Origin: Shewanella sp. UCD-KL21
Lineage (GTDB): Bacteria > Pseudomonadota > Gammaproteobacteria > Enterobacterales > Shewanellaceae
Assembly (NCBI RefSeq): GCF_001957135.1
Contig: NZ_MPHK01000006.1
Span: 62,001 to 126,000 of the forward strand
Direction of reading: 5' to 3'
DNA length: 64,000 nucleotides
In this document: positions 1-64,000 of the stretch, piece after piece
How positions within the stretch are numbered: position 1 is the stretch's first letter
Layout of the letters: each line of letters starts with the position of its first letter
Notes under the pieces: model-generated
What the model was told of the DNA's origin: nothing
Seen by the model: only the letters and a program-made list of their open reading frames with translations
The model's database searches: none
Program-made: the position numbers and the translations under genes

Positions 1-318
1 TTGTTACTTCCCCTTATTGTTGGGCAACAAAAAGCGGCTGAACTTATTTTATTGGGTGAAAGCTTCACTGCCAGCATCGCAAAAGAATTAAATATTATCA
101 ACCAAGTGGTTGAGCAATCACAATTAGATGATTTTGTATTATCACAAGCAAAGAAATTAGCTGCTCAGCCACCGTTGGCGCTGCAGGCATCTAAACAGTT
201 ATTAAGGCATAACCAAGCTGAAGTGAAACAGCAAATGCTTAAAGAGTTAGTGTTGTTTAGTGAAAGACTAAAAAGTGATGAGGCCAAAGCTCGGTTTCAA
301 GCTTTTTTAACGAAGTAG
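1..318 (+). CDS. Enoyl-CoA hydratase/isomerase family protein, C-terminal part
   Basis: The reading frame is open from the window edge, so the true start lies upstream and only about the last 105 residues are present. The visible part resembles the C-terminal third of crotonase-fold proteins: a stretch on re-routing of side chains (KAAELILLGESFTA), then the 'A..PPLALQASKQLL' helix and a final acidic/basic helix ending in ARFQAFLTK, as in enoyl-CoA hydratases. The oxyanion-hole glycines and any catalytic glutamates lie outside the window, so hydratase cannot be told from isomerase. Expected role is fatty-acid or amino-acid CoA-thioester catabolism in the cytoplasm. Confidence 0.8.
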   Translation: MLLPLIVGQQKAAELILLGESFTASIAKELNIINQVVEQSQLDDFVLSQAKKLAAQPPLALQASKQLLRHNQAEVKQQMLKELVLFSERLKSDEAKARFQAFLTK

Positions 319-440
319 TCTCTGGTTTAAGCATTGATATCATTTGCGCTGGGATAAACCAGCAAAATAGTCATTTAACACTGAAGTATGAATGATAATG
401 CTGAACTAATCTTGAACTACAGCAGCGTTCATACTTCAGT

Positions 441-647
441 TTAATATCTGGATTTTTTCTGGGTCATGATAATGGCAGTAACAAAGTAACCAATGAGTCC
501 GATGCTAGGGCTCATTAAAATTGCCACTAGGGTTAACACTCGCGTCCATAATACTGACCAGCCAAATTGTTTTGCTAATCCGTGTGATGCGCCACATATC
601 AAGCTGTCATCGGTTGTTAACCATTTTTCTATGTCTGTTAAGTTCAT
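441..647 (-). CDS. PspC-domain small membrane protein
   Basis: This 68-residue protein has the PspC pattern: a short N-terminal stretch containing 'ICGASHGLAKQFGW', one hydrophobic segment around residues 32-60 (VLTLVAILMSPSIGLIGYFV) and a basic tail. PspC proteins are inner-membrane sensors or effectors of envelope stress. A good ribosome site (AGGAGA) sits 6 bases upstream. The start overlaps the stop of the preceding small gene by four bases (ATGA), which points to translational coupling in a three-gene operon. The protein is shorter than Escherichia coli PspC (about 119 residues), lacking the cytoplasmic C-terminal part. The wider psp operon (pspA) is not present here. Confidence 0.75.
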   Translation of the reverse strand: MNLTDIEKWLTTDDSLICGASHGLAKQFGWSVLWTRVLTLVAILMSPSIGLIGYFVTAIIMTQKKSRY

Positions 648-823
648 TGTTGTTCTCCTGCGATCTCCATTGAAGCCAGTTCAGCAGACATTGCCTTGAC
701 ACTATTAAATTGGTACCACTGCAACCCACATATCATTATCGAGCATGCGATAAAGCTAAAAACAGGAAGCAGTAGTAAAGACGTTAACGGATCTGCTAAA
801 TGAAATATCATCATTAAATCCAT
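644..823 (-). CDS. 59-residue membrane protein in PspC operon
   Basis: A short gene not usually called because of its length. Starting at the ATG at 821-823 it encodes 59 residues: MDLMMIFHLADPL, then a hydrophobic stretch at about residues 14-33 (SLLLLPVFSFIACSIIMCG), then a polar tail ending in MEIAGEQQ. GAGGA lies 7 bases upstream of the ATG. Its stop overlaps the PspC-like start by ATGA, and it begins 3 bases after the stop of the upstream secreted-protein gene, so all three are almost certainly one transcript. The topology (short N-terminus, one transmembrane helix, charged cytoplasmic tail) resembles PspB, but I see no sequence identity strong enough to name it. Confidence 0.65.
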   Translation of the reverse strand: MDLMMIFHLADPLTSLLLLPVFSFIACSIMICGLQWYQFNSVKAMSAELASMEIAGEQQ

Positions 824-826
824 AAA

Positions 827-1162
827 TCAGTCCTCATTGCTTGCTAAAGCAGTGTCTGATTGTGTTGCTATTACATCGTCAGTCATTTCAAGCGAGCTGT
901 TTAACTCAAAAACTTGTTCAGCTATTTGGCTATGTAAACTCAAGCTAATTTCTTGTCTGGCTGTTTGTAGCATTTCAGTGGTTGCATCAGTCAAACGAGC
1001 TTCTAATACCTCTACCATGTCAGTACTATTTAGTTCATTTGCTTGAGCACCAATACTTGCAGTAGCGATAACAGCAATTAATGCCAGTTTCTTAAACATG
1101 TGATTGGTTGTTGTAGATGATGAACTAACCACTGAATTTTCATTTGATGTTGAGTTAAACAT
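827..1162 (-). CDS. Secreted hypothetical protein, first gene of PspC operon
   Basis: The ATG at 1160-1162 is preceded by GGAAAA at a suitable distance and gives 111 residues; a longer reading from 1195 has no such site. A signal peptide is visible, though it starts late: FKKLALIAVIATASIGAQA, preceded by about 20 Ser/Thr/Asn-rich residues. An internal ATG at about 1100 (MFKKLAL) would give a conventional signal peptide and cannot be excluded. The mature part is acidic and predicted helical (VEVLEARLTDATTEMLQTARQEI), with no domain that I recognise. It is followed closely by the 59-residue membrane protein and the PspC-like protein, suggesting an envelope-stress context. Confidence 0.6.
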   Translation of the reverse strand: MFNSTSNENSVVSSSSTTTNHMFKKLALIAVIATASIGAQANELNSTDMVEVLEARLTDATTEMLQTARQEISLSLHSQIAEQVFELNSSLEMTDDVIATQSDTALASNED

Positions 1163-1376
1163 GATGTTTTCCTTTTCTAATGTTGGGTACACCATGGTTA
1201 TTACAAGCTACGTGCCAAGTTTGAAAAAACAACATAAACAACTGATTAATAGTAGTTATATTAACTTTAAACAAAAACAGGCTCACAAAAGGCACGGAGC
1301 AACAATTAAACAATTAGTCATTTTCACCATCCTGATAGTGAATTTAGCTAATACTTAATTAGCTAAGCTACAGGCA

Positions 1377-1402
1377 TAAAAAAAGCGCCTCAATGAGGCG
1401 CT
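1377..1402 (-). terminator. Rho-independent terminator of dusA
   Basis: The stem AGCGCCTC/GAGGCGCT (1384-1391 with 1395-1402) is followed on the minus strand by seven T. It lies 19 bases past the dusA stop codon. Confidence 0.8.
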
Positions 1403-1420
1403 ATTTTAACGAATAAAGAC

Positions 1421-2431
1421 TTAATCATTACTCATGTTATTAGGGTAGAAAGTCACATCCGCAGGCGGCCTGCTTTGATGCATTTTTTCAACCGCATCCC
1501 AAATAACCTCAACACCCGCCCCCGGCTTATGGGCGTTTTCACTTAGGTATCTTCGCCAGCCCCTTGAGCCAGGTAACCCTTGAAATAAGCCAATCATGTG
1601 ACGAGTAATGTGATTTAAACGCCCGCCTGACTGTAAATGCTGCTCAATGTAAGGCACCATTTGTTCAATCACTTGCTCACGAGTTAACACCGCTTTGTCG
1701 TCACCGTAAATACGTTGATCCACTTCAGCTAATATATAAGGATTTTGATACGCCTCACGGCCAATCATGACCCCATCTAGTTGCTGTAAATGCACCAATG
1801 AATCTTCAATGGTTTTAACGCCGCCATTAATACTGATATTTAAATCAGCATAATCACGCTTTAATTGATACACCCGCTCATAGTTAAGCTCTGGAATTTC
1901 ACGATTTTCTTTCGGACTTAACCCTTGTAACCACGCTTTTCTGGCATGGACAATAAAGGTATCGCAACCTGTAGCTTTAACCGTATCAACAAAATCGGTG
2001 AGAAATTCATAACTGTCTTGCTCATCGATACCAATACGGGTTTTAACCGTCACAGGGATATCAGCAACTTGCTTCATAGCATCAACACATTCTGCCACTA
2101 GCTTGGGTTCAGCCATCAAACAAGCGCCAAACCGACCGCTTTGAACTCTATCTGATGGACAACCTACATTTAAATTGATTTCATCATAACCGCGTTCAAA
2201 AGCCAGTTTGGCACAGGTGGCTAAATCTTTAGGGTTAGACCCACCAAGCTGCAAAGCAAGCGGATGCTCTTCTTGGTTATAGGCTAAATAATCAGCCTGG
2301 CCATGAATGATCGCCCCTGTCGTCACCATCTCGGTATAAAGCACAGTATGTGCAGACATCAGGCGCGCAAAGTAGCGGTAATGTCTGTCGGTCCAATCAA
2401 GCATTGGAGCGATTGAAATCGAGCGGTCCAT
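1421..2431 (-). CDS. dusA: tRNA-dihydrouridine(20/20a) synthase DusA
   Basis: Flavin-dependent enzyme that reduces uridine 20/20a in the tRNA D-loop using NADPH. The sequence shows the Dus TIM-barrel signature: [18 protein letters not shown] at the N-terminus, [21 protein letters not shown] with the catalytic Cys in that loop, [26 protein letters not shown] (characteristic of DusA) and INGGVKT, followed by the helical C-terminal domain. The ATG at 2431 gives 336 residues, the usual length; an upstream TTG would add five residues but has no ribosome site. The gene stands alone, with its own terminator, and is divergent from a weak reading frame at 2578. Confidence 0.95.
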
Positions 2432-2577
2432 CTTGTTATTAATCAACTTTGTAAAACCTTATTATTAATCAGTAGTTTGCACTAGCTCAATTCGATTATC
2501 ACCAGCATGTGAAAACGTGTTTTTTAACGTATTCCACCCTTTTAGTCCTTCTCGGGGGAACTGCTGGAGTATGCGTA

Positions 2578-2769
2578 ATGGCAAATTATACCATCAATAA
2601 ACGCACAAGAAAAAACGATACTGTGTATTGTTTAAAAGTCAGGGGGACAATGAAAGAAGTGCTTGAGGAATTAATTGCTCTACTCATTGAGAAAGATAGG
2701 TCTAAGCAAATAATAAACCTTAAGTTATTGCTTCACACAAGGTCGTTGCTATTAAACAAAGTGCGCTGA
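2578..2769 (+). CDS. Doubtful small open reading frame
   Basis: A frame open from a GTG at 2509. The better start is the ATG at 2578, with GGAG 8 bases upstream, giving 63 residues beginning MANYTINKRTRKND. It is basic, with a leucine-rich C-terminal half (EELIALLIEKD, LKLLLHTRSLLL). No family is recognised, and codon use gives no strong support. It could be a real small gene, or chance in the 470-base gap between dusA and the pilin gene. Confidence 0.22.
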   Translation: MANYTINKRTRKNDTVYCLKVRGTMKEVLEELIALLIEKDRSKQIINLKLLLHTRSLLLNKVR

Positions 2770-2899
2770 TACCCATGAGGAGGATGATGGAGAGTTATAT
2801 CGATTTCAGCGACATCGTTAACTTTAGCTTAGCTAAGATACATTATCTCTAGCTCGTGATGTCCATTGAGGTGAGGAATAAAAGGCGAAGTGGGGTAAC

Positions 2900-3421
2900 T
2901 TAACAACCATCTGTTTCAATCGAAACGGCTTCTGTTGCACTGGTATGAAGGTATTCGGTGTAGCATTGATCGGCTAATAAATTTCCGCTGCCATAACCTA
3001 TTCTCGAAAAGCCATTATCTTCATAGGCATTTAAATCACCATAATTGGCAGTTCTCGTTGAGTTGTTTTTGACTATATTGCTGGGCGTGCCGAAGTCTAA
3101 GAATGTCTCGATAAAATACAAGTAAGGGTTGGTGGCTTCGCTTCGAGTTTCTGGGTAGCCTCGATAAAACTGATAATTACCGTATTGTGTTTCAACGTTG
3201 ACGTTATCGCCCAATTTGTTATCGATTTGAGCTTTCAAATGGATCATTTCTAACGCCTCTTTAATACTACCATGAGCGCCTTGAACCACAGCGATTTTTG
3301 CATCTCGATTGATATCTATAAATTTGGGCGCTGCGATGACCGCTAATACACCTAAAATGATGATGACTACAACTAACTCAATTAATGTAAAACCATCGGT
3401 GCGATTCGTCCCTAAATGCAT
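2900..3421 (-). CDS. Type IV pilin / pseudopilin-like protein
   Basis: A type III (prepilin) signal is clear: a short basic leader ending in Gly, then FTLIELVVVIIILGVLAVIA with Glu at +5 of the mature protein, followed by an alpha-1 helix with PKFIDINRDAK. PilD-type peptidase would cut after that Gly and methylate the Phe. The C-terminal globular part is about 120 residues, with a likely disulfide between Cys near QCYTEYL and the final Cys (ETDGC). The ATG at 3421 has AAAGGA upstream. Length (173) and form resemble MSHA-type minor pilins or type II secretion pseudopilins. No assembly genes are adjacent, so it is a solitary pilin gene and its machine cannot be named. Confidence 0.8.
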   Translation of the reverse strand: MHLGTNRTDGFTLIELVVVIIILGVLAVIAAPKFIDINRDAKIAVVQGAHGSIKEALEMIHLKAQIDNKLGDNVNVETQYGNYQFYRGYPETRSEATNPYLYFIETFLDFGTPSNIVKNNSTRTANYGDLNAYEDNGFSRIGYGSGNLLADQCYTEYLHTSATEAVSIETDGC

Positions 3422-3716
3422 ATGTAACAATCCTTTGTTTAAGAAAGTTTATTCTTTAAATCTTCATTAATACCAAGCAAAATTACTACACATCAATGAG
3501 CAATGATGTGCACAGCAATAAAATTTCAGCGCTAGGTGAACAAAATTTTAATGGAAGACTTTTATCTGCAGTGGCTCACATCATTCCTTTGTTAGTTCAA
3601 AAATACACCAAGAATTTGAATTTATCTAGCTTAGCCATCTCGTACTCGTAATAAATGAACGATTAAACGAAAACACCATTAATGAAGCTAAGCTGTAATC
3701 GTTACCCACATTAAAG

Positions 3717-5099
3717 CTAAAACGCTTGATTAACCATAACCCAAAACTGGCTTTCATCACCGCCGGCAACAAAGTCGGTTCTTATCACTATGCCTTCAAC
3801 CTCAAAACGTATGCCTGCGCCGTAGTTGGTTTTCATGTCATCATGCAGAGCAGTTAACTCAAACTCATTAGTGACATTGCCAGCTTCGGCAAATAATACC
3901 CACTGCCACCAAGGAATGTTATATAGATTAAACACAGGTAGTGATTGCAGTGGTTGCCATTGAGGCGTAACCCGATACTCAAGAGCATAATTGACTGCGC
4001 TGCGACCAGTAAACTGCTTTGAAGAGTAACCTCGCAAACGCTCAAAGCCACCCAATGACACCCCGGCAAAACTAGGAGGTCGCTGAAGTTGTTGGTTATG
4101 GTGCTTGTCCCAGCTTGGGGTATCGGCTAAGTAGATATTGGCCCCCAGCACTTGTTGCTCAAACCAACGATTACTGCCAAAGGACATAAATGCGCTTTGT
4201 TCGAACTCCCACATCAACCAACTTGGATTATCATCGACACTAAAGCCTTTGGTGATAGTTAGATTGGTTTGCCCGCCCTCGGTACTATTTAGTTTGGCAT
4301 CGCGGTTATCCCAGTTAACAGCCAGTTCAACACCGCGGGCTTCGTCAGCTAAATAGGCTAATGCTTCAAGCTCTCGGTACTTGCTAAACGGGGTTAAGCT
4401 GATAGAGCTAACACCTGACTCTAATGGGTTCCAGCTAATTGGTGTGGTGATTTTCCCAAGCGCGTTTTCTGCGCCATGCTTACCTCTGGCAATAGGTAAT
4501 ACATATTCCATAGTCAGCCTGTTAAAGCCTTCATCACCCACACTAATGACTCGACTGGTGTCATTGGATTTTGGCTGGTACAGGTCACTATTAGGCAAAT
4601 AATATATCCCTTGCTCGTAATGACCACGAAACAATTCGGCACTAAATAACCATTGATCAAGCTGTGGCAGTTGATAATGATAAAAGCCTGCATAACTTAG
4701 CCAACTGTCATTGGCAGAGTATAAGCCAATGCCTAATGCTACGGCTTGGGGTTGACCGGCGTGCTTAACGACACCTGCGGCGCCGAATGTGGTGCTCAAG
4801 GTCTCTGTTGAAAAGACAATTGGCACTGCGACAAATTCTGGAGACAGCGCTTTTTCAGCGGGCGTTACCGCAGACGGCTTTTCAGCAGTATTTTGTTGCT
4901 CAGACTGTGGTTTTATCTCAGCAACAAGCTCAGTCTCTACAACCACTTCAGTATCAGGGCGATGACTCACTGCGGTTTTACTGGCTGTTACATATTCTGG
5001 ATCATTTGAAATTACGGAATGAATAGCTTCAGACTGGGCGACACTGTCGATACTAAAAAATACGCAATAAATCATAACGACTGATTTATACAACTGCAC
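3717..5099 (-). CDS. D15/BamA-type outer-membrane beta-barrel protein without POTRA domains
   Basis: A signal peptide (residues 1-21, ending in SVAQ) is followed by about 75 residues of low-complexity, Glu/Val/Thr-rich sequence and then a barrel of about 360 residues. Barrel signs are alternating aromatic strands and the Omp85 lid-like stretch 'SLGGFERLRGYSSKQFTGRSAV', shortened here to its key G-x-x-x-L-R-G-Y. Near the C-terminus are 'GAGIRFEV' and the terminal Phe typical of BAM substrates. Omp85 members usually carry one or more POTRA domains; none is visible. The reader should take it as an Omp85-superfamily outer-membrane protein of unknown cargo. It stands alone between the pilin gene and alr. 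Confidence 0.75.
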   Translation of the reverse strand: MQLYKSVVMIYCVFFSIDSVAQSEAIHSVISNDPEYVTASKTAVSHRPDTEVVVETELVAEIKPQSEQQNTAEKPSAVTPAEKALSPEFVAVPIVFSTETLSTTFGAAGVVKHAGQPQAVALGIGLYSANDSWLSYAGFYHYQLPQLDQWLFSAELFRGHYEQGIYYLPNSDLYQPKSNDTSRVISVGDEGFNRLTMEYVLPIARGKHGAENALGKITTPISWNPLESGVSSISLTPFSKYRELEALAYLADEARGVELAVNWDNRDAKLNSTEGGQTNLTITKGFSVDDNPSWLMWEFEQSAFMSFGSNRWFEQQVLGANIYLADTPSWDKHHNQQLQRPPSFAGVSLGGFERLRGYSSKQFTGRSAVNYALEYRVTPQWQPLQSLPVFNLYNIPWWQWVLFAEAGNVTNEFELTALHDDMKTNYGAGIRFEVEGIVIRTDFVAGGDESQFWVMVNQAF

Positions 5100-5168
5100 T
5101 TAATGCTTCCTATCTATGACTAATTTAAGGTTCAAGCTCTAGGCTGTAAGCCATTAATTAAATTGAAT

Positions 5169-6260
5169 TTAATCTTGTAAATCAACCACTACTCTTGGGG
5201 TCAGTTTGGTTACTAATTCATAAGCAATGGTGCCAATGTGCTCTGCCACTTCTTCTACAGCGAGGCCTTTACCCCACAGCTGCACTGAATCACCCACCTG
5301 ATCATGCGCCTCAGCACCTAGATCCACGGTTAACATGTCCATAGAGACTCGACCAACAATGGGCACTCTGCGGCCATTAAGCAACACGGGGGTGCCTTCA
5401 GGGGCATTGCGCGGATAACCATCGCCATAACCTATGGCAACCACGCCTAAACGAGTGTCTTGCTTAGCAGTCCAATAAGCACCATAGCCAACACTTTGTC
5501 CGGCTTTATGCTCACGTACTGCAATAAGGTTTGACACTAATTCCATTGCGGGAACGAGTCCATGATGAACACCTTTATCACCCAGTACAGGCGATACCCC
5601 ATAGAGTGCGATGCCCGGCCTTATCCAGTCGCACTGGCTTTGAGGCCAAAATAACGTAGCGGCAGAATTAGCTAGCGTTCGATCGCCTGGTAAGTTTTTA
5701 ATTAACTGCTGAAAAGCATCGATTTGCACTTGGGTTAATGGGTTGTCAGGCTCATCTGCACAAGCGAAATGGGTCATTAAATGAATAGGTTTGGCAACTT
5801 GTGGGCAAGCCATTAAGCGTTGATAAACAGTATTAAATTGCTCAATACCAAAGCCTAAACGATGCATGCCAGTATCAATTTTAAGCCAGACGGTAATGGG
5901 CGCCGTAAGCGACGATTGCTCTAACATCACCAATTGTGACTCATGATGCACGACGGTATCAATTTTATGCTCAACTAATGTGGGTAAGTCAGATTGACGA
6001 AAGCAGCCTTCAAGCAACAGTAGCTTAGCGTTAACACCGCCTTGGCGTAATTCAAGAGCTTCTTCAAGTCGCGCCAGTCCAAATCCATCGGCGCAGTCCA
6101 TACAGTCAGCGACAGATTCGGCCACATTGAGTAAACCATGGCCATAACCATTGGCTTTAACCACAGCCATGACTTTACTGTTGGGCGCAATTTCACGCAG
6201 CCTTGCAAGGTTAGCTTGCAGGGCTTTACGACTAATTTCAGCACGGGGAAATGGTTTCAA
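5169..6260 (-). CDS. alr: Alanine racemase
   Basis: PLP-dependent enzyme converting L- to D-alanine for peptidoglycan. The PLP lysine is in [11 protein letters not shown] near the N-terminus, the catalytic tyrosine region is [11 protein letters not shown], and 'RPGIALYG' and '[12 protein letters not shown]' are also present. The most likely start is the TTG at 6258-6260 (then [13 protein letters not shown]), with AAGG 8 bases before it, giving 363 residues, close to the family. A longer frame to 6305 runs almost to the dnaB terminator and contains a 13-base direct repeat (TCAGTTATTTGAA) that blurs the start. It lies immediately downstream of dnaB in the same direction, as in other gammaproteobacteria. 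Confidence 0.95.
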
Positions 6261-6311
6261 ATAACTGACCTTACTGATTGCTTCATTCAAATAACTGAGC
6301 AACACAACACT

Positions 6312-6342
6312 AAAAAATGAGCCTCTGCGTTAAAGCAGAGGC
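6312..6342 (-). terminator. Probable terminator after dnaB
   Basis: The stem GCCTCTGC/GCAGAGGC (6321-6328 and 6335-6342) is followed on the minus strand by a T-rich run (TCATTTTTTAG). It separates dnaB from alr, so alr probably has its own start or relies on read-through. Confidence 0.65.
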
Positions 6343-6387
6343 TTTTCGGTACGACTAACGCAAAGACTAAATACCTATCTGATGAGA

Positions 6388-7797
6388 TTAATCTTCATCA
6401 AAGACTTGTGCGCCAGAATAATTATCAAAACGCGAGAACTGGCCTTGGAACGCCAGCGGCACGCGACCAATTGGGCCGTTACGTTGCTTACCAATAATAA
6501 TTTCTGCGACACCTTTTTGTTCTGAATCATCGTTATACACTTCATCACGATAAATAAACATGATCAAATCCGCATCTTGCTCAATTGAACCTGATTCACG
6601 TAAGTCAGAGTTAACTGGGCGCTTATCAGCACGTTGCTCCAACGAGCGGTTAAGCTGTGATAACGCAATGACCGGGATCTCTAGTTCTTTGGCTAACGAT
6701 TTAAGTGAGCGCGAGATCTCAGCAATTTCTAAGGTACGGTTATCTTTTAATGAAGGCACCTGCATTAACTGCAAGTAATCAATCATGATCATTGATAAGC
6801 CGCCATATTCACGCGCAATACGACGGGCACGACTTCGCACTTCTGTCGGCGTTAAGCCTGAACCGTCATCGATATACATTTTACCTTGCTCGAGCATAAT
6901 CCCCATGGTTGAGGAAACGCGCGCCCAATCTTCATCATCTAACTGACCGGTACGGATTTTAGTTTGATCAACGCGGCCAAGTGATGCCAGCATACGCATC
7001 ATAATTTGTTCTGATGGCATCTCTAAACTGAAAATAAGCACAGGTTTATCTTCGTTCATGGCTGCTTGTTCACACAAGTTCATCGCAAAGGTGGTTTTAC
7101 CCATTGAAGGACGCGCCGCCACAATAACAAGGTCACCCGATTGGAAGCCGGCGGTCATTTTATCAAGATCGGTAAAACCACTTGATACACCTGTCACACC
7201 GTTATGGGGGTTATTGTATAACTGCTCAATTTTGTCGACGGTTTTTTCAAGGATCGATTTAATCCCTTCAGGGCCTTCATTGGCATTAGCGCGCGACTCT
7301 GCAATTTTAAATACTTTGGTTTCGGCTAAATCCAGTAAATCACTGGAGTTACGACCCTCAGGGTTATAGCCTGCATCAGCAATTTCATGGGCAACACCAA
7401 TCATGTCACGTACGACAGCGCGCTCACGTACAATGTCGGCATAAGATAAAATATTACCCGCACTCGGGGTATTTTTAGCAATTTCACCTAAATAGGCAAA
7501 GCCGCCAGCATCTTCTAATTGATCTTCAACTTCCAGGCGCTCTGATACTGTGATCAAATCAATCGGGTGACTGCTTTCAACCAAACGGCTCATCGCAGCA
7601 TAAATCATCCGATGGGAGCGAGAATAAAAATCTTCGGGCACAAGCGCTTCAGCCACTCTATCCCAGGCCTCAGCATCAAGCATCAACCCACCAAGAACCG
7701 ATTGCTCAGCTTCAATTGAATGCGGCGGTAATTTCAGCGCATCAACTTGAGCATCTTTGAACCTTTCTCTGGCTTTAAAAGGACCTTTCTGTGACAT
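6388..7797 (-). CDS. dnaB: Replicative DNA helicase DnaB
   Basis: Hexameric 5'-3' helicase at the replication fork. The N-terminal DnaG-interaction domain covers about residues 20-130 (PHSIEAEQSVLGGLMLD), followed by a linker and a RecA-like C-terminal domain with Walker A (RPSMGKTTFAMN), Walker B-like MIMIDYLQLM, the arginine-finger region and 'SLKSLAKELEIPVIALSQLNR'. At 469 residues it has the usual length and no intein. It is transcribed toward alr and divergent from the S46 peptidase gene. Confidence 0.97.
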   Translation of the reverse strand: MSQKGPFKARERFKDAQVDALKLPPHSIEAEQSVLGGLMLDAEAWDRVAEALVPEDFYSRSHRMIYAAMSRLVESSHPIDLITVSERLEVEDQLEDAGGFAYLGEIAKNTPSAGNILSYADIVRERAVVRDMIGVAHEIADAGYNPEGRNSSDLLDLAETKVFKIAESRANANEGPEGIKSILEKTVDKIEQLYNNPHNGVTGVSSGFTDLDKMTAGFQSGDLVIVAARPSMGKTTFAMNLCEQAAMNEDKPVLIFSLEMPSEQIMMRMLASLGRVDQTKIRTGQLDDEDWARVSSTMGIMLEQGKMYIDDGSGLTPTEVRSRARRIAREYGGLSMIMIDYLQLMQVPSLKDNRTLEIAEISRSLKSLAKELEIPVIALSQLNRSLEQRADKRPVNSDLRESGSIEQDADLIMFIYRDEVYNDDSEQKGVAEIIIGKQRNGPIGRVPLAFQGQFSRFDNYSGAQVFDED

Positions 7798-7950
7798 TCA
7801 AACTCCCAATTCCCAACCTGTTTGTAAATATGGTATAACACCGAGGTCATGCAAACATGTAGTACAATGATATCGCGTAACATTTATCCCAACACGGATA
7901 AACAATCATAATAAATAACAACAATAAATAATAAAAAATAAGGAAAGAAC

Positions 7951-10149
7951 ATGCGTTATGCACTCGTTGCAGCCCTTGTGCTGTCTTCTGGATTTGCCTA
8001 TGCCGATGAAGGTCAGTGGCAACCCTATCAAATGCCTTCTATTGCAGATAAATTAGCACAACGCGGCATCGATATTCCTGCGAAACAGCTTGCAGATTTA
8101 ACCCAGTATCCAATGAATGCGGTTGTGGGTCTGGGCTATTGTACCGCCAGTTTTGTCTCTCCCCAAGGCTTAGTTGTGACCAATCACCATTGTGCCTATC
8201 GAGCTATCCAATATAACAGCAAAACTGAGCATAATTACTTAGCTGACGGCTTTCTAGCTAATACTAAAAAAGAGGAGCCATCAGCAGGCCCTAATGAGCG
8301 ATTATACATCACTGAGAAGGTAACGGATGTTACTTCTCAAGTGAATGCGAATTTAAGTCGCGACCCTCTTAGCCGTTATGAAGATATCCAATCAAACCGT
8401 AAAGCATTAATCAAAGACTGTGAAACCGACGAAAATTATCGTTGTTCAGTCAGCAGCTTTCATAATGGACTTGAGTATTACCTGATTAAACAACTCATTA
8501 TTCGTGATGTTAGACTGGTATATGCTCCACCTGAAAGCGTAGGTGCTTTTGGCGGCGATATTGATAACTATGAATATCCACGCCACTCGGGCGATTTTAC
8601 CTTCTTACGTGCCTATGTGGGCAAAGACGGCCAACCGGCAAGTTATGCTGAAGACAATGTGCCTTATGAGCCAAAAAGTTATCTTAAAATTAATGCCGAT
8701 GGCGTTAAAGCCGGAGATGGCGTGTTTGCTGCAGGCTATCCGGGAGCGACCAGTCGTTACCGCCTAACCAGTGAATTAGAGTTTGCCAGTGATTGGATGT
8801 ATCCAACCTATGCTAAGCGCTATCAACTGCAAATCGACACCATTAATCACATGGCTGCCGACAATAACGCCATTGCGATTAAATACGCCGGTAACCTTGC
8901 CTCTATGGCAAACAGAATGAAAAAGTTGAACGGGTTACTCGATGGTTTTAAAGCCACAGATATTGTCGGTATTAAGCAATCACGTGAAGATAACTTCTTA
9001 GCTTGGCTTAAAAAAGACGCCAATGCTAACCATCAATTGATTGGGGAGTTAGAAGCATTACTGGCTGAGCAAAATAACCTCATTCAAACTGACTATTATT
9101 TTAACAATGCCCAATCAAGTGCAATACTTGCCGCAGCGAAAAAGCTCTATCGTTTAGCCAAAGAAAAGCAATTACCCGATGCAGAGCGTGAGCAAGGTTT
9201 TCAGCAGCGTGATATGAAAATGTTTGCCGCTAACTTGAAACGCCTTGATAGAAGTTTTGATGCCAGTGTCGATAAAACCTTGTGGCTACAAGACTTGAAC
9301 GCTTACATGGGGCAAAACCAGCGCGTTGAAATCCTTGATAACGCACTGAATAAAATCTCTGATGCTGAAGCTTTATCAGCAAAATTAGATGCCTATTACG
9401 CCTTAACCACCTTAATGGACAAAGAGCAGCGTTTAGCCTGGATGGACAAAGATGCCCAAGCCTTTGAAACCAGCTCAGATCCGTTTATTCGCTTAGCGGT
9501 AGCGCTGCACGACACCAACATGGCACAGGAAAAAGCTGAAAACACCTTAAAAGGTAAGTTATCAACCGCTCGACCTGAATACATGAAAGCCATCATCAGC
9601 TATTACAAAGCCAATGACTGGCCTGTTTACCCTGATGCGAATCGCACCTTACGGATCACCTACGGCATGGTCGATGGTTATCAGTCAGCTGATGCACTCT
9701 ATAAGCAGCCTTTTACCCGTCTCGAAGGCATAGTGGCTAAACATACTGGAGAAGCGCCTTATAACGCGCCACAAAAGCTATTAGCGGCAATTAAAGCCAA
9801 TGATAACGGTGAGCACTCTGTTGCATCGGTTTATCAAGATCCACGCTCATGGATTTGTCGTTTATTCTCTTGCCTTGATACACCAGAAGAATTTAACTCA
9901 GTGCCGGTTAACTTCTTATCCAGTGTTGACACTACAGGTGGTAACTCAGGTTCACCGGTATTTAACGGTAAAGGCGAGTTGGTTGGCCTTAACTTTGATT
10001 CAACTTACGAAGCGATTACTAAAGACTGGTTCTTTAACCCAACGATAACCCGCGCTGTACACGTAGATTTTCGTTACATCCTATGGATGATGGATAAAGT
10101 TGATAACGCCCAAAACTTGATTGATGAGTTAGAGCTAGTAAGAGATTAG
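7951..10149 (+). CDS. S46 family dipeptidyl peptidase, DPP11-like
   Basis: A periplasmic serine exopeptidase that releases dipeptides from the N-terminus of peptides. Residues 1-18 form a signal peptide (ending AYA). The catalytic triad is visible: His in TNHHC (about residue 80), Asp in 'GGDIDNYEYPRHSGDF', and Ser666 in GGNSGSP. Eighteen residues after the nucleophile, where DPP7 has Gly and DPP11 has Arg or Ser, this protein has Ser684 (GLNFDS), so Asp/Glu preference at P1 is inferred. At 732 residues it matches the family. A clear ribosome site (AAGGAAAG) precedes the ATG. It is a single-gene unit divergent from dnaB, with a terminator at 10249. Its likely role is growth on peptides. Confidence 0.92.
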   Translation: MRYALVAALVLSSGFAYADEGQWQPYQMPSIADKLAQRGIDIPAKQLADLTQYPMNAVVGLGYCTASFVSPQGLVVTNHHCAYRAIQYNSKTEHNYLADGFLANTKKEEPSAGPNERLYITEKVTDVTSQVNANLSRDPLSRYEDIQSNRKALIKDCETDENYRCSVSSFHNGLEYYLIKQLIIRDVRLVYAPPESVGAFGGDIDNYEYPRHSGDFTFLRAYVGKDGQPASYAEDNVPYEPKSYLKINADGVKAGDGVFAAGYPGATSRYRLTSELEFASDWMYPTYAKRYQLQIDTINHMAADNNAIAIKYAGNLASMANRMKKLNGLLDGFKATDIVGIKQSREDNFLAWLKKDANANHQLIGELEALLAEQNNLIQTDYYFNNAQSSAILAAAKKLYRLAKEKQLPDAEREQGFQQRDMKMFAANLKRLDRSFDASVDKTLWLQDLNAYMGQNQRVEILDNALNKISDAEALSAKLDAYYALTTLMDKEQRLAWMDKDAQAFETSSDPFIRLAVALHDTNMAQEKAENTLKGKLSTARPEYMKAIISYYKANDWPVYPDANRTLRITYGMVDGYQSADALYKQPFTRLEGIVAKHTGEAPYNAPQKLLAAIKANDNGEHSVASVYQDPRSWICRLFSCLDTPEEFNSVPVNFLSSVDTTGGNSGSPVFNGKGELVGLNFDSTYEAITKDWFFNPTITRAVHVDFRYILWMMDKVDNAQNLIDELELVRD

Positions 10150-10248
10150 AGTATCGCGCCCCAACTTGTGCCAACGAGCTTGGGGTGACTTTTACCCATC
10201 CCATGACAGGTACAGCTGAAGCTTTAAAATCCTAAATTTCAGACATAA

Positions 10249-10276
10249 AAAAACACCGCCAATTGGCGGTGTTTTT
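10249..10276. terminator. Bidirectional terminator between S46 peptidase and rplI
   Basis: The long symmetrical stem AACACCGCC/GGCGGTGTT is flanked by A and T runs on both sides, serving the convergent peptidase gene and the ribosomal operon. Confidence 0.85.
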
Positions 10277-10294
10277 ATTTAAATCAATGAGCTA

Positions 10295-10747
10295 TTAATC
10301 TTCTGCAACAACAGAGATTTTAACTACTGATTTAACTTCAGTGTGAAGTTGAACTTCAACTTCAAAGTCACCTAGGTTGCGTAAAGCACCTAAAGGTAGA
10401 CGTACTTCAGCTTTAGCTAGCTCAACGCCTGCTGCAGTAACTGCATCAGCGATGTCGCGGTTGCCCACTGAACCGAATAATTTACCTTCGTCACCAGCTT
10501 TAGAAGCGATAACAACTGACTCTAATGCAGCAAGCTTTTCAGCGCGAGCAGTACAAACACTTAATTCAGCAGCTAATTTAGCTTCTAATTCAGCGCGACG
10601 TGCTTCGAAAACTTTAACGTTTTCGTCATTAGCGATAACAGCTTTGCCTTGTGGCAAAAGGAAGTTACGAGCATAACCAGCTTTAACAGCAACTTGGTCA
10701 CCTAAGTTGCCTAGGTTAGCGATTTTATCAAGCAGAATAACGTTCAT
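10295..10747 (-). CDS. rplI: 50S ribosomal protein L9
   Basis: The N-terminal rRNA-binding domain is plain ([32 protein letters not shown]), followed by a long connecting helix (about residues 42-75) and the C-terminal domain with '[16 protein letters not shown]'. At 150 residues it has the standard length. It is the last gene of the rpsF-priB-rpsR-rplI operon, just before the bidirectional terminator. L9 stabilises the ribosome near the L1 stalk and affects frame maintenance. Confidence 0.98.
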
Positions 10748-10777
10748 TATCTAATTCCTCTGATTTAAATACTGCGA

Positions 10778-11017
<240 letters not shown>

Positions 11018-11320
11018 CTAAGTTTTCAATTCGACATTTTCGGCATGCAAAACCAATTTATTTTGGCCATTTCGCCCTTGTTGTAAAGAGATAAACCCTT
11101 CAACTTGGACCTGCACACCTGCTTTTAATTCTTCTGTTACGCTGTTAAAGCGCTTACCACTTAATATGACTTGGATCAGACAATAAACATTTCTCAACAT
11201 TTGATCGTCATACCGCTGTGTTTTGTGTTCTAGCGTAATCACCTTATGGGGAATACCGCTGGGACTATCAAAACGCTTTGAACGAGTTATCGTTCCGGTC
11301 AACACTAAGTGATTAATCAC
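11018..11320 (-). CDS. priB: Primosomal replication protein PriB
   Basis: A single-stranded DNA binding OB-fold protein that links PriA and DnaT during replication restart. At 100 residues it shows the OB-fold order with NHLVLTGTI at the start, HKVITLEHKT, and the C-terminal strand 'VQVEGFISLQQGRNGQNKLVLHAENVEL'. Its place between rpsF and rpsR is the conserved one. It is 7 bases from rpsF and 12 from rpsR, so it is translated from the ribosomal transcript. Confidence 0.95.
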   Translation of the reverse strand: MINHLVLTGTITRSKRFDSPSGIPHKVITLEHKTQRYDDQMLRNVYCLIQVILSGKRFNSVTEELKAGVQVQVEGFISLQQGRNGQNKLVLHAENVELKT

Positions 11321-11327
11321 AGACTAA

Positions 11328-11732
11328 TTATTCAGCAGTTTCTTCAGCGCTTGCTTCAACTTCTTTTTCAGCAGCTGGTGCAGCAGTAGGAGCACGACGT
11401 GAATCACGCTCATCTTTTGCTTTAGCCATTGGAGAAGCTTCAGTAACAGCAGTTTTAGTGCGCATTACCATGTTACGCAGAACAGCGTCATTGAAACGGA
11501 AAGCTGTTTCTAACTCTTCGATAGACTCTGCAGTTGCTTCTACGTTCATAAGAACATAGTGAGCTTTATGTAGGTCTTGAATTGGGTAAGCCAATTGACG
11601 ACGACCCCAATCTTCTAAACGGCTGATAGTACCGTTAGCATCAGTGATTACACTGCTGTAACGCTCGATCATACCTGGGACTTGTTCACTTTGATCTGGG
11701 TGAACCATAAATACGATTTCATAATGACGCAT
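11328..11732 (-). CDS. rpsF: 30S ribosomal protein S6
   Basis: The first gene of the operon. It starts [25 protein letters not shown], with the ferredoxin-like fold motifs '[13 protein letters not shown]' and 'HYVLMNVEA'. After about residue 105 there is an acidic, Ala/Glu-rich tail ([18 protein letters not shown]), a form common in this group, where RimK adds glutamates. AAGGAGC precedes the ATG. The 5' leader (11733 to about 11820) is where S6:S18 autoregulation would act; no structure is claimed here. Confidence 0.98.
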
Positions 11733-11826
11733 TTATTGCTCCTTACGGTTAATTAGCCTCACGTGTGGCTCAGTCAGACCAAGTTGGAGGCAAGGAACGG
11801 AATAAAATGACTGATTTAAGCGCGGG

Positions 11827-11855
11827 ATAATACATAAAGCCCGCACAAAACTCAA
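11827..11855 (-). promoter_or_regulatory. Sigma-70 promoter for rpsF operon
   Basis: On the minus strand TTGAGT (11850-11855), a 17-base spacer and TATTAT (11827-11832) give five of six matches at -10 and four of six at -35. Transcription would start near 11820, leaving a leader of about 85-90 bases before rpsF. Confidence 0.55.
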
Positions 11856-12097
11856 GCAATACTTGTGTGGTGCATGCTTTATTACCTCTGACAGATTAAC
11901 TCACTCCAGCAGGTATCAGCAGCAATGTGGGTAAATAATGAAAATACCCAGCGAAAAACAATAACCAGCGTGAAATTTAATTTGATATTGAATACACATA
12001 TGAAGCCATTGAGCGCTTTGCAGCTACCGCGAATACAGGTATTATGGCGCTTCATCCGTATTTCAGGCGTTCCTAATAACTATATAGAAACAACGTA
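11856..12097. other. Intergenic region between rpsF promoter and the DUF481 gene
   Basis: No gene seen. The divergent spacer is AT-rich and should hold the promoter for the gene at 12098, but I could not choose a convincing one. TATATA near 12078 is a possible -10 element. Confidence 0.4.
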
Positions 12098-12841
12098 ATG
12101 AAAAAAGTCTGTATCTTTATGTCTTCTCTAATCACAACGTCTTCAGCGTGGGCACTTGTTCCCCCAGACTATAAAGAGCCCCCTAGTGACTTTAAGGCTG
12201 AAATTGAAGCCGGTATGCAACTCAATACTGGTAATAACCAATCGCAAAACTTTAATGGCCGCACCTACTTAAATTACGATACTGAAAAAGCCCGTCAGGA
12301 ATTTACCTTTAAGGTGTATTACGCCGCAGATAAAGACTCTACTACGGCTGAAAAGTATGATGTATTTGCCCAGTCGAGTTATAAGCTAGAAAGCGGCTAT
12401 ATTTTTGGCCGCGGTGAATTTACCTGGGATGATTTTGGTAGTTATACCAAACTGTCGACGGTTTCTACCGGTTATGGTTTTGATTTACTCTCAAACTATA
12501 CCCAGAGCCTAAGCATAGAAGTCGGCCCCGGTTACCGTTATGACTTACCCAAAGCAACAGATACAGACTTAAACCCTGCAGCCAACCAAGACATCATTTT
12601 GCGTACCGCAGCCAAGTACAATGTGAAACTGCAAGAATATACTAGCCTCAATGCCGATTTGACCTCAGAAGTGGGTGAAGATAACAATACCTTGACCTTA
12701 GACGTCAGTTACAGAAATACCTTTTTACAGGACTGGGCCTTTAAACTCGGAGTGAACGTGAGATACACAGCGGTAGTACCTGAAGACAGTGTAAAAACCG
12801 ATACCATTACCACATTTAACTTGCTATATACTTTCCAATAA
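12098..12841 (+). CDS. DUF481 (YdiY-like) outer-membrane protein
   Basis: A signal peptide (residues 1-19, ending SAWA) is followed by a beta-rich 225-residue domain. 'FKAEIEAGMQLNTGNNQSQNF' (residues about 27-47, first half AEIEAGMQLNTGN) is the DUF481 entry motif, followed by repeated alternating strands such as 'YIFGRGEFTWDDF', 'GYGFDLLSNYTQSLSIEVGPGYRY' and a terminal strand ending in Phe-Gln. YdiY-type proteins are salt- or acid-induced barrels of unknown function. It is a single-gene unit with a terminator at 12898. Confidence 0.8.
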   Translation: MKKVCIFMSSLITTSSAWALVPPDYKEPPSDFKAEIEAGMQLNTGNNQSQNFNGRTYLNYDTEKARQEFTFKVYYAADKDSTTAEKYDVFAQSSYKLESGYIFGRGEFTWDDFGSYTKLSTVSTGYGFDLLSNYTQSLSIEVGPGYRYDLPKATDTDLNPAANQDIILRTAAKYNVKLQEYTSLNADLTSEVGEDNNTLTLDVSYRNTFLQDWAFKLGVNVRYTAVVPEDSVKTDTITTFNLLYTFQ

Positions 12842-12897
12842 ATTGCAGCGCTGTTACAGCGGCCTGTAATGAGCCTTTTCAACATTCCAGATACACA

Positions 12898-12919
12898 AAA
12901 CGGGCCCTAAGGCCCGTTT
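12898..12919. terminator. Bidirectional terminator
   Basis: The stem AAACGGGCC/GGCCCGTTT with loop CTAA lies between the convergent DUF481 gene and rlmB. T-runs are short on both sides. Confidence 0.65.
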
Positions 12920-12945
12920 CACTATCTGCTGTACAGCTCAGTAAA

Positions 12946-13689
12946 TTACTTCACTAAACGTTGACGCACAGCTTCAAACAAACAAATACCGGTCGCCACT
13001 GATACATTCAAGCTTGAAACACTGCCCGCCATCGGGATTGAAACAATTGAATCACAGCTTTCGCGGGTTAAACGGCGTAAACCTTTATCTTCTGCGCCCA
13101 TCGCAATGGCTAAAGGCCCTTTTAAGTCTGCTTGGTATAACTCACAATCCGCTTCACCGGCTGCACCAATAATCCACACGCCTTTTTGCTGAATATGACG
13201 CATAGTACGGGCAAGGTTGGTAACTTGGAATAATGGAATCGTTTCAGCCGCGCCGCAAGCAACCTTGCTCACGATTGACGTCAGTCCCACCGAGTTATCT
13301 TTTGGTACGATAATCCCTTGCACACCGGCTGCATCGGCATTACGCAGGCAAGCGCCGAGGTTATGGGGATCGGTAACGCCATCAAGGATCAACAAAAATG
13401 GTTGTGCAGTTTTCGCAAGTAACGCATCTAAATCTGCCTCAGCAAGAATTTTTGCGGCTTTTACTCGTGCAACAATACCCTGATGCTGAGTGCTCGATGC
13501 TTTATCATCAAGTACTTTACGTCCTGAACTTTGTACAGACACACCAAACTCTGTCGCTTTTTTGATTAATGGCAATAAACGCTCATCATCACGACCTTGT
13601 AATACCCAAACTTCAATGACGCGTTCAGGTGAGTTGCTTAGCAAAGCTTCTACTGCGTGAATGCCAAAAATGATATCTTGTTTTTTCAT
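12946..13689 (-). CDS. rlmB: 23S rRNA (guanosine-2251-2'-O)-methyltransferase RlmB
   Basis: A SPOUT-class methyltransferase that modifies G2251 in the P-loop of 23S rRNA. The N-terminal substrate-binding domain begins [16 protein letters not shown]. The knot region carries the three motifs: '[21 protein letters not shown]', '[18 protein letters not shown]' and '[18 protein letters not shown]'. The 247-residue length is standard. It lies 4 bases downstream of rnr, as in E. coli (rnr-rlmB), and is co-transcribed with it. Confidence 0.96.
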
Positions 13690-13693
13690 TTAC

Positions 13694-16168
13694 TTATTTT
13701 CTCTTGCGCTTTGCTTTAGTCGATGGTTTTTTAGCAGCCGGTGATGTTACACCAGCCGCTGAACTATTTGCAGCTTTAGCTGCAGGTTTGCGCTTTTTTC
13801 CGCCTTTAGTGGCAGATTTTTTCGCTTTGCCTGCTGTGCTTTTACCGGCTTTGCCTGAGCGCCCCTTTGCTGGCGACTCTGCTGCAGGTTCACCTTTTGC
13901 TGAAGCGCCCATTTTCGCGCCTTCAAGATTGGCTCTTTCTCTGGCTGTTAATGGCTTCTTATTGGCTTTTTTACGGCTCTTACCGTGATCGCCAATCATG
14001 ATCAGATCGATTTGACGATCATCTAAGTTAACCGCGGCAACTTTGACATTGACCTCATCACCCACTTGATAAACCTTACGGGTGTTTTCGCCAATCAAAC
14101 GCTGACGCATTGGGTCAAACTGGTAATAATCGCTGACTAAGCTTGAGATATGCACTAAGCCATCGATATACAAATCTTTTAAACGTACAAACAAACCAAA
14201 GTTGGTCACTGAAGCAATAACGGCTTCAAATTCATCACCAACATGATCTTGCATGTATTCACATTTAAGCCAGTCGCTGACATCACGTGTGGCTTCATCG
14301 GCACGGCGCTCAGTAGTTGAACACTCTTCCCCCAGTTTATCTAGCTCTTCAAGTAGATAATGGTAACCACCTTCTGGGGTCCACTTCTGCTTCATCTCAC
14401 CTTGCTCGGCCGCTAACAAATAACGGATCACGCGATGCAAGACTAAGTCAGGATAACGACGAATAGGCGAGGTAAAGTGCGAATACTCTTCTAACGCCAA
14501 GCCAAAGTGGCCGTCATTATCAGGGGTGTATATTGCTTGTCTCATTGAGCGCAGTAACATGACCTGGATTAATTCAGCATCCGGTCTATCTGCAATTTTC
14601 AGCATTAAGTCCTGATAATCTGACGGCGTAGGTTCAGTGCCGCCATTCATTGATAAACCACGTTCTGACAGAAACTCTTTGAAGTTGGCCAACTTGGTTT
14701 CTGAAGGTGACTCATGCACTCGGTATAGCACTTCGCCTTTATGCTTTTTAACAAACTTAGCTGAAGCGACGTTGGCTAAAATCATACATTCTTCAATGAT
14801 TTTATGGGCCTGATTACGGCTACGCGGCACAATCGCTTCAATTTTACGTTGCTCGTTAAACACAAACTGGGTTTCAACGGTTTCAAACGCAATCGCCCCA
14901 CGTTCTGCGCGGCGCTCATTTAAGGTTAAATATAACGACTGCAAACACTGAAGATGCGGGAACAAAGCTTCATGCTCAGGGGCAATGTTGCCACCTTCTA
15001 GCATGGCTGCCACTTGGGTGTAAGTAAAACGCGCATGTGAGTGCATCACTGCCGGATAAAACTTATAACCCGATAGTTTACCCGCAGCTGAAATGGTCAT
15101 CTCAGCCACCATACAAAGGCGATCGACATGGGGATTTAGTGAACACAAACCATTAGAGATTTTCTCTGGTAGCATCGGGATAACTTGTGATGGAAAATAC
15201 ACTGAGTTACCACGGGATCTCGCTTCATCATCTAATGCCGAGTCAGTACGTACATAATGGCTCACATCAGCAATTGCCACCCATAAACGCCAGCCACCAC
15301 TAGGTTTAGTTTCAGCATAAACAGCATCATCAAAATCGCGGGCATCTTCGCCATCAATGGTCACTAAGGGTAAATGCCGTAAATCGACGCGACCTTGTTT
15401 ATCAGACTCTGGAACTTCATCCGGAATACGCTTCAGTTTTTTCTCAATCACAGCTGACCATTTGTGAGGCAAATCGTAATTGCGCAGGGCAATTTCAATT
15501 TCCATACCTGGGGCCATGGTTTTACCGAGCACTTCGGTCACTTTGGCTGCCGCTTTAACAAATCGTCCAGGACGACGGGTTAATTCAAGTACAACAACGT
15601 CGCCAGCTCTGGCGCCATTAGCGTCTTCTTTGGCAATCAAGATTTCTTGGGTAATACGCCTGTCATCTGCAATCACAAATGCCATGCCAGCATCAACATG
15701 ATAACGGCCGACTAATGGCGCACTGCGCTGCTGAACTAAACGAACGATACGCGCTTCACGGCGTCCACGGCGATCTGAACCTGCTTTTTGCGCCAACACT
15801 TTATCACCGTGAAAATACATCTGCATATCACGATTATTAATAAAGAGATCGTCACCGCCTTCATCAGATTTAAAAAATCCGAAACCATCACGATGGCCGA
15901 TAATCGTACCAGTAAGCAGATCCATTTTTTCAGGAAGACCATAACTATGGCCACGGGTATACACCAGCTGTCCGTCACGCTCCATGGCGCGCAGTCGTCT
16001 TCTTAACGCTTCTAAGTGGTCTTCATCAACCATTTTTAGCGCGGCGGCGATGTGTTCTCTGGTGACAGGTGACTTTTGCTCACGCAAATACTCTAATATG
16101 TATTCACGGCTTGGGATTGGGTTTTCGTACTTGTCTTGCTCTCTCTCAAAATGAGGATCGATGATCAT
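13694..16168 (-). CDS. rnr: Ribonuclease R
   Basis: A processive 3'-5' exoribonuclease that can degrade structured RNA. The domain order is a helix-turn-helix region (about 20-85), cold-shock domains, the RNB catalytic domain ([15 protein letters not shown] holds the metal-binding aspartates) and an S1 domain (about 640-720: '[18 protein letters not shown]'). A Lys/Ala/Ser-rich tail of about 90 residues ends in KAKRKRK. The 824 residues match the family. The downstream partner is rlmB, and motX lies upstream. Confidence 0.97.
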
Positions 16169-16203
16169 TCAATTTCCAAATAATTTACTCCCTCGTGGGA
16201 GTC

Positions 16204-16863
16204 TTAGCGGTTGTGCAGCTGTGGCTGCTGTGCTCGCTCTATTATACTGGCGGGCATTTTAGCGGCTAACATCTGCAATAATGATGTGGCTTTTTTCTGT
16301 GTCGCGGCATCATTAAATACGCTGTTATATAACCAATGGTAACCTAATTGATAATCAACAGGGCTACCATAACCTTCGCCGTACAGGCGAACTAACATCA
16401 ATCTTGCAGGCAGATCGCCATTGGCTGCTGCCGGCATCACATATTGCACTGCACGATTTTTGTCTTGTACTACCATTTCACCGTGATAGTAATATTCGGC
16501 CAGTTTCAGCATCGCCTCAGCGCTACCTTGCTCTGCAGCAGTTTGTAATAACGCCATGCCACGGGAAGCGTGCTTATCGACACACACACCATGGTTGAGC
16601 ATTTCAGCCCATAAAAACTGATACATGGGCTGCTGGAGTACTTCTGCTCTAGCTTCAATATCTTGTACTAGTTGGCAGTCATCGCGTTTAACTTTCTTTA
16701 AATAGACATCATTGCGGATCAATTTAATTAATTGCTCATCACCATAGATATCCACCGCGGTTAATTCAGCAACAGCTAAATTCGGCAGTAAGCACAACAC
16801 CAACAAACATAAACGCAGCATAACGATTCTCAATGACACTTTAGTTACTCTATGCATCGGCAT
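16204..16863 (-). CDS. motX: Sodium-driven flagellar motor T-ring protein MotX
   Basis: A periplasmic protein with Sel1-like repeats that forms the T ring with MotY and docks the PomAB/MotAB stator. A signal peptide ends at NLAVA. Two or three Sel1 repeats follow (ASRGMALLQTAAEQGSAEAML, shortened to GMALLQTAAEQGSAEA; then 'LAEYYYHG' and 'MPAAANGDLPARLMLVRLYG'), and the MotX signature 'YGSPVDYQLGYHWLYNSV' is present. The location between purA and rnr is the same as in Vibrio. The first ATG is used here; a later one (MLRLCLL) would give a shorter, more usual signal peptide. No other flagellar gene is nearby. Confidence 0.85.
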   Translation of the reverse strand: MPMHRVTKVSLRIVMLRLCLLVLCLLPNLAVAELTAVDIYGDEQLIKLIRNDVYLKKVKRDDCQLVQDIEARAEVLQQPMYQFLWAEMLNHGVCVDKHASRGMALLQTAAEQGSAEAMLKLAEYYYHGEMVVQDKNRAVQYVMPAAANGDLPARLMLVRLYGEGYGSPVDYQLGYHWLYNSVFNDAATQKKATSLLQMLAAKMPASIIERAQQPQLHNR

Positions 16864-17017
16864 TATAGCCTATATCTTGAGTATTAACTGCACAAACAAC
16901 AATATTTAGTGGTTATTTAATTGCCAAAATAATTTTAAAAAAGCAGTAAAAAGAAGAGAAATTGCGAGGAGTTACTGTTTCAATTTTATCGTCTAAGGTT
17001 TATTAATTTTACATATT

Positions 17018-17045
17018 AAAAAGGCCGCTAAGTAGCGGCCTTTTT
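17018..17045 (-). terminator. Terminator of purA
   Basis: The perfect 13-base-pair stem AAAAAGGCCGCTA/TAGCGGCCTTTTT lies 5 bases past the purA stop. The symmetrical A/T ends could stop both strands. Confidence 0.85.
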
Positions 17046-17050
17046 ATGTG

Positions 17051-18602
<1,552 letters not shown>

Positions 18603-18723
18603 CGTCTAGTTCCACTATTTGGTTTGATCACTAGCAAAAACATCGACTACACCATAACGCTTCTAAGCGGTCATCGCATTACATCAAATGACTCATTAGC
18701 GTTTTTACCCAAAAAAAGCCAAT

Positions 18724-18752
18724 AAAAAACCCAGCATATAGCTGGGTTTTTT
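18724..18752 (-). terminator. Terminator of rplM-rpsI
   Basis: The stem AAAAAACCCAGC/GCTGGGTTTTTT with a short loop lies 17 bases past the rpsI stop codon. Its symmetry would also stop plus-strand transcription. Confidence 0.85.
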
Positions 18753-18768
18753 GAACTCTGAAAACGTA

Positions 18769-19161
18769 TTAACGTTTTGAGAATTGTGGCTTACGACGTG
18801 CTTTACGTAGACCAACTTTCTTACGCTCAACTTTACGAGCATCACGGGTAACGAAACCAGCAGAACGTAAAGAAGGACGTAGAGCTTCGTCTAACTGAAG
18901 CAATGCACGAGTAATACCGTGACGAATTGCACCTGCTTGGCCAGTGGTTCCACCGCCCTTAACAGTTACATAGATGTCAAGTTTGTCAGTCATTTCAACT
19001 AGCTCTAGAGGCTGACGAACAACCATGCGAGCAGTTTCACGACCAAAATATACATCTAGTGGACGTTGGTTAACAACGATTTGACCACTACCTGCTTTAG
19101 CGAATACGCGAGCAGTTGATGTTTTACGACGGCCAGTGCCGTAGTACTGAGTTGCAGACAT
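18769..19161 (-). CDS. rpsI: 30S ribosomal protein S9
   Basis: A 130-residue protein with the S9 landmarks '[15 protein letters not shown]', '[17 protein letters not shown]' and the basic tail '[16 protein letters not shown]' that reaches the P-site tRNA. It follows rplM by 15 bases in the conserved rplM-rpsI operon. Confidence 0.98.
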
Positions 19162-19176
19162 TAGCTTACTCCCGTA

Positions 19177-19608
19177 TTAGATATCAAGAACTTGAGGTTG
19201 TTGTGCAGCATGGTTATGTTCAGTGCCAGCGTAAACTTTAAGCTTACGGAACATAGCACGGCCCAAAGGACCTTTTGGTAACATACCCTTAACTGCTTTC
19301 TCGATAATCATTTCAGGCTTATGATCTTGCAGCTTTTCAAAAGAAATCTGCTTAATACCACCGATGAAACCTGTATGTGAGTAGTAAATTTTGCCTTTAG
19401 CTTTGTTACCAGTCACAGTAACTTTCTCAGCGTTAATAACGATGATGTAGTCACCAGTGTCAACATGAGGAGTATACTCTGGCTTGTGCTTACCACGTAA
19501 ACGAGTAGCAATTTCAGTAGCGATACGACCTAAAGTTTTACCTTCGGCATCAACGACGAACCAGTCACGTGTGACTGTTTCTGGTGTAGCAGTAAATGTA
19601 GTCTTCAT
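19177..19608 (-). CDS. rplM: 50S ribosomal protein L13
   Basis: It begins [20 protein letters not shown], with '[20 protein letters not shown]' and '[21 protein letters not shown]'. The ATG at 19608 gives 143 residues, the family length; an upstream ATG at 19644 would add twelve unsupported residues. In E. coli L13 represses its own operon through the leader, and about 140 bases of leader are available here. Confidence 0.98.
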
Positions 19609-19754
19609 TTTTACAAAAACCCAATGTTTAAAATTCTGTCTCAATGCTGAATGCGGAATGCAAACAACACAATGACCATTTCAAAGCCCCTTCGAGCTGA
19701 AATTGGTTTAAATCGTCCACCCAAATTCGGTGGAGTAACGAGGGCAGGTGGCGG

Positions 19755-19783
19755 ATTATAGACAAAGCTGAGTTAAAAATCAC
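19755..19783 (-). promoter_or_regulatory. Probable promoter of rplM-rpsI
   Basis: A perfect minus-strand TATAAT (19755-19760) lies about 150 bases upstream of rplM. The matching -35 (GTGATT at 19778-19783, 17-base spacing) is weak. Confidence 0.5.
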
Positions 19784-19850
19784 CTAATTTCTGATAGTTT
19801 TCTAAAAAACTTCTCCGATGCTTTAGCTGATTTCGTCCCTCAATAACTAT

Positions 19851-21005
19851 TTATGGTAAATGCTCTAGCATTAAATAGTCATGTGATTGCATTTCAATCA
19901 ATCTTGAGCGGCAGCGTCTAAACTCAAAACTGAGTAAACCATCGGTGTAAATATCCTCTAAGGAAACTTCGGCGGAAATAATTAACTTCACATTACGCTC
20001 ATAAAACTCATCTACCATCGCGAGAAATCGCCGCGCAATATCATCACCGGTTGTGGCAGAGCCCATTTGTTCAAGCCCACTTAATAGCACGGTATGGTAT
20101 AAACGAGCCACTTCCATATAGTCGCGCTGAGATCGAGGCCCGTCACATAAGTCTCTAAAGTTCGCCAATAGCACCCCTTGGGATTGCTGGCGAATATTCA
20201 CCTCACGGCCTTCAATTTCAATGGCGTCAGTGAAGACTTCTGATTCTGGAGCAAGCTGGGCAAAATAGCTTAACAAGTTGGTGTCAGCCTGCTCATCCAG
20301 TGGGTAATGGTAAATCTCTGCTTGCTCAAGGGTTCGCAAGCGATAATCAATCCCCGAATCCACATTGAGGATTTCGCAGTTTTGGTTTATTAAGGCGATG
20401 GCGGGTAAGAATCTTGCGCGCTGTAAGCCATTTTTATAGAGATCATCGGGAATGATGTTTGAGGTGGCCACTAACGCGACCCCTTCTTTAAATAAGTGCT
20501 GGAACAAGGTGCCCAGTAACATGGCATCGGTAATGTCAGAAACAAAAAACTCATCGAAACAGATGATGTTATATTGCTGCGCCATTTTGTTAGCAATAGT
20601 GATTAACGGATCTTGAACACCGTCAAGCTCGCCTAAGTCATGGTGCAGCTGGTGCATAAAGCGATGAAAGTGGGCTCGCAGTTTTTTATCCGTTGGCAGC
20701 GCATCAAAAAAAGTATCCATCAAATAAGTTTTACCACGGCCTACTCCGCCCCACAAATATAAGCCTTTGACGCTAGGAGCTGACTTTTTAAGGCCGATTG
20801 AACCTAACAGCCGACTCAATGAAGACTGCTGAACATCGGCAGCGATAAGTTCTTCATAAACACGTTGTAATGACTTTACCGCTTGCTCTTGGGCTAAATC
20901 ATGGGAGAAACCTTCACGGGTTAAATCTTGCTGGTAATGCTGCCAAGGGCTTAACTGCGACACTGGGACTACTCTCTTTATACTGCTGAAATTCGACATA
21001 ACCAT
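19851..21005 (-). CDS. zapE: Cell division protein ZapE (AFG1-like ATPase)
   Basis: An AAA-like ATPase associated with the Z-ring. Walker A is GGVGRGKTYLMDTFF (about residue 95), followed by 'HFHRFMHQLHHDL', Walker B IICFDEFFVSDITDAMLL and 'VATSNIIPDDLYKNGLQRARFLPAI' (shortened: VATSNIIPDDLYKNGL). The 384 residues match the family. Its placement upstream of rplM, pointing the same way and divergent from degQ, is common in this group. The start may be the second Met (MSNFSS). Confidence 0.93.
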   Translation of the reverse strand: MVMSNFSSIKRVVPVSQLSPWQHYQQDLTREGFSHDLAQEQAVKSLQRVYEELIAADVQQSSLSRLLGSIGLKKSAPSVKGLYLWGGVGRGKTYLMDTFFDALPTDKKLRAHFHRFMHQLHHDLGELDGVQDPLITIANKMAQQYNIICFDEFFVSDITDAMLLGTLFQHLFKEGVALVATSNIIPDDLYKNGLQRARFLPAIALINQNCEILNVDSGIDYRLRTLEQAEIYHYPLDEQADTNLLSYFAQLAPESEVFTDAIEIEGREVNIRQQSQGVLLANFRDLCDGPRSQRDYMEVARLYHTVLLSGLEQMGSATTGDDIARRFLAMVDEFYERNVKLIISAEVSLEDIYTDGLLSFEFRRCRSRLIEMQSHDYLMLEHLP

Positions 21006-21070
21006 AACATATCACCCTTAACTGACGTAACGGTAAACCATATAAAAATTAACCTTTGTTAATTATGGCT

Positions 21071-21098
21071 GAACTTATTGAAACTTAAATCACTCCGA
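21071..21098 (+). promoter_or_regulatory. Candidate sigma-E-type promoter upstream of degQ
   Basis: GAACTT (21071-21076) followed after 17 bases by TCCGA (21094-21098) resembles the sigma-E form GAACTT-N16/17-TCTGA. An overlapping sigma-70-like pair (TTGAAA at 21078, TATATA at 21102, 18-base spacing) is also present. Which is used cannot be decided by eye. Confidence 0.35.
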
Positions 21099-21195
21099 GG
21101 TTATATAGTCAATACAGCTAAACTGAAGTTGTATTTACGCCAGTCACCCATAATATGTGTATAAGCAAAGATTAATTTTCAAGGAGCAAGAATCA

Positions 21196-22548
21196 ATGAA
21201 ACCCAAATTAACCTTAGTTTCAGCAGCGATATTATCCGCCTCTTTATCGTTAATGCCGGCGTTGTCCCAAGCTGCAATTCCACAAACTGTTAATGGCCAA
21301 GCGCTACCTAGCCTCGCTCCCATGCTAGAGAAAACCACTCCTGCTGTTGTCTCTGTAGCCGTCAGCGGCACCCAAACCTCTAAACAACAAATTCCCGATG
21401 TGTTTCGATATTTCTTTGGCCCTAACGCCCCCCAAGAACAAGTGCGTGAACGCCCTTTTAGAGGCTTAGGCTCAGGGGTCATCATTAACGCTAAAGAAGG
21501 TTATATTGTCACTAACAACCACGTTATTAATGGCGCTGATGAAATTAAAATTGGTCTGCATGATGGCCGCGAAATTGACGCAAAACTCATTGGCTCCGAC
21601 CCTGAATCTGATATTGCTCTATTACAAATAGAAGCGAAAAACCTTACCCAAGTTAAACAAACCAACTCTGATGATATCCGTGTCGGTGATTTTGCTATCG
21701 CCATTGGTAATCCCTTTGGTTTAGGGCAAACCGTGACTTCAGGTATTGTGAGCGCCCTAGGCCGCAGCGGTTTAGGGATTGAAATGCTGGAGAACTTTAT
21801 CCAAACCGATGCCGCTATTAATAGCGGTAACTCCGGCGGCGCCTTGGTTAACCTTAACGGTGAATTAATTGGTATTAATACCGCCATTGTGGCGCCAGGC
21901 GGCGGCAACGTTGGTATCGGCTTTGCTATTCCGGCCAATATGGTCAACAACCTTATTAATCAAATTATTGAACACGGCGAAGTCAAACGTGGCGTACTTG
22001 GCGTTATGGGGCGAGACTTAGATAATGAATTGGCCAAAGCCTTTGGTCTTGAAACCCAGCACGGCGGCTTTATTAGTGAAGTCATGCCTGATAGCGCCGC
22101 TGACAAAGCAGGTATAGAAGCGGGTGATATCATTGTCAGTGTCAATGGTAAGCAGATTAAAAACTTCCAAGCCTTGCGTGCAAAGGTCGCCACCATGGGC
22201 GCTGGGGCTAAGGTTAAAATTGGCATCATTCGCGATGGTGATAATGAAACCATTAATGTCACTCTTGGCGAGTCTAATACCAGTTCAGGCACCAGTGCTG
22301 ATGCATTGCACCCAATGCTTGAAGGGGCAGAGTTAAGTAATAGCCGTAAAGGTATTGAAATTGCTGAGGTAGCTCAAGGATCGCCAGCCGCCAGAAATGG
22401 ACTCGAGAAAGGCGATTTAATTGTCGGGCTAAATCGCAGCAAAGTAAAAAGCCTTAAAGACTTAAAAGAGCAGCTAAAGACCCAGCAAGGCGCGGTCGCA
22501 TTGAAAATATTGCGCGACAATAAGCTGCTGTACTTAGTGCTGCGTTAA
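21196..22548 (+). CDS. degQ: Periplasmic serine endoprotease DegQ/DegP-like
   Basis: An HtrA-family protease and chaperone for misfolded envelope proteins. AAGGAGC lies upstream of the ATG at 21196, giving 450 residues with a signal peptide ending SQA. The triad is His in VTNNHVI, Asp in 'GSDPESDIALLQ' and Ser in INSGNSGGAL. Two PDZ domains follow (about residues 260-350 and 365-450). The Q-linker of DegP in the LA loop is short, which fits DegQ better. The next gene is degS, the same pairing as in E. coli degQ-degS, but with a terminator between them. Confidence 0.93.
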   Translation: MKPKLTLVSAAILSASLSLMPALSQAAIPQTVNGQALPSLAPMLEKTTPAVVSVAVSGTQTSKQQIPDVFRYFFGPNAPQEQVRERPFRGLGSGVIINAKEGYIVTNNHVINGADEIKIGLHDGREIDAKLIGSDPESDIALLQIEAKNLTQVKQTNSDDIRVGDFAIAIGNPFGLGQTVTSGIVSALGRSGLGIEMLENFIQTDAAINSGNSGGALVNLNGELIGINTAIVAPGGGNVGIGFAIPANMVNNLINQIIEHGEVKRGVLGVMGRDLDNELAKAFGLETQHGGFISEVMPDSAADKAGIEAGDIIVSVNGKQIKNFQALRAKVATMGAGAKVKIGIIRDGDNETINVTLGESNTSSGTSADALHPMLEGAELSNSRKGIEIAEVAQGSPAARNGLEKGDLIVGLNRSKVKSLKDLKEQLKTQQGAVALKILRDNKLLYLVLR

Positions 22549-22583
22549 AGCACTCCCGAATAAACCTTGTTGTTTTATCCAAT

Positions 22584-22619
22584 AAGCATCGTAGCCCTGT
22601 TACGATGCTTAATTTTTTT
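22584..22619 (+). terminator. Terminator between degQ and degS
   Basis: The stem AAGCATCGTA/TACGATGCTT is followed by AATTTTTTTA. degS must therefore have its own promoter or depend on read-through. Confidence 0.8.
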
Positions 22620-22664
22620 AATCATGATAATATCTTGGGTACTTTTTCATAATTTAGTCAGCCA

Positions 22665-23738
22665 ATGAATTTCAAAGACACAATTTTATATTTAACCAAA
22701 GCTGTAGCATTTGGATTAGTCATGGCGGCCGCTTTCATATTTGTTACTTCGATAACCAACAACAGTAATTTCAATAATGGCTTAACCACTACCCAGCACC
22801 ACAATGACTTATCCTTTGCTAAAGCCGTTCGCCGAGCAGCGCCTGCTGTGGTCAATATTTATAGTCTCAGTTTAGATCAAAATAGCCCATTAAATTCAAG
22901 CTCGCTTCAAGGCTTGGGATCTGGGGTTATCATGAGTAAAGAAGGCTATATTTTAACTAACTACCATGTCATCAAAAAAGCTGATGAAATTGTTATTGCA
23001 CTGCAAGATGGCCGAAAGTTTACCTCTGAGGTTGTCGGCTCAGATCCAGTCACTGATTTAGCGGTACTTAAAATAGAAGGTGATAACCTGCCTATTGTGC
23101 CAATCAATTTATCCAAACCTGCACAAGTAGGCGATGTGGTGCTTGCCATTGGTAACCCTTACAACTTAGGCCAAACCATTACCCAAGGCATTATCAGTGC
23201 AACCGGCCGAAACGGCTTAAGTTCAGGCTACCTTGATTTCTTACAAACCGATGCTGCCATTAATGCCGGTAATTCTGGCGGCGCACTTATCGACACCACT
23301 GGCGAGCTCATTGGCATCAATACTGCCGCATTTCAAATCGGTGATGAAGGTGGCGGCCACGGCATTAACTTTGCCATCCCCATAAAGTTAGCCCACAGCA
23401 TTATGGGTAAATTGATTAAAAATGGCCGCGTTATTCGTGGCGCGTTAGGGATTTCAGGCGAGCCGTTAAGCCCTGTGATGGCGCAAATCCTCAACTTACC
23501 GGATTTAAAAGGGGTACTGGTAACCGCTGTTGATCCCAAAGGGCCTGCGGCAGATGCAAAACTGCGTCCAAGAGATGTGATTATCGCTTACGCCGAAGAG
23601 AGTGTCCCAGGGGTTGAAATGCTGATGGATAGAATTGCTGAAACAGCGCCCGGAGATAGCATTACAATGACCATCATCCGTGAAGGTAAGTCTTATGATG
23701 TGCCAGTGATTATTGGTGAAAAGGCTGTCGTGCCTTAA
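22665..23738 (+). CDS. degS: Site-1 protease DegS (sigma-E pathway)
   Basis: A membrane-anchored HtrA protease that cuts RseA when its PDZ domain senses unfolded porin tails. There is an uncleaved N-terminal anchor (residues 8-28), then the protease domain with His (TNYHVI), Asp (GSDPVTDLAVLK) and Ser (NAGNSGGAL), and a single PDZ domain (about 255-350). The 357 residues and the single PDZ separate it from DegQ. Regulation of its neighbour by sigma-E would close a loop. Confidence 0.95.
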   Translation: MNFKDTILYLTKAVAFGLVMAAAFIFVTSITNNSNFNNGLTTTQHHNDLSFAKAVRRAAPAVVNIYSLSLDQNSPLNSSSLQGLGSGVIMSKEGYILTNYHVIKKADEIVIALQDGRKFTSEVVGSDPVTDLAVLKIEGDNLPIVPINLSKPAQVGDVVLAIGNPYNLGQTITQGIISATGRNGLSSGYLDFLQTDAAINAGNSGGALIDTTGELIGINTAAFQIGDEGGGHGINFAIPIKLAHSIMGKLIKNGRVIRGALGISGEPLSPVMAQILNLPDLKGVLVTAVDPKGPAADAKLRPRDVIIAYAEESVPGVEMLMDRIAETAPGDSITMTIIREGKSYDVPVIIGEKAVVP

Positions 23739-23747
23739 GCGCAAATG

Positions 23748-23789
23748 ACAAGTTACAAGTTACAAGTTACAAGTTACAAGTTACAAGTT
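23748..23789 (+). repeat. Heptanucleotide tandem repeat (ACAAGTT)6
   Basis: Six perfect head-to-tail copies of ACAAGTT begin 9 bases after the degS stop and end 6 bases before the following terminator. It does not encode protein in a called gene. Confidence 0.95.
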
Positions 23790-23795
23790 AATCAT

Positions 23796-23830
23796 AAAAA
23801 AAGTCAGCTACCTTAGGTAACTGACTTTTT
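23796..23830. terminator. Bidirectional terminator between degS and murA
   Basis: The stem AAAAAGTCAG-C-TACC/GGTA-A-CTGACTTTTT has one internal mismatch. It is symmetrical and lies between convergent genes. Confidence 0.8.
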
Positions 23831-23876
23831 ATTTTTTACGATAAAGCTTTCGTAAACAGCTTAAGCAATCTGCAGC

Positions 23877-25136
23877 TTATGCAATACGAACCACTTCACC
23901 GCCGATGGCTTTAAACTTCTCTTCGATATGCTCATAGCCACGGTCTAAATGATAAATACGATCAACTGTGGTAGTGCCATCAGCCATAAGGCCTGCAATC
24001 ACCAAACTCGCTGAAGCGCGTAGATCTGTCGCCATCACTTGTGCACCGTTCATGCGCTCAATACCATTAATGATGCAGGTGTTACCCTCTAGCTCCATTT
24101 CAGCGCCCATACGGCTTAACTCTGGTACATGCATAAAGCGATTTTCAAAAATCGTTTCAGTCACATGACTGGTGCCTTCAGCTAATGCGTTTAACACACA
24201 AAATTGCGCTTGCATGTCCGTTGGAAATGCAGGATATGGCGCAGTTTTAATATTAACCGCTTTAGGGCGCTTGCCTTGCATATCAAGTTCAATCCAATCG
24301 TCGCCAGTATTAATCACCGCGCCAGCATCTTCAAGCTTTGCCAGTACCGCTTCTAGGCTTGAAGGATCAGCGCTTAGACAGCGGATTTTTCCGCGCGTCA
24401 CAGCTGCTGCCACTAAAAATGAGCCGGTTTCGATGCGATCAGGCATCACTCTGTGGTTACAACCAGAGAGCTTTTCAACCCCTTGAATGCGCAAGGTTGC
24501 GCTGCCAACACCGGTAATTTTTGCGCCCATTGCAATTAAGCAATGCGCTAAATCATTAATTTCAGGTTCGCGAGCGGCGTTTTCAATAATGGTTTCACCA
24601 TCAGCTAAGGTCGCAGCCATCAATAGGTTTTCTGTGGCGCCAACGCTGACCATATCCATAAAGATATGCGCGCCTTTTAAGCGGCCATCAACTCTGGCTT
24701 TAATGTAACCTTCTTTGACCTCAATGGTCGCGCCCATTTGCTCTAGCCCTTGCAAATGCAAGTTCACCGGTCTGGCGCCAATAGCGCAGCCACCAGGCAA
24801 TGACACATCAGCGGTTCCAAATCGAGCAAGTAACGGCCCTAAAATCAAAATAGAGGCGCGCATGGTTCTAACCAAATCGTATGGCGCACAAAACTCATTG
24901 AGATTAGTGGTTGAAATACGATATTGGCTATTGCCTAACTCAGTGACATCAGCACCTAGGCAGCGAAGTAATTCACAGGTTGTTTTTACATCGCGAAGGT
25001 TAGGTACATTCGAAATGTTAAAGTCAGTTTCAGCTAAAACACCAGCAAACAGAATCGGCAAAGCCGCATTCTTGGCACCAGAGATGGTCACATCCCCGGC
25101 AAGGGGCTTGCTGGCTTGTATTGTTAATTTATCCAC
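23877..25136 (-). CDS. murA: UDP-N-acetylglucosamine 1-carboxyvinyltransferase
   Basis: First committed step of peptidoglycan synthesis: transfer of enolpyruvate from PEP to UDP-GlcNAc. Present are '[15 protein letters not shown]', the active-site cysteine loop [16 protein letters not shown] (Cys117, the residue fosfomycin alkylates), '[15 protein letters not shown]' and '[17 protein letters not shown]'. The 419 residues are standard. It is the last gene of the mla-ibaG-murA run. Confidence 0.98.
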
Positions 25137-25163
25137 ACTAATTCTCTACACTCAGTCTTACGC

Positions 25164-25415
25164 TTACATATTAAATAATTTTTCACGCTTCCACTGAGTC
25201 GGCGTAAAAGTCTTGATAGTAAGCGCATGTAACTCACCACTGGCAATATGTTCATTCAGTGGTGCATAAATGGTCTGCTGCTGCTTCACTTTACTCATAG
25301 CGTCGAACATTTCGCCAACTGCAACCACTTTGTAGTGGCTACCATCTGAAGTCACATGTACTTCATCTAGGGTTAACGCCTCTGATAAAATCTGCTCAAT
25401 TACTTTGCAATCCAT
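25164..25415 (-). CDS. ibaG: BolA-family protein IbaG
   Basis: An 83-residue BolA fold: VIEQILSEAL, 'HVTSDGSHYKVVAVGEMFDAM' (shortened: VTSDGSHYKVVAVGE), a central helix KVKQQQTIYAPL and 'GELHALTIKTFTPTQW'. IbaG partners with monothiol glutaredoxins in iron-sulfur handling and acid response. Its position between mlaB and murA is conserved. It starts 25 bases downstream of mlaB. Confidence 0.92.
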   Translation of the reverse strand: MDCKVIEQILSEALTLDEVHVTSDGSHYKVVAVGEMFDAMSKVKQQQTIYAPLNEHIASGELHALTIKTFTPTQWKREKLFNM

Positions 25416-25440
25416 GAAATGTGCTACCTTAAATTCAATG

Positions 25441-25737
25441 CTATTGTTCTATGAAAAAGGACTCTAAATCATACAACTCGATAAGTTTTTTTAGATGCTT
25501 ACTCGGATTAGCCAAGCTCCTTGGCTGAGTGTTATCCCCATGACAATGACCTAAACATATTAGTTCAAGCAATAAGGCCACGCCTGCACTGTCAACATAC
25601 TCTAAAGCAGACAAGTCTAACACTTGAGTCGTATCAGTAAACAATTGTTGTTGATTTGGCCACAATTCTCTGACCTCAACCTGAGTTAATTGCCCTTTAA
25701 GGTGACAAATATCACCTTGCTGTGAAAATTCAATCAC
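25441..25737 (-). CDS. mlaB: STAS-domain subunit MlaB of lipid transporter
   Basis: A small cytoplasmic STAS protein (98 residues) that stabilises MlaF. The STAS core is 'VLDLSALEYVDSAGVALLLEL', with the conserved DSAGVAL loop. It overlaps the mlaC stop by four bases. Sequence similarity is low, as usual for MlaB; the assignment rests on the STAS motif plus context. Confidence 0.88.
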   Translation of the reverse strand: MIEFSQQGDICHLKGQLTQVEVRELWPNQQQLFTDTTQVLDLSALEYVDSAGVALLLELICLGHCHGDNTQPRSLANPSKHLKKLIELYDLESFFIEQ

Positions 25738-26399
25738 GCAGCATTGCCCTCATCCTGATCTAAGCGAATATCTTGATTGGTGCGCTCATAAAGCATGTCG
25801 ATGACCTTATCGACGCCCTTTTGGCGAATTAAATTGGAAATTTCTGATTGCTTTGACGCCAACAAACTCACGCCTTCCGCCACCAAATCAAACGCTTTCC
25901 AGCTGTCATCTTTTAAACGTCTGGCTTTAAACACCACTTTAATGGGCGGACGGCCATCTTCAATAATTTCGACGCGGACATCGATCATTTTCTCGTTACT
26001 AAAATCAGCAGCCGGGAAAAACTGTACTTGCTGACCCGTGTACTCAGTAAAGGCTTGGGCATAGGTTGCCACTAAATAACCTTCAAAAGCATCCACAAAA
26101 CGCTGGCGTTGCTCTGGAGTCGTATCACGCAGGTATTGCCCCATCACTTTATACGCGGCGTATTTATAATCCACATAGGGCATAAGTTCCTCGCGGACGA
26201 TAACTTTTAAATAGCTTAAATCATTGTCAATGAGGGCTTTGTCTTTATCAAAACGCGCAAAGGTTTTCTCTGAAACTTGCTGCACTAGCTTGAAAGGATC
26301 ACGGGTGTCTATGTCATCAGTCGTCAGCTCTGCGGCGCAAAGCGAGTTGATGCTTAACCATAAAAAGACACTTAACATAACGCGAATAAACTGCTTCAT
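25734..26399 (-). CDS. mlaC: Periplasmic phospholipid-binding protein MlaC
   Basis: It carries phospholipid between the outer-membrane MlaA complex and inner-membrane MlaFEDB. A signal peptide ends near LCAA. The Tol-Tol-B-like MlaC fold is recognisable by 'VREELMPYVDYKYAAYKVMGQYLRDTTPEQRQRFVDAFEGYLVATYA' (key parts VDYKYAAYKVMG and FEGYLVATYA) and 'VEGVSLLASKQSEISNLI'. The 221 residues are standard. It is 9 bases downstream of mlaD. Confidence 0.95.
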   Translation of the reverse strand: MKQFIRVMLSVFLWLSINSLCAAELTTDDIDTRDPFKLVQQVSEKTFARFDKDKALIDNDLSYLKVIVREELMPYVDYKYAAYKVMGQYLRDTTPEQRQRFVDAFEGYLVATYAQAFTEYTGQQVQFFPAADFSNEKMIDVRVEIIEDGRPPIKVVFKARRLKDDSWKAFDLVAEGVSLLASKQSEISNLIRQKGVDKVIDMLYERTNQDIRLDQDEGNAA

Positions 26400-26408
26400 A
26401 TACCGCTC

Positions 26409-26882
26409 CTACTTATCATCCGATGACATGCTATAGATTAACTGACCGATTAAGTCTTCCAGAACCAATGCTGAGCGCGTGTCATAAATTTTATCGCCAT
26501 CAGCGAGCATTTCAATATCGTCATCCATAAAACCTGGGGTTAACCCCAAAAACTGCTCACCCAATAAACCAGCAGTTAAAATCGATAAGCTGCTAGTCTC
26601 TGGAAATTGATCATATTGCTTATCCATAGTGATGGTCACTATCGGGACTAACTTTTTAGAGTCAAGCTGAATATCAGTTACTCTTCCGACAACCACCCCG
26701 CCCACTTTGACTGGCGAACGTACCTTTAAGCCACCGATATTGCTAAATTCGGCGTTTAAACTGTAAGTCGCCTGATTAGGCTTAAGCTCGACATTGGCCA
26801 CATTAAATACCAGCACACAAAATGCCACTAAGCCTGACAATAAAAACAATCCAACCAATAACTCTATTTTCCGTGTCAACAT
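26409..26882 (-). CDS. mlaD: MCE-domain subunit MlaD
   Basis: An N-terminal transmembrane helix (residues 8-28) is followed by one MCE domain: 'YSLNAEFSNIGGLKVRSPVKVGGVVVGRVTDI', with key GGLKVRSPVKVGGVVVG, 'SILTAGLLGEQFLGLTPG', and a short C-terminal helix (LVLEDLIGQLIYSM). It forms the hexameric pore ring on MlaE. The 157 residues are slightly shorter than the E. coli protein. A 73-base gap separates it from mlaE. Confidence 0.95.
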   Translation of the reverse strand: MLTRKIELLVGLFLLSGLVAFCVLVFNVANVELKPNQATYSLNAEFSNIGGLKVRSPVKVGGVVVGRVTDIQLDSKKLVPIVTITMDKQYDQFPETSSLSILTAGLLGEQFLGLTPGFMDDDIEMLADGDKIYDTRSALVLEDLIGQLIYSMSSDDK

Positions 26883-26955
26883 ACGACTAAACCACTTTAA
26901 TTAATGAATGCAAAATTTACCCAACTTACCTCTCGCTAACACTCAGCAGTTAACA

Positions 26956-27741
26956 TCAATTGCCGAACATAATCGCTGTCAGTAAAAAATCGAGCGCTAA
27001 CACTGCTAAACTCGCCTGAACCACAGTAGATGTGGTCGCTCGGCTAATGCCTTCAGGGTTGGGAATCACTTCATAACCACGATATAAAGATATCCAGGTT
27101 ACCACTACGCCAAAAAGCACGCTTTTGATTAAACAATTTACAATATCTTGGCGCCACTCAACCGATGCTTGCAGAATTGACCAAAAAGAGCCGCTATCAA
27201 TGCCTTTCCATTCAACTCCCACTAAATGACCGCCGATAATGCCAACCAGACAAAACATCATCACTAATAATGGCAGGGTGATAACCCCCGCCCAAAAACG
27301 TGGCGCTATGATTTGGTGTAAAGGATCAACCGCCATCATCTCTAAGCTTGATAACTGCTCGGTTGACTTCATTAAGCCAATTTCAGCGGTTAACGCTGAG
27401 CCTGCGCGCCCTGCAAAAAGTAATGCCGCAACCACAGGACCAAGCTCTCTTAATAAGCTCAATGCCACCATGGGCCCTAGGCTTTCCACCGTGCCAAAGT
27501 CAGCCAGTACCGTATAAGCTTGTAATGCCAGCACCATACCGATGAACAGGCCTGAGACTATGATGATCACCATAGAGCGAACACCCAGCACATAGACTTG
27601 CTTGGTGATTAAGCCAATATCTTTTTTAAAATTCGGCCAACGGACAATCGCGCCCCACAACATCAGCCCCGCTCGGCCTAAACCTGAAATAAAATCCAAA
27701 GCAAAGCGGCCAATATTACTGATAAAGTTAATCGCGCCCAC
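26956..27741 (-). CDS. mlaE: Permease subunit MlaE
   Basis: Inner-membrane permease of the Mla ABC transporter: 261 residues with five or six hydrophobic segments and the family motif '[43 protein letters not shown]' (key parts [19 protein letters not shown] and EQLSSLEMM, which contact MlaF). It overlaps the mlaF stop by 14 bases, so translation is coupled. Confidence 0.97.
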
Positions 27742-28555
27742 TTAACATCTCCTGTTGATAGTCTTCAGCCGGATAATGAAAAGCCACCGGCCCATCGGGT
27801 GCTCCATGAATAAATTGTTCAATTTGTGGATTGGTTGAAGCCCGTAATTCAGCAGGCGTGCCTGAAGCGATTACTTTTTTCTCGGCGATAACATAAACAT
27901 AGTCGGCAATACTCAATACTGCATCCACATCGTGAGACACCACCACCGAAGTCAGCCTCAATGTTTCAGATAATTCGCCAATCAATTTCACCAGCACCGC
28001 CATTGAAATCGGATCTTGACCGGCGAAAGGCTCGTCATACAAAATCATTTCAGGCTCAAGTGCAATCGCCCGCGCTAATGCAACTCGGCGCTGCATGCCG
28101 CCGGATAACTCATTGGGCATCATCTGCGCCGCGCCCCGCAGCCCCACGGCTTGCAGCTTCATCAACACAATTTTACGAATGATAGTTTCAGCTAACCCTG
28201 AGTGCTCACGCAGCGCAAACGCCACATTATCAAACACATTCATATCGGTAAAAAGCGCCCCACTTTGAAACAACATGCTCATGCGCTTTCGCTGCTCAAA
28301 TAATTGTTGCCGCTTCAGTTGGTGGATGTTTTGCCCAGCAAAAAGCACCTCACCACTATCAGGGGTTAATTGACCGCCGATAAGTTTAAGTAAGGTGGTT
28401 TTACCTATGCCGCTTGGCCCCATAATGGCGGTCACTTTGCCGGTTGGAATGGTGAGACTGATATCATCAAAGATAACCTTCGTCCCTCGGCTAAAGCCCA
28501 TGTTCTTAACTTCTACAAGGGCTGACGTAGTGGGCTCTAAACTTGGAGTAGACAT
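27728..28555 (-). CDS. mlaF: ATP-binding subunit MlaF
   Basis: ABC ATPase of the retrograde/anterograde phospholipid transporter. It has Walker [13 protein letters not shown], a Q-loop in MLFQSGALF, the signature '[18 protein letters not shown]' and Walker [14 protein letters not shown], with the H-loop in VVSHDVD. The ATG at 28555 (MSTPSLEP) gives 275 residues; a longer frame to 28621 is less likely. It is the first gene of mlaFEDCB-ibaG-murA, divergent from the antiporter gene across 183 bases. Confidence 0.96.
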
Positions 28556-28738
28556 GTCTATAGAGGAAATAATAGCCTTCCTAGAGAACGAGATGTAGAG
28601 CTGGATTGTACGAAATTGCACAAGAACCTACAACAAATCAATCACCATGCGTTACAATCCCTAACAATTTTCGCAATAGCGACGATTTTTGTTAATATCT
28701 GACAAAAATATCGCCATAACTCAAATAATTGGAACAAG

Positions 28739-29701
28739 ATGCTTTTTAATATCATGATGCTCATCGTCGGATTGGGCGCATTAGTTTGGAGCGCAGATCG
28801 CTTTGTTTACGGAGCTGCCGCCTTTGCTAGAAACTTAGGCCTCCCACCAATGTTAATCGGTTTAACCATTGTGGCCATGGGCAGCTCAGCGCCAGAAATG
28901 CTGGTTGCTGCCACCGCATCAATGGAAGACATGAGCGATACTGCAATTGGTAACGTGCTCGGCTCAAACGTGGCTAACATCACCTTGATATTAGGGGTTA
29001 CCGCATTGTTTGGGGCTATTTCAGTGCGTTCAGAAACCTTAAAGCGTGAAATTCCAATCATGATTGCGGCAACCGTATTAGCTGGCTACCTTATTCACGA
29101 TGGCATGCTCACCCGCGTTGAAGGTGGGGTATTATTAATCGCATTTTTCGCCTTGATGGGCTATTTCATTTGGAGCGCGATGCGAAATAAGAAAAAAGAT
29201 GTCCTAGCTGATGAGTCTGACGCAGAGATCCCTAAAAATGTACCCACATTACATGCTATTATCTGGATCATTGTGGGTATGGTGTTATTGCCACTCTCGG
29301 CAGACTGGATGGTGACGGGCGCGGTAGGCATTGCCAAGACATTTGGCTTGTCAGATCTGGTCATCGGCTTGACCATTATTGCCATTGGCACCAGTTTACC
29401 GGAACTAGCAGCATGCATCGCTGGCGTCCTAAAAAAAGAAGACGACCTCGCGATTGGTAATATTGTTGGCTCAAACATTTTTAATATTTTAGCAGTGCTG
29501 GCCATTCCTGGGCTGATTGCCCCAGGTGAAATCGACATCAATGCAAGCGGTCGAGATTTTTACATGGTACTAGCAACCAGCACCGCATTAGCAGTACTGG
29601 TATTATCGAGCGGCGCTAAAAAGCAGCTTACTCGTTGGCATGGAGCCCTTTTATTAATCGTCTTTATTGCGTACCAAGTTGTCTTATTTCAATCACAATA
29701 A
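28739..29701 (+). CDS. yrbG: Calcium/sodium antiporter (YrbG family)
   Basis: A CaCA-superfamily exchanger of 320 residues with about ten transmembrane helices in two inverted halves. The alpha repeats that form the ion site are visible: 'IVAMGSSAPEMLVAA' in the first half and 'IIAIGTSLPELAACIAG' in the second, each followed by an 'AIGNVLGSNVANI'-type GN.VGSN stretch. It is the first gene of the yrbG-kdsD-kdsC-lptCAB cluster and is 68 bases from kdsD. Confidence 0.93.
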   Translation: MLFNIMMLIVGLGALVWSADRFVYGAAAFARNLGLPPMLIGLTIVAMGSSAPEMLVAATASMEDMSDTAIGNVLGSNVANITLILGVTALFGAISVRSETLKREIPIMIAATVLAGYLIHDGMLTRVEGGVLLIAFFALMGYFIWSAMRNKKKDVLADESDAEIPKNVPTLHAIIWIIVGMVLLPLSADWMVTGAVGIAKTFGLSDLVIGLTIIAIGTSLPELAACIAGVLKKEDDLAIGNIVGSNIFNILAVLAIPGLIAPGEIDINASGRDFYMVLATSTALAVLVLSSGAKKQLTRWHGALLLIVFIAYQVVLFQSQ

Positions 29702-29769
29702 TGGGGCATAAAGATGTGTGACTCACCAAAGCGTAACCCGACATCGCTTTGGACAATAGAGAGATACAT

Positions 29770-30747
29770 ATGACAGAACAAACACAATTGCGCCAATGGG
29801 GTCGTCAAGTCATTGATATTGAAAAGGCAGCATTAGATAACCTTTATCAGTATGTTGACTCCGACGAGTTTGGCCAAGCCTGTGAACTCATTTTAGAATG
29901 TAAAGGCAAAGTCATTGTCATGGGCATGGGCAAATCTGGCCACATTGGCAATAAGATTTCAGCCACACTCGCCAGCACAGGCACACCTGCATTTTTTGTT
30001 CACCCAGGTGAAGCAAGCCATGGCGACTTAGGCGCACTGGCAAAAAATGATATTATTTTAGCCATATCAAATTCTGGTGAAGCCAGTGAAATTCTCACCT
30101 TAATGCCCGTTATACAGCGCATGGGTGTCCCGGTAATCGCGATTACTGGTAAACCAGAATCTAACATGGCCAAGCTATCTAAACTGCATTTATGCATTGA
30201 AGTGCCTGAAGAAGCCTGCCCATTAGGGCTAGCACCAACATCAAGCACCACCGCCACCTTGGTAATGGGTGATGCCTTGGCCGTAGCATTATTGCAAGCG
30301 AAAGGCTTTACCCGTGATGATTTCGCCCTATCCCACCCTGGTGGCTCTTTAGGTCGTAAACTATTACTTAAAGTCAGCGATGTAATGCACAAAGGCGCTG
30401 ATATTCCACAGGTGAAAAGTGAGCTCTGCATTACTGAAACCTTATATGAGATCTCAAATAAAGGTTTAGGCATGACTGCAGTGATCGATAATGCAGACAA
30501 GCTAGTAGGGATCTTTACTGACGGTGATTTACGCCGCGTCATCGATGCTGAAGTGAACCTGCGTACTACCGCTATTGCCGATGTAATGACAACAAACTGC
30601 ATTACCATCAGTCCAGGTATTTTAGCCGCGCAAGCATTACAGATTATGGAAGAAAAAAGTATTAACGGTTTAATTGTCGTAGACGAGAACCAACGCCCAG
30701 TCGGCGCACTTAACATGCTCGATATGGTTAAAGCTGGAGTCATTTAA
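29770..30747 (+). CDS. kdsD: D-arabinose 5-phosphate isomerase KdsD
   Basis: Converts ribulose 5-phosphate to arabinose 5-phosphate for Kdo synthesis. The SIS domain (about 30-180) has 'VMGMGKSGHIGNKISATLASTGTPAFFVHPGEASHGDLG' (key GMGKSGHIGNK and HPGEASHGD) and 'AISNSGEASEI'. Two CBS domains follow (about 205-325: DVMHKGADIP, ADVMTTNCITISPG). The ATG at 29770 follows GAGAG. The downstream kdsC starts 1 base after the stop. Confidence 0.96.
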   Translation: MTEQTQLRQWGRQVIDIEKAALDNLYQYVDSDEFGQACELILECKGKVIVMGMGKSGHIGNKISATLASTGTPAFFVHPGEASHGDLGALAKNDIILAISNSGEASEILTLMPVIQRMGVPVIAITGKPESNMAKLSKLHLCIEVPEEACPLGLAPTSSTTATLVMGDALAVALLQAKGFTRDDFALSHPGGSLGRKLLLKVSDVMHKGADIPQVKSELCITETLYEISNKGLGMTAVIDNADKLVGIFTDGDLRRVIDAEVNLRTTAIADVMTTNCITISPGILAAQALQIMEEKSINGLIVVDENQRPVGALNMLDMVKAGVI

Positions 30748-30748
30748 C

Positions 30749-31315
30749 ATGTCATTACACGAAACACTGCACCAAGGTTTTTACGGCCCAATCTCTGATG
30801 ATGTTTGGCAAAAAGCCAAAAAAATTAAGCTGCTTATTTGCGATGTCGATGGGGTCTTTTCCGATGGCCGTATTTATTTAAGTAATGCAGGGGAAGAGTT
30901 AAAAGCATTTCATACCCGTGATGGTTATGGCATTCGCTCTATTTTAACCAGTAATATTCATGTTGCTGTGATAACCGGCCGTAAGTCTGCCATTGTGGAA
31001 AATAGAATGACCGCTTTAGGTGTCACTCATATTTATCAAGGTGTTGATGATAAACTGGTGCCCTACCAAAGCCTGTTAGATACCTATGGCGTTAGCCCAG
31101 ATGAAGTCGCCTATATCGGTGATGACATGGTTGACTTACCAGTGATGAAACAGGTTGGCCTTGCAGTTTGTGTGGCTGATGGCCATCCTTATGTGAAACA
31201 ACATTGCCATATGACCACCACCATTAACGGCGGAAATGGCGCATTACGCGAACTCACCGATTTGCTATTACTTAGCCAAGATAAGTTTGAAAATGCCCAC
31301 GGAATGAGTATATGA
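30749..31315 (+). CDS. kdsC: 3-deoxy-D-manno-octulosonate 8-phosphate phosphatase KdsC
   Basis: An HAD-superfamily C0-type phosphatase. Motif I is ICDVDGVFSDGRIY, motif II is in AVITGRKS, and motif III/IV is 'YIGDDMVDLPVMKQVGLAVCVADGHP' (key YIGDDMVDLPVM). The 188 residues are usual. It releases Kdo from Kdo-8-P. The stop overlaps the lptC start by four bases. Confidence 0.96.
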   Translation: MSLHETLHQGFYGPISDDVWQKAKKIKLLICDVDGVFSDGRIYLSNAGEELKAFHTRDGYGIRSILTSNIHVAVITGRKSAIVENRMTALGVTHIYQGVDDKLVPYQSLLDTYGVSPDEVAYIGDDMVDLPVMKQVGLAVCVADGHPYVKQHCHMTTTINGGNGALRELTDLLLLSQDKFENAHGMSI

Positions 31316-31872
31316 GCCGAGTGACCTTCGCTATTATCGGATTTTTTGGCGCAGCCTTAGTCCTTTATTGGCAAGTACAAGTTAAACGTAGTCAGATGGA
31401 GGCAAATAAATTGCCTGCGCCTGCTCGCCCTGATTTTATCGCCAATGACTTACGCACCACTGAATTTAATGAGCAAGGTTTAGTGCAAAGCCGAGTCTCA
31501 GCGAAATACATGGAGCACTTTCAGCAAAGTAATGAAACCATGTTTACTGAGCCTGTCTACCTTATTTATCCTGAGAATGGTGAAGCCGAATGGCAATTAA
31601 GCGCAGATTTAGGCAAGCTGAATAATGAAACAGGCAAAGTAGTTTTAGAAAATAATGTTATTATTGATGCAATAAACATCGACGAGCCAGTACAATCTTT
31701 GACAACCACCATGTTGGCACTCGATATGAACACCATGATCTTGACCTCAGATAGACAAATTCTTGTTACTGGGTCAGATTTTAATATACAAGGTTTAGGC
31801 CTGTATGCTGATTTAAATGCTCAAGAACTTGAACTTTTAAGTCAAGTAGAAGGAACGTATGAAGCAAAGTAA
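31312..31872 (+). CDS. lptC: LPS export protein LptC
   Basis: A bitopic inner-membrane protein passing LPS from LptBFG to LptA. One N-terminal transmembrane helix (residues 5-22, VTFAIIGFFGAALVLYW) is followed by a periplasmic beta-jellyroll with 'DFIANDLRTTEFNEQGLVQSRVSAKYMEHF' (key DFIANDLRTTEF). The 186 residues match the family. It overlaps lptA by 14 bases. Confidence 0.93.
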   Translation: MSRVTFAIIGFFGAALVLYWQVQVKRSQMEANKLPAPARPDFIANDLRTTEFNEQGLVQSRVSAKYMEHFQQSNETMFTEPVYLIYPENGEAEWQLSADLGKLNNETGKVVLENNVIIDAINIDEPVQSLTTTMLALDMNTMILTSDRQILVTGSDFNIQGLGLYADLNAQELELLSQVEGTYEAK

Positions 31873-32569
31873 ACTTTTGATTGCCTCGCTACTCAGTGTA
31901 GTCAGTATTGCCAGCGCATATGCAAAAGAAGGCGATTTACAGCAAGAGCTTAAAGTCGCAGCTGTGAGCCAAAAAGCTGACATAAAAAACAATCAGGTCA
32001 TCTTCTATGGCCCAGTTAATGTGACCCAAGGGTCGATTAACATTAATGCCGACGAATTACGCGCATTTGGCACCGAAAGCGGCGCCCAAAAAACCATGGT
32101 TGCCACAGGTAACCCTGCGACATTCTCGCAAGAGTTAGATGACGGCCGTATTGGTACTGCTAGCGCAAACGAAATTAGATATGAACTTGCTACTAGCATT
32201 TTAACCTTAACGGGTAATGCTAAACTGGACCAAGCTGGCAGCCAGGTTACTGGCAACCTAATTAGCTACAACATTGAAAAGCAGCAGTTAATTGCTGAAA
32301 GCACCGGTACTGGCGAAGATCGGGTTATCACTATTTTTCAACCAGAAAATCACCCTGACTTGATTGATTCTGAAAACAAAAAAGATGAGCAACCACAGTT
32401 ACCAGACAGCACCAAACCCAGTGACGACACGCCGCCAGCAATAATTGAAAACAACAACTTATCTGCTGTAGAGGCTGTAAACTCAACTGAAGTAACCGAA
32501 GTAACTGAATCACTTAACGCTGAGGCGCAGGCGACATTGTCAGCCCCAGCAGCTGAGCAAAATGACTAA
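31859..32569 (+). CDS. lptA: LPS transport periplasmic protein LptA with long C-terminal tail
   Basis: A signal peptide ends at SAYA. The OstA/LptA jellyroll spans about residues 30-155: '[32 protein letters not shown]' (key [17 protein letters not shown]), '[10 protein letters not shown]' and '[30 protein letters not shown]' (key [14 protein letters not shown]). After about residue 165 comes a Pro/Thr/Glu/Asn-rich, probably disordered tail of about 65 residues, not typical of E. coli LptA (185 residues in all). AAGGAA lies just before the ATG. The stop overlaps the lptB start (TAATG). Confidence 0.92.
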
Positions 32570-33300
32570 TGACCCAAATTACGTTAACCGCTGAAAATCT
32601 CGCTAAGAGTTATAAAAGTCGCCAGGTAGTAAAAGATGTCAGCCTGACGGTAAAAACCGGCCAAATTGTGGGCTTACTTGGCCCTAATGGCGCGGGTAAA
32701 ACCACCACCTTTTATATGGTCGTAGGCCTAGTCAAAAGTGATAAGGGCCGCATTCTGATCGATGAAGATGATTTAACCGCAGATCCAATGCATTTGCGTG
32801 CCCGAAAAGGCATTGGCTACTTACCTCAAGAAGCCAGTATTTTTCGTAAGCTCACAGTACACGATAATATAATGGCAGTACTTCAAACTCGCAAAAGCTT
32901 ATCAAACGAGCAGCGCATCGAAGAACTGGAACATTTATTAGAAGAATTTAACATAACTCATATCCGTGATAGCCAAGGTATGGCGCTATCAGGAGGCGAG
33001 CGTCGCCGCGTTGAAATTGCACGCGCATTAGCGGCAAATCCTAAGTTTATTTTATTAGATGAACCTTTTGCAGGGGTAGATCCTATCTCAGTCATCGACA
33101 TCAAGAAAATTATTCAACAACTTAAAAGCCGTGGTTTAGGGGTGCTAATTACCGACCATAATGTACGTGAAACACTTGATGTGTGTGAGCGGGCATATAT
33201 TGTCAGTCACGGAAACTTGATTGCTGAAGGAACACCAGCTGAGATCTTAGTCAATCAGCAAGTTAGGTCGGTATACTTAGGTGAACAATTCAAGCTATAG
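32569..33300 (+). CDS. lptB: LPS export ABC transporter ATPase LptB
   Basis: The sequence shows Walker [14 protein letters not shown], a Q-loop in YLPQEAS, the signature [16 protein letters not shown], Walker [14 protein letters not shown] and the H-loop [13 protein letters not shown]. The 243 residues are standard. It powers LPS extraction with LptFG, which are not in this window. It is the last gene of the kdsD-lptB run, before rpoN. Confidence 0.98.
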
Positions 33301-33434
33301 TTAGCACTATTCAGTTTTTAGTATGGCATTCGCGGCCAACAACAAACCTTAATCTAGTCTATTTTTCTAGGATCATAAACTAGCTTCCACACTGTTTGTC
33401 GCGATGATGTAATTCAATTAGGGACAAGCGGTAC

Positions 33435-34919
33435 ATGAAAGCCTCACTCCAACTCAAAATGGGTCAACACTTAACCATGACCCCACAGTTGCAACAAGCG
33501 ATTCGCTTATTGCAGCTTTCCTCATTGGAGCTACAGCAAGAAATTCAACAAGCACTTGATTCAAACCCGCTATTAGAGCTTGAAGACGAATTCACTAAAG
33601 CCAAAGAACCGGTAAAAGAAAACGCCCTGCAAACTGACACCGATTTTAGTGATAATAGCCAAGTCACCATAGAAAAAGACACCTCAACGGTTGATACCAC
33701 TGAATCGCTCACTAAAGATTCGATGCCTGAAGAACTCCCTATGGATACCACTTGGGATGAGGTGTATACCGCCTCACCGACTTCTGGCTCTGGCGCTGTC
33801 TCAAGCGGTGATGATATGCCGTTTCAAGGCGAAACCAGCGAAGGCTTGTACGAGCATCTTGAATGGCAAAAAAACCTCACTCCCTTTTCTGAAAATGACT
33901 TAGTGATTGCTACCGCCATTATTGATGCCATTGATGAACGCGGTTACCTCACCCAGACTGTTGAAGACATTTTGCAATCCTTAGGCACTGACGACATCGA
34001 ACTCGATGAAGTTGAAGCGGTACTTAAACGGGTACAACACTTCGATCCTGTCGGCATTGCAGCACGAGATTTAAGTGAGTGCCTATTAATTCAATTAGGC
34101 CAATACCCTGATGAAATTCCTTGCATAGATAATGTTAAGTTACTGATTAAAGATCATCTTGATTTAATCGCCGGTCGTGACTTTAGGTTACTGATGCGTA
34201 AAACCAAGCTTAAAGAAGATGACTTACGTGAAGCCATTGAATTTATTCAAACGCTCAATCCACGTCCAGGCTTGCAAATTACCCCCATTAAAGATGAATA
34301 CGTCATTCCTGATGTCACTGTACTTAAAAAGAATGGTCGCTGGGTGGTCGAGCTCAATCCAGATAACATGCCTAAAATTGGCGTTAATCAGCAATACGCC
34401 GCTATGGCCAAAGGCGGTTCAAGCCAAGCTGACAGCCAATTTATTCGAGGTCATTTACAAGAAGCCAAATGGTTTATCAAAAGCATCGATAGCCGTAATG
34501 AAACCCTATTAAAAGTAGCCAATTGTATCGTGCAATTTCAGCAAGGTTTCTTTGAGTTTGGTGAAGAAGCAATGAAGCCGATGGTGCTCAATGATATTGC
34601 TGAAGCGGTTGAAATGCACGAGTCGACCATTTCACGGGTCACGACCCAAAAATACATGCATACCCCCCGTGGACTTTTTGAACTAAAATATTTTTTCTCA
34701 AGCCATGTCAGTACCGATGATGGTGGAGAATGCTCTTCTACAGCCATTCGCGCATTTATTAAAAAGCTCGTGGCTGCAGAAAACCCGAAAAAGCCTCTTA
34801 GTGATAGTAAAATGACGACACTATTGGCTGAACAAGGGATTAACGTTGCTCGGCGTACGATAGCCAAATATCGAGAAGCAATGCTCATCCCTCCCTCAAA
34901 CCAACGCAAAAGTTTATAA
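33435..34919 (+). CDS. rpoN: RNA polymerase sigma-54 factor
   Basis: Region I is clear at the N-terminus ([33 protein letters not shown], key [18 protein letters not shown]). It is followed by an acidic region II (about 50-125), the core-binding domain, and a C-terminal helix-turn-helix and RpoN box ([10 protein letters not shown]). The 494 residues are usual. The downstream hpf-ptsN-rapZ-ptsO arrangement is the classic rpoN cluster. A 134-base gap separates it from lptB. Confidence 0.98.
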
Positions 34920-34943
34920 ATTTTTGTTATTGGAGGATGAACT

Positions 34944-35231
34944 ATGCAAATTAACCTGACTGGAAACCATATTGAAATAACCCAATCGTTACGGGAATAC
35001 GTGCAAACAAAATTTTCAAAACTTGAACGACACTTCGAACAGATCAATAATGTACATGTTGTGCTCGATGTTCAAAAGCTACAACAGATTGCTGAAGCTA
35101 AACTGCACCTCAAAGGTGGTGAAGTGTTTGCTGTATCGCGTAACGCAGATATGTATGTGGCAATAGACGCCCTGATAGACAAGTTAGACCGTCAGGTAAT
35201 TAAACATAAAGAGAAACTCACTAAGCATTAA
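34944..35231 (+). CDS. hpf: Ribosome hibernation promoting factor HPf (short form)
   Basis: A 95-residue beta-alpha-beta-beta-beta-alpha protein starting MQINLTGNHIEITQSLREYV, with 'KFSKLERHFEQINNVHVVLDV' (key KLERHFEQINNVHVVL) and 'RNADMYVAIDALIDKLDRQVIKHKEK' (key MYVAIDALIDKLDRQ). Short HPF works with RMF to form 100S ribosomes. GGAGG lies upstream of the ATG. It follows rpoN by 24 bases. Confidence 0.95.
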   Translation: MQINLTGNHIEITQSLREYVQTKFSKLERHFEQINNVHVVLDVQKLQQIAEAKLHLKGGEVFAVSRNADMYVAIDALIDKLDRQVIKHKEKLTKH

Positions 35232-35233
35232 CG

Positions 35234-35677
35234 ATGGAACTTCGTACCATCCTGCAGCCGGCGTGCACTACCTGTGCCACTCCGGGCAGTAAGAAAAAGG
35301 TACTGGAATTAATCAGCAATTTAATGGCTGCCCAGTACCCAACCCTTTCTTCACAGGCTATTTTTGAAAGTCTAATAGCGCGTGAAAAAATGGGCAGTAC
35401 AGGTATCGGAAATGGCATAGCAATTCCACATGGGCGCTTAGATAATATCGAAGAACCCATTGCAATTTTAATCAAATGCGAAGAGCCAATCGCCTTTGAT
35501 GCCATAGACAAGCAACCTGTAGATATTTTATTTGCGCTTCTTGTACCTGCAGAACAGTGCCAGCAACACCTAAGCACATTATCTAGCATGGCAGAGAAAC
35601 TCAGTGATAAATTGATACTTAAACGACTTCGAAAGAGTCATGACGCTACAGAACTTTATCAGGTTATTACTGCATGA
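35234..35677 (+). CDS. ptsN: Nitrogen PTS EIIA component PtsN
   Basis: A regulatory EIIA-Ntr with the phosphorylated histidine in [15 protein letters not shown] (His66) and the flanking '[14 protein letters not shown]'. The 147 residues are near the family norm. It begins 2 bases after the hpf stop and overlaps rapZ by four bases. It accepts phosphate from NPr (ptsO, below) and regulates potassium transport and envelope functions in relatives. Confidence 0.96.
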
Positions 35678-36522
35678 AACTTGTCATCGTATCGGGACGT
35701 TCAGGTTCAGGAAAATCAGTGGCACTGAGAGTGCTTGAAGATTTAGGTTATTACTGTGTTGATAACCTGCCACTGCCACTGATTGGCAGCCTGCTTGAAC
35801 AGCTTAAAGATAGTAACGAACTTGTCGCCATTAGCGTCGATGTGCGTAATATCGAAGAGCAAGGCAAAGTGCTCAAAGAGCAAATTGCTTTACTGTCTGA
35901 CGATACCAGCATTACCAGTTTCTTTTTAAACGCCAACGATAAAGTGTTACTGAAGCGTTTTAGTGAGACCCGCCGATTACACCCACTGTCTAAAAATCAA
36001 ATTTCGTTACAAGAAGCCATTAAGCTTGAAGGGCGGTTACTCGAACCCATAGCTAAAATGGTTGATCACTATATCGACACCTCGCAAACTAATATCTACG
36101 ACTTAAGCGATCATGTTCGGCAAATCCTACTAGGCAGTGTTGATAAAGAATTAGTGGTACATTTTGAGTCATTTGGTTTTAAGCATGGCATGCCGGCTGA
36201 AGCAGACTTTATGTTTGATGTGCGCTTTTTACCTAATCCACACTGGGAGCTTGAATTAAGGCCCTACACTGGTTTAGATGCGCCCGTACAGGAGTTCTTA
36301 GAGCGACAGCCTTTGGTGAATAAGTTTATCTGGCAAATTGAAAACCTCTTTGACACTTGGATGCCACATTTAGAGCGTAATAACCGCAGTTATCTGACCA
36401 TTGCCATTGGTTGTACTGGCGGTCAGCACCGTTCGGTTTATATTGCCGATCAGCTCGCTAAACGTTTCAACAACTCTAAGCACAAAGTCAGCGCCCGCCA
36501 TAGAGAGCTTGGCATTGAATAA
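35674..36522 (+). CDS. rapZ: RNase adapter protein RapZ
   Basis: An RNA-binding adapter that delivers GlmZ to RNase E and thereby controls glucosamine-6-phosphate synthase. The N-terminal P-loop is [12 protein letters not shown] (residues 8-19), with '[15 protein letters not shown]'. The C-terminal domain has '[25 protein letters not shown]' (key [20 protein letters not shown]) and '[17 protein letters not shown]'. The 282 residues are standard. Its stop overlaps the start of ptsO. Confidence 0.97.
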
Positions 36523-36820
36523 GCTAACCACAACGCCAGCTGAAACGCCGGCCTATTCAAAGCAAATTACCATTAGTAACAAGCTAGGCTTGCATGCGCG
36601 AGCGGCGACTAAACTGGCCATTTTAGCTACCGAGTTTGACGCGACTATCACCCTTATCCAAGGTGAGAAACAAGCCAGTGCTGCCAGTGTATTGGGATTA
36701 TTAATGTTAGAAAGTGGCATTGGTAAAATCATTACTGTTGAAGCTCAAGGCCGTGATGCAGAGCAAGCCCTAGAGGCCGTATGCAAGTTAATCAACGATA
36801 AATTTGACGAAGAAAGCTAA
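36515..36820 (+). CDS. ptsO: Nitrogen-PTS phosphocarrier NPr
   Basis: An HPr-like protein. The active-site histidine is in [14 protein letters not shown] (His27 with this start), followed by '[19 protein letters not shown]' in place of the regulatory serine motif and the C-terminal '[18 protein letters not shown]'. The TTG at 36515, overlapping the rapZ stop and preceded by GAGAG, gives 101 residues. No ATG lies between it and the HPr core, so a non-ATG start is needed. It ends the rpoN cluster. Confidence 0.93.
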
Positions 36821-37018
36821 CCGTCACCGTCCTGTAAATCTTCGCGATAACACAGCCTCTCAGTTTCAGCATTATTTTGTTAGCTATACTAAACACATCA
36901 CAGCTCAGTATTAAGCTATTCATGGATTACACATAAAGCTTTCAGGCATTAGAAATTTCTTCATTCTTTCCGGTGAGTTAAGTTAACATTTCATCATCGT
37001 CTTTTTCAGGAGTAGCCA

Positions 37019-38380
37019 ATGGGTATCGAAGTCATCGACAGCGAACTTACCGAACAACGTCTTAATCAGCTTACACAAGCATTAGGTAGCGGTATGTTTG
37101 TCCATGTCAGAAATATGCTTCATGACATGGCCGCCTCCGATGTCGCATTGATCCTTGAATCATCACCGCCGAAAACTCGTCAAGTGTTATGGCAACTGAT
37201 TGATCATGAACAAGCGGGTGAAATTCTAGAAGAACTCGGTGAAGAATTAAAAGATTCACTCATCAGTGCCATGACGCCCGAAAAAGTGGCCCAAGCCACC
37301 TCAGGCATGGATACCGATGACTTGGCTTACATCTTAAGAAGTTTGCCAGATGCCGTTTATAAAAAAGTACTGCAATCCATGAGCAGTCAAGACCGCCATC
37401 GCGTCGAACAAGCACTGTCATACCCTGATGATACCGCTGGTAGTATCATGAATACCGACACGGTGACTTTACGCCCTGATGTTAATATTGATGTGGTATT
37501 ACGCTACTTGCGCCAGCGTGGCAATTTACCCGACACCACAGATACCTTATATGTGGTTGATCGCAACGATCATGTTCTTGGTGGGGTGCGCCTTGCCGAT
37601 CTGCTCACTTGTAACCCCAACTCAACCATTCGCAGCATCATGGACCCTGAGTTAGAAAGTATCCCAGTAGATATGCCAGACAATGAAGTGGCGCAATTGT
37701 TTGAACGCCATGACTGGATTTCAGCACCTGTGGTGGATGAGCAACAAAAACTACTGGGACGTATCACCATTGATGATGTGGTGGATGTTATTCGTGAAGA
37801 CGCCGAACACTCAATGATGGGGATGGCGGGTATGGATGACGATGAAGATACCTTCGGCCCGGTGATGAAAAGTACCTTCAGACGCTCGCTATGGCTTACC
37901 ATTAACTTGTTTGCCGCCTTGCTTGCTGCATCAGTGAGTAATATGTTTGAAGGCACCTTAGAGCAATTTGCCACCATCGCGATTTTAATGACTATTGTCC
38001 CTAGCATGGGCGGTGTGGCAGGTAACCAAACCTTAGCTCTGGTTATTCGTGGTATCGCCTTGGGTCATATTGGCCAAAGTAACTCACGCTGGCTAATTGG
38101 CAAAGAGCTCGCCATTGGTTTTCTTAATGGCCTCATGTGGTCGGTATTGGTCTTCTTTGCAGTGTGGCTATGGAAAGGTGATATGGCACTGGGCGGTCTC
38201 ATTGGCGGCGCGATGCTCATTAACATGACCGTTGCCGGACTAGCGGGTGCCAGTATTCCACTCATACTTAAAAAACTCAATATCGATCCGGCATTGGCTG
38301 GCGGTATGGTACTGACTACAGTCACCGATGTGATTGGCTTATTCGCCTTTTTAGGCTTAGCGACCATTTTCTTAATGTAG
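37019..38380 (+). CDS. mgtE: Magnesium transporter MgtE
   Basis: It has an N-terminal superhelical domain (about 20-130), two CBS domains (about 135-260: 'YPDDTAGSIMNTDTVTL', 'DNEVAQLFERHDWISAPVVD') and five transmembrane helices (about 290-453). The pore motif region is 'PSMGGVAGNQTLALVIRGIALG', with key GGVAGNQTLALVIRG, where Mg2+ enters. The 453 residues are standard. CAGGAG precedes the ATG. It is a single-gene unit with a terminator at 38410. Confidence 0.96.
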   Translation: MGIEVIDSELTEQRLNQLTQALGSGMFVHVRNMLHDMAASDVALILESSPPKTRQVLWQLIDHEQAGEILEELGEELKDSLISAMTPEKVAQATSGMDTDDLAYILRSLPDAVYKKVLQSMSSQDRHRVEQALSYPDDTAGSIMNTDTVTLRPDVNIDVVLRYLRQRGNLPDTTDTLYVVDRNDHVLGGVRLADLLTCNPNSTIRSIMDPELESIPVDMPDNEVAQLFERHDWISAPVVDEQQKLLGRITIDDVVDVIREDAEHSMMGMAGMDDDEDTFGPVMKSTFRRSLWLTINLFAALLAASVSNMFEGTLEQFATIAILMTIVPSMGGVAGNQTLALVIRGIALGHIGQSNSRWLIGKELAIGFLNGLMWSVLVFFAVWLWKGDMALGGLIGGAMLINMTVAGLAGASIPLILKKLNIDPALAGGMVLTTVTDVIGLFAFLGLATIFLM

Positions 38381-38409
38381 CACCGTAAAACAGCTTCTCT
38401 GACCAGCAT

Positions 38410-38437
38410 AAAAAGCGGCATTCATTGCCGCTTTTTT
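38410..38437 (+). terminator. Terminator of mgtE
   Basis: The stem AAAAAGCGGCA/TGCCGCTTTTTT with a short loop lies 30 bases past the mgtE stop. It separates mgtE from the accessory region that follows. Confidence 0.85.
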
Positions 38438-38712
38438 GTGCGTTAAAACCCTAGACTTTTAATGGTTACTTTTTTTTACCAATTAAAATCAATTCGCACC
38501 AAAATAGCACTTTTGCACCAAGATGTTTCACGCCTACTTTTTAGAGCTAACACTTCAAAAAAATAAGTTACTGTAATAAAAGGGTAAAATATTTATTTCA
38601 TAATTGGCACAAGTATTCCATTGAGTTATGTATCACTAAAGAGGTAGTGTTTAATTTGACCAATTTGGTGGATAAATTTAAGCCTTATAAATTTGAATAG
38701 CAGCAGGAGTCG
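38438..38712. other. AT-rich spacer upstream of HTH/array locus
   Basis: No gene seen. It holds a sigma-54-like sequence at 38605-38620 (TGGCAC-AAGTA-TTCCA; the -12 GC is CC) and a CCAATTTGG palindrome near 38662. No good sigma-70 promoter was found, although this is where transcription of the HTH gene should start. Confidence 0.3.
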
Positions 38713-38805
38713 ATGATGAAATTATTACACACATGTTTGAATCTTTGTCGTAATCAGTGTCACTTTTATAAGCATGTAGGCTGTAGCCTATGGGAAGTAG
38801 AATAG
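38713..38805 (+). CDS. 30-codon Cys-rich peptide upstream of HTH gene
   Basis: This short frame starts ATG ATG AAA. GGAG is placed 6 bases before the second ATG, one of the better ribosome sites in the area. It encodes 30 residues with four cysteines (MMKLLHTCLNLC ... GCSLWEVE). The DNA near its end holds a small hairpin (TAGGCT/AGCCTA). It could be a leader peptide, a small regulatory protein or chance. The HTH gene follows 51 bases later. Confidence 0.35.
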   Translation: MMKLLHTCLNLCRNQCHFYKHVGCSLWEVE

Positions 38806-38856
38806 TCTTATCGTTAAGCCGACGAAGTTAATCGCTTTTAAATGCTTGGAGCTAAT

Positions 38857-39156
38857 ATGTCAGCACAAACAAAGTTTTATCCCGAGAGCTTTCAGCAGCA
38901 AGTGATCGCTGAAGTGAAGCAACATAATCGATTAATTTCTGATGTTGCTAAGCAATACAGCATCTCAGCAAAAACGGTTTACCAATGGGTTAAAAATAAA
39001 GAAACCACGATGACATCAAAAGCTAATGCCGAGGGCGTGACCACTCGCAAGCGTACACAAGCTAAACAGAAAAGCGCTTTAGTGTCAGAGATAGCTCACT
39101 TACAACTAAAGTTATCTCAGCTGAATCAGCAGCTGTTATCGATTAATAGCAATTAG
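38857..39156 (+). CDS. Solitary IS3-OrfA-like helix-turn-helix protein
   Basis: With the ATG at 38857 (GGAG 6 bases upstream) it encodes 99 residues. Residues 5-47 match the HTH_Tnp_1 domain of IS3-family OrfA: FYPESFQQQVIAEVKQH, then DVAKQYSISAKTVYQWVKNK. The C-terminal quarter is a short leucine-zipper-like coiled coil (EIAHLQLKLSQLNQQLLS), as in OrfA dimers. There is no OrfB with a DDE domain, no frameshift window leading into one and no IS3 inverted repeats; instead the stop is followed within about 12 bases by the tandem structured array. I infer a domesticated DNA-binding protein tied to the array. Confidence 0.8.
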   Translation: MSAQTKFYPESFQQQVIAEVKQHNRLISDVAKQYSISAKTVYQWVKNKETTMTSKANAEGVTTRKRTQAKQKSALVSEIAHLQLKLSQLNQQLLSINSN

Positions 39157-39167
39157 TGGGGGTTAAC

Positions 39168-39312
39168 ACAGTTCCGACAAACTTGATTGAATTAAACGCT
39201 GCCCCCATCAGCAATTAATTAGCGACAAATCTATTTTAATAATAGAACTGCTTAGCCTCAAGTTTGTCAATTTTATTACAAAAAGCTGATATAAAGCAGC
39301 TATGTAAGTTAA
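39168..39312 (+). repeat. Array unit 0 (3' half only)
   Basis: Matches the second half of the later units. The long-range stem is ACAAACTTGA (39177-39186) with TCAAGTTTGT (39258-39267), perfect over 10 bp; the inner C-loop hairpin GCTG-CCCCCAT-CAGC begins near 39199. The constant TCAATTTTATT follows. The first half of the unit is missing, its place being taken by the HTH gene. Confidence 0.65.
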
Positions 39313-39590
39313 AACCTGCAACAGGGACTAACAATAATAATAGGTCGCAGGAATGCCAAAAGGCAGTGTAAGGCCGGTACTAATGAAAGGATGTCATTGG
39401 TGCCCGTAAAGACGAAACGAATTGATGTTATAACCGTTCCGGCAAGTTTGATTCGATAAGTGCACCACCCCAAGTGTACTTATTAAGAAGCTAATATTCC
39501 GACGATAAAGGCTTTTAAACAATCAAGCTTGTCAATTTTATTCAAGCTCAGTGACTGCATCACCCCATGATTGCATTGTCACGAAATTGA
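39313..39590 (+). ncRNA. Array unit 1 (278 bp)
   Basis: Predicted elements in order: stem A CCTGC/GCAGG (39315-39319, 39347-39351); stem B TGCC-AAAA-GGCA (39354-39365); stem C GGTACTAATG/CATTGGTGCC (39376-39385, 39395-39404) with loop AAAGGATGT; long-range stem D CAAGTTTGATT/AATCAAGCTTG (39443-39453, 39521-39531); stem E AAGTGCAC/GTGTACTT with loop CACCCCAA (39458-39481); a 21-nt variable segment (39482-39502); stem F GTGAC-TGCA/TGCA-TT-GTCAC (39551-39582) with a C-rich loop. The 3' arm of D can also pair as AGCTTG/CAAGCT (39526-39548), an alternative fold. Confidence 0.6.
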
Positions 39591-39869
39591 AACCTGCAAC
39601 AGGGACTAACAATAATAATAGGTCGCAGGAATGCCAAAAGGCAGTGTAAGGCCGGTACTAATGAAAGGATGTCATTGGTGCCCGTAAAGACGAAACGAAT
39701 TGATGTTATAACTGTTCCGGCAGGTTTGATTCGATAAATGCACCACCCCAAGTGCATTAATCAACTAGGTTATATTTTAACGATATAGGCTTTTAAACAA
39801 TCAAACTTGTCAATTTTATTCAAGCTCAGTGACTGCATTCCCCCCATGATTGCAGTATCACTGAATTGA
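39591..39869 (+). ncRNA. Array unit 2 (279 bp)
   Basis: Nearly identical to unit 1 up to the E hairpin. Stem C is identical (39654-39663 with 39673-39682). Stem E has changed on both sides and pairs perfectly: AATGCAC (39737-39743) with GTGCATT (39752-39758), same loop CACCCCAA. Stem D changes to CAGGTTTGATT/AATCAAACTTG. The variable segment is 22 nt (39759-39780) and unlike that of unit 1. Stem F is GTGA-CTGCA/TGCAG-TA-TCAC (39829-39861). Confidence 0.6.
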
Positions 39870-40133
39870 AACCTGCAACAAGGCTAACAATAATTATAAG
39901 TCGCAGGTATGCCTACAGGCAGGTAAACCACCCTAAGGTAAGGATGTCATTAGGGTGATTGGAGATAGATTCAGGCAGGTTTGATGTGTTGCTAACTGTT
40001 CCCCAGCAGTAAGTAATAGAGGTTTTATTAGGGCTTAAGCACCCAAGGTAATACCACTATCAACATGGCTAATTTATCCGTTTCAACAAGGTGACGGCAT
40101 TCTTCCCCATGCTTGCATGGTCACTGAATTGAA
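39870..40133 (+). ncRNA. Array unit 3 (264 bp, diverged)
   Basis: Stem A is kept (CCTGC 39872-39876, GCAGG 39903-39907). Stem B is kept with a new loop (TGCC-TACA-GGCA, 39910-39921). Stem C has entirely different but fully paired arms, CACCCTAA/TTAGGGTG (39929-39936, 39950-39957), with the loop core AAGGATGTCA retained. The 3' part is strongly diverged, but stem F still closes with GTGAC/GTCAC (40091-40095, 40120-40124) around a CCCC-containing loop. Confidence 0.55.
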
Positions 40134-40225
40134 TACCTGCAGCAAGGAATTAAAACAATAATAAGTCGTAGGCAAGCAATAGCGTAACCCTAATGGACGG
40201 AAGCCATAAGGGTGAATTAAAAAAG
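40134..40225 (+). repeat. Array unit 4 (5' third, truncated)
   Basis: Stem A CCTGC/GTAGG (one G-T pair). Stem C is again rewritten: ACCCT-A-ATGG (40187-40196) with CCAT-A-AGGGT (40204-40213), loop ACGGAAG. Similarity then ends and a 78-codon reading frame continues. Confidence 0.55.
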
Positions 40226-40429
40226 CATAAACTAGGAGATGTATTACGAGTATTAACTAATTTGACAACCAATAGCTTTGAGCTAATTGATTATCGTCCC
40301 CAGCGTCTATCAATTGAGGAAACATTCTATACCCCTTACTTCATGGAATTGCTTTCTACTATCAAACCTATTGAGTCCGTTGACGACTATTTGGACATGA
40401 GCAACTGCTTCTCTCCCCAGTTTTCGTAG
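40193..40429 (+). CDS. Hypothetical protein starting inside last array unit
   Basis: A 78-residue frame whose ATG lies in stem C of unit 4. It begins MDGSHKGELKKHKLGDVLRVL and continues with a mixed, protein-like composition (SFELIDYRPQRLSIEETFY, LLSTIKPIESVDDYLDM). There is no ribosome site, and a stop lies 8 codons upstream in frame, so it is either translated poorly or is the remnant of a longer gene cut by the array. I do not recognise the family. Confidence 0.3.
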   Translation: MDGSHKGELKKHKLGDVLRVLTNLTTNSFELIDYRPQRLSIEETFYTPYFMELLSTIKPIESVDDYLDMSNCFSPQFS

Positions 40430-40498
40430 TGAGCGAATGAATAAGTTTTCATCAACAACAGTTTTAACGCCGATACATTTTGTCGGTAGACAATGCAC

Positions 40499-40535
40499 AA
40501 AAAGCCCTGATGGAAGGATCCATCAGGGCTTTTTT
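40499..40535. terminator. Strong bidirectional terminator closing the array locus
   Basis: A 13-bp stem, AAAGCCCTGATGG/CCATCAGGGCTTT (40501-40513 and 40520-40532), with loop AAGGAT and A/T runs at both ends. It would end plus-strand transcription through the array and minus-strand transcription of the gene at 40587. Confidence 0.9.
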
Positions 40536-40586
40536 ATCTTTAAAGGTTATTAAGTACTTAACTTGTATAGACACAGCGCCACTTAA

Positions 40587-41213
40587 CTAGTCTTTTTCTG
40601 CGGCTAATGTCATATAGCGTTGTGATGACCAGTCGAAGTAATACTCTTGCCCTTGCCACTGATAAATTGTTCTGCCGTCTCTTTGGATAGCGCGGGCATT
40701 TTCAGGTAGCTGGGTTAAGCCACTGGCGTATTCAATACTGGTGGTGGTTCGTTTGGGTGGAGACACCGGTTGCTCTTGCTGCGGTTGCACATAGTTTCTG
40801 CGGTAATGGCGATCATAGTAATCATAGCGATAGGGCGTTTGCCAACCATTATTCCAACCATTGCCCCAGCCATAATTCCATCGATTACCCCACCGATTAT
40901 AATAAGGGTAACGCCAGCCGTTATTCCATCCCACACCGACACCCCAGCGCACTGATGAACCTGAATGGCGTGAATAACCATGATGATGACGATCAGAGGT
41001 GAGATATCGCAGTTGCGGCAAGCCATTAAAAGCTTGCATGCTAGCTGAAATCTTATGGGGACTCGCGTCCTGAGCATTAGCCCCTTGGGCATTAGTACTT
41101 ATGCCAAGCATTAAACTCAAGCCTACAGTTACTGAGATATAGCCTTTTAAGCTCATCCGATAGAAAGCGCTAAAGTAGCTCTTTGGCAGTGTCTGGTGTG
41201 CTTCTTTGTTCAT
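40587..41213 (-). CDS. Secreted GW/Y/R-rich protein with DUF6515-like C-terminus
   Basis: A signal anchor or signal peptide lies at about residues 24-45 (ISVTVGLSLMLGISTNAQG). The middle (about 85-140) is a low-complexity block of Gly, Trp, Asn, Tyr and Arg (GWNNGWRYPYYNRWGNRW, repeated as WNYGWGNGWNNGW). The last 50 residues resemble the 'LPENARAIQRDGRTIYQWQGQEYYFDW' module (key ARAIQRDGRTIYQWQGQEYY) found in periplasmic DUF6515 proteins. The exact start is uncertain: the Met at residue 20 (MSLKGYIS) would give a more usual signal peptide. It may bind the envelope or surface; no function is known. Confidence 0.7.
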   Translation of the reverse strand: MNKEAHQTLPKSYFSAFYRMSLKGYISVTVGLSLMLGISTNAQGANAQDASPHKISASMQAFNGLPQLRYLTSDRHHHGYSRHSGSSVRWGVGVGWNNGWRYPYYNRWGNRWNYGWGNGWNNGWQTPYRYDYYDRHYRRNYVQPQQEQPVSPPKRTTTSIEYASGLTQLPENARAIQRDGRTIYQWQGQEYYFDWSSQRYMTLAAEKD

Positions 41214-41333
41214 CTCACGCCCCCTCTTTTGTACCTAAGCATGTAGCTAAGCAGCAATATCTATCGCTGCTAACCTAGGACAATTAAATGGCAATTACCC
41301 TATAAACTAGTCTAGCTCAAAACAGCTTATAAC

Positions 41334-41453
41334 CATCGCTTAACTCTATTTTATAGAAATACTCATAAATACGCGGACAATAGCTCTGTTCTGGTTAATT
41401 CAAATCAACATGTGCTGAACAAACATCGCTTAACCCTATTTTATAAAAATGCT
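41334..41453 (+). repeat. 30-bp direct repeat pair upstream of ubiD
   Basis: CATCGCTTAA-CTCTATTTTA (41334 onward) and CATCGCTTAA-CCCTATTTTA (41424 onward) extend to 30 bp with four mismatches, exactly 90 bp apart. The downstream copy contains the -35 of the probable ubiD promoter. Confidence 0.8.
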
Positions 41454-41458
41454 ATAGT
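41430..41458 (+). promoter_or_regulatory. Probable sigma-70 promoter of ubiD
   Basis: TTAACC (41430-41435), a 17-base spacer and TATAGT (41453-41458), 38 bases upstream of the ubiD ATG. Confidence 0.5.
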
Positions 41459-41495
41459 GCGGCCCATATAGCGTTTAAAGAAGAGTAAATTAGCC

Positions 41496-42977
41496 ATGAG
41501 TTTTAAGGATTTACGTAGCTTCATTGATCACCTTGAAGCTAATGGTGAACTAAAGCGGATTAGTTATGCTGTTGATCCCAATCTAGAAATGACTGAAATT
41601 GCCGACCGCGTCCTGCGCTCTGGCGGCCCTGCGTTGTTATTCGAAAACCCAACCAATAACGACATGCCAGTTTTAGTGAATTTATTTGGTACTCCAAAAC
41701 GTGTAGCTATGGCGTTAGGTAAAGACGACCCACTGGCTTTACGTGAAGTCGGTGAATTGCTGGCTTTTTTAAAAGAGCCAGAACCACCAAGTGGCTTTAA
41801 AGACGCTATCGCCAAAATACCTAAATTTAAACAAGCGTTAAACATGCCGCCAAAAACTGTGCGTAATCCACCTTGCCAGGAAGTGGTATTAACTGGTGAC
41901 GAGGTGGATTTAACTAAGCTGCCCGTACAACATTGCTGGCCTGGGGATGTGGCGCCTTTAGTGACTTGGGGACTGACCATTACCAAAGGCCCCCGCCAAA
42001 AAAGACAAAACTTAGGCATTTATCGCCAGCAGTTATTAGGTAAAAACAAACTCATTATGCGCTGGCTCGATCATCGCGGCGGCGCACTAGACTTTAAAGA
42101 CTTCAAAGAAAAACACCCCGGTGAGCGCTACCCTGTGGTTGTGGCACTCGGCGCCGATCCGGTGACTATTTTAGGCGCGGTAACCCCAGTGCCAGACTCA
42201 ATGAGCGAATATGCTTTTGCGGGTTTACTGCGTGGTGAACGCACCGAAGTGTGCAAAGCCATCAGTTGCGACTTAGAAGTCCCTGCTACCAGCGAAATCA
42301 TTTTAGAAGGCTATATCGACCCTGAAGAAATGGCTGAAGAAGGCCCTTATGGTGATCACACTGGTTACTATAACGAGACTGATAAGTTCCCAGTTTTCAC
42401 TGTCACCCATATGACCCAGCGTAAAGATGCGATTTATCACAGCACCTACACAGGTCGTCCACCGGATGAACCTGCCATGTTAGGTGTGGCACTAAATGAA
42501 GTCTTTGTGCCGATTTTACGTAAGCAATATCCTGAAATCATCGACTTTTACTTACCGCCAGAAGGCTGCTCATACCGCATGGCAGTGATTTCAATTCGTA
42601 AGCAATATGCCGGACATGCCAAACGGGTCATGATGGGCGCTTGGTCATTCTTACGTCAGTTTATGTATACCAAATTTATCATTATCGTTGATGAAGACGT
42701 CAATTGCCGCGATTGGCAAGATGTGATTTGGGCGATTACCACCCGTATGGACCCAACAAGAGATACGGTTTTAGTCGATAATACGCCGATTGATTACCTT
42801 GATTTTGCCTCACCTATTGCCGGTTTAGGTTCAAAAATGGGCTTAGATGCTACCAATAAATGGCCAGGTGAAACTGACCGTGAATGGGGTACACCAATAG
42901 TGATGGATCCAGCAGTAAAAGATAAAGTTGATCAAATGTGGGATGAATTAGGTATTGATGATAGCCCAACGCTATAA
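41496..42977 (+). CDS. ubiD: 3-octaprenyl-4-hydroxybenzoate decarboxylase UbiD
   Basis: A prenylated-FMN-dependent decarboxylase of ubiquinone synthesis. The family landmarks are '[20 protein letters not shown]', '[23 protein letters not shown]' (key [15 protein letters not shown]), '[19 protein letters not shown]', '[20 protein letters not shown]' and '[10 protein letters not shown]'; the E-D-R catalytic set is consistent with these. The 493 residues are standard. fre follows 80 bases later, as in E. coli. The prFMN-making UbiX is not in the window. Confidence 0.97.
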
Positions 42978-43057
42978 TGCCCAGCTAAAGAGTTAACCCT
43001 CTACCCTACAAATAAAATAAAAACACCCTTCAAAGAAAGGGCTACCAAGGATGTTAG

Positions 43058-43756
43058 ATGAACACCATTCGCTGTAAAGTTGAAAAGATTACCCCATTTA
43101 ATGACGCTGTTTTTCAGGTCATACTTAAACCAGAAGTCACTTTTGACTTCAAAGCAGGGCAATACTTATCCATCGTTATGGGAGAAAAAGACAAACGTCC
43201 TTTTTCTATCGCCTCTGCACCTAACGCTGATTTAATTGAGCTGCACATTGGCGCCGCGGTATCAGAAAGCTACCCAATGCAAGTGGTAGAGCGCTTAAAA
43301 GCGGATGGATTTATTGATATTGAAGCCCCTGCTGGTGAGGCTTTTTTACGTCATGACAGCCAACGCCCTCGCATCATGATTGCTGGCGGCACGGGCTTTT
43401 CATACATTAAGAGTATTATTGAGCAGCAAATTGCTAGCGGTCATACAGTAAAAACACAGTTTTACTGGGGTTGTCGTAACGAGCAAGCCATGTACTACCA
43501 AGAGATTGCCCGCCAATGGCATGCAAACCATGAATGGTTAGAGTTTATTCCCGTTGTTGAAGAAGCGACAGCTAACTGGAATGGTAAACAAGCCAACTTG
43601 CTTGAGCAAATTAACCAAGATCATATCAGTTTAGTGGGCTACGATATTTATATTGCTGGTCGTTTCGATATGGTGGGTGCTGCCCGTGAAGTATTCCGTG
43701 GTATGGGCGTAGAAGAAGCTCACTTATTCGGTGATGCCTTCGCATTTATTAAGTAA
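43058..43756 (+). CDS. fre: NAD(P)H-flavin reductase
   Basis: Reduces free flavins with NAD(P)H. The N-terminal beta-barrel carries the flavin motif RPFSIASAP; the Rossmann half has 'IMIAGGTGFSYIKSII' and 'YWGCRNEQAMYY', and the C-terminus is 'VEEAHLFGDAFAFIK'. The 232 residues match Fre/LuxG. AAGGATG precedes the ATG. It follows ubiD and ends at a terminator. Confidence 0.94.
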   Translation: MNTIRCKVEKITPFNDAVFQVILKPEVTFDFKAGQYLSIVMGEKDKRPFSIASAPNADLIELHIGAAVSESYPMQVVERLKADGFIDIEAPAGEAFLRHDSQRPRIMIAGGTGFSYIKSIIEQQIASGHTVKTQFYWGCRNEQAMYYQEIARQWHANHEWLEFIPVVEEATANWNGKQANLLEQINQDHISLVGYDIYIAGRFDMVGAAREVFRGMGVEEAHLFGDAFAFIK

Positions 43757-43814
43757 GCTCAGCTGATAATCAGAGCTGAACTTAAGCAATAACACCTAGC
43801 GCCCTTTGTAATAC

Positions 43815-43845
43815 AAAAATGCCGACTTAATCAGTCGGTATTTTT
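43815..43845 (+). terminator. Terminator of fre
   Basis: The stem AAAAATGCCGACT/AGTCGGTATTTTT, loop TAATC, lies about 60 bases past the fre stop. Confidence 0.8.
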
Positions 43846-43942
43846 ATTCCGCCCCCTCTTTTAAAGCGTCATTAGCCTTGTGGTTCCGATATCAATTCAT
43901 TACCATAATCGCCTATTTTCTATTTTCTAGGCTTACGTACTA

Positions 43943-44521
43943 ATGAAGTTATCTGTTTTAGACCAAACCATTTTTGACCACCTTTATCGTGATATCAAAG
44001 AATTTCGCAGCACCTTTGATTTACCTATCGAAAATGCATCAAGCCTAGATGACAAAGCTGATACCCTGCACACTTCACTTATCATTGAAGAGCTCACAGA
44101 GCTTGCTGAAGCGGATTGCCGCGTTGAACAAGCTGATGCAATCGTTGACTCTGTTTACGTATTAATGGGGCGTTTAGTCCACTTAGGCGCAGCAAAAGTC
44201 AGCGACCGTCTAGAAATTAGTTATTTAATCGATTTATTACTGGCGGTAGCTAAAAACCGTGAAGTTAACTTCATTGAATGTTGGGATGAAGTTCACTCAA
44301 GCAACATGAGTAAAGTGTGCCGTACTGAACAAGAGTTAACAGAAACGATTGCTCACTATGCTAAACAAGGCGTTGACATTGTTGGTAGTACTAAGGGTAA
44401 GTTCATCATTGCTAAGTGTGCTAAAGATGTTGAAATGGCCGGTAAAGTGGTTCGTCAAGGTAAGGTATTAAAATCCGTTTATTACCGCCCAGCTGATCTC
44501 GAAAAATTAGTAAAAAACTAA
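43943..44521 (+). CDS. MazG/HisE-like all-alpha NTP pyrophosphohydrolase-like protein
   Basis: 192 residues, all helical. The pyrophosphohydrolase metal motif is visible as IIEELTELAEAD (EExxE type, about residue 55) followed by 'DAIVDSVYVLMGRL' (DxxxD type, about residue 75). A C-terminal extension of about 90 residues (KCAKDVEMAGKVVRQGKVLKSVYYRPADLEKLV, key GKVLKSVYYRPADL) matches the tail seen in related 'phosphoribosyl-ATP pyrophosphohydrolase-like' proteins, which are not part of histidine synthesis. The substrate is unknown; nucleotide clean-up is likely. Single-gene unit. Confidence 0.75.
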   Translation: MKLSVLDQTIFDHLYRDIKEFRSTFDLPIENASSLDDKADTLHTSLIIEELTELAEADCRVEQADAIVDSVYVLMGRLVHLGAAKVSDRLEISYLIDLLLAVAKNREVNFIECWDEVHSSNMSKVCRTEQELTETIAHYAKQGVDIVGSTKGKFIIAKCAKDVEMAGKVVRQGKVLKSVYYRPADLEKLVKN

Positions 44522-44546
44522 ACAACCACTAAATCCGTTGTTAACC

Positions 44547-44577
44547 AAAAAATGCGTCCACTGTGGACGCATTTTTT
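44547..44577. terminator. Bidirectional terminator
   Basis: The stem AAAAAATGCGTCCA/TGGACGCATTTTTT lies between the MazG-like gene and the convergent membrane-protein gene. Confidence 0.9.
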
Positions 44578-44607
44578 ATGGGTTACGTTTAGTGTAAATA
44601 TGAATTT

Positions 44608-45624
44608 TTAAGCCGCTTCAGACTGCTCAATATCAGCCAGTGCCGCGACCACCTTTTCAGGTTCAGCCACATTAATATGCACCACAGTCAGCTTTTCAAC
44701 TAACTGCCCTAATCCACCAAAATACCATTGTGGCGTTTTAAAACGGATAGTTAGATTAGTCTGTTCACCGCGCCCTACTGATAATTCGTCATCGACAACC
44801 TTTTTGTTTGCTTGATTCACTGCAACCGTTTCAATTTCGGTAAGATCGATCGCCATAAAACCCCAAATGGCATTATTTACCACTAACCTATCGCGGATTA
44901 TATAAAGTGAATAGTGGCGTGATATACGGTAATTCGCCACCAGCATCACCAAACTTAAGCTGATAAATGAAGAGACAATAATCGCTGCTAACTCACTCCA
45001 GTTAACCAACAACATATAGCTGGCCACACAGCTAGTTAAACAACCGATAAGCATTAATAACAAATGCCAAGGCTTGGCACTCAATAACTTAATATGGCTA
45101 ATGGCAGTGGGGTGATTGCGTGAAAACCATGGAATGGCGTAATACCAGTTAGTCGGCTCTCCAGCGACGATGAAGGCGATAGACAAAGCCTTTTCATCTT
45201 CATCTGCGTACAGCTCAACCGCACTCACTCGGGGGTCGCCCTTTACCTTTCTGACCTTCAACAAACCGCGAATTATCGTGAAAACCAGATAAGATTCAAT
45301 GATCAACAGCACTCCAATAATGGGGTACTTTAACCAAGCAACAAACTCAAAATACTCGGCGATACCTGCCGGAAAGCTCAGCCTAGCGACCACGCTGCTA
45401 GTACTTAAAATAATAATCAGCTTCCACCACTTTTGGCTGCCTTTTTTGATAATGCAGTACCAATACGCCAACGGAATTAAGCCAAAGTAGCCAATAGCAA
45501 TAAGGCTTAATCTTAACTCGTCATTCGCAGTCGATAGGGATTCTGGGGTTAACTGCACCCCAATAGTAAACAGTACTATCGCAAAAGCTAAAAAAAGCAG
45601 TCGATACTTAACTATGGGTCTCAT
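44608..45624 (-). CDS. Hypothetical integral membrane protein
   Basis: 338 residues. There are four transmembrane segments in the first 130 residues (at about 7-25, 40-57, 70-88 and 95-118) and two more at about 190-235, then a soluble C-terminal domain of about 95 residues (residues 240-338). The soluble domain has alternating strands (YSLYIIRDRLVVNNAIWGFMAIDLTEIETVAV) that recall bacterial PH-like domains, an inference from pattern only. No family is named. Its upstream region contains the (GTTTTTT)9 tract 51-114 bases before the start codon, which may affect expression. Confidence 0.65.
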   Translation of the reverse strand: MRPIVKYRLLFLAFAIVLFTIGVQLTPESLSTANDELRLSLIAIGYFGLIPLAYWYCIIKKGSQKWWKLIIILSTSSVVARLSFPAGIAEYFEFVAWLKYPIIGVLLIIESYLVFTIIRGLLKVRKVKGDPRVSAVELYADEDEKALSIAFIVAGEPTNWYYAIPWFSRNHPTAISHIKLLSAKPWHLLLMLIGCLTSCVASYMLLVNWSELAAIIVSSFISLSLVMLVANYRISRHYSLYIIRDRLVVNNAIWGFMAIDLTEIETVAVNQANKKVVDDELSVGRGEQTNLTIRFKTPQWYFGGLGQLVEKLTVVHINVAEPEKVVAALADIEQSEAA

Positions 45625-45674
45625 GTAACAATCCTTGTTATTGATTTATAATTTAAACTTATGTTTATGGCTTA

Positions 45675-45738
45675 GTTTTTTGTTTTTTGTTTTTTGTTTT
45701 TTGTTTTTTGTTTTTTGTTTTTTGTTTTTTGTTTTTTG
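45675..45738 (+). repeat. Heptanucleotide tandem repeat (GTTTTTT)9
   Basis: Nine perfect GTTTTTT units plus a final G, with G at every seventh base from 45675. On the minus strand, which is the coding strand of both neighbours, it reads as (AAAAAAC)9. It lies between the end of the esterase-like gene and the start of the membrane-protein gene. Confidence 0.95.
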
Positions 45739-45754
45739 AAACTATTGCGCCTAA

Positions 45755-46651
45755 TCATTGACCACTGACACCCGTTTTAGCATCAAATAACCAGCCTAAA
45801 CCATATATCGCCGACATCGGAAACGCCATACTGTGATTGGCTGCTGGCATTAGCATTAACTTGGCATTGATACCTGAGCCATTAGTGGCGTTTAAACGAT
45901 TTTTTTGTTGTAGCAGCTGATAAAACGACTTGGCATCTGTCACCATATCTTGCCCAAACTCGCTGCTTGCCGCTGTTTCTAACGCTCCGACACCAATAAA
46001 TACATTGGCATTTATTGATTTAGTGATAAATTCCGGCTCGCGAAATTGCTTTAGTAACTGCTGTTTATCAAACCAAAATGGTGGACTCGCCAGTACATAG
46101 TTATTAAATAATGCAGGCTTATTACGTAAGATATAGGCGCCAAACAAGCCGCCTAATGCATGGCCAACATAGGTGTTTTGCTTAGGCTGAGTGCGGTAGT
46201 GTTGATTAACATAAGGGATGATTTTGCTGGCAAACAACTGCATGTGGCGCTGCGCCTCACCGGTTGCTTGGGTTCTGTTGCTATCAACTGACGGGGTGTA
46301 ATCACGCATACGACTTGCTGCGGGGCTGCGGCCTTGCTGTCCTGATACTGCCACTAAAATAGCCAGCTGCATGTCAGTACGGTCCATAGACAAACGGGTT
46401 ACACCAGAGACCACTTGAAAGCTGTACACTGCATCAGTCATATAAATAACCGGATAGCTTTTTAGCTTATCAATTTGGTTGTAGCTATTGGGCAGTTTGA
46501 TATAAAGATTATAGGTGCGATCGCTATCCTCTACCTCAACCACTGTGGTGTTAGGTATGGTAAAGCTTGCAAACGCGGCGGGCACCGCGCTTAAAAAGAG
46601 GCTACAGCATACGATACTGCGAAAAAGTATCATAAAGCGGGAAATGGTCAT
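45755..46651 (-). CDS. Alpha/beta hydrolase of the esterase D type with nucleophile Ser replaced by Ala
   Basis: 298 residues with a signal peptide (ending AAFA). The fold order of the Fes/IroE-type 'putative esterase' family is present: 'YPVIYMTDAVYSF' near 70, the nucleophile elbow at 162-167, and a C-terminal His in MPAANHSMAF. The elbow reads GHALGG, where the family has GHSxGG. The codon at 46157-46159 is GCA, one base from TCA (Ser). Unless another serine serves, this protein should lack esterase activity. It is followed downstream by the membrane-protein gene, with the heptamer tract between. Confidence 0.8.
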   Translation of the reverse strand: MTISRFMILFRSIVCCSLFLSAVPAAFASFTIPNTTVVEVEDSDRTYNLYIKLPNSYNQIDKLKSYPVIYMTDAVYSFQVVSGVTRLSMDRTDMQLAILVAVSGQQGRSPAASRMRDYTPSVDSNRTQATGEAQRHMQLFASKIIPYVNQHYRTQPKQNTYVGHALGGLFGAYILRNKPALFNNYVLASPPFWFDKQQLLKQFREPEFITKSINANVFIGVGALETAASSEFGQDMVTDAKSFYQLLQQKNRLNATNGSGINAKLMLMPAANHSMAFPMSAIYGLGWLFDAKTGVSGQ

Positions 46652-46686
46652 CAGCTATCCTTGTTGATGTAATTTTTCGCCCTATT

Positions 46687-47577
46687 CTACGCACTTATTG
46701 AAGAAAATAAATAATCTGCGCTTAATGCCATAAATAGTGCAAAACCTGCCAAATTATTATTCAGAAAAGCCTTAAAACATGGCGCCCGTTCACGGCCATA
46801 AATAAGCCATTGCTGATAGCAACTAAAGGCAATAAAAGTGCTAATACCAATGCCATACACTAACCCACGTTCCGCTGACCAACCTGCCATAATAAAACAG
46901 CCTAAAGCCGCTAACTGAAACGCGGCAATCCATTGGCGGTCGTATCGGCCAAATAAAATTGCTGTAGATTTAATGCCGACTTTTAAGTCATCATCTCTAT
47001 CAACCATGGCATACATGGTGTCGTAAGCTACCGTCCAACACCAATTGGCGACAAATAACCACCAAGCCTCAACAGGCACATAACCTAGCTGCGCAGCGTA
47101 GGCCATAGGAATTGACCAGCTCCACACTATGCCTAAAAACATCTGCGGCATGTTGGTTACCCGTTTCATAAACGGATACATGATGGTCAAAATAATGCCA
47201 ACAACCGATAGTTTTACCACCAGCGGATTTAAAAATAATACTAAGCTAAAAGCGATTAACGCCATCACCACAAATAATACCAGCGCTTCTTTACTGCTGA
47301 TTTCACCTGAAGCCAATGGTCGCATCTTGGTGCGCTCAACATGGGCATCAAGTTTTCGGTCAGCAAAATCATTAATTACGCAGCCACAAGCGCGCATGAT
47401 GACCACCCCAAATATAAAGATGGTCAGCACTTTAACATCTGGCATACCACCGGCAGCAAGCAATAACGCCATTAAACACGGCCACATTAATAACAAGGTG
47501 CCAATGGGTCTGTCTAGGCGAGTTAAGCGCTGATAAACCGATAATTTTTGTTTAAACGTCCATGAGACTGCTGACAT
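46687..47577 (-). CDS. ubiA: 4-hydroxybenzoate octaprenyltransferase UbiA
   Basis: Integral membrane prenyltransferase of ubiquinone synthesis with about eight helices. The first aspartate-rich motif is '[27 protein letters not shown]' (key NDFADRKLD), the second '[22 protein letters not shown]' (key DRDDDLKVG). The 296 residues are standard. It is not next to ubiC here, but ubiD lies about 4 kb away in the window. Confidence 0.97.
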
Positions 47578-47694
47578 GGTTTACTTCACTCCTGCATTTG
47601 AAGTTTCACATTTCTTATTTGTCATGTTTTATTTGAAAACCCATGACTTTTATTATTACGCTTAGGATTATGTCTGCTCTAGTAAAAAATTGCC

Positions 47695-49863
47695 CTAACA
47701 CGCTTCAAGTTTTGCCAAAGAAACCAATAACCATTTGCTACCAAAATCAGTAAAATTCACTTGAACACGCGCTTTATCTGCTGTGCCTTCAAAATCTGTC
47801 ACTATGCCTTGGCCAAATTTAAAGTGTTTTACTTTTTGACCCACTTTAAAGCCACTGTCATTGGCAATAGATTGTCTTGGCACATTAAAACGGCTACTCA
47901 TTTTAGGCGCTGATACCGAGGCTTTCATGCGAATTTCTTCAACATACTGGCTAGGGATTTCACCGATAAAGCGTGATGGGCTCGCATAATCTTCGCGGCC
48001 ATAAATACGGCGTGACTCAGCATAACTGATATACAGCTTTTGCATCGCACGGGTCATGCCAACATAACAAAGGCGGCGTTCTTCATCCAAACGATCTCCC
48101 TCATCTAATGCCATTTTACTTGGAAAAATACCTTCCTCGACCCCTGACATAAAGACCACAGGGAATTCTAAGCCTTTGGCTGAGTGCAAGGTCATCAGCT
48201 GCACCGCATCGGTAAACTTATCCGCTTGACCTTCGCCTGCCTCTAATGCCGCATGAGATAAGAACGCATTTAACTCGCCCATATCTTCTAGCTCTTCTGG
48301 CATTTCAAAGCTGCGGGCTGCAGTGACAAGTTCATTTAAGTTTTCTACTCGTGACTGGGCCTTTTCACCTTTTTCGGCTTCGTACATAGCTCGCAGCCCT
48401 GAACGCTGGATAACCTTGTCAGCCATGCCATACAAGCTCATATCGCTAGTGTCAGTGCGCATGCCAATCACTAAATCCATAAAGCCATTCACGGCATTAG
48501 CAGCGCGGCCAGTAAGGACTTTTTCTTCAATTAAGCGCAAGCTTGCCTGCCACATGGTCATTTCTTGCTGGCGTGCGGTTGAGCGAATGATATCAAGGGT
48601 ACGGTTACCAATACCACGAGTTGGGGTGTTAACCACCCGTTCAAAAGCCGCATCATCATTTTGATTATTGATAAGACGCATATAACCCATGGCATCTTTA
48701 ATCTCTTGGCGCTCGAAGAAACGCAGGCCGCCGTATATTCGGTAAGCTAAGCCTTTATGGAGCAGGGCTTCTTCCAAGACCCGCGACTGGGCATTGGAGC
48801 GGTATAAAATGGCGCACTCTTCTAGCTTGCCGCCGTTATTTTGCCACTCCGCCATTTTGCCAACAATAAAGCGCGCCTCATCCATTTCATTAAAGGCGCA
48901 ATAAACCGCGATTGGCTCGCCAGCGTCATCTTCAGTCCACAGCTTTTTGCCTAAACGTTCTGGGTTGTTGGCAATTAAGTCATTGGACGCATTAAGGATG
49001 TTGGCCGTTGAGCGATAGTTTTGCTCCAATTTCACTGTGGTAGAGCCCGGGAAATCGGTTAAGAATTTATGCAGATTCTCAACTTGGGCGCCGCGCCAGC
49101 CGTAAATAGATTGATCGTCATCGCCAACAATCATCACATTGGCTTCTTTGCCTGCTAGCACTCGAATCCAGGCATATTGAATGGCGTTGGTATCTTGAAA
49201 TTCGTCCACCAAGATATGCTTAAAGCGTTCTTGATAATGGGCTAATACATGGGGTTTATTGAGCCACAACTCATGGGCGCGCAATAAAATTTCGGCAAAA
49301 TCAACAAGGCCTGCGCGATCGCAAGATTCTTGATAAATTTTATAGATGTTTAATAAGTTTTGCTCAATAGGAAAGCCACCCGCATCGATATGCTTAGGGC
49401 GTAATCCTTGGTCTTTTTTGCCATTAATGTAGCCTTGGCACTGACGCGGCGGATATTGCTTTTCATCTAAATTGAGACTTTTAAGAATACGCTTTAATAA
49501 ACGCAGCTGGTCATCTGAATCAATGATTTGGAAGCTTTGGGGTAAGTTGGCATCTTGGTAATGAGTGCGCAGCAAACGATGGGCTAAACCGTGGAAAGTA
49601 CCAATCCACATACGGCCCATGTTACTGCCAACCACTTTCTCAACTCGCTCGCGCATTTCTGCGGCGGCTTTATTGGTAAAAGTTACCGCAAGAATAGAGT
49701 ATGGACTTTGTTGTTCGACCTGCATAAGCCAAGCAATACGATGGGTTAATACCCGAGTTTTACCACTGCCTGCTCCAGCTAAAACTAACATGCTTGAAAG
49801 CGGTGCGCCCACTGCTTCACGCTGCTTTGCGTTTAGGCCGTCTAATAATGATGATACGTCCAT
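47695..49863 (-). CDS. uvrD: DNA helicase II UvrD
   Basis: A superfamily 1 3'-5' helicase of excision and mismatch repair. MDVSSLLDGLNAKQREAV is the UvrD start; motif I AGAGSGKTRVL, Ia 'AVTFTNKAAAEMRERV', II VDEFQDTN, III VGDDDQSIYGWRGA, IV LEQNYRS, V 'VQLMTLHSAKGLEFPVVF' and VI 'EERRLCYVGMTRA' are all present. The C-terminal Tudor-like RNA polymerase-binding region is present (HFKFGQGIVTDFEG). GGGAGG 5 bases upstream fixes the ATG at 49863 (722 residues) and rules out the ATG four codons earlier, which overlaps that site. Confidence 0.97.
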   Translation of the reverse strand: MDVSSLLDGLNAKQREAVGAPLSSMLVLAGAGSGKTRVLTHRIAWLMQVEQQSPYSILAVTFTNKAAAEMRERVEKVVGSNMGRMWIGTFHGLAHRLLRTHYQDANLPQSFQIIDSDDQLRLLKRILKSLNLDEKQYPPRQCQGYINGKKDQGLRPKHIDAGGFPIEQNLLNIYKIYQESCDRAGLVDFAEILLRAHELWLNKPHVLAHYQERFKHILVDEFQDTNAIQYAWIRVLAGKEANVMIVGDDDQSIYGWRGAQVENLHKFLTDFPGSTTVKLEQNYRSTANILNASNDLIANNPERLGKKLWTEDDAGEPIAVYCAFNEMDEARFIVGKMAEWQNNGGKLEECAILYRSNAQSRVLEEALLHKGLAYRIYGGLRFFERQEIKDAMGYMRLINNQNDDAAFERVVNTPTRGIGNRTLDIIRSTARQQEMTMWQASLRLIEEKVLTGRAANAVNGFMDLVIGMRTDTSDMSLYGMADKVIQRSGLRAMYEAEKGEKAQSRVENLNELVTAARSFEMPEELEDMGELNAFLSHAALEAGEGQADKFTDAVQLMTLHSAKGLEFPVVFMSGVEEGIFPSKMALDEGDRLDEERRLCYVGMTRAMQKLYISYAESRRIYGREDYASPSRFIGEIPSQYVEEIRMKASVSAPKMSSRFNVPRQSIANDSGFKVGQKVKHFKFGQGIVTDFEGTADKARVQVNFTDFGSKWLLVSLAKLEAC

Positions 49864-50005
49864 TGGTCCTCCCAAAAATCAAGCAGGAAGTATATCAGTT
49901 CCTAGGCGGCTGCGACTAGGAACTGTAACGGATTCTTTGTGGGGATTTTATTGTGATGTCTGCTGAGCTAAGTAAGAAGCTGAACTTAACCCACTGGGTA
50001 GCAAT

Positions 50006-50359
50006 TTAAACTATCTCAGCCGCCACTACCGAGATTTCAACCAGTAAGGCCTCACGGGCCATTTTAGCGGCAACACAAGCTCGAGCAGGCGCGTAGCCTT
50101 CAATCACCCACGCATCCCAAACCGCATTCATTTCAGCAAAGTAGCTCATATCTTTGACATAAATAGTGGCTGACAAGATGTGCTTTTTATCACTGCCCGC
50201 TTGCAGTAATAACGCCTCAACTTTATCCAGCATGGTTTGGGTTTGCTCGGTGATATCTTTGGTAGCATCTTGGCAAACTTGGCCACATAAATAGATGGTG
50301 CCGTTATGTTTTACAATCCGGCTCATTCTTTTGCCCGTTTCAATTCGTTCAATGCTCAT
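50006..50359 (-). CDS. RidA-family protein (YoaB-like)
   Basis: 117 residues with the chorismate-mutase-like RidA fold. '[39 protein letters not shown]' (key [14 protein letters not shown]) and '[25 protein letters not shown]' retain the arginine that, in RidA, binds the carboxylate of reactive imines. YoaB-type members are separate from canonical RidA, and their substrate is less certain. Monocistronic, 142 bases from the uvrD start. Confidence 0.85.
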
Positions 50360-50523
50360 GGTGCGCTCTTTTTGATCTGTTAATGGCGCTATTATCAGTT
50401 AAGTCAGCTCACAATGACAACTGAGAAAAACTCACTGGGCTGTTAAGCCCAAAATATCAATGCCTTGTCAGCGCTATAGGGCTAACAAGGCATAAGATTG
50501 ACATGCAATTGATTATTTGAACA

Positions 50524-51204
50524 TCAGTTAATCACTAACACCTGCGGCTCATTGGTCAAACTATGACTCCACTGCTGATAGATAGGCTCACTGCCATCAT
50601 AAAACCATACCACTGCCATTAATGCTCGTTGATGGTTAGCAACCAATAACTCTTCAGACAATGCGCCTTCATCAAGGGCGCCGCGCAATAAGCAAGACTC
50701 AAAGTTAACGCTCACTTGGGTGCCATTTTGCTGATAATCATCACACAATGAAAAGTAACCGCGCTGGCTTGATGCTAGTTGCACATTAATGCTTAAGGTA
50801 AAGGCTGCTTGTAGATCAAAATAGGCATCAACCACCAAGTCATCAATTGAGGTTGCTGGCGCAGCTTCTGGCTCAGGTTCAGTTGGCCTTTCTGGTGTCT
50901 CGGGTGTCGTGGTCTCTGGGGTTGTATCTGTCGTTGTATCAGCTGTTGATGTCGCAGGCGTGGTCACCGCAGGCGTGACTGGCGGTGGCGAGCTATCATC
51001 GCCGCCACCGCCGCCACAAGCAGTTAAAAAGCTTAATGATAGAGCCATGGCTAGGCTAGTGGCTGTTTTAGCTCCTATTTTAGATCCTCTTTTACAAGCC
51101 GAGTTAATGTCTGTGTTAATACCTGTGTTCATGCCTGTGGCAATAGCTTTCGTCGCTGTTAATAACGTATTTGCTGCCATTTTGGTTTGAGTTAATGTAT
51201 TCAT
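50524..51204 (-). CDS. Putative lipoprotein with long N-terminal extension
   Basis: The ATG at 51204 has AAGGTG 6 bases upstream, giving 226 residues. The lipobox LTAC (LSFLTAC-GGGGG) lies unusually late, at about residue 63, after an N-terminal stretch rich in Thr, Ala, Asn and Gly; the h-region SLAMALSLSF fits a type II signal. After Cys come Gly5, then a Pro/Thr/Glu-rich linker (about 70-120) and a folded domain (about 120-226) with 'YFSLCDDYQQ' and 'SFESCLL'-like cysteines. No family is recognised. It lies 70 bases downstream of the LruC-domain gene, so the two may form one operon. Confidence 0.65.
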   Translation of the reverse strand: MNTLTQTKMAANTLLTATKAIATGMNTGINTDINSACKRGSKIGAKTATSLAMALSLSFLTACGGGGGDDSSPPPVTPAVTTPATSTADTTTDTTPETTTPETPERPTEPEPEAAPATSIDDLVVDAYFDLQAAFTLSINVQLASSQRGYFSLCDDYQQNGTQVSVNFESCLLRGALDEGALSEELLVANHQRALMAVVWFYDGSEPIYQQWSHSLTNEPQVLVIN

Positions 51205-51273
51205 AATATTCACCTTAAAATTCCGTTTCTTGCTTAAATTGATTAATTAAATTCACACTGCTCACTGTCAGGG

Positions 51274-53478
51274 TTAATCCTTAAACAGTAGCGAGTCAGT
51301 GGCGGTTAAATACCAATAAGGTTTGGTCTCACCGCTGGCATCTGCTGCAAACTCAATAAACTCAACATAAGCGGCATCAACACGTTGTAGCTCTGCAGGA
51401 TGCTGCCATGTATCAGGCACTTCAATCGCCCAGCTCATACCGTTTTTATCTTGGAAATAGTGCCCTTGTGATGCCGTTGAAGCATCGTCATGCATCCCTA
51501 AAAATCGCGTATCAAACTTATCGGTTGGTGCTTTGTTTTTCAGATGGATTTCTAATTTACGTCCTGGATTTTTACCATCAGTAATATTTTTAGCCGCTAG
51601 GCCGTGATCAGTATCTGGAGTAGCAAAAATAAAGGGGTCATAAGGAAATTCAGGCATTTCATCAACATGTATCGCATCAACAAACGGTACTGTCATTTGC
51701 CATGTGGCACGGTATTGGGTGCCGCAACCGGGTTCAGTTCTGAAATATTCACAACCATTACCCGCTGTAACGTGTTGCCATAAGTCTTCAGTAAATAACA
51801 GCACCGCATTGGTTTGCCCTTCTTCAAGTGGTGAGCTGGTTTGCTTAACGCCTTGGACGCGCCACTCAATGGCTGACTCTTGCACATTGCCGCGGCCGAT
51901 ATCAGGTAATTGCACCGCAAAGCCATTGTGATACCAAGCGCCCATTGCCACTAATTGCGCATCGAAGCCCACACGGCGAACCATGTCATTTTTACTGTAC
52001 TGGGTAATACGTAACTGCATCACCACATCGTTCATGTCAAAGTCACCTTGATAAGGGTATAAATCCTCGTAAGCAAGGGTGGTAAATTCTGACGATGATG
52101 GGTAATAGCTGATAGTGATGCCGGTTTCAGTGACAGTGATAGGGTAATCTTCTACTTCACCATCACTGACACCGCCTGTGGGTAATAAGTTAGCCTCTGA
52201 GCTCAAACGAAAACGTGACCAGGTTGCGCCAGTTTTAGCCCAATTAGGTACATTAATCGTCACAGTTGAGGTGCCGCTACTCACTGAGCGGGCAATAATC
52301 ACTTGGTCTTCAGTATCAAACTGACCATCTTGGCCCCAATCAATCCAGCCATTAACATAAGCGCCATCACCTTCTACTGTGACTAATAACACCGCTTCTT
52401 CACCCACTTCAAAACCGGTTGGCATACTGATGCCATCGTCATCATCAATACCATCACTTTCATCATCTGATAACGGCGCAGGATAACCGTCGGACTCATT
52501 ATCGATAACACTGCCTAATGACATGCCGGCAACCATATTATGGCGAGCACCATTTGAATCAATGAGGGTGCCGTAACTGTCAGGCGCATCACCAAAATCA
52601 ACACTGTCCCCCACTGGTACTTCCGCTAATGCACAGCGGGCACCATCATTGGTAGAAGATGACGGGCCGTAAGAGAAAAGCTCAGCCTCTGGGGCGTCAC
52701 TTTCAACGTTAACCTTATAAACGTTACCGTCGCCGTTGTTGCTTAAATAAAGGTTGCCATCAGGGTCAAAAAACTGCGCCCCAAAGGTAAAGTTACCACT
52801 GTCTTTGGTAATAACGCTTGCTAAGGTTTCAGCTGCACCTGTTGCTGGGTCAATCTTGAGTAATTGACCTGTGCTGCCATTGGTTACTGCATATAAAAAG
52901 CCGTTACTTGGGTGAAAGGCAAAATCGGTAATTGTGTATGAGGCATTGGCTTTACTACCAGGCACAATATTCATTGGATGGTCATTTCCATCTAATGGCA
53001 CAGTAAATAAACCCACTTTTTTACGATAGCCGTACCAAACATTTTCGTTAATCGCCACATCACCTACATAGAAACCAGAGGCTGCCGCTGCCGCACTATC
53101 TTTAGTGATGGTTAATGGTTCTACTTGGTAATCTTCGCCCACTTTACCAACCGTATTATGTTCATAATCCCAACCGTATAAGTAGTTATCCATGTAGCTA
53201 AAACCGACACCGTTGAGTGATTTGTTTAAGCCCATATCAGGCGACAATACCGTATAACTACCTGTACCCAGTTCAACCCCAAAAGTTTTTGGAATGCCTG
53301 CTGGCGTTTGAATGATGAATGCTTCGGTAGGACAGGCACTAAATGGCTCAGCGGCATTGGTATTAGCACTGAACAAAGCCATGCTAGTACCAATAGCAAT
53401 ACTGCTTAAACCAAGAATATTGATGATTTGAGACTGAAGCGGTTTCACTTTAACTATTGTTGTTTTTAATGTTTTCAT
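51274..53478 (-). CDS. LruC-domain secreted protein with GEVED module
   Basis: 734 residues. Signal peptide (to about residue 42, NTNAA), then a beta-propeller-like region (about 50-280) with repeated 'VGFSYMDNYLYGWDYEHNTVGKV'-type blades (key DNYLYGWDYEHNTVG), a GDAPDSYGT...DDDESDGIDDDDG segment leading to a GEVED domain (ending SDGEVEDYPITV), and a C-terminal LruC domain ('DLYPYQGDFDMNDVVMQLRI', 'GFAVQLP'). LruC proteins are surface or exported, calcium-rich and of unknown function. It may be the first gene of a two-gene unit with the downstream lipoprotein. Confidence 0.85.
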   Translation of the reverse strand: MKTLKTTIVKVKPLQSQIINILGLSSIAIGTSMALFSANTNAAEPFSACPTEAFIIQTPAGIPKTFGVELGTGSYTVLSPDMGLNKSLNGVGFSYMDNYLYGWDYEHNTVGKVGEDYQVEPLTITKDSAAAAASGFYVGDVAINENVWYGYRKKVGLFTVPLDGNDHPMNIVPGSKANASYTITDFAFHPSNGFLYAVTNGSTGQLLKIDPATGAAETLASVITKDSGNFTFGAQFFDPDGNLYLSNNGDGNVYKVNVESDAPEAELFSYGPSSSTNDGARCALAEVPVGDSVDFGDAPDSYGTLIDSNGARHNMVAGMSLGSVIDNESDGYPAPLSDDESDGIDDDDGISMPTGFEVGEEAVLLVTVEGDGAYVNGWIDWGQDGQFDTEDQVIIARSVSSGTSTVTINVPNWAKTGATWSRFRLSSEANLLPTGGVSDGEVEDYPITVTETGITISYYPSSSEFTTLAYEDLYPYQGDFDMNDVVMQLRITQYSKNDMVRRVGFDAQLVAMGAWYHNGFAVQLPDIGRGNVQESAIEWRVQGVKQTSSPLEEGQTNAVLLFTEDLWQHVTAGNGCEYFRTEPGCGTQYRATWQMTVPFVDAIHVDEMPEFPYDPFIFATPDTDHGLAAKNITDGKNPGRKLEIHLKNKAPTDKFDTRFLGMHDDASTASQGHYFQDKNGMSWAIEVPDTWQHPAELQRVDAAYVEFIEFAADASGETKPYWYLTATDSLLFKD

Positions 53479-53678
53479 ATTGGCATCTCGCTATTCGTTA
53501 TCAGGATGTACTGAGATAATGCACAGCGAATGCCAACTTTTATTATTGATTAAATACAATAAGTTAGATTAACAACAAGATAATAACTCAATGCTAAAAT
53601 GCATTCTGCAACGCATTCTGAATTTAATAAGATGGGTTATTGGAGTAAGAAGGGTCTATAAGTCGAGTGTTAGAGATA

Positions 53679-53860
53679 TGGACTGGTCAACCTAAATTGG
53701 ACACTTTTAGTTGAGAATTCTCAAATTCTACAGGTGACAGATCACCATTAGCAGAATGAAGTCGCTCCAAGGTGTAATATTTCATGTAAGCAGCCACATC
53801 TTGCTTCATAAACCGTAAGTGTCTAGGCAAAGACACATATCTTTCACTATGCTGCTGATT
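53679..53860 (-). pseudogene. IS3-family transposase (OrfB) C-terminal remnant with terminal repeat
   Basis: The last 40-50 codons of an IS3 OrfB remain: 'RFMKQDVAAYMKYYTLERLHSANGDLSPVEFE' (key YTLERLHSANGDLSPVEFE), the typical integrase end. Its stop (53687) lies inside a terminal repeat-like sequence TGGACTGGTCAACCTAAATT (53679 onward). The DDE part is gone. Reading further upstream (to 53950) crosses into IS66 sequence on the other strand. Confidence 0.8.
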
Positions 53861-53893
53861 TATGTTGTTCCCATATTTTATTGGGAGATACAT

Positions 53894-54220
53894 AATGAAA
53901 ACTTTCGCGATCAACAGCAGTGGCAATAGCTCATTCTCGCTCAGCAACAAAGCGGCTTAAATATCAGCACTTATTGCCGTAAGCACAAATTATCAACCTC
54001 TAGCTTTTATGCTCACAAAAAACGCGTGGCATTGACTGAGGGCGCTTTCGTCTTTGCCAAACTTTCACAACACAAAGTCACCGAGCATAAAATAACCCAA
54101 CACGATCTCATACAAGCACAAACAGCTATCACGTTAGCGTTTGCTCAGGCCAAGTTGCAGTTACCTCACTCAACCTCGCCGAGTTTTCTCGCGCAATTAT
54201 TGCGGGGGCTTACTCGATGA
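53894..54220 (+). pseudogene. IS66 family tnpA, interrupted by a stop codon
   Basis: Frame: DQQQWQ-stop-LILAQQQSGLNISTYCRKHKLSTSSFYAHKKR, then 64 more codons to 54220. This is the HTH region of the first IS66 gene (TnpA). The TAG at 53927-53929 breaks the frame. Its stop overlaps the tnpB start (ATGA), the normal IS66 arrangement. Confidence 0.75.
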
Positions 54221-54320
54221 AGATGTTTATTGACCCGCCAGCCATTTATTTGCATCGCGATGCCGTGGATTTTCGTAAGTCCATTGATGGTCTTGCAGCA
54301 TTAGTTAAATCTGAGAAAAG
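54217..54320 (+). pseudogene. IS66 tnpB, 5' part
   Basis: MKMFIDPPAIYLHRDAVDFRKS-IDGLAALV is the start of IS66 TnpB. The frame then runs into an IS630 transposase. The remaining tnpB sequence resumes at 55326. The junction (about 54310-54320) cannot be placed exactly because 'IDGLAALV' could fit either protein. Confidence 0.75.
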
Positions 54321-55325
54321 CGCGCGTAAGCGTATGCGTTATCTCGCCTTACTTCATTTTACCGAGGGCCATTCTCGTACAGCCATAGCCAAAATGCTGA
54401 AGGTCAGCAGAACCAGTGTAAATGCTTGGGTTGCTCATTATTTAACTCATGGTATTAGCGGCCTAGATGATAAACCGAATCCAGGTAGACCCGCTCAATT
54501 ATCAGTAAAACAACTGGAAAATCTGAAAGAATTTGTACAACGTCAAAGCCTGTCTGACAGTGGCGGAAGATTGATGGCAAAAGATGTCAGTCTTTTTATT
54601 CAGTCTGAATTTGGCGTGACCTTTAAACAGGCCAATATCTACAGGTTACTGCATCAATTAGGATTGTCATGGATAACGACCCGCTCTCGTCACCCAAAAC
54701 AATCTAAAGATGTTCAGGACGCTTTTAAAAAACTTCCAGTTGTCAACGATCCTTAACACCCCAGGCCATGTGGCGTTAGATCGCATTGATGTTTGGTTTC
54801 AAGATGAAGCCAGATTTGGTCAGCAAAATACCACTACTCGCATTTGGGCGACGAAAGGAACCCGACCACGAGCGGTAAGGCAACAACAGTTCGAATCAGC
54901 GTATTTATATGGCGCGGTGTGTCCGGCAACGGGCGCGACAGAGGCTATTATTGCCCCGCATGCCAACAGTGAATATATGTGGGAGCATTTAAAATTAATT
55001 TCAGAGGCTACCGAATCGGGTCGCCATGCCTTGGTCATTATGGATGGTGCAGGTTGGCATCAACAAGGTCTGACTGAGGACTTTGATAATCTTAGTATCC
55101 TTAAGCTTCCTCCCTATTCTCCAGAACTCAACCCTATAGAACAAGTATGGCAATGGCTTCGTCAGAATGAACTCGCCAATCGTTGCTTTAGTGGATATGA
55201 CGATATTGTTGAGCAGTGTTCCATTGCATGGAATCGATTTATTGAAGAGCCAGAAAGGGTGATTCAACTATGTTATAGACGGTGGATAAAGCTGAACAAT
55301 TAATTAATGTGATTTGTATTATATT
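54311..55325 (+). mobile_element. IS630-family element inserted in IS66 tnpB
   Basis: An IS630-type transposase gene interrupts the IS66 tnpB gene: sequence to the left and right (54217-54310 and 55326-55553) is IS66. The left inverted repeat of the IS630 is not apparent, so its left end has probably been lost or fused. Boundaries are approximate. Confidence 0.7.
54313..55303 (+). pseudogene. IS630 transposase, frame broken at a run of six A
   Basis: Two frames together make one IS630 transposase. The first (to 54756) has the N-terminal helix-turn-helix 'EGHSRTAIAKMLKVSRTSVNAWVAHYLTHGISGL' (key RTAIAKMLKVSRTSVNAWV) and the second (from about 54733) has the DDE residues: WFQDEARFGQ, VIMDGAGWHQ and LNPIEQVWQWL. 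The switch point is GCTTTTAAAAAACTTC at 54721-54736. With five A the frame is continuous (AFKNFQLSTILNTPG). Either a one-base insertion or slippage on the A run explains it. Confidence 0.8.
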
Positions 55326-55553
55326 GGCGCACTGTTTGTGTTTTGTAATAAGGCCAAAAATAAACTCAAACTGCTGTATTGAAATAAGACAGGGTTTGCC
55401 CTTTGGTATAAGCGACTAGAAAAGCAAAGGTTTAAATGGCCAAGTAAGGTTGACCATCAAGCCTACCCCTTAACTGAGCAGCTGCTTTCATGGCTGTTAT
55501 CAGGCTTTGATGTAATTGGTCATAAATCACTAAACTACCAATCTTTAGGTTAA
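55326..55553 (+). pseudogene. IS66 tnpB, 3' part
   Basis: GALFVFCNKAKNKLKLLY-stop-NKTGFALWYKRLEKQRFKWP and ending in LNYQSLG are the second part of IS66 TnpB, in one frame from 55326 to the TAA at 55551. A TGA has replaced the usual Trp codon of LLYW. Confidence 0.8.
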
Positions 55554-55663
55554 ATGAGACGAATAAAGGCGATCTTTTTTCAGTGAAGGATCGTTGACAG
55601 CAGACACTACACTGATTAATGGTTAACCCCTTTTTAGGCTTGTTATTTCTGATACACTGCGAG

Positions 55664-57218
55664 TATGAACTACCTGACGACCCAGCACAACTCAAGCAAA
55701 TTCTGCTTGAGTTGCAGCAAGATTGGCGACGCAAAATGACATTATTTCTCAAAAAGATGCCTAATTGCTGAGCAAAGTGCGCAAATCCATGAGTTATTAG
55801 CCCAATACAACGCTAGGCTAGCCAGAGAGTTTGCTAAAAATCAGAAAAAGGCCTGGTGCGGGCGAAGTGTTTAATGAGGCTGAAGCTGAGTTAGATACAG
55901 AGCAAGTCGATACACTTGATGAACAAGATAAAGCACTGCTTGCTGAACCGCCCATTTTCGATAAATCATCAAGGCAACCTAAGCGTCAGCTATTGCCTGC
56001 TGAGCGTCCTCGTGAAGAAGTGACCGTCGATATTGATGAAGCCGACAAGTACTGCGACTGTTGCCAAGGTCCACTGCATCCAATAGGGCACTGAGAGACT
56101 GAAACGCTGGGGTTCGTTCCTGCTCATATCAAGGTGATTAAAACGAATCGGCCGAAATATGCTTGCCGTCAATGTGAGCAACAAGACATCACAGCTGTGA
56201 TAAAAACCGCCCCATGCCAGCCTCACCCATCCCGAAAAGCATGGCTCCGCCGAGCTTGCTCAGTCATATTATTACCTGTAAATATCAGTTTGGACCGCCT
56301 TTATATCGTCAAGACACCCTGTTTACCGATATTGGTATCGCCCTTAACCGTAAGACCATGTCGAGTTGGATGATACGCTGCGCCGACTTGCTTGAGCCTT
56401 TATATCAACAGCTGAAAATAAACTTACTAAAGCAAGAGGTAATCCACGCTGATGAGACCTCGCTTAACGTATTGCAAGCCGATAAACAGACAAGCTACAT
56501 GTGGCTTATTGCTGCGGTGACGACTCTCTCAAGGGCAACACTTACATTGTGCTATATGACTATCATAACAGTCGTGTAGGCCAATGTGCCGTTGACTTTA
56601 TTAATGGATATTCAGGATATTTAAAAGTAGATGGTTATCAGGCCTACGCCCATACCGATGCTACTTTGGCGGCTTGTTTGGCACATGTTCGTCGTAAATT
56701 TATCGAAGCCAAAGGGACGAATAAGAAGGCAGGAAAAGCTGATGTGGCACTGAAGCTTATCGGTAAACTTTACGGTATAGAGCAACAAATCAAAGACAAA
56801 ACCGCCGCTGAGAAATATGCGATACGCAAGCAAAAATTTAAATCATCATTGATGAACTTCATCAATGGCTATTACAACATTAAGATAAAATCCCACCGAA
56901 AATGGCATTGGGAAAGCTATCCTTTATGGGCTGAACCAATTTGAAAAATTCAGGCGTTACTTAGATTATGGTCGATTAAGTATCGACAACAACCGCGCTG
57001 AACGGGCGATAAAACCTTTTGTGATAGGTCGTAAGGCATGGCTATTTTCAAATACGCCACGTGGTGCCCGCGCAAGTGCAATTCTTTACAGCCTCATATA
57101 AACGGCAAAGGCCAACGATCTTATCGTACATGAATATATTGCCACGTGCTTGCAAGGTTTAACTGATAACCCAAGCAAAGTTGATGCTTTATTGCCGTGG
57201 AATATCAAATCAAGTTAA
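55664..57218 (+). pseudogene. IS66 transposase (tnpC) with several frameshifts and stops
   Basis: Fragments in order: LPDDPAQLKQILLELQQDW (about 55672), LAREFAKNQK, 'EADKYCDCCQGPLHPIGH'-stop (zinc-binding region, 56040-56093), RPKYACRQCEQ, 'LLSHIITCKYQFGPPLYRQ', 'VIHADETSLNVLQADKQTSYMWL' (catalytic Asp, key IHADETSLNVL), 'YLKVDGYQAYAHTD' and 'AACLAHVRRKFIEA', then NNRAERAIKPFVIGRKAWLFSN and DALLPWNIKSS at the end. The domains are those of DDE_Tnp_IS66, in at least four different frames, so it is not functional. Confidence 0.85.
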
Positions 57219-57437
57219 TTGGCTAGACGCATACCAATCATCGTGGGTGCGGAGGCCAGTGCTATTTTGTACAGCATCATAGAAACGGCCAAAGCCAATG
57301 GGCTAACGCCATTCGATTACATTGAACACTGTTTAGAACAATTATCTCAGCCTAATTGCGTCCTCAATAGCCTTTTACCCTGGCGCGTTAATCTAAGCAA
57401 GGCGAAGTTCACCGGGCGCTTACGTTTAGACACATAG
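57219..57437 (+). pseudogene. C-terminal remnant of a second IS66 transposase, with right inverted repeat
   Basis: Directly after the first tnpC stop comes another copy of the same C-terminal region with different sequence: 'GAEASAILYSIIETAKANGLTPFDYIEHCLEQLSQ' (key SAILYSIIETAKANGL) and LLPWR. CGGGCGCTTAC (57413-57423) is a typical IS66 right end (GTAAGCG on the other strand). A weaker similar sequence (TAGACGCATAC, about 57223) may be the right end of the first IS66. Confidence 0.75.
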
Positions 57438-57739
57438 ATTGTTTTCAGTGAAAACAGAGTGCAGGAAACACGACCTTAAGCCGCCCACCCCTCCTGTTGG
57501 TATTGTTTACTTTTTGCACTAAAGAAGGTGGGTTTTCGTATTAAACTTTCAATGGTTTTAAGGGCCGTTCGGGGGGTATATTGGTTAATTGTAAGTTTGC
57601 TAGTTTCTTTGTTCTGAACTGCGAGTTTAGAGGGGTAAAGTAGGCCATTTAATATAACTGCCAATTGGACGCAATTGTTGACATCTCAATAAAAAATTAC
57701 ATTAAGATGTCAATCAATAGTTTATGTCATATAAAGTTA
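57438..57739. other. Intergenic region after IS cluster
   Basis: No supported gene. A 62-codon minus-strand frame (57476-57664) has transposase-fragment-like composition but no recognised motif. AT-rich. Confidence 0.3.
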
Positions 57740-58636
57740 CTAATTAGGATGAGGGCAGACCTGCCCTGAGCTGCAGATTGGAACGATAGTCACTGTTCCT
57801 GTTGGTATTATAGATTCGTTAGCTCCTCTAACAGTAAGACCATAAGATTTCATAGCTGCAAGAAACGATGTCCATGTAGTTTGAGACATGTTGGTAAACG
57901 TGTAGCTAGCTGTAAAAGGGTTTTTCTCTCTCAAATCTAAAGAATTGTGTCCGTCTTGAATTTTGATAAATTTAAAGTGGTATTGACCATCAATGTCAAC
58001 AAAATCCAAAACAGCGTAAGCTAGCGTATTATCATTAAATTTAAAAACTAATGGCGGTGTGGTAAGTGATGGAGCATTATTTATAATTTTAGAAGCGCTA
58101 CCAATAATAGTTGAAACTTTTTCAGCATAGACGTCTTTAAAAGGAGCGCTGTGGTTGAAAAAGTAACTTACTTGACCTTGTTTGTGACTATTCTGAACTA
58201 AATCAAATGCTGATCCTGTTAATATTTCCGGGATGACTATAGACCTTAGTGAGAAGTAACTCTTAGCATCATTGTAGGCTAACGCGTAATCCGTAAAGTC
58301 GCTAAGCTGTTGATTTTTAACTGGGATTTCTTTTGTTAGGTATTTGTATTTTTGTCGACAAATCTGTTGTCGCCCCCCTTCACCATCTGGTTCTTGAAGA
58401 TATTCACATTCTATATACCCAGTTTTAGAAACTTGGTATTTTTTATAAATAATATTAGGCATATTAAAAATATGCGCAGTAACAACCCCATTTTCTGATG
58501 ATAATGAGCGGGCTTTGGCCATAAACTGCTGATCAGTTGTACAGGTTTCGCAGAAAGATGTGGCTTCTTCTGAAGCTAAAGCCACTTGGGATGATACACC
58601 CAGGAGAAGGGCTATAACTAAGTTCTTATACATCAT
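57740..58636 (-). CDS. Orphan secreted protein of unknown function
   Basis: 298 residues with a signal peptide (residues 1-21, LLLGVSSQVALA). Cysteines come in pairs: CETCTT at the mature N-terminus, a C...C pair near 76-92 (IECEYLQEPDGEGGRQQIC) and 'PICSSGQVC' at the end, suggesting disulfides in the periplasm or outside. The rest is beta-rich without known motifs. AAAGGA-type sites precede the ATG, and the second Met could also serve. Strongly AT-rich coding sequence next to an IS graveyard suggests a horizontally acquired gene. Confidence 0.6.
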   Translation of the reverse strand: MMYKNLVIALLLGVSSQVALASEEATSFCETCTTDQQFMAKARSLSSENGVVTAHIFNMPNIIYKKYQVSKTGYIECEYLQEPDGEGGRQQICRQKYKYLTKEIPVKNQQLSDFTDYALAYNDAKSYFSLRSIVIPEILTGSAFDLVQNSHKQGQVSYFFNHSAPFKDVYAEKVSTIIGSASKIINNAPSLTTPPLVFKFNDNTLAYAVLDFVDIDGQYHFKFIKIQDGHNSLDLREKNPFTASYTFTNMSQTTWTSFLAAMKSYGLTVRGANESIIPTGTVTIVPICSSGQVCPHPN

Positions 58637-58917
58637 AAAAATCCTTTTTTAAATTAATGAACGCCGAGAATGTTAACCGACCGTTACCGCAGTGTAAATA
58701 ATCATGCCAACCAACAGCTTATTTATTGCTCGAAAGATACCAAGGTGCGGATCGATTTCTCTTTTTCCAGAAAGACGCTCAAAAGAGTTAAGTTGGCTAT
58801 TTAACATGATTCGTAATTGTACGAATGCTATCTCACCACCACTAGTTGACACGTGTAACGTTGCGGGTTGCTGTTGTCGGGTTGCAGATGACTACCAATA
58901 CAGTCAAATCGAAGAGA
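58637..58917. other. Intergenic region without clear gene
   Basis: Upstream region of the secreted protein. Short plus-strand frames exist (for example from 58704), but none has a ribosome site or a recognisable product. Confidence 0.3.
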
Positions 58918-59040
58918 CAATAATCCCAGTGTAGATGCGTTCAAGACCTTCGAAAAAAGGGATTTTTTCGCAGAGCCCACAGGGATGTGTTCACGGCGTG
59001 TCTTGGATGCATCTGCACATAAGCCTGCGGCAGGCAATGG
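58918..59040. repeat. Possible dispersed Shewanella-type intergenic repeat
   Basis: Contains the palindromic GCCTGCGGCAGGC (near 59022) and a stretch with GAGCCCACAGGGATGTG-TTCACGGCGTGTCTTGGATGCAT. I recall closely similar non-coding sequences in many Shewanella intergenic regions. No copy elsewhere in this window was noticed. Confidence 0.35.
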
Positions 59041-59266
59041 ATTAGATTGAAGTAATGGACTTAGATAAACTAGCCAACAAAACTAAGTAAAACATTGAAC
59101 TAAGATCATAAGTTATATTAAGGTATAACCACTTAAGGACAGAGTAAGGTAACCTCGAACACAATCTTCGAGCACGCCATTTAGGGAAGAAGAAGCCATT
59201 AAATAATGATGTGCCTATCAACTCCCCTAAAAAGTTTACTCTGAGCATACTAGTTAAGGAGTTTTC

Positions 59267-59473
59267 ATGGGTAGCATACATTATTACTATTTAGTTGGGT
59301 TCATGCTCTTATCCGCAATTTTAAATGCATTCATAGAAAATGAGAGTATCGGAATAAAGTTACTTTGCTTATTTTTTTTATTCACAACTTTCGTCTTTGC
59401 CTCTCTCTTTCATTCTTTAAAGGTTAAAATTGCAAAAGAGAAAACCACGAACAAATCGCACATAACAGGCTGA
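59267..59473 (+). CDS. Small two-helix membrane protein
   Basis: 68 residues, with AAGGAG placed 6 bases before the ATG. Two hydrophobic segments (residues 8-22 YLVGFMLLSAILNAF and 30-48 IKLLCLFFLFTTFVFASLF) are followed by a basic tail (KVKIAKEKTTNKSH). No family is recognised. It lies in the sparse accessory stretch after the IS cluster, 85 bases before the acetyltransferase gene; co-transcription is possible. Confidence 0.5.
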   Translation: MGSIHYYYLVGFMLLSAILNAFIENESIGIKLLCLFFLFTTFVFASLFHSLKVKIAKEKTTNKSHITG

Positions 59474-59558
59474 TTAATAATGAAAAGCTAGTTATTCACC
59501 CCTTCAATATTTTAGCCAACAATTTTTTGCCAATGATTAGGGCTTTAGGAAATTTGCG

Positions 59559-59981
59559 ATGATTTCATATCAATCAACAGCCGATCTTTATGCATCGGCA
59601 GATATTACATTTAAAAACATGCGCTCATATTATGAACACTATTCTGTAAATTGGGAACAGTCTAAGATACATGAGCAAATTGTTGACCTAGAAAACTGGG
59701 ACATTCTTTACAACGCTTCGATCGTGGGTGCAATTCGTTTAGCCTTTGAGCATGATGGGTGTTATATCCGAGATTTACAGGTTAGTGAAAAATTTCAAAA
59801 TAATGGTATTGGTGCAGCTGCCCTAACAGAGTGTGAACGGTTAGCAATTAAAGCTGGTGTAAATAAACTTAGGCTACGAGTTCTTAAAATTAGTCCTGCA
59901 TATCATCTATACATTAGGAATGGCTTTGAGGTAGATAAAGAAGAAGATAGGTTCTTTTATATGTCGAGAAAAATCTCCTAA
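59559..59981 (+). CDS. GNAT family N-acetyltransferase
   Basis: 140 residues with the GNAT fold. 'CYIRDLQVSEKFQNNGIGAAALTECERLA' carries motif A with the acetyl-CoA pyrophosphate loop QNNGIGAAA (about residues 87-95), followed by 'LRLRVLKISPAYHLYIRNGFEV', with the Tyr-containing motif B region (HLYIRNGFE). The substrate cannot be inferred. It is a stand-alone gene near mobile DNA. Confidence 0.85.
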   Translation: MISYQSTADLYASADITFKNMRSYYEHYSVNWEQSKIHEQIVDLENWDILYNASIVGAIRLAFEHDGCYIRDLQVSEKFQNNGIGAAALTECERLAIKAGVNKLRLRVLKISPAYHLYIRNGFEVDKEEDRFFYMSRKIS

Positions 59982-60012
59982 CAAGAAATCAATCACATTA
60001 ACCATTTAACAC

Positions 60013-61068
60013 TCAACCACGCTTATTTTCCAATAGCTGCACAAATAAGCTTTTCCATGCTTGTTGAAGATCCTGCCATTGTTGACTGCGCCAATCAGCG
60101 ACTTGAGCAGGCTCATGGCTTGATGAGTGAACACTCGATAAATAACGCTCAATGGCATCGGCCAGTGAGTTAACAAATTGCTTATCATCTTGGCCGCTAA
60201 CCTTTGCCTCAAGGATCTTACCCATGTTTTGCAGTTGATGCTGACGAATTTGATCCCCCAAACCATCCACATCGGTTGAGATAATGGCTTTACTCATGGC
60301 CATAGATTCAATAAATACCAAGCCAAACGGCTCCCAGCGTGATGGAATAATAACCCCGTCACATTGAGCTAAAAAGCTAGGCACATCGTCAATTTTGCCC
60401 ACAAGCTCTACATTATCAAGCTGAGAAGCTAGCTGTTGTAGCAAAGGTAATTGCTCACCTTCACCCGCAAGTTTTAACACACAAGCTTGGTTAACCAGTT
60501 GCATTGCTTTGAGTAATAAATCAAAGCCCTTTTGTTGATGAAAGCGGCCATAAGCCGCCAACACAGGAACAGGATTAGCAGCTTTATCGGCATCTTGGGC
60601 CTGAGTTTTACCAAACAAACTAAGATCGCGCCCTTGCCCCAATTGAGCAATTTTGTTTGCTGCTAACAGCTGATTAGCTAGCATCCATTGCTGCTGAGAT
60701 GGCGCAATAGACACCACTTTATTCATTAAGCGGTAACTTAATTTGAGCATGAAATAAAATCGCCGCGGGTGTGTAATTTGTTGATTAACAAACTGTTCGC
60801 TGTAGTGGTGCTCTTGGAGGATAAATATGATTTTAGGGTGGCGTAAGCGCAGCCATGCAATACTCAGCAGTTTGCGCCAGCTTGACGCGCCATGAAAACA
60901 AACAATATCAGCGTCAAATGTCATATTCTGCCAACGGCTAAAATCTACCTGCCGAATGTCAAAGTCAAAAGCTTGGGTGAGGATTAAAGAGCTGCATAAA
61001 CTGTGCAACGCAAAATTAACGCCGCCCATATTAGGGTCATCGACACAATGCAAAATCCTCGCTTTCAC
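60013..61068 (-). CDS. Glycosyltransferase family 4-like protein
   Basis: The GTG at 61068 (VKARILHCVDDPNMGGVN) has AAGGAG 5 bases upstream and gives 351 residues; an upstream TTG in frame overlaps that site. There are two Rossmann halves. The C-terminal half has 'PVLAAYGRFHQQKGFDLLLKA' (key GRFHQQKGFDLLL), 'LAGEGEQLPLL', 'VELVGKIDDVPSFLAQCD' and the EX7E-type 'SRWEPFGLVFIESMAMSKAII' (key EPFGLVFIES), typical of GT4 retaining transferases. No polysaccharide cluster surrounds it, so the acceptor is unknown. Confidence 0.87.
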   Translation of the reverse strand: MKARILHCVDDPNMGGVNFALHSLCSSLILTQAFDFDIRQVDFSRWQNMTFDADIVCFHGASSWRKLLSIAWLRLRHPKIIFILQEHHYSEQFVNQQITHPRRFYFMLKLSYRLMNKVVSIAPSQQQWMLANQLLAANKIAQLGQGRDLSLFGKTQAQDADKAANPVPVLAAYGRFHQQKGFDLLLKAMQLVNQACVLKLAGEGEQLPLLQQLASQLDNVELVGKIDDVPSFLAQCDGVIIPSRWEPFGLVFIESMAMSKAIISTDVDGLGDQIRQHQLQNMGKILEAKVSGQDDKQFVNSLADAIERYLSSVHSSSHEPAQVADWRSQQWQDLQQAWKSLFVQLLENKRG

Positions 61069-61192
61069 TCTGACTCCTTGAGCTATCAATAACCGGCTTA
61101 TTAAATTAAAGCACTGTTAAAACAATATACTTGTCTTAGTTAAATCGCAAAGTTTGTTACCCCAACGGGCTTATCCCTTTTATTAAGAGCAT

Positions 61193-61221
61193 AAAAAAGA
61201 GGCTAAAATAGCCTCTTTTTT
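61193..61221. terminator. Terminator downstream of SPFH operon
   Basis: The stem AAAAAAGAGGCTA/TAGCCTCTTTTTT lies 24 bases past the stop of the last SPFH gene. Its symmetry allows use on both strands. Confidence 0.85.
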
Positions 61222-61244
61222 GATTTAACTTAGTCGCTCGACAA

Positions 61245-62186
61245 CTATTTGGCTTTCTTATTATCTTCCAAGCCCATGCTGTCCATCCAGTAATCAAAGT
61301 TAATTATATTGCCGGGTAACACCACGCGGTTGTCTTTATCTTTTAAGCCTTCAAGCTGTTTAAGATATTGCTCACCGAGTTGTAGTCTTAAGGCGCTTTG
61401 ACCACCGGGTTTTGAGATCACTACCGCCAAGCGCTCAATGGATTCCGCAGTGGCTTTAGCTAAGGTTAAAATCTCTTCGCCTTTACCTTCAGCCTCATTG
61501 ATACGGCGCTGCATTTCACCCTCTGAGCGGTTAATGGTTTCAGCCATCACACCTTCTGAGCGATTAATTTTACTCTGCTTATCACCTTCACTTTGGGCTA
61601 ATAATGCACGGCGTTCACGCTCAGCATTCACCTGCATTTCCATGGCATTTTTAACGGTTTCTGGTGGGGTAATATTTTTAATTTCGTAGCGATGTACTCG
61701 AATACCCCAAATCGCGCCAGCTTCGTCCAGCACTTGTACAACTTTGGCCGAGATAATGTCGCGCTCTTCAAAAGTGCGATCTAAATCTAAGGTACCAATG
61801 ACTGAACGTGTAGTGGTTTGCGCTAATTGAATCGCGGCGTAACGATAATCTGTTATACCGTAACTGGCTTTAACGGGATCGGTAATCGAGATATAAATGA
61901 CCCCGTCTACTTCAACGTTAACTTCATCGCTAGAAAAACACTCTTGCGGCGGCACATCAATGGTTTCTTCTTTTAAGTCATGGATATAAGCCACTTTATC
62001 AACAAAAGGCACCAAGGCATGAAAACCGGCATCTAAGGTGCTGTGATATTTACCTAAGCGCTCAACAATATAAGCTGACTTAGTGGGCACTAACCGGATA
62101 GATTGGAATAATTTCAGCACAAAAATAACAAAAATCACCCCCCAAATACCCATGACAATTAAATCGGTATCAATTCCATTCAACAT
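61245..62186 (-). CDS. SPFH/band-7 protein, second paralog (QmcA-like)
   Basis: 313 residues with an N-terminal membrane anchor (residues 11-30) and an SPFH domain (about 35-200). Motifs are 'VPTKSAYIVERLGKYHSTLDAGFHALVPFVDKVAY' (key IVERLGKYHSTLDAG), 'PPQECFSSDEVNVEVDGVIYISI' and 'MQVNAERERRALLAQSEGDKQSKINRSEG' (key AERERRALLAQSEG), followed by the helical flotillin-type region. The start overlaps the stop of the first paralog (TAATG). Such proteins form oligomeric membrane cages, often with NfeD partners. Confidence 0.9.
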   Translation of the reverse strand: MLNGIDTDLIVMGIWGVIFVIFVLKLFQSIRLVPTKSAYIVERLGKYHSTLDAGFHALVPFVDKVAYIHDLKEETIDVPPQECFSSDEVNVEVDGVIYISITDPVKASYGITDYRYAAIQLAQTTTRSVIGTLDLDRTFEERDIISAKVVQVLDEAGAIWGIRVHRYEIKNITPPETVKNAMEMQVNAERERRALLAQSEGDKQSKINRSEGVMAETINRSEGEMQRRINEAEGKGEEILTLAKATAESIERLAVVISKPGGQSALRLQLGEQYLKQLEGLKDKDNRVVLPGNIINFDYWMDSMGLEDNKKAK

Positions 62187-63115
62187 TAGCGTGCTCCTTT
62201 TGCTGGGGTGTTAGTTACGGCATGGGTCACTTGCTCCATCCCTTCAAAGAAGCCTTCTAACTTGGCCATTTCAGCAGGCACCACTGATACTTGTGTTTCA
62301 GTTAAAATGTCACCCACTTGGCTAATAAACTGCTCTTTCAGCATCATATTCATCGCATCGTTACCGCCTTGGTTAGCCAGTGCGGTGCAAATCATATCCA
62401 TACCTTCGGCTTTCGCTTTAGCAATAATGGTAATTTCTTGGCCAGAACCAATCGCCTCATTAATGCGTTTTCGCTTTTGCCCTTCTGAGAGGTTAATCGC
62501 CTCTTGGCGCTCACCTTGAGAGATATTAATCATGGCGTCTTTTTCAGCATTGGCTAAAGTGATTTCTGCTCGCTTTCTACGCTCAGCTTCCATCTGTTTT
62601 TCAAGGGTATGGATCACGTGTATTGACGGGGAGATATTTTTAATCTCATAGCGAAGCACTTTAATGCCCCAAGGATCTGACGCTTTGTCAATTTCACGAA
62701 CAATAGACTCGTTCAAGCTGTCACGCTCTGAAAAGGTTTGCGATAGGGTCAATTTACCAATTTCTGAACGCATAGTGGTTTGTGCGAGATTAACCGCAGC
62801 TTTACGGTAATTTTCGATACCGTAACTGGCTAACTTGCCATCCATCACTTTAAGGTAGACCAAACCATCCACTTCCAGCTGGGTGTTATCTTTAGAAATA
62901 CAGCTTTGTGGTGGTACATCTAATACTTCTTCACGGGTATCGTGGCGATAAGCGACTCGATCCACAAACGGCACTAAAAAATGAAACCCTGGTTGTAATA
63001 CGGTTCTGAATTTGCCTAAACGCTCAATCACATTGACCTCGCGCATCGGTACAATCAACATCAATTTATATAAGATAAAAAATATAAATAAAATGGCTAT
63101 GGTTAGTTCAAACAT
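62186..63115 (-). CDS. SPFH/band-7 protein, first paralog
   Basis: 309 residues with an N-terminal anchor (residues 3-20, LTIAILFIFFILYKLMLI) and an SPFH domain with 'MREVNVIERLGKFRTVLQPGFHFLVPF' (key VIERLGKFRTVLQPG), 'PPQSCISKDNTQLEVDGLVYLKVMDG' and 'MEAERRKRAEITLANAEKDAMI' (key AERRKRAEITLANAEKD). It is about 45 percent similar by eye to the next gene, so the pair probably arose by tandem duplication. It lies 125 bases downstream of nfeD and overlaps its paralog by one base. Confidence 0.9.
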   Translation of the reverse strand: MFELTIAILFIFFILYKLMLIVPMREVNVIERLGKFRTVLQPGFHFLVPFVDRVAYRHDTREEVLDVPPQSCISKDNTQLEVDGLVYLKVMDGKLASYGIENYRKAAVNLAQTTMRSEIGKLTLSQTFSERDSLNESIVREIDKASDPWGIKVLRYEIKNISPSIHVIHTLEKQMEAERRKRAEITLANAEKDAMINISQGERQEAINLSEGQKRKRINEAIGSGQEITIIAKAKAEGMDMICTALANQGGNDAMNMMLKEQFISQVGDILTETQVSVVPAEMAKLEGFFEGMEQVTHAVTNTPAKGAR

Positions 63116-63240
63116 ATGTCCCCTTCCTTTTGAAAAACATCTTTAGGCAGCGTAACCCCCTAAACATGACTTAATTCCTTTACTCAGTTGGCCCCCTGTT
63201 GGTGACCAAATCAATAAAACCTAATTCTGCTTATTGGTGA

Positions 63241-63735
63241 CTAATCTTGTTTATCAGTGATGCTTTCGCCCATTAACTCAGTTTCTGTATATGGCTCAAC
63301 CACTAAGGCAATATTATCTCGGCAAATAATTCGCACTTTGGTGCCTGCTTTTATTTCAGTGCCATCCCCTAGTGCTGACCACTCAGTACCAGAAAACAAC
63401 ACCCGACCGGTTTTTTCACCCGGGCCAATATCAGCTTTAACTGTGACAACTTGATTATATAAATCCATTTCCTCATCGGTATTATCCACATGCTTGTCAC
63501 CGCCAATCATTTTTTGGGTGATATGGCGAAAACTAAGCAATAGAACCATTGAGGTAATAAACCATAAAGTGAAGCTTTGTGCGGTGCCGTCGACAATACC
63601 GGTAAATAAAGCTGCGGCAACAATGACGCAGGCAGCGCCGAGTAAAATGACAATGCCACCGGGAACAATAATTTCCGACAACATCAGCCCGATACCGACG
63701 ATTAACCAGATACTGGTTGGATTTGAAAATTCCAT
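63241..63735 (-). CDS. NfeD-family membrane protein
   Basis: 164 residues. There are three or four hydrophobic helices in the first half (residues 7-50 and 55-70) and, from about residue 90, an OB-fold with 'VVTVKADIGPGEKTGRVLFSGTEWSALGDGTEIKAGTKVRIICRDNIALVVEP' (key GRVLFSGTEWSALGDGTEI). It is the short NfeD form (NfeD1b/YbbK-like) without the ClpP-type protease domain, which usually accompanies SPFH proteins as here. Confidence 0.9.
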   Translation of the reverse strand: MEFSNPTSIWLIVGIGLMLSEIIVPGGIVILLGAACVIVAAALFTGIVDGTAQSFTLWFITSMVLLLSFRHITQKMIGGDKHVDNTDEEMDLYNQVVTVKADIGPGEKTGRVLFSGTEWSALGDGTEIKAGTKVRIICRDNIALVVEPYTETELMGESITDKQD

Positions 63736-64000
63736 ATACCCCCCTGTAAAAACGTTATCATATAATCCCTTAAGCTATAAAATCCGAACTTGGATAATGT
63801 TTTATAGCGCTGACAACTTTCAATTGATAACTACTACGCAGTGGTAATAGTGGTGCTATTTCCAGCACAGGATATGGGTCACGCTAACCCCATATATTGG
63901 CCGCCATTATCACGACATAATATGTCAACAATACAGGATATTGGTGATATTGCAATCATATTTCATTGCTAAAGCTTAGCGATAATTGCATATAAACTGG
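63736..64000. other. Region at window end without clear gene
   Basis: It includes the promoter region of nfeD (minus strand). A 32-codon plus-strand frame near 63875 (MGHANPIYW...) has AGGAT before it but no recognisable product. Confidence 0.3.

Follow-up and report, generated by a model that had tools for sequence, protein, structure and literature searches.

The window, a stretch of 64,000 nucleotides from Shewanella sp. UCD-KL21, carries a compact locus on its plus strand that contains a small peptide gene, a gene for an OrfA-like HTH protein and a tandem array of long structured units. The locus sits between mgtE and a 208-aa ORF on the opposite strand, with ubiD also among the flanking genes (Pfam), and rpoN, hpf, ptsN and rapZ lie just upstream (Pfam). 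The following features were annotated, where R1 is a covariance model made from 41 RNA cores, including all three cores that it recognises in the window.

38495..38525, plus strand: putative NtrC-like upstream region, CGCACCAAAATAGCAC ... TTTTGCACCAAGATG (similarity to the NtrC consensus and match to glnA)
38604..38621, plus strand: candidate sigma-54-like -24/-12 promoter, TTGGCAC-AAGTA-TTCCAT (motif match)
38713..38805, plus strand: peptide gene, 30 aa, 'HLGxSQWDVE' family (dN/dS and alignment)
38857..39156, plus strand: OrfA-like HTH gene, 99 aa (PF01527, E 7.8e-07)
39176..39276, plus strand: RNA core 0, diverged, with C-loop hairpin GCTGCCCCCATCAGC (R1, 55.3 bits, training sequence)
39306..39583, plus strand: array unit 1, 278 bp (TRF, repeat families, folding)
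39441..39541, plus strand: RNA core 1 (R1, 58.9 bits, training sequence)
39584..39861, plus strand: array unit 2, 278 bp (92% identity with unit 1 over 261 nt)
39719..39819, plus strand: RNA core 2 (R1, 54.1 bits, training sequence)
39862..40126, plus strand: array unit 3, about 265 bp, with degenerate core and retained CCCCA hairpins (repeat families D2, D3 and D6; no R1 match)
40127..40498, plus strand: last unit, degenerate, with CCCCA motifs such as CGTCCCCAGCG (64% match in family D2; sequence reading)
40499..40534, plus strand: intrinsic terminator (16-bp stem and T-run)

The original prediction for this locus had named the peptide frame and an HTH protein related to IS3 OrfA but lacking OrfB, and both are present, with no transposase-sized ORF in the locus. 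It had also counted about 3.5 tandem units. This array was confirmed by TRF, which reports a period of 278 at 39312-39926 (2.2 copies, 91% matches), and by repeat families with successive spacings of 278, 278 and 265 before a degenerate fourth copy; its start, however, lies directly after the HTH gene, at the core 39176-39276, and not near 39300. Of the two terminators proposed as boundaries, that at 40499-40534 was returned by the terminator scan, whereas the GC stem with a T-run 3' of mgtE (~38410-38437) was seen by sequence reading and not listed by the scan. As far as seen, the units carry no conserved frame, in agreement with the earlier view: their ORFs are short and mostly antisense, and a 78-aa frame at 40193-40429 has a sole Pfam match at E 0.13. 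Within 38380-40560, inverted repeats of at least 14 nt were found in two places only, at the terminator and as a palindrome in the HTH gene. With no terminal inverted repeats and a single copy in its own genome and in each of the 84 genomes with an HTH match, the locus does not have a transposon layout, as had been argued.

Distribution and selection of the protein genes

DNA similarity identified the locus in 4 of 146 Shewanellaceae genomes, its own included, and an HTH profile found a single gene per genome in 84 of the 146 (E <= 1e-12). All 84 loci were inspected and 83 were counted, 49 in a first set and 34 in a later set; the remaining one (L126 of G047) was excluded by eye, its layout not being seen. 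A further 11 loci with OrfA-like genes below the E cut-off (L112-L119, L127, L130 and L131) were left out. Among them, L116-L118, L130 and L131 were rejected as members since, judged by eye, they resemble ordinary IS3 OrfA, and L112-L115, which are HTH homologues from other families of the order, gave no R1 match. A TTGGCA-type motif was observed upstream of the HTH homologue in L114 and L115.

The rpoN-hpf-ptsN-rapZ-mgtE neighbourhood recurs at 12 of 19 Shewanella loci examined, with gene identities assigned by Pfam in the window only. Plasmid and phage collections gave no DNA match to the locus, on which ground carriage by either was rejected, and viral contigs contained no relative. A defence system was also rejected, as the PADLOC matches were weak (best E 3.5e-4). 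No description of the locus was found in searches of the open-licence literature.

The HTH protein resembles IS3 OrfA and IS66 TnpA, and its scores fall well short of the curated NCBIfam cut-offs for IS families. Its four named relatives all come from Shewanella, the best at 97% identity. Helices are predicted at residues 10-33, 38-57 and 64-98, the last being a long C-terminal helix, in a weak structural model (pTM 0.30). A profile search against solved structures returned two weak matches only, a coiled-coil design and RacA. The gene shows dN/dS values of 0.03-0.25 in 13 of 14 pairs; the exception (0.80) is the comparison of the window with L042, which involves very few changes.

For the peptide, 12 of 14 pairs gave dN/dS values under 0.2, and the other two gave 0.47 and 0.66. 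Because the ratios are low in most pairs, both proteins are most likely real and under purifying selection. Members of the peptide family are about 30-50 aa long, and a peptide carrying G.S.W close to the C-terminal end precedes the HTH gene in 48/49 first-set and 19/34 later loci as raw counts; a stricter pattern retains 43/49 in the first set. The peptide members have no Pfam family in common. A relation to DUF1127 was excluded by profile search, which found no such domain in 24 peptides (E <= 10) and none in the HTH protein (E <= 1).

The repeated RNA core

Folding shows that the units are structured beyond chance: the 278-nt unit has a z-score of -4.57 and the segment 39437-39583 one of -6.0, with 0 of 200 shuffles as good in either case. 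In self-comparisons of the first 21 loci, 15 showed tandem copies that begin no more than about 300 nt from the HTH gene. In L060 the repeat pair lies further downstream, in L043 a distant downstream repeat of 34 nt is all that was found, and no tandem copies were detected in L048, L051, L053 and L061, with L051 and L053 located at contig ends. Unit length across these 21 loci ranges from ~134 to 280 bp, and the number of structured cores per locus varies among species from one to about eight.

We aligned 41 cores, leaving out the clade of L060/L061. The core consists of a closing stem GGCAAG..CUUGCC (GGCAAGGAUG/CAUCCUUGCC in most) and an inner hairpin capped by CCCCCA, 24 pairs altogether. 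In the closing stem 96.1% of cells are paired and 7 of 10 pairs show double-sided changes; the respective values for the inner hairpin are 74.6% and 12 of 14. Covariation reached 0.289. Shuffles gave 0.138, with none of the 500 attaining the observed value, and slid versions of the structure gave no more than 0.105; the comparison is biased toward the fold by the inclusion of several related cores from one array and by a structure drawn from one of the sequences. Double-changed cells numbered 112, more than in any shuffle or slid version. Two of the 500 shuffles attained the count of pairs changed on both sides, and 20 that of further pair types. RNAalifold alone predicted the closing stem and not the inner hairpin. 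Neither the window stretch nor any of 20 loci gave an Rfam match at the gathering score.

R1 matched 30 of the 146 genomes, always adjoining the HTH gene. Twenty-three of the 30 had supplied training sequences and seven had not (G038, G050, G062, G083, G100, G102 and G127). This co-occurrence and the covariation link a structured RNA to the HTH gene, as the original prediction of an RNA- or ssDNA-based system had it; nothing was found that points to ssDNA. Four genomes (G026, G059, G064 and G137) have additional R1 matches on a different contig, and in three of the four these lie within 400 bases of the contig start. The search misses true members, because G017 supplied two training cores and yet went unmatched. 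Among loci not used for training, R1 reached E <= 0.01 in 12 of the 34 from the later set and in 11 of a further 24 from Shewanella (one of the 11 at 0.01 as printed), compared to 0 of 12 comparison loci. When R1 was run over 394 genomes of the order, with nine candidates scored per genome, 10 genomes were matched, all of them Shewanella, one of 114 genera; no spread to Vibrio was seen in this set, whatever its share of Vibrio genomes may be.

The loop columns C, C, C and A are invariant in 41/41 aligned cores while the stems vary, and individual loops read CCCCCA, CCCCA and similar. For 13 of the 49 first-set loci, selected to represent the clades, the 700 nt that follow the HTH gene contain 54 runs of at least four C, and 45 of these fall inside predicted hairpin loops; dinucleotide shuffles gave 2.45 of 23. 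Within 400 nt 3' of the HTH gene, a CCCC-bearing hairpin loop is present in 45/49 first-set and 20/34 later loci (raw count). An A-rich stretch AA[ACU]AAUAA, which we take to be a candidate Hfq site, was seen on the transcribed strand of 32 loci out of 49, where 5.4 are expected, and on the opposite strand in 2 of 49; the 17 loci without it include L044-L047.

A divergent clade, comprising most of L198-L216, retains the promoter and the HTH gene without a detected peptide, and in several members CCC, CCTT or CCTCA replaces the C-loop. Thus the peptide and the C-loop are each dispensable. By eye, a long-stemmed RNA such as GCAGAGG..CCTCTGC follows the HTH gene in this clade, with weak R1 scores (E 0.022 for L198, 0.19 for L207 and 0.62 for L212).

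Promoter motifs and possible nitrogen control

The sigma-54/NtrC-type promoter was absent from the original prediction, which also did not note the C-rich loop as the common element, that the peptide belongs to a conserved family, or how widely the locus occurs in Shewanella. The pattern TTGGCA[CT]-N5-TT[ACGT]C[AT]T occurs upstream of the peptide gene in 45 of 49 first-set loci, and the genome of UCD-KL21 contains only 5 matches to TGGCACN5TTNCAT in total. In all 45 motif loci the G of the -12 GC is missing (TT[ACT]C). Only 14 of the 34 later loci fit this first pattern. Eight of them were read directly, many with the canonical GC form, for example TTGGCACAGCTTAAGCAT, and the pattern was relaxed after this reading; in its relaxed form it covers 44/49 first-set and 29/34 later loci, or 73/83 where 0.03 are expected. 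A canonical GC at -12 occurs in 15/34 later loci.

An NtrC-like palindrome, a 17-mer with at least 10 of 14 positions matching the consensus, was found in 40 of the 45 motif loci, ~90-125 bp upstream of the promoter, compared to 1.9% in mononucleotide shuffles. In the full set of counted loci, such sites occur in 39/49 first-set and 27/34 later loci, altogether 66/83 where shuffles predict 1.7. The region upstream of glnA in the same genome carries CGCACCAAAATAGCA, identical to 38495-38509, together with a -24/-12 element TTGGCAT-GGTAA-TAGC, and glnK carries TGCACCTTATTGGTGCA. Control of glnA, amtB and glnBK by NtrC is, according to PMC5343134, the regulon core in Proteobacteria. These motifs suggest that NtrC acts on this locus as well. 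A palindrome of another clade, TTAGTGCAATTGCACCAA, was considered as a special element and discarded, with 16 matches at up to 3 mismatches in the genome of UCD-KL21 (9 for a control) and none at the locus.

Proposed mode of action and known systems

We consider the locus to be a nitrogen-responsive riboregulatory operon conserved in Shewanella, whose C-loop sRNAs would pair with ribosome-binding sites, and assign this reading a probability of about 50%. Phosphorylated NtrC, bound some 90-120 bp upstream of the -24 element, would activate sigma-54 RNA polymerase to produce a single transcript with the small peptide, the OrfA-derived HTH protein and the string of structured RNA units. The transcript would be cut into repeated sRNAs, RNase E being the likely enzyme. 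Each unit would present a (U)CCCC(C)A loop on a variable stem with maintained pairing, and in about two thirds of loci the A-rich AANAAUAA would suit the distal face of Hfq. The C-rich loops may then pair with UGGGG(G)-type ribosome-binding regions and reduce mRNA translation under nitrogen shortage, with repeat number setting the dosage. Since core number differs between species, dosage is directly testable. The HTH protein and the peptide would most likely help in RNA maturation or control, by analogy with CcaF1 and CcsR. Antisense action at G-rich ribosome-binding sites is our best guess; a six-base loop is a short antisense seed, and an array for protein binding would look identical. Further points against it are the missing G of the -12 GC in the first-set motif loci, the poor fit of the later loci to the promoter pattern before its relaxation, the divergent clade, the loci that lack the A-rich stretch, the RNAalifold prediction without the inner hairpin and the 20 shuffles that attained the count of further pair types. 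The findings themselves comprise a conserved locus and promoter motif, purifying selection on both genes, covariation and C-runs placed in loops; use of NtrC and sigma-54, processing, a part for Hfq, antisense pairing and what the two proteins do are inferred.

Such a protein sponge, in which the C-loop hairpins would act without base-pairing by titrating a protein that binds RNA, either a global regulator or RapZ, is the first alternative to be weighed. CsrB-type RNAs, which bind CsrA, display many short identical GGA hairpin loops in one RNA, and the repeated identical loop on variable stems is similar here; array length varies among species, which dosage would predict. The rapZ gene also lies beside the locus in many clades. 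However, the loops are C-rich rather than GGA, Rfam, CsrB/RsmZ-type models included, gives no match at the gathering score, no bacterial protein is known to us to recognise loops of the CCCCCA kind, and at L061 and L067 the rpoN-hpf-ptsN-rapZ-mgtE neighbourhood is not seen although the RNA is there. We regard the sponge as unlikely.

A second alternative, which seems equally doubtful, is that the domesticated HTH protein binds the units as RNA or DNA and that the RNA controls the activity of this protein or its own mRNA, the array being a ligand or 3' UTR element and not a trans-acting sRNA. The constant adjacency of RNA and HTH gene in the 30 R1-positive genomes, 23 of which supplied the model, favors this partnership, as does the long-stemmed RNA that persists 3' of the HTH gene in the peptide-less clade. 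However, HTH_Tnp_1 proteins are known as DNA binders and the present sequences give no sign of RNA binding, while unit amplification and the common C-loop would be left unexplained. A functionless IS3-type remnant with a decaying tandem repeat, suggested by the likeness to IS3 OrfA and IS66 TnpA, is ruled out for practical purposes by the single copy in each of 84 genomes, the absence of an OrfB-sized ORF, scores far under the NCBIfam cut-offs, purifying selection, covariation and the conserved promoter motif.

Returning to the antisense reading, several known systems are similar to it, by analogy of design only. In the CIN1 loci of alphaproteobacteria a small-protein gene is co-transcribed with four related sRNAs, CcsR1-4, with a terminator at the end, and the small protein CcaF1 aids RNase E maturation of CcsR (PMC10253847). 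Tandem related structured RNAs 3' of a small-protein gene are common to both, here at the DNA level; however, CIN1 has a DUF1127 protein and an RpoH promoter, whereas the present locus combines an OrfA-like HTH protein and a non-DUF1127 peptide with a sigma-54-like promoter and a different loop. NfeR1/alpha-r14 repeats one C-rich anti-Shine-Dalgarno motif, unchanged, in three hairpins whose stems diverge, and is under nitrogen-stress control involving NtrC (PMC10746234). In contrast to the locus described here, its motif is CCUCCUCCC, NtrC represses it, it has no sigma-54 promoter, it belongs to alphaproteobacteria, and the available part of PMC10746234 mentions no companion protein gene. The motif CCUCCUCCC was not found in unpaired regions of the Shewanella RNAs.

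Two further systems are sigma-54-dependent. NrsZ of Pseudomonas is an NtrB/C- and RpoN-driven, processed sRNA that acts at a ribosome-binding site (PMC8395346), and the conserved NtrC/sigma-54 motifs may indicate the same trait here. NrsZ differs in that it is ~226 nt long, lies in the ntrC-PA5126 region and activates rhlA, with no HTH gene or long-unit array described in the accessible part of its source; homology to NrsZ was not detected among Rfam families at the gathering score, although Rfam 15 may lack NrsZ. GlnZ is an sRNA that RNase E frees from the 3' UTR of an mRNA under NtrC/RpoN control (PMC9731577); its host mRNA is glnA and its target sucA, and the part of the source that was available describes no C-loop array.

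The locus looks like a regulator that controls gene expression through RNA and has gone unrecognised. That it forms a genus-wide RNP regulator, with the domesticated transposon HTH protein as the dedicated partner of the C-loop array, switched on by NtrC/sigma-54 and acting on translation in nitrogen starvation, we hold to be improbable. If the antisense reading is true, one family of RNAs and two of small proteins, for which no description was found, would be added to nitrogen control in a well-studied genus. A design of alphaproteobacteria, in which C-rich loops recur in RNAs linked to nitrogen or stress, in one case with a companion small protein, would then be present in a distant lineage, and a transposon OrfA may have found a second life.

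Clade-specific variants of the locus

A canonical sigma-54 -12 element characterizes a clade comprising most of the HTH-gene loci L198-L216, in which the NtrC-like palindromes are near-perfect and the HTH gene is retained. No peptide was detected in this clade, and the C-rich hairpin loop (C-loop) of the array RNA is weakened in several members. In another clade (L060, L061, L066-L070, L072-L074, L076, L128, L129), the RNAs carry at least two C-loop motifs per unit; neither rapZ nor mgtE was seen upstream at L061 and L067, the two loci of this clade checked for neighbours. Outside the family of Shewanella, HTH homologues at L114 and L115 (different family, same order) have a TTGGCA-type motif a short way upstream, and scanning these two loci with the RNA covariance model gave no match.

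An open frame in the last array unit

40193-40429, + strand: 78-aa open frame inside the degenerate last unit

The sole match of this frame in the Pfam search has an E-value of 0.13.

Dyad and heptamer repeats

An A/T-rich dyad, kept within one clade (window 38538-38564 and L042-L048; TTTTTTAGAGTTAACACTTTAAAAAA in L045), is flanked by the NtrC-like sites on one side and the promoter on the other. The dyad is a possible binding site for IHF or the HTH protein. Elsewhere in the window, two perfect intergenic heptamer repeats, GTTTTTT x9 (45675-45738) and ACAAGTT x6 (23748-23790), may be slippage sites.
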